The notes under the pieces were generated by a model. It did not search any database and had not been told where the DNA came from. It saw only the letters and a program-made list of their open reading frames with translations. 30,253 nucleotides of DNA from IMG/VR virus record IMGVR_UViG_3300042463_000571, positions 1 to 30,253 of that record. One strand, written 5' to 3'. Origin of the DNA: a virus. Positions 1 to 30,253 of this stretch are shown here, piece by piece. A program made the translations under genes and the position numbers. Numbering within the stretch: the stretch's first letter is position 1; each line of letters opens with the position of its first letter.

Positions 1-608
1 CCTATCGCTGGTGTTGGAGAAGCGATTGATAATGGCACAGCTGTTCTTCTTTGATTGACTAAAAAGTAATCGTTATCTACTGCACTGTAAATTCCCTGTC
101 TTTCAAGTTCATCAATAAGATATCTGGCAGTCTTTTTTGTAATTGCGTATGCATGAGCACCTTCATGTCCAATTATATCAATAATTTGCTGCGGTGGACC
201 TGCTTTAACATGATTATATTTCTGAGGATCTGTTACCTTATAACCCAATACTACAATTCTGTTTTCTGGAATGTCTATCATTAACGGTTGTAGCATCAAT
301 GCATCATGTTCTAAAACAATACCGACATCTTCTGGCCCGTCTGCTATGTTCTTCCAAATGCTAAAATGACCTGCCGTACAGCACATTGCTTTGTCTGCAG
401 CTGACACATTTTCTGTATAACGATACTCTGAGGTTGGTAAATTCTTAATTCCTGTCTTACCAAAAGCCATTCTACCATCCATTTTATGATAGCCATTAAA
501 GTAAGTCCAGGATAAACCTATCTTATCACAAGAGTCTGAGCAAGTCTTTGCATACTCATTGGAGATAGGATTGTCAATTTTTAAAATGTGAGCTTTAATC
601 GATTGCAT
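1..608 (-). CDS. Glycosyltransferase family 25-like protein (3' end beyond window)
   Basis: The reading frame opens at ATG 608-606 and stays open for 202 residues to the left edge, so the C-terminus is missing. GT25 enzymes (LPS and collagen-type transferases) move a sugar from a nucleotide-sugar donor. Family signs are an N-terminal beta strand (HILKID, 7-12), a conserved CTAGHFSIWK stretch at 77-86 where GT25 proteins have a GC.lSH.. helix, VLEHDAL at 98-104 in place of the EDDA metal/donor motif, and a GHEGAHAYAITKKTARYLI-type segment at 148-165. It starts 3 bp after the stop of the second glycosyltransferase, so it is the fourth gene of a late operon. It may decorate phage or host surface glycans; the acceptor cannot be read from sequence. 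Confidence 0.72.
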   Translation of the reverse strand, partial: MQSIKAHILKIDNPISNEYAKTCSDSCDKIGLSWTYFNGYHKMDGRMAFGKTGIKNLPTSEYRYTENVSAADKAMCCTAGHFSIWKNIADGPEDVGIVLEHDALMLQPLMIDIPENRIVVLGYKVTDPQKYNHVKAGPPQQIIDIIGHEGAHAYAITKKTARYLIDELERQGIYSAVDNDYFLVNQRRTAVPLSIASPTPAI

Positions 609-611
609 AAT

Positions 612-1262
612 TTATATTGCCTTATCATATGAAACACTATTTGCATGACCAGTAGAACCCCACTTGTGATCTGCATATACCTTATCTGGTCCATTATATC
701 TCGTAGCACTGCCATGATAAAATAGTGGAATAAAGTAATGTGATGGCCAAATAGTAAGTTTGTGTTTCCAATTAACAACGTGATCTGCTAAAAATGCATT
801 ACCGGTTGATCTAAATGGTTCTGGGCTTAACTGATGTGGCTGAACTTTGTGTAACGTATCAATAACGTGTTTAACAAATTCATTACCTGGGTTGCAAGCC
901 ATAATAGGTTGAATAAAATTATGGCGGCCTGCTTCATTTTCATAACAAGAGTAGGCATGATCAGATGGTGCTGTAAACAATTCATCGGTATTTTCTAAGC
1001 ATACCATATCAGCTTCTGGCCAAAAGCCACCATTCTCATATAGCAATTCATAACGAATTAAATCTGATACACCTGGCCATTTGCGCGTATTATAATAATG
1101 ATTTATAAGATGTTGGTTGTGCCATTTACGAGCCCTAAGCATCTCATCAGTAAAGATAGAATATTCCCAATCAGGATGCTTTTCTTTCCAAGTATTTAAC
1201 CATGCCATAGGAGCAGGCTTTGGTCCAATCCAAATCTGAGTTAACTTCTTTTCAATATTCAT
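612..1262 (-). CDS. Glycosyltransferase of the GT32 / DXD sugar-binding type
   Basis: This 216-residue protein has the Gly_transf_sug (OCH1-like, GT32) layout: QIWIGPKPAP at 9-18 (family QIWhG.kp.P), W..KHPDWEYSIFTDE at 25-40, and SDLIRYELLYENGGFWPEAD at 66-85. The last segment matches the family core SDxxRyxxLyexGGxYxDxD, except that the first Asp of the DxD metal site is Glu83 and the Tyr is Trp81. Asp85 is kept. ATG 1262-1260 follows GAGAGATTAATT, a usable ribosome site. It lies 2 bp after the FkbM methyltransferase and 3 bp before the GT25-like gene. The conservative Glu could still bind metal. A role in surface glycan modification is inferred from context. Confidence 0.72.
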   Translation of the reverse strand: MNIEKKLTQIWIGPKPAPMAWLNTWKEKHPDWEYSIFTDEMLRARKWHNQHLINHYYNTRKWPGVSDLIRYELLYENGGFWPEADMVCLENTDELFTAPSDHAYSCYENEAGRHNFIQPIMACNPGNEFVKHVIDTLHKVQPHQLSPEPFRSTGNAFLADHVVNWKHKLTIWPSHYFIPLFYHGSATRYNGPDKVYADHKWGSTGHANSVSYDKAI

Positions 1263-1264
1263 AA

Positions 1265-1891
1265 TTAATCTCTCACAAAAATCGCATCCATTGAAGTCTT
1301 TTTAACTAACTTATAACCAATCGATTCTAAGAATTCTCTACCACATTCTCTTTCGGTAATAACAACTGGATTGCATTTTTCAATTAAATTGATAGCACCT
1401 TTTAATGCTTCCGGTTCATAACCTTCAAGGTCAAAATGAATTAGATCGCATTTATCAAGACCTAAGCTATCTATAGTAATCATCATTACTGCGCCAGGAT
1501 TTTCATTTACTGTATACATACCAACGTTATTTTCTTCACCGGGTGCTGTTGGTGAATCAAGACTTACTAATTTTTTAGAAGAGCCTAATGCTGCGTTTTG
1601 GTGATAAATTCCAGGAACAGCACAGTTTCTTTCTAAACAATAATAGTTAACTGGATCTGGTTCAAATGTATATACTCTATCAAAATGATTTTTGTAGAAT
1701 CTTGGATACATGCCACAGCATCCACCGGCTTGTACAACCACATCTCGAGCTTTTACATATTTAAGAAATGATTCACGGTCACGAATCCAATCTTGGAGTG
1801 GCCAATGAAATGCATTAAAATCTCGAATTGGCCATAGAAGCTGATCTACACCTTCTATGTTTACTTTTCTCATAGCTAATTGATTATTCAT
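1265..1891 (-). CDS. FkbM-family SAM-dependent methyltransferase
   Basis: A 208-residue class I methyltransferase. I start it at ATG 1891-1889, which overlaps the upstream TAA as TAATG. A longer reading to 1978 would run 29 residues back into the upstream gene. Motif I is VVVQAGGCCGMYP at 51-63 (FkbM proteins usually have D.GAN.G; here the acidic residue is Gln54 and the Asn is Cys). The acidic end of strand 2 is TFEPDP at 75-80, and DLIHFDLEGYEPEALKGA is the typical FkbM D.EG.E segment. FkbM enzymes O-methylate sugars and other small molecules. Placement between another methyltransferase and two glycosyltransferases suggests a glycan substrate. Confidence 0.8.
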   Translation of the reverse strand: MNNQLAMRKVNIEGVDQLLWPIRDFNAFHWPLQDWIRDRESFLKYVKARDVVVQAGGCCGMYPRFYKNHFDRVYTFEPDPVNYYCLERNCAVPGIYHQNAALGSSKKLVSLDSPTAPGEENNVGMYTVNENPGAVMMITIDSLGLDKCDLIHFDLEGYEPEALKGAINLIEKCNPVVITERECGREFLESIGYKLVKKTSMDAIFVRD

Positions 1892-2451
1892 TATTTCACC
1901 ACATACCAAATAAAATCTTGTTCTTTTTTGTAATCTTGACCAAAATGTTTTTCTACTGCAGATTTTACTGTTGGCCAATGTATATCGTGACCAATTACGT
2001 ATCCACCTTTTTTAACTTTTGGCATCCAATGTATAATGTCTGCATCTACACCTTCAAATGAATGATCTGCATCTATGAATACGAAATCTAAGCTTTCATC
2101 TTCAATTAGCTTTGACGCGTCATTCGTAAATCCACGGTAAATAGTTGCTCTTCCATTTGTAGTATCACAAAATGCTTTTACATCTGCATAATATCTTTCA
2201 TGCTCCCACGCAAGACCATCTTCACCTGGAATATATTTTTGTGGCCCGCCGTTTGATTCTTGCTGTGCATATAAGTCAACACCAAACAAACGAAGATTTT
2301 GACAATTATTAACTAGATGTTTAAAAGTTTCACCATACCATACACCAAGTTCGGCGCCAATGGTCCAGTTGTTTTCTTTTACAAACCGTTCTAATGTAGA
2401 CCATCTATACGTATTTCCGCCGTCATGCCCGCGGTCTTTAATCATTCCCAT
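1891..2451 (-). CDS. Class I SAM methyltransferase (Methyltransf_24-like)
   Basis: A 186-residue protein. GAELGVWYGET at 32-42 is the SAM-binding glycine loop, FGVDLYA at 56-62 carries the acidic residue after strand 2, and LDFVFIDADHSFEGVDADI at 121-139 is diagnostic for the Methyltransf_24 / cephalosporin-hydroxylase-like group, followed by GGYVIGHDIHW. It starts at ATG 2451 with AGGATTAAT upstream. It is the first gene after the late promoter at 2502-2509 and is coupled by TAATG to the FkbM gene. This group methylates sugars, lipids or small metabolites; the substrate is unknown. Confidence 0.75.
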   Translation of the reverse strand: MGMIKDRGHDGGNTYRWSTLERFVKENNWTIGAELGVWYGETFKHLVNNCQNLRLFGVDLYAQQESNGGPQKYIPGEDGLAWEHERYYADVKAFCDTTNGRATIYRGFTNDASKLIEDESLDFVFIDADHSFEGVDADIIHWMPKVKKGGYVIGHDIHWPTVKSAVEKHFGQDYKKEQDFIWYVVK

Positions 2452-2476
2452 AATATTAATCCTATTTTAGTAAACA

Positions 2477-2502
2477 AAAAGGACAGCCGAAGCCGTCCTT
2501 TT
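2477..2502 (-). terminator. UUCG-tetraloop hairpin terminator after the structural gene
   Basis: On the minus strand the RNA forms an 11-bp stem AAAAGGACGGC / GCTGTCCTTTT (one G-U pair) closed by a C(UUCG)G tetraloop, followed by a T run. It begins about 25 bp after the stop of the virion protein gene ending at 2527. The wobble is G-U only on the minus strand (A-C on plus), so it is directional. It abuts the late promoter at 2502-2509. Confidence 0.85.
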
Positions 2503-2509
2503 ATTTATA
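2502..2509 (-). promoter_or_regulatory. T4-type late promoter TATAAATA
   Basis: An exact TATAAATA on the minus strand, the consensus recognised by the gp55 sigma factor and enhanced by gp33 with the clamp. It lies about 50 bp upstream of the methyltransferase at 2451 and would drive the four glycan-modification genes. A weaker TATAAATG lies at 2513-2520. Confidence 0.75.
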
Positions 2510-2526
2510 ACTCATTTATAAACATC

Positions 2527-3825
2527 TTATCTTGTTACTTCTTCCCAGTCCATTGAACCGTGAACTACTTCAGTATTAGTTGATGCTGATACCGCAAGCG
2601 TTAGAGATACAGGTGTACCTGCTAATCCATTTCTTCTTAATTGAAACTTAAACAGAGCATCTCTAAAAATATTTATAGCGGGTGCGTCTTGTGTATTAGA
2701 TGTAAAATATCCGCTAGCTAATATTTTTCCACCTGAAACAGCAGTTCCGGCAAGGGTGTATTCAATTGAAGAATCTGCTCCTGGGTCTGACCAAGAACCT
2801 GTTGTAACGGTTGCGCCTTCAATAATTCTCCATGAGTATATACCCGTGGCTACACCCATTACTGCTACTGCAGTTGGAATAACAACTGCGTCTAATGCAG
2901 TAGATTTAAGTCTGATTGATACAACAGGATAATATGTTCCAGCGGTTGCTAAAGATTTTGGTGCTGTAATAGCGGTGCCGACAGCTCGTTGAGTACCTCT
3001 AAGTTCGTAACCGCCTTCAGATATAACCGTAGAGCATATTTGTTTAAGAGTACTTGATGAACCTGTCGCGCTATTATTTTTTATCTCATAACGAAGTGGA
3101 AGCGAAGCAGTTGTCATGTATGTTGACGTAATACTGTTTGCATGATGAAAACTGTGAGCATGTATAAATTCGCCATTTATTACAAACCCACATCTGACAG
3201 ATCCTACACCTAACCATTCTATGTCGATGAACAAAATATGCGCTTTAGATATATCAAGAGTAAGTCCAGATGGTCCAGCACCATCTAAAGAATCCATGTT
3301 CCAGTCGTTCTTGTGAATTCTAGTATCAACAGCAACTCCACTATTGTAAGATCTTCTTACGAAATATAAGTCACTTCCATCAAGTTCTAGGTATATGCCG
3401 TTTTGTGCACCAAAATATCCAACTCTTTGGCGAAGACCTTCCTTTGCCGTGTTCATCACAAACGTACTAAATGTTTGCAACGATTTACCTGGTTGGTAAG
3501 AAAACACCATAGATGTCTCTCTTATTACTTCAGAGTTTGCAGCAGTATCAACAACAAGATTTACAAGACCTTCGTTTGCAGAAAAAGAAGCTGTTCCGCC
3601 ACCAACAACAGCCGTGTCCCATAGACCGTTATCTCTATAACGATGCGAAGAATCAAACATTGTAAGTGGTGTTGAAACTCTTGCTCGTCCAAAAGCATCA
3701 ACAGCCATTCCTGATGGATTTGCTGGACCAACATTGTTTCCATATTGGTCTGCAAGCATTACTACTTCGAAAAGAGATTTATTATTTTCTAAATAGAGGT
3801 GATTGTTTTTATTAAATTGAGCCAT
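2527..3825 (-). CDS. Virion structural protein conserved in marine T4-like phages (putative)
   Basis: A 432-residue protein beginning MAQFNKNNHLYLE. I chose ATG 3825-3823 because it overlaps the upstream TAA as TAATG, like neighbouring junctions, and AAAGGA lies about 11 nt upstream; an in-frame ATG at 3837 would add MATL but has that AAAGG directly against it. The N-terminal part contains GMAVDAFGRARVSTPLTMFDS, a segment I recognise from large unassigned proteins of marine T4-like phages. The rest is beta-rich, low in Cys, and rich in Ser, Thr, Ala and Gly, as in tail-fibre, head-decoration or adhesin-like virion proteins. It is last in a late operon and is followed by a strong terminator. 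The precise virion location is not visible. Confidence 0.6.
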   Translation of the reverse strand: MAQFNKNNHLYLENNKSLFEVVMLADQYGNNVGPANPSGMAVDAFGRARVSTPLTMFDSSHRYRDNGLWDTAVVGGGTASFSANEGLVNLVVDTAANSEVIRETSMVFSYQPGKSLQTFSTFVMNTAKEGLRQRVGYFGAQNGIYLELDGSDLYFVRRSYNSGVAVDTRIHKNDWNMDSLDGAGPSGLTLDISKAHILFIDIEWLGVGSVRCGFVINGEFIHAHSFHHANSITSTYMTTASLPLRYEIKNNSATGSSSTLKQICSTVISEGGYELRGTQRAVGTAITAPKSLATAGTYYPVVSIRLKSTALDAVVIPTAVAVMGVATGIYSWRIIEGATVTTGSWSDPGADSSIEYTLAGTAVSGGKILASGYFTSNTQDAPAINIFRDALFKFQLRRNGLAGTPVSLTLAVSASTNTEVVHGSMDWEEVTR

Positions 3826-5054
3826 TAGCGTTGCCATCCTTTGATATATTTGTCTGAGAAGTTAGCATTACTAAATCCCAATCTATCTACAAGTTTAACA
3901 GCGTTTTTGCCCATCTTATCGATAGCAACGAATCCTTCTTGTTCTGTTACTTGATATCCGTCAGCGGTCTTTAGGAATGTACCAATAGTTTTTGCTTTAT
4001 CTAGCTTGCCAATAATCATAAGCTTTGCGTCAATAATCAAATTATACAAATCAAACATAGCTACAATTTGTGCAGGCGGAGTTTTTTTGAAATATTCTAA
4101 AGTAGAATCTCTTTTTGCAATCTTACTAGCTTTACCTTTATCGGTCTTAAGCTTATTTGCTTCTGCATCGTAATAATCTGCAATGTATTTTTCTAGATCT
4201 CTTACAAACGTTTTTGTATTTTTAATTCTTTCGCCTTGACGAATTTTAGAATTAACAAATGTTTTTACTTTTACTAGAGTATCTTCGTTGTCTGAAATAC
4301 CATTAAATGTTTCTTTTTTAATGGTATTGAATAATTTTCCAGCTCGAGAAAGAATGTCTGTTACTTCTTTAGTTTCTGATGCTGTAAAGTTTGCTGTGCC
4401 AGATACATCTCTATATAATGCATCTACCGACCAAACGCCTTTTACTTTCTTGAGGCCAGAAGCAATCTCCTCTCCAAAGCTTGCAGACATTTCTTCAAAA
4501 CTTGATCCTCGGTATGTAGTGTGCCAGACCACTCCGATTTTGGATCCGAGTATTTCCGCACCGAGTTTTGAGTTCTTAGGTACCGCATAAACAATCGTAT
4601 TAGGATGGAAAGTAATATGTGGTTCACCTTCAATGTCCACCACTTTAAGATCTTCTTTAGCATATAGAAAGTCACCTTGTACTACGCCTTTAATGCCAAG
4701 TTTTGGTAACTCAGCTAGCGCTAGTTTTAATTTTGTATTCAAATCACCGGAAGTATCAGCATCTACATCAGCTGATGTTTTATATACCTTTGGGTTTTTA
4801 TTAAAGATACCCTTTTTAGCAACAAAGAACTTACCATCTGATGGATCAATGCCAGCAAATACAGCTGGTGCGCCATCCCATTTAACAGTAACGTTTACTT
4901 TTGATTTTGCAGTACCAGCAAGCATGTCGCGTAGCGCGCGCAGGAAGTTAATAGAATCACGAGTTCCATCTACACCTGCATTAAGGATGTTATCCTCGAG
5001 GTGCTCCATGTGAGTGTTCTTAGACTCAACTAAGTAACTTTTAAATGATAACAT
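3825..5054 (-). CDS. Ligase/nucleotidyltransferase-like protein with capsid-targeting-like N-terminus
   Basis: A 409-residue protein of a conserved phage family with no established function that I know of. Several segments resemble covalent nucleotidyltransferases (RNA/DNA ligases): KWDG at 58-61 (motif I KxDG, Lys58 the possible AMP acceptor), FVAKKG at 77-82, QGDFLY at 126-131 (motif III-like), and near the C-terminus EGFVAID at 373-379 with AVKLVDR at 385-391 (motif IV EGxV and motif V KxV). About 240 residues, largely helical and charged, separate motifs III and IV, far more than usual. The N-terminus MLSFKSYLVE fits the T4 capsid-targeting peptide pattern ending in (I/L)xE. It is TAATG-coupled to the nuclease-like gene upstream and the virion gene downstream. 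Catalytic activity is inference. Confidence 0.6.
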   Translation of the reverse strand: MLSFKSYLVESKNTHMEHLEDNILNAGVDGTRDSINFLRALRDMLAGTAKSKVNVTVKWDGAPAVFAGIDPSDGKFFVAKKGIFNKNPKVYKTSADVDADTSGDLNTKLKLALAELPKLGIKGVVQGDFLYAKEDLKVVDIEGEPHITFHPNTIVYAVPKNSKLGAEILGSKIGVVWHTTYRGSSFEEMSASFGEEIASGLKKVKGVWSVDALYRDVSGTANFTASETKEVTDILSRAGKLFNTIKKETFNGISDNEDTLVKVKTFVNSKIRQGERIKNTKTFVRDLEKYIADYYDAEANKLKTDKGKASKIAKRDSTLEYFKKTPPAQIVAMFDLYNLIIDAKLMIIGKLDKAKTIGTFLKTADGYQVTEQEGFVAIDKMGKNAVKLVDRLGFSNANFSDKYIKGWQR

Positions 5055-5851
5055 TACACTTTTCTAACTCGCTGGTGTGTGAACGGGTTTTTCTTTGTAG
5101 TTCCAGGTTTAAGAGAGTACGGACTATTAGCCATAGTTTTTACTTTAACTTCTGGTTGAATTTCATATTGGCTTGTACGAATACCAACTCGCATTCTAAA
5201 ATCGCCTTTACCACCAAACATAGGAACGTCTGCTGCAATACCAAGAGGATCCTCATTGCTAAGTCTATAAAAATCGTCATCAGCTTGTAGATAATAAACT
5301 GGTTCTGCTTTTCCGCCGCCAGCGTAGTGGTCTCTAACAACTTTACCTAAATCTTGGTTTGGTACTGTTACAATATACTGATCAGCTTGCTTGCTCATGT
5401 AAGCTTTCATTTCAGCATGATTTACAGTATCTTTATCAGTTTTTTGAGGACCAACGTTTGTATTTAGCTTAGTTTTTCCTGTAGCTTTTAATATATCTTT
5501 TACGAATTTATCAGCATGCTTATCAAGCATTTTTGCTATATAAACTTTTAACGGTCCTTGTTTTCCTGCAAATGGGCCACTTTTTTCTAGTGATGAAAAC
5601 CATTTTTTGCCATCATATGAAGCTCGAGTATTTCCAAGGTTGTCTGTATGGTTCATTTTTACTTCAATCCACACGTTTTTACCCTTGTGTTTAACAAGAA
5701 CGTCAGAATAAGTAGAATCTACCTTTGGTCTTGAGGCATCATAGCCCAAATCTTTTAATTGATCTGCAACATCTTTTTCATACTTATCTGACGCGACGCT
5801 CATAAGAAGCAACTCCAGTTCTTCACCAATAAAGTCTTTAAAGGATTTCAT
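5054..5851 (-). CDS. PD-(D/E)XK nuclease-like protein with capsid-targeting-like N-terminus
   Basis: A 265-residue protein. Residues 45-66 read D-S-T-Y-S-D50-V-L-V, a turn, then W-I-E63-V-K65-M: the spacing of Asp50 and Glu63-x-Lys65 on two adjacent strands is the PD-(D/E)XK core of restriction-type and Holliday-resolvase-type nucleases. The preceding helix (23-36, KYEKDVADQLKDLG) fits the fold. The C-terminal half is basic and contains no motif I can name. The N-terminus MKSFKDFIGEE closely resembles the T4 internal-protein peptide MKTYQEFIAEA. ATG 5851 lies 27 bp after an exact late promoter, so it is made late, when heads assemble. A packaged or injected nuclease is a reasonable hypothesis. 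DNA-binding without cleavage is the alternative. Confidence 0.6.
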   Translation of the reverse strand: MKSFKDFIGEELELLLMSVASDKYEKDVADQLKDLGYDASRPKVDSTYSDVLVKHKGKNVWIEVKMNHTDNLGNTRASYDGKKWFSSLEKSGPFAGKQGPLKVYIAKMLDKHADKFVKDILKATGKTKLNTNVGPQKTDKDTVNHAEMKAYMSKQADQYIVTVPNQDLGKVVRDHYAGGGKAEPVYYLQADDDFYRLSNEDPLGIAADVPMFGGKGDFRMRVGIRTSQYEIQPEVKVKTMANSPYSLKPGTTKKNPFTHQRVRKV

Positions 5852-5877
5852 TTTCTTTCAGTTGGTTGGTTTTTCTT

Positions 5878-5885
5878 TATTTATA
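5878..5885 (-). promoter_or_regulatory. T4-type late promoter TATAAATA
   Basis: Exact TATAAATA on the minus strand, 3 bp after the stop of gene 41 and 27 bp before the ATG at 5851. It should drive the nuclease-like, ligase-like and virion genes as one late transcript ending at the hairpin at 2477-2502. Confidence 0.8.
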
Positions 5886-5887
5886 TA

Positions 5888-7315
5888 TTAAGAAATGCCA
5901 CCAGCTGAGAACAATGTCTTCTTACTTCCTTGACCAAATGCAGTTTTGTCGAATGGCAAAGTATCATCATCTCTTGACGAATTACTGAATGATGCTGTAT
6001 TAGCAGCACTATTACCTGTCATGCCTCGTTGAGCAGTTTCTTCAAGCTCATAGATTTGCATTTTAGCTCGATTAATACCGACAACAAATCTACGATAAAA
6101 ACTAATATCGCCCCAGCGATTTTTTAATTGTTTAAGCATTAGCTGGCCAAGACCATCAAGTTCTTCAGTAGTAATTAAACCAAGAATACAATCGGCAGTA
6201 TGAGTGATACCCATAGACTCAGAAGTATTCGTAAGATCAACGTCAGAGTTTCCATAACCATCACGGTTAAACTGTGAAGATGTAATAACTGCACAGTTAT
6301 ATTCCATAGCTAAACCACGAATTTCTTCTGCAATAGACTTAACAAGAGTGTAACTGTTTGCGGCTGCAGCACCTTTAACACGAGATGAAGCACAGATATT
6401 CAGGTAATCGATACAAACAATATCAGGCTTAAAGCCTTGTTTCATTTTCAGTTCATTAAGCAAATGTCTGAAGTGACCAGCATGAGCTGAACCAGTTGGG
6501 TATTCTTTGATAACAAGCTTACCTTTAGTCTTTGATCTAATACGTTCAATACGTTTAGCGTAAACATCACGCGGCAACAGCTTTAACTCGTCAAGAGTTA
6601 CATCCATCATATTAGCGTCAATACGCTCAGCAATACGTTCTTCTGCCATTTCCATTGTAATGTAAACAACATTCAAACCTTGCATAAGAGCATTTGCTGC
6701 AAAGTGGCATTTCAATAGAGACTTACCACCGCCAGTTGTTGCAAGCAGCACAGTCATAGATTTACGAGGTAAGCCACCTTTAGTAATCTTGTTTAGAATA
6801 TCAATATCAAATGGAATACGTTCTTCTTTGCGGTGATAGAAATCATAACGCGATTCAGCATCTTCAATAAAGTCGTGGCCTACCGAGCTGTCAAAGCTAA
6901 TACCCAGAGAAGCAGCAAGCAACTCTGGAATAGAGCCTTTATCGTTTTCTTTATCTTGACCGTCCATAATCAAAATAGCTTTGCGAATTGAGTTGAATAG
7001 ATCTTTATCTTGGCAAAACTTTTCTGTTTCTGATACAAGGAAATCTATATTTGTTGATGAGTCTGTAGCTAAGCTATCAACTTCAGACATAATATTTTTG
7101 TAAGACTCTTCGTTAAGGTCTTTACGTTTATCTAGAGAAAGCTTAAGCGCTTCAATAGAAGGCGGTGCTTTGTATTCTTCGACGTATGATGAATATGTAT
7201 CAAAGATTTTTCTTAGTGAACCATCGTCAAAGTAATCTGCTTTAATGTATGGATATACTTTGCGGTAAAATGTATCGTTGAGTACGAGATTTGATAATAC
7301 TGTTTTTTCAATCAT
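5888..7315 (-). CDS. 41: Replicative DNA helicase, DnaB-type (gp41)
   Basis: A 475-residue hexameric 5'-3' helicase that unwinds the phage fork and, in T4, binds the gp61 primase. The N-terminal helical domain covers about 1-130. The RecA-like domain has Walker A ATTGGGKS at 192-199, followed by VVYITMEMAEERIAERI, the DnaB SlEMs-like segment. Walker B is PDIVCIDYLNI with Asp303, and a TSSQFNR segment matches the sensor glutamine region. Length is close to T4 gp41 (475). It lies downstream of uvsX behind its own early promoter at 7383-7411 and a UUCG hairpin in the leader. No primase gene is in this window. Confidence 0.95.
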   Translation of the reverse strand: MIEKTVLSNLVLNDTFYRKVYPYIKADYFDDGSLRKIFDTYSSYVEEYKAPPSIEALKLSLDKRKDLNEESYKNIMSEVDSLATDSSTNIDFLVSETEKFCQDKDLFNSIRKAILIMDGQDKENDKGSIPELLAASLGISFDSSVGHDFIEDAESRYDFYHRKEERIPFDIDILNKITKGGLPRKSMTVLLATTGGGKSLLKCHFAANALMQGLNVVYITMEMAEERIAERIDANMMDVTLDELKLLPRDVYAKRIERIRSKTKGKLVIKEYPTGSAHAGHFRHLLNELKMKQGFKPDIVCIDYLNICASSRVKGAAAANSYTLVKSIAEEIRGLAMEYNCAVITSSQFNRDGYGNSDVDLTNTSESMGITHTADCILGLITTEELDGLGQLMLKQLKNRWGDISFYRRFVVGINRAKMQIYELEETAQRGMTGNSAANTASFSNSSRDDDTLPFDKTAFGQGSKKTLFSAGGIS

Positions 7316-7342
7316 TTGATATTTCCGTGTTCTAAATTAGAA

Positions 7343-7362
7343 TTGGCAGCCGAAGCTGCCAA
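7343..7362 (-). terminator. UUCG-tetraloop hairpin between uvsX and gene 41
   Basis: A perfect 8-bp stem TTGGCAGC / GCTGCCAA with a C(UUCG)G loop on the minus strand, beginning 57 bp after the uvsX stop. It is followed by TTCTAATTT rather than a clean T run, so termination may be partial. It lies downstream of the promoter at 7383-7411 and so sits in the gene 41 leader; it may instead act as an attenuator or RNA-stabilising element. Confidence 0.6.
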
Positions 7363-7382
7363 CACATTCAATGTTATCTTAT

Positions 7383-7411
7383 ATAATAACATACATTACA
7401 AATACTGTCAA
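7383..7411 (-). promoter_or_regulatory. Early sigma70-type promoter for gene 41
   Basis: TTGACA (7411-7406, minus), a 17-bp spacer and TATTAT (7388-7383) with an upstream TGT extended -10. It begins 8 bp after the uvsX stop and points to gene 41. Confidence 0.85.
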
Positions 7412-7418
7412 CAGTTGA

Positions 7419-8507
7419 TCACTCGTCTTCATCTTCATAATCTTCATCAATAGTACTAACACGTTCTGAATCATCACGCATAATACTACCAGATGCACCA
7501 ACTGTAAACTTATCTTTAATATAAGTTGTAATATCAGTCTTCTCAAACATCATCATCCAAAAGTCTTTGTTATCATTAACATCTTTTGCACGAAGAGATT
7601 TTTCTGACAAGATTTCGCCAGTTGCAGGATTAACTGCTTCATACCAACCAGCTTTTGGTTTACGAAGGTAACCACCTGCTTCAGCAATATCCATCAAACC
7701 AGACCATTTAACAATACCACCTTCATAGCTTACACTAATCGGAATCTTTGATTTCTCTTTAACATAACGAGATTTTTCAATGTTGATAATGAAGTGATAG
7801 CCTTGAATTTCTGTACCAACTTTATCTTGCTGACGACCGATAATCCAGATGCAATCTGCTGAATAATAGATACCCGTACCGCCGGACACGACATCCTTAG
7901 GAAATAAACCAATCTCTTTATAAGTGTGGTTAACTGCAATGAGAGGAATATCTTTAAGGTTAAGATGCGGAGTAACAATACGGAACAAAGACTTAAGTGC
8001 TTTAGCACGAGTCATGTCAGCTACTGATTTACCTTCAAGAGCATCTTCAGCTTCTTTCTTAGAAGCAAGGTTACCAATAGAATCGATAACGATAATAACT
8101 TTATCGCCTTTTTCGATTTTGTCAAGTTGTTGAGTAATATCGAACTTAAGTTCTTCAACATTAACAATTGGTGTGTGTACAACACGGTTTACGTCAATAC
8201 CAAATGAATCAAAGTACGCTTGAGGCGTACCAAATTCTGCATCATAAAACAAAAGAATTGCTTCTGGATTTCGTTGCATATAAGCGCCTGCCATCAACAA
8301 CGCGAATGCCGATTTAAAGTGCTTAGATGGACCTGCAAGAACGAGCAATCCAGGTACAACACCACCATCAATTCTACCAGATAACGCGACGTTAATCATT
8401 GGTACTTGTGTTGGTGCCATATCTTTCTTACCGAAAACTTTGGATTTAGAAAGTTGAGCAGTTAACTTAATTGTACTGTTCTTCACTAGCTTGTCTAATA
8501 GACTCAT
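7419..8507 (-). CDS. uvsX: UvsX, RecA-like recombinase
   Basis: A 362-residue strand-exchange protein, slightly shorter than T4 UvsX (391). Walker A is GPSKHFKS at 59-66, the variant loop typical of UvsX (T4 GPSKSFKS). LLFYDAEFGTP at 85-95 contains the catalytic Glu after strand 2. KVIIVIDSIGNLASKKE has Walker B Asp142, and VSGGTGIYYSADCIW is the RecA-like DNA-binding loop region. The C-terminus is acidic (DEDYEDEDE), as in T4. GAAGGAAAATAATT precedes ATG 8507, and it starts 2 bp after the coiled-coil gene. UvsX acts with UvsY, gp32 and UvsW, all encoded here, in recombination-dependent replication. Confidence 0.96.
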   Translation of the reverse strand: MSLLDKLVKNSTIKLTAQLSKSKVFGKKDMAPTQVPMINVALSGRIDGGVVPGLLVLAGPSKHFKSAFALLMAGAYMQRNPEAILLFYDAEFGTPQAYFDSFGIDVNRVVHTPIVNVEELKFDITQQLDKIEKGDKVIIVIDSIGNLASKKEAEDALEGKSVADMTRAKALKSLFRIVTPHLNLKDIPLIAVNHTYKEIGLFPKDVVSGGTGIYYSADCIWIIGRQQDKVGTEIQGYHFIINIEKSRYVKEKSKIPISVSYEGGIVKWSGLMDIAEAGGYLRKPKAGWYEAVNPATGEILSEKSLRAKDVNDNKDFWMMMFEKTDITTYIKDKFTVGASGSIMRDDSERVSTIDEDYEDEDE

Positions 8508-8509
8508 AA

Positions 8510-8836
8510 TTATTTTCCTTCTACAATTGAAAGCAATTTACTTTTATACGCCTCAATCTTTTTAACTCGATCAGGCCAGAAAATTGTTGATTTATCTGGG
8601 TTCTTACACAAGTTGTCTAAGAATGGCGTAATGGATTTGTATAGAAGATTTAGACGATATTCTAAATCGTCAATAGTTACTTGAGTGTCTGTTAATTTTT
8701 CTTTTAACGTCTCTTTTTCGCTACTGACTTTTTGAATAGTTTCTTTGGCCTCAGCTTCTTTTTCTTGAAGTTCTTCGTCGATGAAGCTGAAACCAAAGTC
8801 ATAATCTAAAACCTCTTCATGAGGTTTTTTAGCCAT
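8510..8836 (-). CDS. Conserved DYDFGF coiled-coil protein between genes 32 and uvsX
   Basis: A 108-residue acidic protein. Residues 8-24 (EVLDYDFGFSFIDEELQ) form a conserved patch, followed by a helical, Glu/Lys-rich coiled-coil region about 24-75 and a C-terminal segment with KSTIFWPDRVKKIEAYKSKLLSIV. I recognise this gene in the 32-x-uvsX arrangement of marine T4-like phages, where it has no assigned function. It overlaps the 3' end of gene 32 by 8 bp, so its translation is coupled to gp32. A role as a small accessory factor for gp32 or UvsX is inferred only from position. Confidence 0.75.
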   Translation of the reverse strand: MAKKPHEEVLDYDFGFSFIDEELQEKEAEAKETIQKVSSEKETLKEKLTDTQVTIDDLEYRLNLLYKSITPFLDNLCKNPDKSTIFWPDRVKKIEAYKSKLLSIVEGK

Positions 8837-9755
8837 TAGCTAGTTCCTGAAAGATAGAAAGATCGTCATCGTCGTCATCTGTCATAACAGGTTTCTTAGA
8901 AGTAGATTTTGCTTCTTTTAAAGTAGGAGTTGGAGCAGCCTTTTCTGAATTACCCATGCTGCTTAGATCAAACTCGTTGTCATCTGCTGCTTTAGAAGGA
9001 GCACTAGCTTCTTCATCAAGAGCAAGAACACGGTAAAGTTTTGCTTTCAACTCATTGTAAGACTTAAAGTTCTTAGGATCAATCAATTCTTGCAATGCAT
9101 GCTCTGAGTTGTAAATACGTTCGAGTTCTGCTTCGTCATCAGACAAAGGACCCGGTGCATCAAATTCAGATTTATCGTAGTTTGGGTATCCTTCGAATTG
9201 ACGGATTTTCAAACGGAAGTTAGCACCTTCCCAAAGATCAAACGGGTTGACCGGTGCTTCATCTTCAAACTGTGGATTCATTAGATCGTTAAGTTTGTCG
9301 AAGATTTTTTTGCCGAAGGAAAACATGAATACTTTGCCTTCGTTATCTGCATTACCAGAATCTTTAATAACGTAAACGTTAGCAACGTATTTCAGGCGGC
9401 GCTTTTGCTTGCGAGCAATTTCTTTGTCTGAATCCAAGCCAGAATTCCACAACTTGCCGTTGTATTCTGAAACAGGGTCGTCTTGATTGATGGTAGTGAG
9501 AGAGTTTTCGATGTACCAGAGACCTGTTGGGCCTTGGAAACCGTGATCCCATACGCGAACAAATGGCATTTCTTCACCTTTAGGAGCAGGCAAGAAACGG
9601 ATAATTGCAAAACCGTTACCTGCTTTATCGCGGGTTGGTTTCCACATTTTACCTTCGTTGGGATCTGAGTAGCTCTTTGTTGAGATTTTTTCGAGCTGTG
9701 CGTTCAATTTGCCGAGGGAGGCTGAACGATTCTTTTTAAGTGCGTCAAATGACAT
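8829..9755 (-). CDS. 32: gp32, single-stranded DNA-binding protein
   Basis: A 308-residue OB-fold ssDNA-binding protein coordinating replication, recombination and repair. The basic N-terminal KKNRSASLGKLNAQLEK corresponds to the cooperativity (LAST) region. The core contains AGNGFAIIRFLPAP at 46-59, VWDHGF, GLWYIENS, ENEGKVF-like NADNEGKVFMFSFGKKIFDKLN, and NPFDLWEGANFRLKIRQFEGYPNYDKS. The C-terminus is acidic (TDDDDDDLSIFQELA), matching the partner-recruiting tail. There is no cysteine in the whole protein, so the Zn site of T4 gp32 (His and three Cys) is absent: the CPVC segment is DPVS here. AGGAGATAATTA precedes ATG 9755; a late promoter lies upstream. Confidence 0.95.
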   Translation of the reverse strand: MSFDALKKNRSASLGKLNAQLEKISTKSYSDPNEGKMWKPTRDKAGNGFAIIRFLPAPKGEEMPFVRVWDHGFQGPTGLWYIENSLTTINQDDPVSEYNGKLWNSGLDSDKEIARKQKRRLKYVANVYVIKDSGNADNEGKVFMFSFGKKIFDKLNDLMNPQFEDEAPVNPFDLWEGANFRLKIRQFEGYPNYDKSEFDAPGPLSDDEAELERIYNSEHALQELIDPKNFKSYNELKAKLYRVLALDEEASAPSKAADDNEFDLSSMGNSEKAAPTPTLKEAKSTSKKPVMTDDDDDDLSIFQELANG

Positions 9756-9831
9756 ATTAATTATCTCCTAGTTTTGCTGTATATAGCGTTGTTGTATTGC
9801 GATTTATATGCAGGTTTTAATTGCATAATCT

Positions 9832-9839
9832 TATTTATA
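9832..9839 (-). promoter_or_regulatory. T4-type late promoter TATAAATA upstream of gene 32
   Basis: Exact TATAAATA on the minus strand, directly after the gene 59 stop and 77 bp before gene 32. A partial TATAAATC lies about 25 bp further downstream. It would keep gp32, the coiled-coil protein and UvsX supplied late in infection. Confidence 0.7.
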
Positions 9840-10448
9840 TCAGAAAAAGCGTTCACGTACGATATCTTTAAACTTTTTTTCATCAATTTCTAAAAAAGGT
9901 TTATACTTCTTTATTAGCCTAATTATATCACGTGCTACGATTTTGTCAACTATTTCTTTTTCCCAATAAGGAAAAATATTAGATATTTTCGCAATGATAC
10001 TAAATGTTTCAAGACTGATTTTCTTCTGTAAGTACATAGTCATAATAAAAGGATGTTGTCCATTTACTGAAGTAAAATTAGCTTGAAAGTTATCGTCAAG
10101 AAGATTTAGATCTGTTTTAAAGACGCGAGACAAAGAATCTATTTTTCTTTGCCAATCAATATACCGATCTTCACCTTCTTGTTCTACGATTTCACGAATC
10201 CAGACATTTGGTTTGATGACCATATTAGCCACCATTAACTTTTCTGGATTTTCTTTATTAGATAGCTTTTCGAAAAAGTAAGCATCATTCCTAGTTCTAA
10301 ACGTGTCAAATGATGCTCTTATTTTTCCATTATATTTGTGATAATCATATCCATCAGTTGTAAAATGTTTCTTCATTGCAAGGTATTTTACATACCAATG
10401 AAATGAATCATCATTAGCATAACTTTGTGATGTCTTGATCATCGTCAT
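9840..10448 (-). CDS. 59: gp59, helicase loader
   Basis: A 202-residue, basic, helical protein. It aligns from memory with T4 gp59 over the N-terminal domain: WYVKYLAMKKHF, YDYHKYNGKIRAS, F.TRNDAYFFEKLSNK and a later FIMTMYLQKKISLETFSIIAKI segment (T4: YLMIKQHM, YDVIKYNW, RRDKYFFQKLSEK, ISFETFILL). gp59 loads gp41 onto gp32-coated forks and recombination intermediates. It starts at ATG 10448 (MTMIKT), with MIKT at 10442 as an alternative, and overlaps the gp33 gene by about 35 bp. The order 33-59-32 is related to the T4 32-59-33 cluster. Confidence 0.9.
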   Translation of the reverse strand: MTMIKTSQSYANDDSFHWYVKYLAMKKHFTTDGYDYHKYNGKIRASFDTFRTRNDAYFFEKLSNKENPEKLMVANMVIKPNVWIREIVEQEGEDRYIDWQRKIDSLSRVFKTDLNLLDDNFQANFTSVNGQHPFIMTMYLQKKISLETFSIIAKISNIFPYWEKEIVDKIVARDIIRLIKKYKPFLEIDEKKFKDIVRERFF

Positions 10449-10650
10449 ATACCATTCTTAATTCAACTGCTTCGCTTCTTACTTTTTCTTTTAAGATAGA
10501 AGATTTTTTAACAATGTCGGCAACTGTTTCAATTTCTAAATGATTTATTCTTGCATACTCCACAAGAGCATCAATATAATTTACACCTTTTGATAGCATT
10601 TCTTGGATTTCGTGATGAACTTTTTCTGGTGTTCTTGGTACAATTGCCAT
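10414..10650 (-). CDS. 33: gp33-like late-transcription coactivator
   Basis: A 78-residue protein. The central block MLSKGVNYIDALVEYARINHLEIETVADIVKKS, then LKEKVRSEAVELRMV, matches the pattern of gp33 in marine T4-like phages (YxxAxxxYCxxNxxExExxxxLI, then a KxKxxxEAxxLN helix). gp33 binds the RNA polymerase beta flap and bridges gp55-polymerase to the sliding clamp at TATAAATA promoters. The C-terminus (DDDQDITKLC) is less like the usual hydrophobic clamp-binding tail. It overlaps the 5' end of gene 59. Its presence with gp55 explains the late promoters seen here. Identity rests on a short alignment. Confidence 0.72.
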   Translation of the reverse strand: MAIVPRTPEKVHHEIQEMLSKGVNYIDALVEYARINHLEIETVADIVKKSSILKEKVRSEAVELRMVYDDDQDITKLC

Positions 10651-10654
10651 TATA

Positions 10655-10867
10655 TTATCCGTTTAGAGGTTTAATAGCATCTAGCCAATGATGAGCCGCA
10701 GATTGTGCCCAATGAATACTTTTGCCTTCAAAAAGTTTTTCTTCAACAAGAACGTCATTAACATAATATCGAACGCCCGAACCTGTTGTAGTTTCAAAAT
10801 AATCTACTGCTAAGCGTTTACCAGCTTTTTCAGTAACAATAGTTCTTGGTATAGTACCCTTCTTCAT
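10655..10867 (-). CDS. Small protein of unknown function upstream of gene 33
   Basis: A 70-residue protein starting MKKGTIPRT at ATG 10867, with AAAGGAAAAATA upstream. A TTG extension to 10891 lacks a ribosome site and is not used. It has a basic N-terminus, a predicted beta region (VRYYVNDVLVEEKLF) and a helix SIHWAQSAAHHWLDAI containing a His-His pair. I recognise no family. It is the first gene after a perfect early promoter at 10920-10948 and a leader hairpin, so it should be abundant early, ahead of gp33 and gp59. Confidence 0.75.
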   Translation of the reverse strand: MKKGTIPRTIVTEKAGKRLAVDYFETTTGSGVRYYVNDVLVEEKLFEGKSIHWAQSAAHHWLDAIKPLNG

Positions 10868-10892
10868 TATTTTTCCTTTATGTTTAAACAAT

Positions 10893-10911
10893 CAAGCGGC
10901 AATACCACTTG
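10893..10911 (-). other. Leader hairpin near the 5' end of an early transcript
   Basis: On the minus strand CAAGTGG and CCGCTTG form a 7-bp stem (one G-U) around a 5-base loop, starting a few bases after the expected start site of the promoter at 10920-10948. It is not followed by a T run, so an RNA-stability role is more likely than termination. Confidence 0.45.
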
Positions 10912-10919
10912 TTATATCT

Positions 10920-10948
10920 ATTATATAACAAAAACTATAAACTGTCAA
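10920..10948 (-). promoter_or_regulatory. Perfect-consensus early sigma70 promoter
   Basis: TTGACA (10948-10943, minus), a 17-bp spacer and TATAAT (10925-10920), matching the bacterial consensus at all 12 positions. It lies just after the stop of the small membrane protein at 10954-11052 and drives the small gene at 10867, gp33 and gp59. Confidence 0.92.
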
Positions 10949-10953
10949 CTAGT

Positions 10954-11052
10954 TTATGCACTAATCCATGTAAATATTATTGCAAGAAATCCAATTAATG
11001 TTGCTATAAACATTACACAAGTAATTAAAAATTGTAGCTTTTCCCAGTTCAC
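10954..11052 (-). CDS. Very small membrane protein (32 aa)
   Basis: GTG at 11052-11050 overlaps the upstream TGA as GTGA, with GAGG about 6 nt before it. The frame encodes MNWEKLQFLITCVMFIATLI and then GFLAIIFTWISA: one hydrophobic segment of about 24 residues (8-31) after a short charged head, the form of a single-pass inner-membrane peptide. Coupling to the upstream gene and the ribosome site argue that it is real. No homologue is recognised. Confidence 0.6.
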   Translation of the reverse strand: MNWEKLQFLITCVMFIATLIGFLAIIFTWISA

Positions 11053-11276
11053 TCATTACCTCTTGCTTCAATAGATCTAGAAATTGACGCAGCAACGTCA
11101 TCATATTGTCTTACCCAACCCTTAGCAATCTTTGAGCACTCGGCGCGTTCGATTGCTACCAATTGCGCGCACATGAAAGTCGCCCAAGCTGCATTAGATT
11201 TAATTTTATCATCTACTTCGCTGGCTTTATAATATTCGACACCATGTTCAGTGTCATCGCGATTTATTCTTTGCAA
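11049..11276 (-). CDS. Small phage protein of unknown function, TTG start
   Basis: A 75-residue protein beginning at TTG 11276-11274, supported by AAGGA 7 nt upstream; no other start codon lies nearby. The central helix AAWATFMCAQLVAIERAECSKIAKGW resembles a motif (VAIERAECAKV) found in many small unannotated phage proteins. The rest is polar. It lies 3 bp after the four-cysteine gene and is coupled by GTGA to the small membrane protein. Function unknown. Confidence 0.65.
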   Translation of the reverse strand: MQRINRDDTEHGVEYYKASEVDDKIKSNAAWATFMCAQLVAIERAECSKIAKGWVRQYDDVAASISRSIEARGNE

Positions 11277-11279
11277 AAC

Positions 11280-11480
11280 TTATTCCTTATAGCAGTCTAT
11301 GCGCCAAGGACATTGAGACAAGATTAATGTTGAGCAGTCATCGTCGCCCCAACAAACTGGGGCTTCAGTACCGCGTAGTTGCTTGATCTCAATATGCGCT
11401 TGACGATATTCTTCAGAATCTTTTTGTCCATTATTAGACAATGTTGCTTCAAGGTTTAACAAATCTTGTATTTTAGTCAT
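11280..11480 (-). CDS. Small four-cysteine protein, possibly metal-binding
   Basis: A 66-residue protein starting MTKIQDLL at ATG 11480, with GGAG upstream. The frame remains open to 11612 but that part overlaps the upstream gene. The N-terminal 35 residues are a polar helix. The C-terminal half reads C43-WGDDD-C49-STLILSQ-C57-PWRID-C63, a symmetric C-x5-C-x7-C-x5-C pattern with a CWGDDDCS...CPWR.DC signature that I recall from small phage proteins. Four regularly spaced cysteines suggest Zn or Fe-S binding, though no known cluster fold is recognised. It overlaps the upstream gene by 8 bp. Confidence 0.7.
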   Translation of the reverse strand: MTKIQDLLNLEATLSNNGQKDSEEYRQAHIEIKQLRGTEAPVCWGDDDCSTLILSQCPWRIDCYKE

Positions 11481-11688
11481 CTTTACTCTCCACAGCCCAG
11501 TGCACAACTGTCCAGTCGTCAATACAGTCTTGCTTGCAGTAATGCGCATCAACATGGTCTTTACCAAACTTTTCACACATTTTTCCGTACCAGTGATTCC
11601 AGTATGTAGCAATAATCTCTGCGTCAGATAACGTTTCGTAAATTACTTCGTTGTTATCACCGGGATAAACAATGGTCCAGAATCTCAT
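11473..11688 (-). CDS. Small protein of unknown function
   Basis: A 71-residue acidic protein, MRFWTIVYPGDNNEVIYETL, then a helix SDAEIIATYWNHWYGKM and a segment with two Cys (YCKQDCIDDW). The opening (hydrophobic strand, G-D/N turn, strand with ETLS) is common among small phage proteins of unknown role. It starts at ATG 11688, overlapping the upstream stop as TAATG, and overlaps the downstream four-Cys gene by 8 bp. It belongs to a run of small co-translated accessory genes. Confidence 0.7.
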   Translation of the reverse strand: MRFWTIVYPGDNNEVIYETLSDAEIIATYWNHWYGKMCEKFGKDHVDAHYCKQDCIDDWTVVHWAVESKDD

Positions 11689-11987
11689 TATGTGTTTCCA
11701 TTTCTATCAAAATACAGTGGTCCACATGGGCCGCCATAATTTACATATCCAGAACCATCGGCGTAATAAACATACTCTGGTTTTGGTTCACTATTGCGAC
11801 TTACCTCAGTAACATGTTTTCGTTCATTGTATGAATGATGAATAGTTTTAGTTACTTGCGATTTATCAAATAAAGCTTTATTATTTGAGTTATATGCCGT
11901 AGCTCTTTGGCCACGAATAACATGGAAGCCGTCAGACTCCCATTCATCCCACGTCTTAAGAGATAGTAGCTTGGCGTTTTTCTTCAT
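11688..11987 (-). CDS. Protein of unknown function
   Basis: A 99-residue protein with a basic N-terminus (MKKNAKLLSLKTWDEWESDGFHVIRGQRA), a central polar region with several His (TIHHSYNERKHVTEV), and an aromatic/Gly-rich C-terminus YVYYADGSGYVNYGGPCGPLYFD. The first segment resembles a small helix-strand domain seen in phage hypothetical proteins (W..GYhV.kGekA). It overlaps the upstream zinc-ribbon gene by 32 bp and is coupled by TAATG to the next gene. Function unknown. Confidence 0.65.
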   Translation of the reverse strand: MKKNAKLLSLKTWDEWESDGFHVIRGQRATAYNSNNKALFDKSQVTKTIHHSYNERKHVTEVSRNSEPKPEYVYYADGSGYVNYGGPCGPLYFDRNGNT

Positions 11988-12381
11988 GTTTATCGCATAG
12001 TGTACGAATCCAACCGCCTGAGCGACGCTTACCTAGATCACCACAAGTTTCACATGTATGTTCAGCCCAAGTTTCTGCCATAGCAATCATACCAGCAATA
12101 GTATCGTTGCCGCCTCTATAGTAAAAGCGCAAGCCACCAAACTTTTCTTTAATTTGTTCAACTACAACTTGCTCAATTGGTTTATAACAAAGATCCGGAT
12201 GTCTTTCAGCTCGTGCATTATTCCAATCAATATGTGTTTGAATATGCTCAAACAGTAATTCAATAATATGATACCAACCTTCGCCTACACAAAAGCCACC
12301 ATACGGCCCAGAAAACATTTTTGGATATTTTTCTTCCATACGTTTAGTAAAGACGTCATAACTACTAATCATATCAACCAT
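11956..12381 (-). CDS. Phage protein with C-terminal zinc-ribbon-like motif
   Basis: A 141-residue protein of a family widespread in phages and prophages. Recognisable parts are GFCVGEGWYHIIELLFEHIQTHI at about 29-51, VEQIKEKFGGLRFYYRGGND at 74-93, a helix ending MAETWAEHTC, and the ribbon C-E-T-C-G ... GGWIRTLCDKHEEK. Cys-x2-Cys with a later Cys-x2-His is a plausible Zn site. ATG 12381 has GAGGTGTAAAT upstream and lies 2 bp after the phosphoesterase gene. No function has been established for this family that I know of. Confidence 0.75.
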   Translation of the reverse strand: MVDMISSYDVFTKRMEEKYPKMFSGPYGGFCVGEGWYHIIELLFEHIQTHIDWNNARAERHPDLCYKPIEQVVVEQIKEKFGGLRFYYRGGNDTIAGMIAMAETWAEHTCETCGDLGKRRSGGWIRTLCDKHEEKRQATIS

Positions 12382-12383
12382 AT

Positions 12384-13307
12384 TTACACCTCAAAATATT
12401 GTAATTCAAAATTATCTGCGATTTCTTGATATTTGATGTAACCGCGAGGATTACAAATAACACGAGTAGAACCAACCATATAATCATATTTGTCATGAGT
12501 ATGCCCGTGTGTCCATACTTTAATTTGTGGGCGATCAAGAATAAACTCTGACAAATCAGAAGAATAAGCACCATTAACCATCGTGTCATCTTCGTATTCT
12601 GGCTTAACTGAAAGCTTACAAGGAGCATGGTGTCCAACTACTACAAACTTTTCGTTTGGCAATCCTTTTACGGTTGCATCAATAAAGTCTAACATAGCTT
12701 TATGTTCTTCAACAGACTTTGTCGGCGTGAATGATCCTGTACGCGTCTTAAATTCAACAGTATGACGTTCATCATAAGGCAATGCAATCCATTCTTCGTC
12801 AGTCATTCCAACTGGCTTATCTTTTAAGATATGAGCTTTGTATGTTACTAGAGTAGAAGTATCTTTGATGATTCTATAGTCATTCATATAACCTTTAATT
12901 GCATACAGAGTACTTGGATCTTCTTTGTTCATATCAGTCCAAAGAGTTCCAGCAATAAAAGTAACATCATCAAACGTAACATATTCTTTTTCAAGGATAT
13001 GCAAGTTAGTTAAGTAACTTAGTTTTTCTTTTAGTCTAGAATAAGTTAGTGCAAAATCACCGTTATAATGCTCGTGATTACCGGAGATGTAAACAACGTG
13101 CTTAAATTCGCGGCAGCAATTCTGAAAGAAGTCATGATAGATATTACTCTTGTTTGTCATGCCAAGAATTGCAGGATCTGCACGATCATTCAAATCATTA
13201 GCGACACAGATGTCACCCGACAAGATTAACACGTCAGCGCCTTCAGTATTTTGAAGTGTAATAGGTCCAAATTCTAAATGGACATCAGAGCATACTGCAA
13301 TTTTCAT
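12384..13307 (-). CDS. Calcineurin-like metallophosphoesterase
   Basis: A 307-residue protein beginning MKIAVCSDVH at ATG 13307 (an in-frame TTG at 13322 would overlap the bilin reductase and is not preferred; GAGGAATTATAAA lies before the ATG). All metal-binding motifs of the two-metal phosphoesterase fold are present: SDVH (Asp8, His10), SGDI (Asp32), SGNHEH (Asn77, His78), VVGHHAP and WTHGHTHD near the C-terminus. Substrates in this superfamily range from cyclic nucleotides to nucleic acids. It differs from gp47, which is encoded separately at 20120-21181. It lies 1 bp after the bilin reductase stop and is probably co-transcribed with it. Confidence 0.85.
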   Translation of the reverse strand: MKIAVCSDVHLEFGPITLQNTEGADVLILSGDICVANDLNDRADPAILGMTNKSNIYHDFFQNCCREFKHVVYISGNHEHYNGDFALTYSRLKEKLSYLTNLHILEKEYVTFDDVTFIAGTLWTDMNKEDPSTLYAIKGYMNDYRIIKDTSTLVTYKAHILKDKPVGMTDEEWIALPYDERHTVEFKTRTGSFTPTKSVEEHKAMLDFIDATVKGLPNEKFVVVGHHAPCKLSVKPEYEDDTMVNGAYSSDLSEFILDRPQIKVWTHGHTHDKYDYMVGSTRVICNPRGYIKYQEIADNFELQYFEV

Positions 13308-13308
13308 T

Positions 13309-13992
13309 TTATAATTCCTCAAACAATACGTTATTTACGTATAGGTTTTTATCTTCTTCAGAAATTCCCATAGCAAGAATAGATCTATGCAAATGAGGAT
13401 TTAGCTTTTGGTTAGAACAATACTTATTTAGAATTGGCTTAGTATCGCGTTCAGCTTTAACAGCATCTTTTTCTAAGTTATCCAAATAGTAATTAAGTAA
13501 ATCACTCGTTACTTTAATAAATTGCTCTAATTCTTCTTCAGTATTAATATTGCCAACCGCAATCATGTTCTCTGAAAAAATCTCTTTAGCCCAAGGTGGC
13601 AATTCTCTCTGCTTATTCCATTCAAGATCTTTTACCTTTGTCTCCATATATTTTGTATATGGATGTGAAAAACCATGTAATGGAGAAAAGTCCATAAAAG
13701 AACCCGTAATCTTTTTAGGACCTGCTACAATATCAAAACCTAGAACAGGAAGTTCAATTCCTGTTTTTGGAAAAATATTAATATGCATTAACCACAAACC
13801 TTTGCCGTCTTTAGGTGCAATAGTTTTAAGATGTGCTTTATCTATTAATTCCGATTTCCAGAAAGTATCATTCCAATCTTTAAAATGAAGATCTTCAGTA
13901 TACTTTGGATTGTCATAACGCTGAAACTTATCATTAAAGCGGCTATTAATATACTCAGCATATTCGTTTAATCTATTCCACAGCGGGTACAT
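13309..13992 (-). CDS. pcyX: Ferredoxin-dependent bilin reductase, PcyA/PcyX type
   Basis: A 227-residue enzyme that reduces biliverdin to a phycobilin using ferredoxin. It aligns from memory with Synechocystis PcyA: LPVLGFDIVAGPKKITG (PcyA LPLFGCDIVAGPGGVSA), MDFSP, WNKQRELPPWAKEIFSE (PcyA FEQQRELPPWGEIFSE), and YVNNVLFEEL at the end (PcyA YMSQVLFDVI). His70 matches PcyA His88 and Asp87 matches catalytic Asp105. The position of PcyA Glu76, needed for exovinyl reduction, appears to be Ile58. That fits a phycoerythrobilin-forming enzyme such as PebS or the PcyX clade known from uncultured marine viruses. It sits two small genes downstream of heme oxygenase, which makes its substrate. PcyX versus a divergent PcyA or PebS cannot be settled by eye. 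Confidence 0.9.
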   Translation of the reverse strand: MYPLWNRLNEYAEYINSRFNDKFQRYDNPKYTEDLHFKDWNDTFWKSELIDKAHLKTIAPKDGKGLWLMHINIFPKTGIELPVLGFDIVAGPKKITGSFMDFSPLHGFSHPYTKYMETKVKDLEWNKQRELPPWAKEIFSENMIAVGNINTEEELEQFIKVTSDLLNYYLDNLEKDAVKAERDTKPILNKYCSNQKLNPHLHRSILAMGISEEDKNLYVNNVLFEEL

Positions 13993-14158
13993 TATCTTTT
14001 TTCTTTATTGACCAAGAATTGTTTGGTAGTTCTTCCCATATAAGAGTATCACCAACGGTCCATCCTAGCTCTTCGCATATTTCATCTGTAAGCTGCAGAA
14101 AAAAATCCCCAGTAAGAGGATCTTCTTCTACATTAAGTGTTGTGATTTTGTTTTGCAT
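13973..14158 (-). CDS. AbrB/MazE-like swapped-hairpin protein
   Basis: A 61-residue protein starting MQNKITTLNV at ATG 14158 (an upstream ATG at 14194 lies deep in the previous gene). The sequence EEDPLTGDFFLQLTDEICEELGWTVGDTLIWEEL has the SpoVT/AbrB pattern: strand, L.LP-like strand, helix with E.LGW..GD, then a final strand. Such proteins bind DNA as dimers or act as antitoxins. It overlaps both neighbours (26 bp and 20 bp) and sits directly before the bilin reductase, so it may be a small regulator. A toxin partner is not evident. Phages carry many such orphan genes. Confidence 0.65.
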   Translation of the reverse strand: MQNKITTLNVEEDPLTGDFFLQLTDEICEELGWTVGDTLIWEELPNNSWSIKKKDNVPAVE

Positions 14159-14336
14159 TTTGTTTACGCTCTCTACGTTGTCTAGCCCATTCATTGAGAA
14201 TTTTAGTTTCGCGAATTTGCTTTAATTCTTTTCGCTTCGTTCTTGCAGATTCGCTTCGCAACAATCTATTGGCTTTTGCTGTATTTTTAATTAGTTCGAG
14301 TTCTTCGAACGATACGGTTTCATCTTCAAACTGCAT
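14133..14336 (-). CDS. Small, highly basic helical protein
   Basis: A 67-residue protein: an acidic start (MQFEDETVSFEELELI) followed by a strongly Arg/Lys-rich helical region, ANRLLRSESARTKRKELKQ and later WARQRRERKQNAKQ. The composition suggests nucleic-acid binding, but no family is recognised. The ribosome site AAGGAGA 6 nt before ATG 14336 is excellent. It is the first gene after the early promoter at 14371-14398 and leads the operon containing the AbrB-like protein, bilin reductase and phosphoesterase. Confidence 0.7.
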   Translation of the reverse strand: MQFEDETVSFEELELIKNTAKANRLLRSESARTKRKELKQIRETKILNEWARQRRERKQNAKQNHNT

Positions 14337-14370
14337 AAGATTTCTCCTTATTTTATTGTCCCATATAAAG

Positions 14371-14398
14371 ATTATATACTAGTGTGTGAGTGTGTCAA
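14371..14398 (-). promoter_or_regulatory. Perfect-box early sigma70 promoter for the bilin reductase operon
   Basis: TTGACA (14398-14393, minus), a 16-bp spacer and TATAAT (14376-14371). It lies in the 69-bp gap between heme oxygenase and the small basic gene. Confidence 0.88.
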
Positions 14399-14405
14399 CA
14401 AAAAA

Positions 14406-14960
14406 TTATTCTTTGATTTCCAGAGATAATTCATCAAACAATTTTGATGCAAAATCAAAACAGATTTTTGCTTCATCGGCCATGTCATCATTAAGTAGTT
14501 TTCTAAATTCTTCAATTAGAACTTTAGTATCACCGTCAAATTCATACATAATCCCATTACCTGGAATCTTTTTCTTAATCATTTGGCCACCATGCAACTC
14601 ACCAAAATGGCGAACATACATATGAGCTAGTAGAGATTGGTTGTCATTTTTTTCCGCAAGCGCAGTAACATGAGCAGCATATTCATCAACAGATGGCGGG
14701 AATTTACCGTCTGGTTCAAAACCAAACAATGTTTCTAACTCGCGAATATCTTGAAAAATACGAGGCGCTCTCTTAATAGAGTTTAAGTTTACTGGGATTT
14801 TTGTATGTTTTTCTAGAACTGCATAGTTCATATATTGACATGTGAGAAACTTGTGGTAAAGTTTTGGATCAATTTTACCACCCATTAGTTCTCTAGCAAA
14901 AGCTCTGCGTTCAGCAGATTGATGGTGAGCCCAAGTAAGCTCTTTTAATTTATTCGACAT
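14406..14960 (-). CDS. ho1: Heme oxygenase
   Basis: A 184-residue soluble heme oxygenase, which opens heme to biliverdin IXalpha, CO and iron using ferredoxin-type electrons. The proximal helix is LKELTWAHHQSAERRAFARELMGG; by the A-H-x-x-A-E pattern His13 is the heme ligand. The distal helix is YVRHFGELHGGQMIKKKIPG, matching the G-D-L-S-G-G-Q block of HO-1 with Ser replaced by His. It is shorter than the roughly 240-residue cyanobacterial HO1, a size typical of phage and bacterial enzymes. A very strong ribosome site, GAGGAGG, lies 8 nt before ATG 14960. It is next to the bilin reductase operon but separated from it by a promoter. Confidence 0.92.
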   Translation of the reverse strand: MSNKLKELTWAHHQSAERRAFARELMGGKIDPKLYHKFLTCQYMNYAVLEKHTKIPVNLNSIKRAPRIFQDIRELETLFGFEPDGKFPPSVDEYAAHVTALAEKNDNQSLLAHMYVRHFGELHGGQMIKKKIPGNGIMYEFDGDTKVLIEEFRKLLNDDMADEAKICFDFASKLFDELSLEIKE

Positions 14961-14988
14961 TATGTAACCTCCTCATTGTGCATGAATA

Positions 14989-14996
14989 TATTTATT
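14989..14996 (-). promoter_or_regulatory. Possible late promoter AATAAATA upstream of heme oxygenase
   Basis: AATAAATA on the minus strand, one mismatch from TATAAATA, in the gap between the MazG-like gene and heme oxygenase, about 30 bp before the ATG. Its AT-rich setting makes a chance match possible. Confidence 0.4.
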
Positions 14997-15003
14997 TACG
15001 GAA

Positions 15004-15501
15004 TTAAAAATCTCCGTGATTACCTTTATGAGAAGGTGCAACCCAGTCTGATGGCTTAATCAAATCTGGTAGACCAAACGGGTTAGGGCGTCCTGGTTTA
15101 ACTCCTGTAGATTTGTTCATGTTTGCTTTATAAACATTATCCCATGCTTTATTAGCATCAACATTAAACACATCAAGTGTACCAACAGCAAAAACAGAAA
15201 GATCAATAAGACCATCTACAATTTCTTCTGGATCAGTTTTAGATGCATCACCCATGAAAGCAAATTTACCATCTTCATTAATACCAAGATCAAGATCTGC
15301 AGCATTTGCAGTTTCAAGCAATTCTTCTAGGCACATATTCAAACGGAAAGTAAGATAATTTGCCATAAGTTCTTTATTGCTTTTATTGGCTTCGAACCAT
15401 TCTTTAACACCAAATTTGTGGTGCATTGCATTAATGTCGTTCGCCCAATTTTTGTTACGCGACATGTTGATCTTGCTAAGATCTGTAGCCCAATTTTCCA
15501 T
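15004..15501 (-). CDS. MazG-like nucleotide pyrophosphohydrolase
   Basis: A 165-residue all-alpha NTP-PPase superfamily protein. The two metal-binding helices are visible: FRLNMCLEELLETANAA with Glu59/Glu60 and Glu63, and PEEIVDGLIDLSVFAVGTLD with Glu93 and Asp96, i.e. EExxE and ExxD. The following AWDNVYKANMNKSTG matches the usual family segment (W..V..SNMSK). These enzymes hydrolyse (d)NTPs or alarmones to monophosphates; phage versions are thought to tune nucleotide pools or host physiology. AAGGATATATC precedes ATG 15501, and an early promoter lies at 15539-15567. The exact substrate is not readable. Confidence 0.8.
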   Translation of the reverse strand: MENWATDLSKINMSRNKNWANDINAMHHKFGVKEWFEANKSNKELMANYLTFRLNMCLEELLETANAADLDLGINEDGKFAFMGDASKTDPEEIVDGLIDLSVFAVGTLDVFNVDANKAWDNVYKANMNKSTGVKPGRPNPFGLPDLIKPSDWVAPSHKGNHGDF

Positions 15502-15538
15502 GATATATCCTTACTTTAAAATATGTAGCTTATGATCT

Positions 15539-15567
15539 ATAATAACACAAGCTATACGTAATGTCAA
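15539..15567 (-). promoter_or_regulatory. Early sigma70-type promoter for the MazG-like gene
   Basis: TTGACA (15567-15562, minus), a 17-bp spacer and TATTAT (15544-15539) with a TGT extension. It sits in the gap after the gene 43 stop at 15572. Confidence 0.85.
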
Positions 15568-15571
15568 CTTG

Positions 15572-18112
15572 TTAGACAAAGAAATCGTCAAGTGTTGAAA
15601 TTTTTACTGCAGACCAACCAACAGCTTCGAGAATCGATTGTAACGGACTAAGAAACACTTTTTCGAATTGTGTTTCGTAGTCAATGTATTTTTCAAGCGC
15701 AAACTCTTTTGGTAACACGCCTGGAAATGCGATAATGTTTTCACGAATAGGGTTTGGAGTTTTAAGATGAACATACTTAACTTTATCACCACCAACAACA
15801 GACCTAAACTTTTTATCTAGACCTTTTTGCTTGAGATGGTTGTTGTACAAAATAGCACCACGAACGTGCATTGGACAACCCTTCTTGTAACCGTTTGTAC
15901 GATCAATATACTTGTCAATGTTGTCTGTGCCAGAGTTACGACCAATATCTTCAGCGGTTAACTTAAAGAATTCCTGTCGGAAGTCTTCAATAAACTGCTG
16001 AACAGCCTGTTCGTCTTGATTCATAATAACTTTAAAAGAGTCTTTAAGTTTATCGCGGCATACTTCTGGAGTAGAAGAACGAACTGATTCGAGACCTGTT
16101 ACAGAAATTTTTGGAGTATCGTAATGAACGCCTTCTGAGTTAAGAGTATTCATAATGTAACGCTTTTTAGCAATGAATACTGTTTTATCAGTAATCTTTT
16201 CACGCTTCATCGACATTGCTTGCCGATATGCACCCATCTTTTCAGCAAGCTCAACATAGCCAGCTTCGATGATACCTTCGATTTTCATTTTGCAAACTTT
16301 ATCGAGAAACTCTTCACCTTTAGAACGCTCAACATCAACTGTACCAAACGAAGCTTTAATAACACCAGACATATCAACATAGATAGAATCGGTGTCGATG
16401 TACATGATGTAATCTTTATTTTCTGTTTTAAGCAACTTATTCAAGTACGTATTAACAGATTTTTCAGCATAACGAATAGAAAGTTGACCTGATGTTGTGA
16501 TTGCTTCAGCCATGTCGTTAATGTAATACAAGAAGTAAATGTTAGCTGTTGCACCATACAACGAGTTCATCGCAATCTTAATAGCCATTTGCTGATTATG
16601 CAAGTTGTTAGCTTCGCGCTTTAGATTTTCTTTTTCGCGAGGATCTTTTGTGTTCTCAAGTTCTTGTTCAACCTTCAACATCTTCTTTTTAATCACAGAA
16701 CGATTGCCATAGTATTCATCAATGATCTCAGGAATAACACCTTTAAATTCATTTGTGAAACATGCACCATTTGCACAAACAGACATTGACTTATCTGTGT
16801 TTTGGAATTTGTCAGCAAGCACCATTTCTTGTGTTACGTATTGACGTTCGTTTTCCAAATAAGTTTCTGGAGACATGTTGTATTGCAGCATCAAGTGTGG
16901 ATACAGTGAGTTCAAATCGAATGATACAACCCAAGGATGCATACCAACTTTTGGATCTTTAACATAGCCGCCGACAAGGTCACCAGCTCGCTGACCAGGA
17001 CCACCTTTGATAGGAGGAACACGACCAGCTTTAATGAGTCTACGATACAGGGTTGTTTCCCAGATACCAACAGTACCAAATGCATCATTGAAATTAACAC
17101 CACCACCATAAGCAACAGTCATAACAAGAGAAAGCAAACCGGTTTCATCTTCAAAACGCTGAATAAGCCAAGTATCTTTAAGGTTGTAGTCCAAATACAA
17201 TTGCGGATTTTGTTCGTACAATTCTGTAAGTGTACCGTACTCAGAGTAATCAAGTTTCTTTTCACCAAGCACAACATTAGCAATGTGATCAAGCTTATAA
17301 GATTCTTGTGGGCCGTATTTGTAGCCAAACTTCTTGAACGCATCCATGTAGTCAACAACTGCAACACCACTAATTTCATAAGTGTTTTGCATCTTACCAA
17401 AGAATTCACGACCATGCTGACGAAGATTGCGCCACGGCGAAAGATCTTTAATCCACTCTTCACCAAACAAACTACGCATACGAGTAATGATGTATTGAAT
17501 ATCGAAGTACTCTACGTTCCAGCCTGTAACGATATCTGGATAGTCGCTCATCCAAAGTTGTTTGAATTTGCGAAGCAACTCTTCTTCTGAATCAAATTTT
17601 GTAAAGTCAATATCAGAAGGATCGATGTTCAACAGCGTTTTAGTTTTATCGTAGTCTTTACGACCGAGCAAATGATAGACGCTGGTCTTTGAAGACTTAT
17701 AAGCAATAGAAGTAATTTCTTTATCAGCAGTATCCATATTAGGATAGCCGTTGCTAATATCAACCTCGATATCGAAAGACACAATGTTAACTTTAGTAAC
17801 ATCGTAATCTATAGCATCGGGATATTGCTCTTGAATAAATTGAGCTACGTAGTTAGTACTACCAGCAATTTCAAAGCCGTGCACATCTTTGTATTGTTCA
17901 ATCCAATCTTTTGCGTCTTTCATCGAATCCATTTGAATAGGATTCATAGGACGATTGTTAATCAAAGAACGATATTTAGATGCAGTGTCTTTGCTTCCAA
18001 CAAACAAGGTAGGACAATACTTAACTTTGCGCTCAAAACGTTTACCGTTTTCGTAACCGCGCCAAAGGATGCTGTTGCCAAACCGCTCAACAGACGTGTA
18101 AAAACTAGACAT
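15572..18112 (-). CDS. 43: gp43, family B replicative DNA polymerase
   Basis: An 846-residue polymerase with proofreading exonuclease. Exo I is VSFDIEVD with Asp114 and Glu116; Exo II is GWNVEYFDIQYI with Asp204; Exo III is YNLKDTWL with Asp313. Polymerase motif A is SFDLNSLYPHL (Asp399), motif B is AIKIAMNSLYGA at 510-521, and motif C is YIDTDSIY with Asp573 and Asp575. The C-terminal STLDDFFV matches the sliding-clamp-binding peptide. It is shorter than T4 gp43 (898). ATG 18112 follows AAGGTTTATT, and an early promoter lies just upstream. No intein or frameshift is visible. Confidence 0.97.
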   Translation of the reverse strand: MSSFYTSVERFGNSILWRGYENGKRFERKVKYCPTLFVGSKDTASKYRSLINNRPMNPIQMDSMKDAKDWIEQYKDVHGFEIAGSTNYVAQFIQEQYPDAIDYDVTKVNIVSFDIEVDISNGYPNMDTADKEITSIAYKSSKTSVYHLLGRKDYDKTKTLLNIDPSDIDFTKFDSEEELLRKFKQLWMSDYPDIVTGWNVEYFDIQYIITRMRSLFGEEWIKDLSPWRNLRQHGREFFGKMQNTYEISGVAVVDYMDAFKKFGYKYGPQESYKLDHIANVVLGEKKLDYSEYGTLTELYEQNPQLYLDYNLKDTWLIQRFEDETGLLSLVMTVAYGGGVNFNDAFGTVGIWETTLYRRLIKAGRVPPIKGGPGQRAGDLVGGYVKDPKVGMHPWVVSFDLNSLYPHLMLQYNMSPETYLENERQYVTQEMVLADKFQNTDKSMSVCANGACFTNEFKGVIPEIIDEYYGNRSVIKKKMLKVEQELENTKDPREKENLKREANNLHNQQMAIKIAMNSLYGATANIYFLYYINDMAEAITTSGQLSIRYAEKSVNTYLNKLLKTENKDYIMYIDTDSIYVDMSGVIKASFGTVDVERSKGEEFLDKVCKMKIEGIIEAGYVELAEKMGAYRQAMSMKREKITDKTVFIAKKRYIMNTLNSEGVHYDTPKISVTGLESVRSSTPEVCRDKLKDSFKVIMNQDEQAVQQFIEDFRQEFFKLTAEDIGRNSGTDNIDKYIDRTNGYKKGCPMHVRGAILYNNHLKQKGLDKKFRSVVGGDKVKYVHLKTPNPIRENIIAFPGVLPKEFALEKYIDYETQFEKVFLSPLQSILEAVGWSAVKISTLDDFFV

Positions 18113-18141
18113 AATAAACCTTGTGTATCATAATATTAACC

Positions 18142-18170
18142 ATTGTAACATGCAAAACAAGAAGTGTCAA
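18142..18170 (-). promoter_or_regulatory. Early sigma70-type promoter for gene 43
   Basis: TTGACA (18170-18165, minus), a 17-bp spacer and TACAAT (18147-18142) with a TGT extended -10. The start site would lie about 20 bp before the gene 43 ATG. Confidence 0.87.
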
Positions 18171-18395
18171 CTACATTTTACTTTTTAATTCTTCTGTTTT
18201 AATTTCATCGCCTTCACGATCATTAGCTATTTCTGCAGCTAACTGTTGAACTTGACTGAGAAGGTGCTTGCATAAATCTTCATCATATGGATCACCTCCT
18301 CTTGTATCATATCTAAGCCGTTCAGTACGAATTTGAATTGCTTTATCAACCATAACATTTACTTTACGAATAAGATCTTCTACGGTATGCTGCAT
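18171..18395 (-). CDS. Small helical protein of unknown function between genes 46 and 43
   Basis: A 74-residue charged protein, predicted mostly helical: MQHTVEDLIRKVNVMVDKAI, a turn with YDTRGGDPYDE, then HLLSQVQQLAAEIANDREGDE and a Lys/Glu tail. It lies 3 bp after gene 46 and ends exactly where the gene 43 promoter begins. The ribosome site is weak, so it is probably translated by coupling to gene 46. No family is recognised. Confidence 0.65.
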   Translation of the reverse strand: MQHTVEDLIRKVNVMVDKAIQIRTERLRYDTRGGDPYDEDLCKHLLSQVQQLAAEIANDREGDEIKTEELKSKM

Positions 18396-18398
18396 ATT

Positions 18399-20120
18399 TT
18401 ATGTTGCTAAAGCTGCAATTTGACTAAAGTTTTTAACTTTATCGAATTTAATATGAGACATGAATTTATCGCCAAACTGATGTCCACGGTGTGAGATAAC
18501 AAAAATATTATCGTCAGAATTTAAGTTATGTAATGTTTCAATTAACATTTCAATACCAACTCCATCTAATGCACCATCAAGTGTTTCATCAAGAATAAGC
18601 AAATTAGTAGATACTGAATTACGCAACTTAGCAACTGCTCGCCATGATAACATAATAGCTAAAGTAATACGAAGCTTTTCGCCTTCTGAAAACGAAGCAT
18701 ATGAGAATGTATCGCGAAAACGAGATTTAATTACTTCATTAAAGTTTTCATCAAGATTAAATTCAACAAACAAATCAAACGCACCTAAATATTTGTTGAT
18801 AAGTTTGTTCATTATTGGAACATATTGCTTAATGATTTTGGCTTTAATACCGCCGTCTTTAAGCATTGCACCTGTAACTGCAATAACTTCTTTTTCATTA
18901 AATAGATGTGTTTGTCTACGTTCAATATCTTTTAATGTAGTATTATATTCTTCAAGCTTTGTCGTGTCAACTGCTTCGACATCTTCTTCAGCTGCATTCA
19001 ATTCATCTTTAAATGAAATGAGAGCGTTCTTAGACATTTTAATATTAGCACGATGATCAGAACATTTAAGAGCTTTCTGTTTAATTTCTTCTTCTATAGC
19101 AGAAATACGATTGAGGTTAGCTTCGTGTACGTCAATTTTAGCTGACAATTCATCAATTGCAGTTTCAATTTCACTTACTCTTTTACTTTTTTCAGTAATA
19201 ACATTATCTTTAAAAGTATGAGCAATACCTTGTTTACAAGTTGGACAATTATCGTTATCGTGATAGAAAGATAACTCTTTATTAATGCTACGAAGATTAG
19301 ATTGTAATTCTTGTCTTAATGTTTTTGCTTTTTCGTTTTTAGATTTAATAGATGCTTTATCTACACATCTAGTATCAAGCAAAGCTATTTCAGCATCAAT
19401 AATGTCAATAGCAGATTTTTCTTTTTCGATAGTATCAAGATGCTCTTTCATCTTTTCTTTAATCTTATCTACTTCTTTTTCTCTAATTTTGCGAATAGAT
19501 TCGTTATGGTCTTTTGCAGAATCAATGCGAGTTTCAATCAAATCTTTTTGATAACTATTTTCAGTAATGCTTTCTTTATTAGCAACAACTTTTTCTTTTA
19601 GCAAAGTATTCATAGTGCTGAATACTTGAATGTCAAGAAGATCTTCAATAATTTCACGACGGCCTTGTGCAGGTAATTCCATAAAAGGAACATACGTAGC
19701 ACTACCTAGAATAACGATCTGAGTAAAAGATTTATAGTTTAATTTAAGAATGTTTTGTTCAAGATATACTTGATAATCTCGTGCTGCTGCATCTTGATTT
19801 ACCAAATTACCATTCAACAAAATTTCAAAAATGTTTGGTTTTAAACCACGACGAATAAGATATTGCTGTGTTCCAATATTAAATTCTATTTCTACAACCA
19901 AATCTTTTTCGTTGATGGTATTAATAAGTTGTGGCTTATTAATTTTGCGAAAAGCTTTACCATACAACGCAAACGTAATAGCGTCAAGTAGCGTAGATTT
20001 TCCACTGCCATTTGAACCGCTAATAAGAGTGGTTTTGCTTTTATCTAAAAAGATTTCAGTAAATGAATTACCAGACGATAACAAATTCTTGTATCGTATT
20101 TTCTTAAATTGAATTTTCAT
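18399..20120 (-). CDS. 46: gp46, Rad50-like recombination nuclease subunit
   Basis: A 573-residue SMC/Rad50-type ATPase, close in length to T4 gp46 (560). Walker A is GSNGSGKS at 35-42, followed by TLLDAITFALYGKAFR. Two long coiled-coil arms flank a zinc hook NCPTCKQG with Cys292 and Cys295. The ABC signature is SFSEGEKLRITLAIMLSW and Walker B is LLILDETLDGALDG, followed by a switch VISHR. With gp47 it resects DNA ends for recombination-dependent replication and host DNA degradation. Its ATG overlaps the gp47 stop as TAATG. Confidence 0.96.
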   Translation of the reverse strand: MKIQFKKIRYKNLLSSGNSFTEIFLDKSKTTLISGSNGSGKSTLLDAITFALYGKAFRKINKPQLINTINEKDLVVEIEFNIGTQQYLIRRGLKPNIFEILLNGNLVNQDAAARDYQVYLEQNILKLNYKSFTQIVILGSATYVPFMELPAQGRREIIEDLLDIQVFSTMNTLLKEKVVANKESITENSYQKDLIETRIDSAKDHNESIRKIREKEVDKIKEKMKEHLDTIEKEKSAIDIIDAEIALLDTRCVDKASIKSKNEKAKTLRQELQSNLRSINKELSFYHDNDNCPTCKQGIAHTFKDNVITEKSKRVSEIETAIDELSAKIDVHEANLNRISAIEEEIKQKALKCSDHRANIKMSKNALISFKDELNAAEEDVEAVDTTKLEEYNTTLKDIERRQTHLFNEKEVIAVTGAMLKDGGIKAKIIKQYVPIMNKLINKYLGAFDLFVEFNLDENFNEVIKSRFRDTFSYASFSEGEKLRITLAIMLSWRAVAKLRNSVSTNLLILDETLDGALDGVGIEMLIETLHNLNSDDNIFVISHRGHQFGDKFMSHIKFDKVKNFSQIAALAT

Positions 20121-21181
20121 TAAATATTCGAAGCCTCAACGTATAGTTCATCAATCAATTTTTTTATCTGTGCTTTATCAACTTTGGTTTCTAAGCCATC
20201 AATATATGTATGTAAGATGTCTTTAGTATCTTTTGTTTCATCCATAATTTCATTCAAGCCTTCAGATTCCAAGTTAAGTGAATCTTCGACAGTCTTAACA
20301 TCAGCAGCACCAGCATCTGTTAATTTATTTAGGAACAAATCATAGATATACGGGTTTACTCTGTTCTTTACAATAACTTTAATAAATGTATCTTTAAGAT
20401 TGCTTACATCTAAGCTAGCAATATCGTCAATAGTCATATCAGCATCATCGTATTCGATTTTGTGGAAAATAGTATTGGGATTTAAAATCCATTCTAATTC
20501 TCTTGTTTCAGTATCAAGTACTCGGAAACCACGTTTACCTTGATAATCAGACCATGTTAGTTCATAAGGAGAACCAAGATATGAAATATTATTATAAGTG
20601 GAAGGATGGTGAAAGTGTCCAGAATAAACCGCTTGGAAGTTTGTAAACAAATCACTCGTTAAACCAGAGTCGCATAAGTGACCTTTATCCATTTCAAAGC
20701 CTTGAATAGAAAAGTGACCCATGCACATGTCGGCATCTGATGCACGAATAGTTTCTAGTATATCTTTATAATTGCTATTATTAATCCACGGCACCATCAA
20801 AAACTTAGTTGAACCGAGTTGCAACTCTTCACACTTGTTTTCGTAAATATGAAACTTGTCATACTCACGTAAAAGCAAATTCATAGAGTTTACTTCGTTA
20901 GTATTAGTATAATACGTTGTGTGATTACCTACTAGAGCATGATACTCGATACCTCTTTTTGCAATCTGATCAAAGAAGAATTTTTTACCGCGTTCAAGAG
21001 AAATATAGTTAATAAATTTACGGCGGTCAAATGTATCACCCAAATCAAAAATGATTTTAATATCATGTTTATCAATGTGCGGGAAAAATATCTCTGAAAA
21101 GAATCGTTCCTGATGATCTAAAAATAATTTAGCATCACCACGAACACCGATATGCATATCAGTAACAATAGCTATTTTCAA
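20120..21181 (-). CDS. 47: gp47, Mre11-like recombination nuclease subunit
   Basis: A 353-residue two-metal nuclease partner of gp46. Motifs are TDMH (Asp8, His10), FDLGDTFDRR (Asp49), LVGNHTT (Asn86, His87), MGHFSIQG and VYSGHFHHPS. T4 gp47 is 339 residues. The start is TTG 21181-21179, supported by GGAGGAAAAGT upstream and by overlap with the gp55 stop as TTGA; the protein still aligns from its first residue (MKIAIVTDMH). Transcription comes from the gp55 promoter, so sigma factor and nuclease are co-expressed. Confidence 0.95.
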   Translation of the reverse strand: MKIAIVTDMHIGVRGDAKLFLDHQERFFSEIFFPHIDKHDIKIIFDLGDTFDRRKFINYISLERGKKFFFDQIAKRGIEYHALVGNHTTYYTNTNEVNSMNLLLREYDKFHIYENKCEELQLGSTKFLMVPWINNSNYKDILETIRASDADMCMGHFSIQGFEMDKGHLCDSGLTSDLFTNFQAVYSGHFHHPSTYNNISYLGSPYELTWSDYQGKRGFRVLDTETRELEWILNPNTIFHKIEYDDADMTIDDIASLDVSNLKDTFIKVIVKNRVNPYIYDLFLNKLTDAGAADVKTVEDSLNLESEGLNEIMDETKDTKDILHTYIDGLETKVDKAQIKKLIDELYVEASNI

Positions 21182-21792
21182 ACTTTTCCTCCGTCGTCTT
21201 CATCAATAATAATATCAGCAATAATAACTTCATCAATAACTTCGTCAATAGTAATATCTTCATCGTCAATATCAATTGATTCTTTTTTCTTTGCTTTATC
21301 TTTTTCGATTTTTTCTTCAAAATCTTTAATAAAGTCGTTCATATATTCTGCTGATGTAGTCAAGTGAACAGTTAAATCTTCACCTGTGTATGTACCACCA
21401 GTAGCAAGTAAATGTTGCGAAGATTTAAATCTGATGTACATTTGTTTCTTTTCTTTAGCAATCCTGCGTAAGAAAGCATACCAAATAATCTGTGTAAAAT
21501 AAGCAAACGGGTTCTGAGATTTTTCTGCATTAAAATTATGAATGTACAATAGGCAGTTTTCAATACCGTCTGAAATCATGTCTTCTTTATACGAATAGCC
21601 AGAAAAGTTTGGCTTTGTCGCTAGTCGAGTACCAATCTGAAAAATACAACGACCAATATAATCAGGTACACGTGGTCGTTCATCTCCTGCATCATCAGCT
21701 TCGATACAGTCTTTTTTGTATTGTACGAGCGCATCAAGAAGATCCTTGTTGTTAACGTAATTGCGGGGTGCTCGTGTTGGTTTGTCAATCAT
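21178..21792 (-). CDS. 55: gp55, late-gene sigma factor
   Basis: A 204-residue divergent sigma70-family factor that directs host RNA polymerase to TATAAATA late promoters. It aligns from memory with T4 gp55: NYVNNKDLLDAL (T4 NYVNNKELLQAI), FSGYSYKEDMISDGIE (T4 FSGYTQSWKQEMIADGIE), HNFNAEKSQNPFAYFTQIIWYAFLRRIAKEKK (T4 [32 protein letters not shown]). The C-terminal third is unusually rich in Asp, Glu and Ile (SIDIDDEDITIDEVIDEVII), and the clamp-binding tail is not obvious. AAGGAGTATTTAA precedes ATG 21792. Its early promoter is at 21823-21851. Confidence 0.95.
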   Translation of the reverse strand: MIDKPTRAPRNYVNNKDLLDALVQYKKDCIEADDAGDERPRVPDYIGRCIFQIGTRLATKPNFSGYSYKEDMISDGIENCLLYIHNFNAEKSQNPFAYFTQIIWYAFLRRIAKEKKQMYIRFKSSQHLLATGGTYTGEDLTVHLTTSAEYMNDFIKDFEEKIEKDKAKKKESIDIDDEDITIDEVIDEVIIADIIIDEDDGGKV

Positions 21793-21822
21793 TTAAATAC
21801 TCCTTATATGCATATTTAGTAT

Positions 21823-21851
21823 ACTGTATCACAATCTTGAAAAAATGTCAA
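21823..21851 (-). promoter_or_regulatory. Early sigma70-type promoter for gene 55
   Basis: TTGACA (21851-21846, minus), a 17-bp spacer and TACAGT (21828-21823) with a TGA extended -10. It is back-to-back with the plus-strand promoter at 21876-21903; the two -35 boxes are 24 bp apart. Confidence 0.82.
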
Positions 21852-21875
21852 CCAGTATTTACACTAAAATAATTG

Positions 21876-21903
21876 TTGACAGTTCTGAGAACCTATGTAT
21901 AAT
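21876..21903 (+). promoter_or_regulatory. Plus-strand early promoter pointing antisense into uvsW
   Basis: TTGACA (21876-21881), a 16-bp spacer and TATAAT (21898-21903) on the plus strand. The expected start, near 21910, is about 20 bp before the uvsW stop codon, so the RNA would run antisense through uvsW. No plausible plus-strand gene follows. Confidence 0.78.
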
Positions 21904-21929
21904 AGCCTTATGGCTTCAGCAATATACTA

Positions 21930-23423
21930 TTAGATCTCGATTGTGTAGATGCGGAACTGGAACTCTTCTTGTCCGTAAATTTCGATACGTTTACGAAAGT
22001 GTTGTAATGTATAGTTCTCAAAGCTTCCATATGTTAAGTCATCAGTGATATCGTATAGAGTTGCTTTATCAGCATCGTTACCTTTTCTCAAAGCACGACC
22101 AATAGACTGCAACACCTTGACTTCAGATTTAGAACCAGAAGCAAAGATTACGTTATCAAGCTTTTTCAAGTTTACACCTGTAGAAAAAACACCATACGAA
22201 GCAAGGATGTCGTGTTGCTTGATAGGATCATTCTCAATCATATGACGAATGCGTTCACGCTCTTCACCTTTAGTACTACCATAGATGAAGTGAAGTTGAC
22301 GATCATCTTTGCGAAGCATAGGTTCAAGAATTTTACCATGCTTTTCAACTAGATCAAACAATACCAAATTGTTTTGTCCTTTGAGAGACCAAAGCAAATT
22401 TCTAATAAAAATATTTCTTTTATTGCTACTTACTAAGAACTCGCGTTCAGCTGGATATTTCTTACTCGTTTCTTTAATTTTAGAAAATGCAGAATAAAAG
22501 TTTTTACGTGCATCAGCACTGTGAGAAAGCACAATCGCTTTGATATTAAAATCAGCAACAGTACCAGAATCCATAAGATCTTTAGTAGATACGTGTTTGC
22601 GCACAGAACCAAAGCAGCCTTCGAGAACAAGACGATGAGTCTTGCTTTCTTCAGATTTTAGTGTACCTGTAAATCCATGTCTGTAATAACATTCATCTAA
22701 ACCTTCCATAATTTTTTGGAGTGATTTAGCTTGGAATAAATGTGCTTCATCTCCAAGTACAACTTTAAATTGGCTGAACCAATCTTTGTCAAGTTTCATC
22801 AATGATTGCCATGTTGAAATAACAATTGGCGCGCTTGTCTTTTTATCAACGCCACCTTGAATTTTATATATTAGATTTTTATCGCAACCATAGTCAATAA
22901 AGTCTCCAGCCATTTGATGGACAAGAGAAATTGTAGGAACAATAATAAGTGTCCTATGATCAAAATTTCTGAAGTAATGCTGCTGAATTAAATAGATAAT
23001 TAACGATTTACCAGATGATGTAGGCGATAATGACAATGAACGATTATCACGAATAGCATCTACAATATATTGATTTTGATAATCTCTTGGTTGAAATTTG
23101 CAATTAATTTCTTTTGCAATTTCATAGCCATAATCATCTGATACTTTTTCACCGTGTATTAAATGATCTGGCGCATTTAATATGTAACCACGGTCTTCAC
23201 AGAATTTTTTGAGACGAGGGAAAAGTCCGACATAAAGAACAGGTCTAAGTGGTTGATATAAACGAATAGTACCATCCCACATTTTGTTCTTATATGCCGG
23301 AGTAAATTGATATCCAGCAGGTTTAAAACTGAAATACTCAGCTATTTCTTGACGTGTACCTGGGTCTGCAGTTACTAACAAATAAACCGCATTTTTTTGT
23401 TCTACATTGATCACGTCAGACAT
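21930..23423 (-). CDS. uvsW: UvsW, SF2 DNA/RNA helicase
   Basis: A 497-residue superfamily 2 helicase (T4 UvsW: 503) that unwinds R-loops, D-loops and branched DNA and helps switch from origin- to recombination-dependent replication. The N-terminal about 110 residues form the small UvsW DNA-binding domain. Motif I is SPTSSGKS (133-140), motif Ia is IIVPTISLVHQM, motif II is DEAH at 225-228, motif III region GFTGTLKS, and motif VI QSIGRALRKG. ATG 23423 follows GAGGTTTAATT. A near-consensus late promoter lies at 23451-23458, consistent with late-only expression of uvsW in T4. Confidence 0.95.
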   Translation of the reverse strand: MSDVINVEQKNAVYLLVTADPGTRQEIAEYFSFKPAGYQFTPAYKNKMWDGTIRLYQPLRPVLYVGLFPRLKKFCEDRGYILNAPDHLIHGEKVSDDYGYEIAKEINCKFQPRDYQNQYIVDAIRDNRSLSLSPTSSGKSLIIYLIQQHYFRNFDHRTLIIVPTISLVHQMAGDFIDYGCDKNLIYKIQGGVDKKTSAPIVISTWQSLMKLDKDWFSQFKVVLGDEAHLFQAKSLQKIMEGLDECYYRHGFTGTLKSEESKTHRLVLEGCFGSVRKHVSTKDLMDSGTVADFNIKAIVLSHSADARKNFYSAFSKIKETSKKYPAEREFLVSSNKRNIFIRNLLWSLKGQNNLVLFDLVEKHGKILEPMLRKDDRQLHFIYGSTKGEERERIRHMIENDPIKQHDILASYGVFSTGVNLKKLDNVIFASGSKSEVKVLQSIGRALRKGNDADKATLYDITDDLTYGSFENYTLQHFRKRIEIYGQEEFQFRIYTIEI

Positions 23424-23450
23424 AATTAAACCTCAACTAGTGTATAGTAC

Positions 23451-23458
23451 TATTTATT
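23451..23458 (-). promoter_or_regulatory. Probable late promoter AATAAATA for uvsW
   Basis: AATAAATA on the minus strand, one mismatch from TATAAATA, overlapping the uvsY stop and 28 bp before uvsW. Position and the known late timing of T4 uvsW support it. Confidence 0.5.
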
Positions 23459-23894
23459 AGTACTCACCGTGTTGGAATTTCAGCACATCGATCATTGACT
23501 TGATGATGAAGTTTCTGCTATGAATTGTTTTAATGATGTCTTCAAGAAAATCTGCATTAGCAGTATGATAATCAATCTTAAGACTTAGGCGAATAATATC
23601 AGGATCAGCTTGCAAATACTTGTCTATATCAGTACGCAAGATTTTTCTTTGTGACGTCTTCCACCCACGCTCTTTAAGATCCTCTTCAGCCATAGAACCA
23701 TCTAGCCATTCGCGTTTTGCAAGCTCAAGTTCTTTATAATCATAACGAAGTTTTTTTACTCGCAACGCTTCCTTATAATACATGGTATAATATTTGTTGT
23801 GTAGCTCAGGAATCTTTTTAGATTCTGCTACTAAATTTGCTTCGTCAATTTTTGCGTCTTTCGACCAGATTTCGCTGATATCATCAGTGCTCAT
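23457..23894 (-). CDS. uvsY: UvsY, recombination mediator
   Basis: A 145-residue helical, charged protein (T4 UvsY: 137). Shared features recalled from T4 are the acidic opening followed by IWSKDAKIDEANL (T4 ELKKDVFIDSTKLQ), a central basic helix EALRVKKLRYDYKELELAKREWLDG, and the C-terminal block DYHTANADFLEDIIKTIHSRNFIIKSMIDVLKF (T4 LDFCSGALDAIKSRGFAIKHIQDMRAF). UvsY forms hexamers that load UvsX on gp32-coated DNA. The ribosome site is weak (GAAAG). An early promoter at 23931-23959 lies just upstream. Confidence 0.9.
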   Translation of the reverse strand: MSTDDISEIWSKDAKIDEANLVAESKKIPELHNKYYTMYYKEALRVKKLRYDYKELELAKREWLDGSMAEEDLKERGWKTSQRKILRTDIDKYLQADPDIIRLSLKIDYHTANADFLEDIIKTIHSRNFIIKSMIDVLKFQHGEY

Positions 23895-23930
23895 AATATA
23901 CTTTCGTTAGTGGTAAGTCCTTACATTCTT

Positions 23931-23959
23931 ATTGTATCATAAGAACGGAGAAATGTCAA
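23931..23959 (-). promoter_or_regulatory. Early sigma70-type promoter for uvsY
   Basis: TTGACA (23959-23954, minus), a 17-bp spacer and TACAAT (23936-23931) with a TGA extended -10. The -35 box overlaps the last codon and stop region of the structural gene ending at 23956. Confidence 0.87.
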
Positions 23960-24444
23960 CTAATTTTTTTAAAATTCATATTTGTATATCTAAAGGTTAC
24001 ACTACATTCTGGATATGCTATATCAGTAGAAGTTACGTCAAGATTAATTCCACTTAATGTAGTTGGAAAACATTCAGTAAATGTAAATTCAATATTTGGA
24101 TTTCTTGAACTATTTTCAACTAAAACTGTTATATCAGATTTAAAACCGTATTTACTATTTTGTAAGTTTAATCTCTGATTAGAAGATTGTGGCGCACCCA
24201 TTCCTTCTAACCATCTTAAAATCTCTTCATAATTAGCCATATTCTCATCTACGATAAAACTAATATCAAGCTCAGCATATTCAATACGATCTGGTACTTG
24301 ATATATATTAAGTAATGGAGAAGCTTGTAATGGAGAAACCATAGATAAAGACGGTATGTTTATCTTCTGTGTGAAGAATTCTACCTTCGGAAGCCTATCT
24401 ATGACGATTTTAAACGAAACTGGTGACAAATAATTTGTAATCAT
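23956..24444 (-). CDS. Tail tube/baseplate-type virion protein (putative)
   Basis: A 162-residue protein. SPVSFKIVIDRLPKVEFFTQKINIPSLSM at 7-35 and YAELDISFIVDENMANYEEILRWLEGM at 56-82 match a recurrent pattern in small T4-like phage tail or baseplate proteins (F.l.I.RLPnv.FFvq..nlPg.s.; l.v.FlVDEdm.NY.eI..Wl). The C-terminus alternates strands, EFTFTECFPTTLSGINLD and CSVTFRYTNMNF, as in tail-tube folds. ATG 24444 follows AGGAAAATCAT, with a near-late promoter upstream. It is the only structural-type gene in this replication cluster. The exact virion position is not assigned. Confidence 0.7.
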   Translation of the reverse strand: MITNYLSPVSFKIVIDRLPKVEFFTQKINIPSLSMVSPLQASPLLNIYQVPDRIEYAELDISFIVDENMANYEEILRWLEGMGAPQSSNQRLNLQNSKYGFKSDITVLVENSSRNPNIEFTFTECFPTTLSGINLDVTSTDIAYPECSVTFRYTNMNFKKIS

Positions 24445-24484
24445 ATGATTTTCCTATTGACATTTGATGAAAACTGTGATACTA

Positions 24485-24492
24485 TATTTATC
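24485..24492 (-). promoter_or_regulatory. Probable late promoter GATAAATA for the tail-type gene
   Basis: GATAAATA on the minus strand, one mismatch from TATAAATA, 41 bp upstream of the ATG at 24444. It is divergent from the gene 39 early promoter 30 bp away. Confidence 0.5.
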
Positions 24493-24520
24493 TGATGTGG
24501 AATTATTCTACAAAAGCCAG

Positions 24521-24549
24521 TTGACATTGCTGGATTTTTATGTTATAAT
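24521..24549 (+). promoter_or_regulatory. Perfect-consensus early sigma70 promoter for gene 39/60
   Basis: TTGACA (24521-24526), a 17-bp spacer and TATAAT (24544-24549), with a TGT extended -10. It lies 34 bp before the GTG start of the topoisomerase large subunit. Confidence 0.92.
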
Positions 24550-24582
24550 TACATATGTAACGCACTACAATGGAGTAAAATA

Positions 24583-26415
24583 GTGGCTGAAAATTTTAGA
24601 ATTCTTACTGCTCGACAGCACGTTCGTGAACGTATCGGCATGTACATGGGCTCGAGCTCTCAGGAAGAAATCGAGCGCTTTGTTATGGGCAATTGGAAAA
24701 CTGCAAAGTATGTTCCTGCTCTGTCAAAGATGATCGATGAAATTCTTGACAACTCTATTGACGAAGCAATTCGTACTAATTTTAAATTTGCAAACAGGAT
24801 TGACGTATCTGTTAAAAATGGTGTAGTTGTAGTTACCGACAATGGTCGTGGCATTCCACAAGGTGAAGTGTTTGACGAAACAAGTGGCGAAAAAATTCTT
24901 CAACCTGTTGCTGCTTGGACACGAGTAAACGCAGGTACAAGTTTTGATGACAGCCGAGTAACTATTGGTACTAACGGCGTTGGTTCTGCTGCTACAAACT
25001 TTCTTTCTTCTAAGTTCGTTGGTAGAACTTGGAGAGATGGTAAGCGAGTTGAAGTTCGTTGCAAAAATGGTGGCGAAGATGTTGATGTTGCAATTAAAGA
25101 TTGTGCTGATGAGAGTGGCACTGAAGTTTCGTTTGTTCCTGACTACAGTCTTTTCGAAGTAAAAGGCTTAGACGAACTTGACACTATCGAGTTGGTTGAA
25201 GATCGTTTAACTGGTCTTCAAATGGCTTTCCCTGAAATTGATTTTTCTTTTAATAAGAGACGTATTAAAGTAAACGATCTTAAGAAATACGCTAAGATGT
25301 TTACAGGTGAAAATGGTGAAGCAATCATTGAAAAGACTGATAATCTTTCTTTCTTCTATGCAGCTTCTGAAGATGGTTTCCGTTCTAACTCATTTATTAA
25401 TGGTGTTAATACTCGTCAAGGCGGCACATATGTAGACTACCTTACCAACGCAGTTCTTGATGAACTGGTAACGATGGTAAAGCGTAAGCACAAGATTGAA
25501 GTTGCAAAATCAACTATCAAAGGTGGTCTTACATTTGTAATGTTTGCAAGAAACTTTACTAATCCAAAGTTTGATTCGCAAACAAAAGAACGTTTGACTA
25601 ACCCAATGAGCAACGTTCGCGATCACTCAGAAGAAGCTGGTGTTAAAGATGCAACAACTATTGCAAAGAAAATTCTAAACACTGCATCTATTATTGATCC
25701 GATTATCGAAGCACAACTTGCTAAGAAAATTGCTGCTGACAAACGTGCTGCGTTGGCTGGTCAGAAAAATCTTCGTAAAGTAAAAGTAGCTAAACACATC
25801 GCGGCTAATAGTCCAGATGCTACTCTTAAGATTGTAGAAGGTGACTCAGCTATGGGCTTCTTGCTTAAAGTGCGAGATCCTAATAAAGTAGGTGCAATGC
25901 CATTGCGTGGTGTTATTATGAACACATGGGATATGAAACCTGCTGAAGTTCTTAAGAACAAAGAATTGTCTGAGTTGATTGCTGTTCTTGGATTGGACAT
26001 TAACAATCCAGATAGTGTTGATGAAATGACATATTCAAGTGTTGCTACATTAACCGACGCTGACCATGATGGTATTGGACATATCAGCCCATTGCTTCTT
26101 GCTTTCTTCTTTAAATTCTGGCCACGTTTGTTTGCTGAAAAGCGTGTAAAGATTACTCGTACACCTATCATGATTTCATCAAAGAATGATGATGTTAAAT
26201 GGTTCTACACATACGAAGAAGCAAGCAAATTTAAATCAAAAGAAAATGGTTACAAGCATCGTTACATTAAAGGTCTGGGTTCATTGACGGAATCAGAATA
26301 CGACCGTATTATCAACAAACCACAATATGATATTGTTACAATTGATGATGCAAAAATGATGGAAATGATGTTCGGCGAAAGTGCACAACTTCGTAAAGAT
26401 TACATGTTTTCATAA
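24583..26415 (+). CDS. 39: DNA topoisomerase II large subunit, gp39 and gp60 in one protein
   Basis: A 610-residue ATPase/Toprim subunit. In T4 these functions are split between gp39 and gp60; here both are in one uninterrupted frame. GHKL ATPase motifs are EILDNSIDEA at 53-62 (Glu53 catalytic, Asn57 Mg-binding), TDNGRGIP at 85-92 and TIGTNGVGSAATNF at 127-140. The Toprim domain has EGDSA at 419-423 and TDADHDG at 491-497. It starts at GTG 24583 with GGAG upstream. With gp52 it forms the phage type II topoisomerase, which relaxes DNA and supports replication. Confidence 0.96.
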   Translation: MAENFRILTARQHVRERIGMYMGSSSQEEIERFVMGNWKTAKYVPALSKMIDEILDNSIDEAIRTNFKFANRIDVSVKNGVVVVTDNGRGIPQGEVFDETSGEKILQPVAAWTRVNAGTSFDDSRVTIGTNGVGSAATNFLSSKFVGRTWRDGKRVEVRCKNGGEDVDVAIKDCADESGTEVSFVPDYSLFEVKGLDELDTIELVEDRLTGLQMAFPEIDFSFNKRRIKVNDLKKYAKMFTGENGEAIIEKTDNLSFFYAASEDGFRSNSFINGVNTRQGGTYVDYLTNAVLDELVTMVKRKHKIEVAKSTIKGGLTFVMFARNFTNPKFDSQTKERLTNPMSNVRDHSEEAGVKDATTIAKKILNTASIIDPIIEAQLAKKIAADKRAALAGQKNLRKVKVAKHIAANSPDATLKIVEGDSAMGFLLKVRDPNKVGAMPLRGVIMNTWDMKPAEVLKNKELSELIAVLGLDINNPDSVDEMTYSSVATLTDADHDGIGHISPLLLAFFFKFWPRLFAEKRVKITRTPIMISSKNDDVKWFYTYEEASKFKSKENGYKHRYIKGLGSLTESEYDRIINKPQYDIVTIDDAKMMEMMFGESAQLRKDYMFS

Positions 26416-26424
26416 GAATAAATG

Positions 26425-26453
26425 TTGACAATTGCGCAAAACTAGTGTATAAT
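26425..26453 (+). promoter_or_regulatory. Perfect-consensus early sigma70 promoter for gene 52
   Basis: TTGACA (26425-26430), a 17-bp spacer and TATAAT (26448-26453). It starts 9 bp after the gene 39 stop and lies 24 bp before the gene 52 ATG, so the start site is very near the ribosome site AGGAAATGTA. Confidence 0.92.
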
Positions 26454-26477
26454 GGATATATTAAGTGAGGAAATGTA

Positions 26478-27824
26478 ATGACCCTAGAAAAATTTGCAGT
26501 TGACAAAAACTCAAATGACTATCCAATTTCGAAAGTTGCGGCTAACGAATGGCTGTCATTTGCTATGTACACTGTGGAATCTCGTGCGATTCCAAACATG
26601 ATTGATGGCTTAAAGCCAGTTCAACGATTCTATCTGTATTCTTCTATCCTCAACTCCAAGCGAGACTTCAAAAAAGTTTCTGCAGTTGCTGGTATTATTT
26701 CAGATTATGGATACAATCACGGCGAAGGTTCAGCTGCTGGCGCAGGCCAACTTATGGCAGCTACGTGGAACAACAACATCTGTCTTGTAGAAGGCCGAGG
26801 TTCATTTGGTACTCGTCTAGTTCAAGAAGCAGGTGCTGCACGTTATGTGTACACTCGACTACACGAAAACTTTGATAAGTATATTCGTGACGTTGATCTT
26901 GCTCCTGCGCATGAAGATCCTGAACATGAACCACCAGCTTTCTATGTACCAGTAATTCCGCTAGTGCTTGCAAACGGAACTAAAGGTATTGCTACCGGCT
27001 TTGCTACAAACATTCTTCCACGAAGCCAGAAATCACTTTGTAAAGCTGTTAGTGAGTATCTATCCACTGGAAAAATTGCAAGGCGTTTACCGGTTTCGTT
27101 TCCTGAATTCAACGGCACGGTAGAATACGATGCAGCTGAAGAGCGTCATATCGTATATGGTAAGTTCGAAAAAGTAAGCAAAACAGTTTTGCGTATTACA
27201 GAAGTACCTTACGGCCTTGATCGCGAATCTTATGTTAAGACTCTAGACAAACTGGAAGAAGATGGTGATATTGTATCCTACGACGATCTTTGCGATAAAA
27301 CTGGTTTCTCTTTTGAAATAAAGCTTAAGCAAAATACTTCTTCTGGCTGGGATGACGACAAAATTATTAGTAAGTTTAAGCTCAGTAAACCAATGAGTGA
27401 AAACCTTACTGTAATCGACTTTAAAGGTAAGCTTCGCGAATACAAAGATGAACGCGAACTAATTAAAGATTTTGTTGAATACCGCATTGGTATCCTAGGC
27501 AAGCGTATTGAACTACGTAAACAAGAAGCTAAAGAGTTAGCTCGATGGTTGAATGTTAAAATGAACTTTATTCAAGCTGTGCTTGATGACAAGATTGTTT
27601 TTAAGAACAAAAAGAAGAAAGATGTTATTGACCAGATGGTTGATGCTTTGATTCCATTAGTGAATGACGATGCAGAAAAACTATTGCGTATTAACATCAT
27701 GAGTCTTACAGATGAAATGGTAAAGTCTCTAGAAAAAGAAATTAAAGAAGCTGAAAAAGATCTTAAATTCTGGCTCAAAGAAACTCCAAAAAATCAGTTC
27801 CTAACAGATCTGGAAGGAATTTAA
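26478..27824 (+). CDS. 52: DNA topoisomerase II medium subunit (gp52)
   Basis: A 448-residue GyrA/ParC-type breakage-reunion subunit without a C-terminal beta-pinwheel domain (T4 gp52 is about 441). Recognisable segments are YTVESRAIPNMIDGLKPVQR at 31-50, GYNHGEGSAAGA at 78-89 with the winged-helix His, GRGSFGTRLVQEAGAARYVYTRL at about 106-128 with catalytic Tyr123 directly after Arg122, and a C-terminal coiled coil (EKEIKEAEKDLKFW). It cleaves and rejoins the G segment. It ends in a TAATG overlap with the next gene. Confidence 0.96.
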   Translation: MTLEKFAVDKNSNDYPISKVAANEWLSFAMYTVESRAIPNMIDGLKPVQRFYLYSSILNSKRDFKKVSAVAGIISDYGYNHGEGSAAGAGQLMAATWNNNICLVEGRGSFGTRLVQEAGAARYVYTRLHENFDKYIRDVDLAPAHEDPEHEPPAFYVPVIPLVLANGTKGIATGFATNILPRSQKSLCKAVSEYLSTGKIARRLPVSFPEFNGTVEYDAAEERHIVYGKFEKVSKTVLRITEVPYGLDRESYVKTLDKLEEDGDIVSYDDLCDKTGFSFEIKLKQNTSSGWDDDKIISKFKLSKPMSENLTVIDFKGKLREYKDERELIKDFVEYRIGILGKRIELRKQEAKELARWLNVKMNFIQAVLDDKIVFKNKKKKDVIDQMVDALIPLVNDDAEKLLRINIMSLTDEMVKSLEKEIKEAEKDLKFWLKETPKNQFLTDLEGI

Positions 27825-28156
27825 TGAAAATTAATGTTACTGATCTTGATGTCACGCTAACAGAAAACTTTATTAGATTTTGTTGTGTAGAGTTAAATAC
27901 TTACCCAGATATTATTACTGTAAAAGGGCGAGATGAACCATTAAAAGATAATGCTCTTGGACTTTGTCATGAAATAAATTGCGAATATAAATATCTTATA
28001 ACTATTGCTAAACAAAATAGAAGCGTTACAGATATATACACTACGCTAGCGAAAGAAATGATTCAAATCAAAAAGTTTATGAGCCATGATTTTGTAACTG
28101 AGACTAGTGAAAAAATTGTGAAAAAATATGTTGACAACCTCTACAACGTAGTGTAA
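27824..28156 (+). CDS. Small protein resembling an HExxH metallopeptidase with a degenerate active site
   Basis: A 110-residue protein. The layout of strands (FCCVELN, DIITVKGR, LGLCHEIN, YLITIAKQ) followed by the helix TTLAKEMIQIKKFM resembles small phage and bacterial proteins whose helix reads TLAHEMVHVKQ. Here the HExxH positions are Lys, Glu, Met, Ile, Gln, so both zinc-binding histidines are lost. It starts at the ATG of a TAATG overlap with gene 52, with GGAAGGAATTT upstream, so it is co-translated with gp52. The next promoter lies inside its last codons. A non-catalytic role is inferred; an unrelated fold is possible. Confidence 0.6.
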   Translation: MKINVTDLDVTLTENFIRFCCVELNTYPDIITVKGRDEPLKDNALGLCHEINCEYKYLITIAKQNRSVTDIYTTLAKEMIQIKKFMSHDFVTETSEKIVKKYVDNLYNVV

Positions 28157-28159
28157 AAT
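28131..28159 (+). promoter_or_regulatory. Early sigma70-type promoter for the tRNA/epimerase cluster
   Basis: TTGACA (28131-28136), a 17-bp spacer and TAAAAT (28154-28159), overlapping the end of the preceding gene. It drives the 37-aa gene, tRNA-Leu and genes downstream. Confidence 0.83.
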
Positions 28160-28183
28160 TAATACTTAAGGCAGGAAAACAAA

Positions 28184-28297
28184 GTGGAACTTGAAACAGC
28201 AGAAATGATTTTGTATAACCTGGTATTCTGGACAGTGTGGTATCACATTTCCATGCTGCCAGAAAAACTTATGCAGCATTTAATTGACACTTATTAA
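28184..28297 (+). CDS. Very small protein (37 aa), GTG start
   Basis: GTG 28184 with AGGA about 8 nt upstream, 25 bp after a promoter -10 box, opens a 37-codon frame ending at TAA 28295-28297. The product begins MELETAEMILYNLVFWTVWY and ends HISMLPEKLMQHLIDTY; residues 8-26 are hydrophobic and aromatic and could insert in a membrane. No family is recognised. Promoter and ribosome site support expression. Confidence 0.55.
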   Translation: MELETAEMILYNLVFWTVWYHISMLPEKLMQHLIDTY

Positions 28298-28307
28298 ATA
28301 GGATAAC

Positions 28308-28394
28308 GCGAGAGTGGAGAAATGGTATACTCAGGAGACTTAAAATCTCCCGTCTGTAATGGGCATACGGGTTCGAGTCCCGTCTCTCGTACCA
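28308..28394 (+). tRNA. tRNA-Leu (anticodon UAA)
   Basis: The acceptor arms GCGAGAG and CTCTCGT pair (first pair G-U), with discriminator A and an encoded CCA. The anticodon stem GGAGA/TCTCC encloses CTTAAAA, anticodon TAA at 28341-28343. The long variable arm and the T arm (ACGGG TTCGAGT CCCGT) are those of a class II leucine tRNA. It reads UUA and, by wobble, UUG, codons suited to AT-rich phage genes. Confidence 0.93.
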
Positions 28395-28419
28395 AAATTA
28401 TATGATGAAAAAGGCTTAT

Positions 28420-28569
28420 ATGAGCATTGAACATTTGATTGTCGGAGCAACCGGCATTGGATATCTGATCGTTGGAATATTGCAATGGTCAAAAGGTGAA
28501 GTTTCTAACGGTATGATCTGGACTGGTTACGCGTTTGCGCAAGTTGGTTTGTGGATGAATCTCAAATGA
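28420..28569 (+). CDS. Small two-helix membrane protein (49 aa)
   Basis: ATG 28420 has AAGG 5 nt upstream (ATGs at 28402 and 28405 are in frame but less well placed). The 49-residue product has two hydrophobic segments, LIVGATGIGYLIVGILQW at 6-23 and MIWTGYAFAQVGLWM at 32-46, joined by a polar SKGEVSNG loop, predicting a hairpin in the membrane. I recall similar short proteins (YLIVGILQW...GMIWTGYAFAQ.GLW) in marine T4-like phages. Its stop overlaps the epimerase start as ATGA. Function unknown. Confidence 0.75.
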   Translation: MSIEHLIVGATGIGYLIVGILQWSKGEVSNGMIWTGYAFAQVGLWMNLK

Positions 28570-29438
28570 GAATGCATGTACTAGTAACTGGTGCAACTGG
28601 CTATATTGGTAGTCATGTTTGTAAACTTCTTGCAGAACACGGTCACGATGTAGACGGTTGGGATACAAACATTCACGGCCAACATAACAACGTATTGAAG
28701 TATGTAAGCAACTTTAGCGAAGCAGATGTTACACAAACACATGGCCCGTATTATATGTATGACGCGGTTGTTCATTTAGCTGGTCGTAGTGTTGTACCAG
28801 ACTCTTTAAAAGAGCCAACAGAATACTATCGTGTAAATGCTATGGGCACTGCAAACATGTTCAACAGAGTTGATACTGATAATTTTATCTTTGCTAGTAC
28901 ATCAAGCGCATGGGAAATGGCTTCACCATATGCTAAAAGCAAAGTAGCAGCAGAAGATATTATTAAGGAGAAATCAAGTGGCCACACTATTTTTCGCTTT
29001 TTTAACGTATCTGGTACTGACGGCGTTAATAGGCAACTTGGCGCTCCCTCTCATCTTATTCGTGTTGCTGCTATGGCTAGCGCTGGTAAATTTGCCAACA
29101 TTAATATATACGGCAATGATTATGATACTCGTGATGGTACTTGCATTCGCGATTATATCCACGTTGTGGATCTTGCTTCTGCAATTGTAAAGGCTGTTGA
29201 GAATGGTCCTATGAATACTCCGTACGAATGCCTTGGTAGTAATACAGGATTTAGTGTTCTAGAGGTTTTGGACACTATGGAGAAAGTTACAGGTAAAAAA
29301 CTTAATCGTATTATTTGTGGCCGCCGAGAAGGTGATGCAGTCGCGTCTGTTGTTGATAGACTCAGTGACTATGCTACACTTACTAAAACTATTGAAGACA
29401 TGTGTTTAGATCAATATAAATTAGAGATTTCGAAATGA
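28566..29438 (+). CDS. NAD-dependent sugar epimerase (extended SDR, GalE-like)
   Basis: A 290-residue extended short-chain dehydrogenase, somewhat shorter than GalE (about 338). The Rossmann motif is VTGATGYIGSH at 7-17, VVHLAGRSVVPDSLKEPTEYYRVNAMGT-type central strands follow, the catalytic pair is Tyr122/Lys126 in SPYAKSK, and RDYIHVVDLA at 195-204 is the GalE-type signature. GalE interconverts UDP-glucose and UDP-galactose; other sugar epimerases share these motifs. I start it at ATG 28566 (overlap with the upstream stop) rather than 28551, which lies inside the membrane-protein gene. It may supply sugars to the glycosyltransferases at the left end. Confidence 0.85.
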   Translation: MRMHVLVTGATGYIGSHVCKLLAEHGHDVDGWDTNIHGQHNNVLKYVSNFSEADVTQTHGPYYMYDAVVHLAGRSVVPDSLKEPTEYYRVNAMGTANMFNRVDTDNFIFASTSSAWEMASPYAKSKVAAEDIIKEKSSGHTIFRFFNVSGTDGVNRQLGAPSHLIRVAAMASAGKFANINIYGNDYDTRDGTCIRDYIHVVDLASAIVKAVENGPMNTPYECLGSNTGFSVLEVLDTMEKVTGKKLNRIICGRREGDAVASVVDRLSDYATLTKTIEDMCLDQYKLEISK

Positions 29439-29740
29439 CAAAATACGTAACTACAATTCTTAAAGTAGCAGTTCATCGTGAAGAAGAAAATCCAGTGTTC
29501 GGTGAAGGCAATACTTTTGTTAGTATCGAAGACGAAGCTGCTGGACCATTTATTATTATTGAACAAGACGACTACGAGTCAAACAGAACCATTCGCATAG
29601 ACTATGAAGAATTGCTTGCTATCAACGAAGCTGCTAAAATGCTAATGCATCAATTGTATGTAGAAAAAGCTGCTATGGAAAATAGTAGTTTAATTCAAAC
29701 AGAAGTAGAGCAAGAATACTACGAAGACTACAAAATTTAA
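29435..29740 (+). CDS. Protein of unknown function downstream of the epimerase
   Basis: A 101-residue acidic protein. It opens with a strand (TKYVTTILKVAVHREEENPVF), a middle region with FVSIEDEAAGPFIIIEQDD, then IRIDYEELLAINEAAKMLMHQ and a polar tail. The beta-rich front and following helix suggest a small alpha/beta domain; no motif is recognised. The ATG overlaps the epimerase stop as ATGA, so it is co-translated with it. The tRNA(CAU) begins 8 bp after its stop. Confidence 0.7.
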   Translation: MTKYVTTILKVAVHREEENPVFGEGNTFVSIEDEAAGPFIIIEQDDYESNRTIRIDYEELLAINEAAKMLMHQLYVEKAAMENSSLIQTEVEQEYYEDYKI

Positions 29741-29748
29741 ACCATAAC

Positions 29749-29826
<78 letters not shown>

Positions 29827-29885
29827 ATTATTTTTAAAATATTTTAAAAAAAGTGTTCTTTTTGCTTGTGCGAGCGAATAAGTAT

Positions 29886-29893
29886 TATAAATA
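29886..29893 (+). promoter_or_regulatory. T4-type late promoter TATAAATA on the plus strand
   Basis: Exact TATAAATA about 60 bp after the tRNA and 36 bp before the ATG at 29929. It is the only exact late promoter on the plus strand here. Confidence 0.7.
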
Positions 29894-29928
29894 AATTCAT
29901 ATAAACTAACTTTAAGACAAAAAATTCC

Positions 29929-30045
29929 ATGACTCTCTATTCCATATATCAACCGAAACACACGCCGATTACCGCGTCATGTGATTCGTTTGATGCGCGC
30001 GGCCAGTGGAATAGTATTGAAAGATTTGAGGGGCGAGAGGGATAA
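29929..30045 (+). CDS. Possible 38-aa peptide or structured small RNA in a late transcription unit
   Basis: ATG 29929 opens a 38-codon frame, MTLYSIYQPKHTPITASCDS then FDARGQWNSIERFEGREG, ending at TAA 30043-30045. It lies between an exact late promoter and a strong terminator, so a transcript of roughly 200 nt is expected. The ribosome site is poor. The sequence is distinctly more GC-rich than its surroundings and can fold (CCGCG-TCA at 29972-29979 with TGA and CGCGG at 29991-30002), so a non-coding RNA is an equally good reading. No homologue is recognised. Confidence 0.4.
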   Translation: MTLYSIYQPKHTPITASCDSFDARGQWNSIERFEGREG

Positions 30046-30070
30046 TTAGTTAGCACACGTAACAATTATG

Positions 30071-30104
30071 AAAAACCCTCAAGGCGAAAGTTTTGAGGGT
30101 TTTT
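30071..30104 (+). terminator. Strong Rho-independent terminator
   Basis: AAAAACCCTCAA and TTGAGGGTTTTT form a stem of about 12 bp around a 10-base loop (GGCGAAAGTT) and are followed by more T residues. It closes the late transcription unit starting near 29900 and may also stop read-through from the tRNA/epimerase cluster. Confidence 0.88.
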
Positions 30105-30116
30105 TTGTTTTAGTGG

Positions 30117-30145
30117 TTGACAACAATGTTTTTACAGTGTACAAT
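30117..30145 (+). promoter_or_regulatory. Early sigma70-type promoter
   Basis: TTGACA (30117-30122), a 17-bp spacer and TACAAT (30140-30145). Only a 7-codon frame (ATG near 30160) follows before the next promoter, so its gene lies beyond the window. Confidence 0.82.
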
Positions 30146-30176
30146 TAAATCTTACACGGATGGCAAAGGCCTTCTA

Positions 30177-30215
30177 TGTATAAAAAAGTATACAGTGTGT
30201 CAAAAATGATACACT
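30177..30215. repeat. Two adjacent inverted repeats between tandem promoters
   Basis: TGTATA-(6)-TATACA at 30177-30194 is followed directly by AGTGTGTCA-(4)-TGATACACT at 30194-30215 (one G-U/mismatch). They lie between the promoters at 30117 and 30229. They could be operators for a dimeric repressor or form RNA hairpins. Confidence 0.5.
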
Positions 30216-30228
30216 ATCAAAAAAAGTG

Positions 30229-30253
30229 TTGACAGTACAAGGAAAGCTAGATA
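30229..30253 (+). promoter_or_regulatory. Early promoter cut by the window edge
   Basis: TTGACA (30229-30234) followed by 17 bp and then TA at the last two bases, consistent with the start of a -10 box outside the window. The pattern of the other promoters supports it. Confidence 0.6.

Follow-up and report, generated by a model that had tools for sequence, protein, structure and literature searches.

Two adjacent genes on the minus strand of a 30,253-nucleotide viral sequence (IMG/VR record IMGVR_UViG_3300042463_000571, positions 1 to 30,253, hereafter the window) encode a PD-(D/E)xK nuclease-like protein and a DUF6267 protein, both beginning with a T4-like capsid-targeting peptide. Taken as a whole, the evidence is likely best explained if a marine T4-like myovirus expresses the two late and packages them, by their tags, as cargo enzymes.

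The nuclease-like gene (5054-5851, minus strand; 265 aa) starts MKSFKDFIGEE, and the DUF6267 gene (3825-5054, minus strand; PF19782, phrog_455; 409 aa) starts MLSFKSYLVES. The predicted targeting peptides are MKSFKDFIGE (5822-5851, minus strand) and MLSFKSYLVE (5025-5054, minus strand), each with a cut predicted after Glu10. The gene order on the minus strand is late-promoter match, nuclease-like gene, DUF6267 gene and virion-protein gene. An original prediction, made from the sequence alone, had placed the two targeting N-termini at these coordinates and had described TAATG coupling in a layout shared with a virion-protein gene. Both claims held, with TAATG stop/start overlaps read from the sequence at the nuclease/DUF6267 junction (5052-5056, minus strand) and at the junction of DUF6267 with the virion-protein gene (3827-3823, minus strand). 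The downstream gene (2527-3825, minus strand) encodes a virion structural protein (phrog_1645, E 2e-142). Because the family match begins at Met5, its start is probably at 3825 and not at 3837.

The prediction had also stated that both genes follow an exact late promoter, which held only in part. There is one match to the T4-type late promoter, TATAAATA (5878-5885, minus strand), 26 nt before the nuclease ATG, and not two. In the AT-rich window, TATAAATA was observed 6 times versus 3.84 expected, and 17 of 100 shuffles reached 6; taken alone, the motif is not rarer than chance there. Among the relatives, a copy within the 120 bp before the start was seen for 24.6% of tagged versus 8.8% of untagged ORFs, and 11 of 37 family representatives had one (enrichment Fisher p 2.6e-4).

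The N-terminal tag in the window and in related phages

The first 127 related loci, among which DUF6267 is over-represented, gave strict-pattern matches at 195 of 2108 first ATGs versus 14 of 6807 internal Met codons. Counted over all ORFs of the relatives, the tag occurred on 3.06%, as compared to 0.10% in shuffled N-termini and a chance expectation of 0.1-0.2%. The internal-Met and shuffle controls rule out chance as the source of the tag. The pattern was present in 187 distinct proteins forming 44 clusters, or approximately 37 credible unrelated families, a count that leaves out matches judged spurious by eye, among them short ORFs in Syn9 and one in DLP6. Within the window, only the nuclease-like protein and DUF6267 carry it. 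The search of other genes of this phage that the original prediction had proposed returned nothing further in these 30 kb. In relatives there is a large tagged repertoire.

The consensus of the tag is M-[KLI]-[ST]-F-K-[QEK]-[FY]-[IL]-[AST]-E-[AS], and sequence variability rises sharply just past its Glu. Synonymous codons within the tag are mixed; the constraint therefore acts on the protein, and a DNA-level constraint is ruled out. Mutagenesis of T4 IPIII has shown that residues 4 and 7 govern targeting and residues 8 and 10 govern processing by gp21 (PMC9026906), and the conserved positions 4, 7, 8 and 10 of the tag coincide with these residues. The criterion for a leader (aromatic residues at 4 and 7, and (L/I)8-x-Glu10) was satisfied by both peptides and was kept in homologues. 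Modularity was likewise satisfied, the tag being spread over the unrelated families above and DUF6267 occurring with and without it. Glu10 was invariant in 32 DUF6267 relatives, with neighbouring residues varying, and 82 of 88 distinct DUF6267 N-termini carried the tag. Isolates with a tagged DUF6267 include Methylophilales phage Melnitz, Stenotrophomonas phage DLP6 and phage C48C1. The nuclease tag (F4, F/Y7, (L/I)xE) was kept in most nuclease homologues, which were found by a search using the tag partly as a pattern; the DUF6267 search did not use it.

When run on T4, the strict pattern returned IPII and IPIII only, and a tag profile built from marine phages, with T4 and cyanophages excluded, placed IPIII, IPII and IPI in the top four of 259 T4 ORFs. 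No head genes lie in the window, which is a fragment. In the relatives, gp21 homologues turned up in all of the 12 genomes searched; close to the gp23 N-terminus, nearly all of those checked had an (L/I)xE-type site.

Enzyme folds and the slot beside the gp41 helicase

The designations nuclease and nucleotidyltransferase, also made in the original prediction, held at the level of fold and motif; enzyme activity is inferred in both cases. For the nuclease, no match was obtained by sequence in Pfam, PHROGs or PDB sequences, no relatives were found among named phages by tblastn, and Foldseek alone gave no match to the model with E below 0.001. The AlphaFold2 model (pLDDT 86, residues 1-13 below 50) had its best structural match to HhaI endonuclease (Z 9.7 over 177 residues), followed by Hjc resolvases (Z ~7). 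The active site is laid out as D50 ... E63-x-K65 plus the helix residue Glu25, and E25, D50, E63 and K65 were invariant among 20 homologues. The core fold and the D...(E)xK criterion for the PD-(D/E)xK superfamily are both met. The protein resembles HhaI and Hjc in active-site residues and structure, but lacks a sequence-level family match and has the added N-terminal tag.

DUF6267 gave a full-length match to its own family (E 3e-113) and none beyond it in sequence and profile searches. Motif I of the ligases, K58-W-D-G (4872-4883, minus strand), has invariant K58, D60 and G61. Candidates for the later motifs (III, IV, V), namely QGD (126-128), EGFV (373-376) and K387, are invariant or nearly so, without residue-by-residue superposition. 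The model (pLDDT 84, residues 1-14 below 50) matched Naegleria RNA ligase best (Z 8.3), then T4 Rnl1 (6.9), Rnl2 (6.6) and DNA ligases (~6.5), and the 50 best structural rows were RNA or DNA ligases. Foldseek alone returned nothing significant for this model; carbonic anhydrases, its first rows, were spurious (TM 0.07). We place DUF6267 in the covalent nucleotidyltransferase/polynucleotide ligase superfamily at the level of fold and motif I. In databases (PF19782, phrog_455, T4-GC71) the family is of unknown function, whereas a ligase-type fold is assigned here.

In relatives, the gp41 helicase gene is followed by a cargo gene and then by tagged DUF6267. DUF6267 is constant in this slot, whereas the preceding cargo is diverse and most often nuclease-like. 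When the upstream cargo families were compared profile to profile, common ancestry was supported for one pair only (F12 and cluster 11, 95%). The statement that all of these families are PD-(D/E)xK nucleases therefore rests on the motif, which suggests it only as a possibility.

Likely packaging of tagged enzymes and rival explanations

In cyanophage S-CREM2, the top five proteins by tag profile (a SAM hydrolase, a kinase, a cytidylyltransferase, a Cas9-like nuclease and gp136) were all virion proteins detected by mass spectrometry (p = 6.5e-4; PMC10665884). Virion-detected cytidylyltransferases are also tagged in S-SM1 (MKKFSAFLNEA), S-SZBM1 (MRFRQFIIEA) and S-SCSM1 (MKSFLQFLKEA), as is the S-CRM01 kinase, whose virion presence was reported by others. 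The same leader thus occurs on the cytidylyltransferase/NMNAT, SAM hydrolase, kinase and Cas9-like proteins of these phages. Their virion presence is shown by others, in lists with unmapped N-termini, and the authors cautioned that carry-over might account for some of the enzymes even with CsCl purification. In the reports of cyanophage virion enzymes we came across nothing on a targeting peptide, and the open-access "capsid targeting sequence" literature, in the sections bearing on it, included nothing on marine T4-like phages.

Cyanophage DUF6267 orthologues differ from the tagged non-cyanophage branch in lacking the tag and begin where it would be cut off, at the core, as in S-SZBM1 (MAKNTHLEHLEDD). 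DUF6267 is missing from the S-CREM2 and S-SZBM1 virion lists, where it is untagged. Its absence fits the untagged state, but is no positive evidence.

The original prediction had both proteins loaded into the capsid, trimmed after Glu10 and injected. Loading is supported by the tag positions, modularity, virion detection in cyanophages, and gp21 and gp23 in relatives. Proteomic data exist neither for this phage nor for any close relative with tagged DUF6267 or this nuclease; packaging of the pair in the head is nevertheless likely, because of tag conservation, modularity and the virion detection of tagged cyanophage enzymes. Cleavage by the protease is probable and inferred, and injection with the DNA is inferred by analogy with T4, with no experiment on either for this phage. 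The suggested purpose (meeting host defences or processing incoming ends) is not settled.

In the mechanism we propose, the nuclease and DUF6267 would be late-expressed cargo enzymes. Phe4 and Phe/Tyr7 would dock the leader on the scaffold core, allowing entry into the prohead, and Ile/Leu8-x-Glu10 would be the gp21-type cleavage site at which the protease probably removes it. In the next infection, the mature enzymes would exit the head along with the DNA and would likely act early in the new host, ahead of phage gene expression. The changeable nuclease may be aimed at foreign or host DNA, and the ligase-like enzyme may mend or protect nucleic acid. The role of the pair is inferred.

It could be argued that the peptide merely docks proteins during assembly of the prohead core and that these proteins build or mature the head without being injected. 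T4 core proteins are likewise cut at (L/I)xE, and structural-protein genes are among the neighbours. However, the bodies behind the tag have the conserved catalytic motifs of enzymes (CTP transferase, HD hydrolase, zeta-like kinase, SAM hydrolase, nuclease) and differ between phages, unlike expected assembly factors, and the leader-bearing T4 internal proteins do enter the cell by injection and function there, which leaves this explanation unlikely. We also regard as improbable that the N-terminus serves translation initiation or membrane or replisome association, its likeness to T4 being convergent. Short amphipathic N-termini are simple and the genes adjoin the helicase gene, but the invariant Glu10, the exact T4 positions, the mixed synonymous codons and the detection of tagged proteins in virions of several phages speak against it.

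Alternatively, DUF6267 might be packaged while the nuclease is made mainly as an untagged cytoplasmic form, without co-packaging. An in-frame start at Met17, preceded by GGAG ~9 nt upstream, would give an untagged product, and the ELLLMS segment is retained in several relatives. This too is unlikely, as the tag is kept in most nuclease homologues, and some of these (L012, L015 and L011) are without Met17.

Under the preferred reading, that of tag-packaged cargo, the closest known system is T4 IPI, IPII and IPIII (Mullaney and Black 1996, Repoila 1994). These share the 10-residue leader, the aromatic residues at 4 and 7, (I/L)xE at 8-10, late expression and otherwise unrelated bodies. The T4 proteins are small and inhibit GmrSD restriction enzymes, whereas the cargo here (nuclease, ligase fold and others) consists of larger enzymes and sits in a conserved slot beside gp41. 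T4 Alt and the ejection proteins of giant phage SPN3US are likewise head-packaged enzymes, trimmed by the prohead protease and ejected, but their leaders differ, and in the passages bearing on it no short tag shared by many unrelated enzymes was found. Capsid-targeting peptides are known in T4, and the enzyme repertoire in marine T4-like phages is, in the literature searched, apparently undescribed.

A bolder reading is that marine T4-like phages have a general protein-delivery system, the targeting peptide being grafted on many unrelated enzymes, with a gp41-side cassette of a constant tagged ligase-fold enzyme and an exchangeable tagged nuclease injected with the DNA as a cut-and-seal pair per virion. 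We lean slightly against it at present. A sequence rule for carried-in proteins would make hundreds of marine-phage "hypothetical proteins" candidate injected effectors, and genomes alone could serve to catalogue the very early functions that ocean viruses direct against hosts and their defences. The tag would also explain the recurrent NMNAT/cytidylyltransferases, kinases, SAM hydrolase and Cas9-like protein in cyanophage virions, left open by the authors of those studies.

Counting against the preferred reading, an active nuclease packed beside DNA needs explaining, whether by inactivity in the head or by modified DNA.

Gene arrangement and predicted identity of the pair

The source of the 30-kb fragment was identified as a marine T4-like myovirus on the basis of UvsX, gp32, gp59 and gp41 homologues. 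On the minus strand, a late-promoter match, TATAAATA (5885-5878), lies just after the gp41-like helicase gene and is followed by genes for a 265-aa nuclease-like protein (5851-5054, starting MKSFKDFIGEE), DUF6267 (5054-3825, starting MLSFKSYLVES) and the virion structural protein phrog_1645, whose start (3825 or 3837) is probably 3825 because the family match begins at Met5. These three genes are coupled by TAATG overlaps. The N-termini, coordinates and gene coupling in the original prediction, which suggested that the pair is packaged in the head, trimmed and injected, were upheld; only one late-promoter match precedes the pair, rather than two, and the number of TATAAATA occurrences across the window is in itself statistically unremarkable (6 found versus 3.84 expected). 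An in-frame Met17 in the nuclease-like gene has a GGAG ~9 nt before it (5785-5851, minus), and a second, untagged product from this codon is possible. On the same strand, 3' of the virion protein gene (within 3-2451), are a glycosyltransferase-like gene (612-1262) and two methyltransferase-like genes (1265-1978 and 1891-2451).

No family was found for the nuclease-like protein at the sequence level. E25, D50, E63 and K65 are kept in its homologues (n = 20) in the arrangement D-x-hydrophobic ... VWIEVK, and the best structural match to its model was HhaI endonuclease (Z 9.7 over 177 residues), with Hjc resolvases next. The modelled fold is that of a PD-(D/E)xK nuclease, from which activity is inferred. 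DUF6267 carries an invariant K-x-D-G motif, and the best 50 structural rows for its model were RNA/DNA ligases (Z 8.3 for Naegleria RNA ligase, 6.9 for T4 Rnl1, 6.6 for Rnl2). A Z of ~8 is moderate; the reading as a covalent nucleotidyltransferase is sound because the ligase list is consistent and the lysine is conserved, its activity again being inferred.

The N-terminal tag

In T4, the first 10 residues of internal protein IPIII are enough for packaging, residues 4 and 7 govern targeting, residues 8 and 10 govern processing, and gp21 cleaves after L/I-x-E (PMC9026906). The same four positions are those conserved in the marine phage tags. Glu10 was invariant in aligned DUF6267 proteins (n = 32), with positions 2, 3, 5, 6 and 9 variable. 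All 12 T4-like genomes searched had gp21 homologues, and nearly all had an (L/I)xE-type site near the gp23 N-terminus (ILTE-AAPT in S-SZBM1, FLTE-AEIG in T4).

Across 127 related IMG/VR loci, the strict tag pattern, M-x(1,3)-[FY]-x2-[FYILM]-[ILVM]-x-E, matched 195 of 2108 first ATGs, compared with 14 of 6807 Met codons at internal positions. Because these loci were retrieved via DUF6267 and the nuclease, deduplication was added, giving 187 distinct tagged proteins in 44 clusters, of which ~37 are credible and show no relationship to one another. Real N-termini matched at 3.06% and shuffled ones at 0.10%. One representative per family gave the consensus M-[KLI]-[ST]-F-K-[QEK]-[FY]-[IL]-[AST]-E-[AS], with a sharp loss of conservation directly past the tag Glu. 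The F, E, K, L and S codons in the tags are a synonymous mixture, and selection therefore acts on the peptide. In T4 the strict pattern matched IPII and IPIII only.

The tag was present on 82 of 88 distinct DUF6267 N-termini; the other six were a tag-like start with ambiguous bases, two near-matches (locus L124 and HTVC008M) and three cyanophages. Cyanophage DUF6267 begins directly with the family core, at the point corresponding to the expected end of the tag (S-SZBM1 MAKNTHLEHLEDD versus MLSFKSYLVES-KNTHMEHLEDN in the window). AlphaFold2 gave pLDDT <50 for residues 1-13 of the nuclease and 1-14 of DUF6267, with confident bodies. The tag has moved inward behind an Arg/Trp/Ser-rich prefix in S-CREM2 gp12 (L128:7704-10313) and S-CRM01 g128 (L142:702-1253), reading LRFASFMAEAA and VKLSLDSFIKEAA, respectively.

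Tagged proteins in virions

A tag profile built from 30 families, excluding T4 and all cyanophages, ranked gp61.1, IPIII, IPII and IPI as the top four of 259 T4 ORFs. The best match is thus not an internal protein: gp61.1 (MKTFKEFIKED, 54 aa; NC_000866 18966-19130, L229) is uncharacterised, adjoins the primase gene and is a possible additional packaged protein. In S-CREM2 (~209 ORFs), the top five were gp154 cytidylyltransferase, gp14 kinase, gp6 SAM hydrolase, gp136 and the Cas9-like gp12, tagged at residues 17-27. The published virion proteome contains 52 of 219 proteins, and each of these five is in it (PMC10665884; hypergeometric p = 6.5e-4). With gp136, a hypothetical protein, set aside, the other four match precisely the set of non-structural, non-lysin enzymes that its authors found in the virion. 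Virion-found cytidylyltransferases of S-SM1 (T4-GC190), S-SZBM1 and S-SCSM1 have the tag, as does the S-CRM01 kinase reported from virions.

The S-CREM2 authors caution that virion enzymes might be carry-over (PMC10665884). Detection of tagged proteins is incomplete, since two small tagged S-SZBM1 proteins were absent from the detected virion proteins. T-even internal proteins with capsid-targeting peptides, at least ten of them, have already been described. Among the searchable papers that use the term 'capsid targeting sequence', none was found on marine T4-like phages; within what could be searched, the large tagged enzyme repertoire and the nuclease/DUF6267 cassette appear new.

Proposed route, function and wider repertoire

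The most likely course is that both enzymes are made late, the leader docks on the scaffold core, a gp21-type protease cuts after Glu10, and the enzymes stay in the DNA-filled head until they are ejected along with the DNA; docking, cleavage and ejection are inferred by analogy with T4. A packaged nuclease would need to be inactive in the head or the DNA protected; staphylococcal nuclease inside T4 heads cuts only once calcium is added (PMC3012670). Any function after entry is conjectural: pairing a variable nuclease with an unchanging ligase-fold protein would fit an early assault on DNA, foreign or host, combined with nucleic acid repair. Alternatively, it would fit counter-defence by analogy with T4 IPI-III, which block GmrSD restriction.

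The recurrent order in relatives is gp41 helicase, late-promoter match, cargo (the tagged protein presumed loaded) and tagged DUF6267, with many unrelated families in the cargo slot. A D-hydrophobic ... [E/S]-x-K motif is conserved in ~10 of these families, and profile comparison confirmed kinship for one pair only (95%); that most are PD-(D/E)xK-like nucleases rests on the motif and remains a possibility. One locus (L009:987-3764) has two different nuclease-like genes in tandem ahead of DUF6267.

Tagged proteins elsewhere in the genomes include zeta-toxin/AAA kinase, HD_4 hydrolase, CTP-transferase-like proteins and HAD phosphatase. A tagged HD_4 hydrolase resembling alarmone hydrolases (L057:13803-14360) and a tagged zeta-toxin/AAA_33-type kinase (L112:4171-5016) might be injected metabolic or growth-control effectors. 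An EEVELDE motif is repeated in two tagged proteins (IMG_G002 31513-33642 and IMG_G001 39936-41234) and occurs in untagged S-SCSM1 ORF92 (L231:10062-11624), annotated as a virion protein. Within each VELDE lies an L-x-E, a potential cut site for a gp21-type protease, and it is conceivable, as inferred from the motif, that these proteins are diced inside the head.
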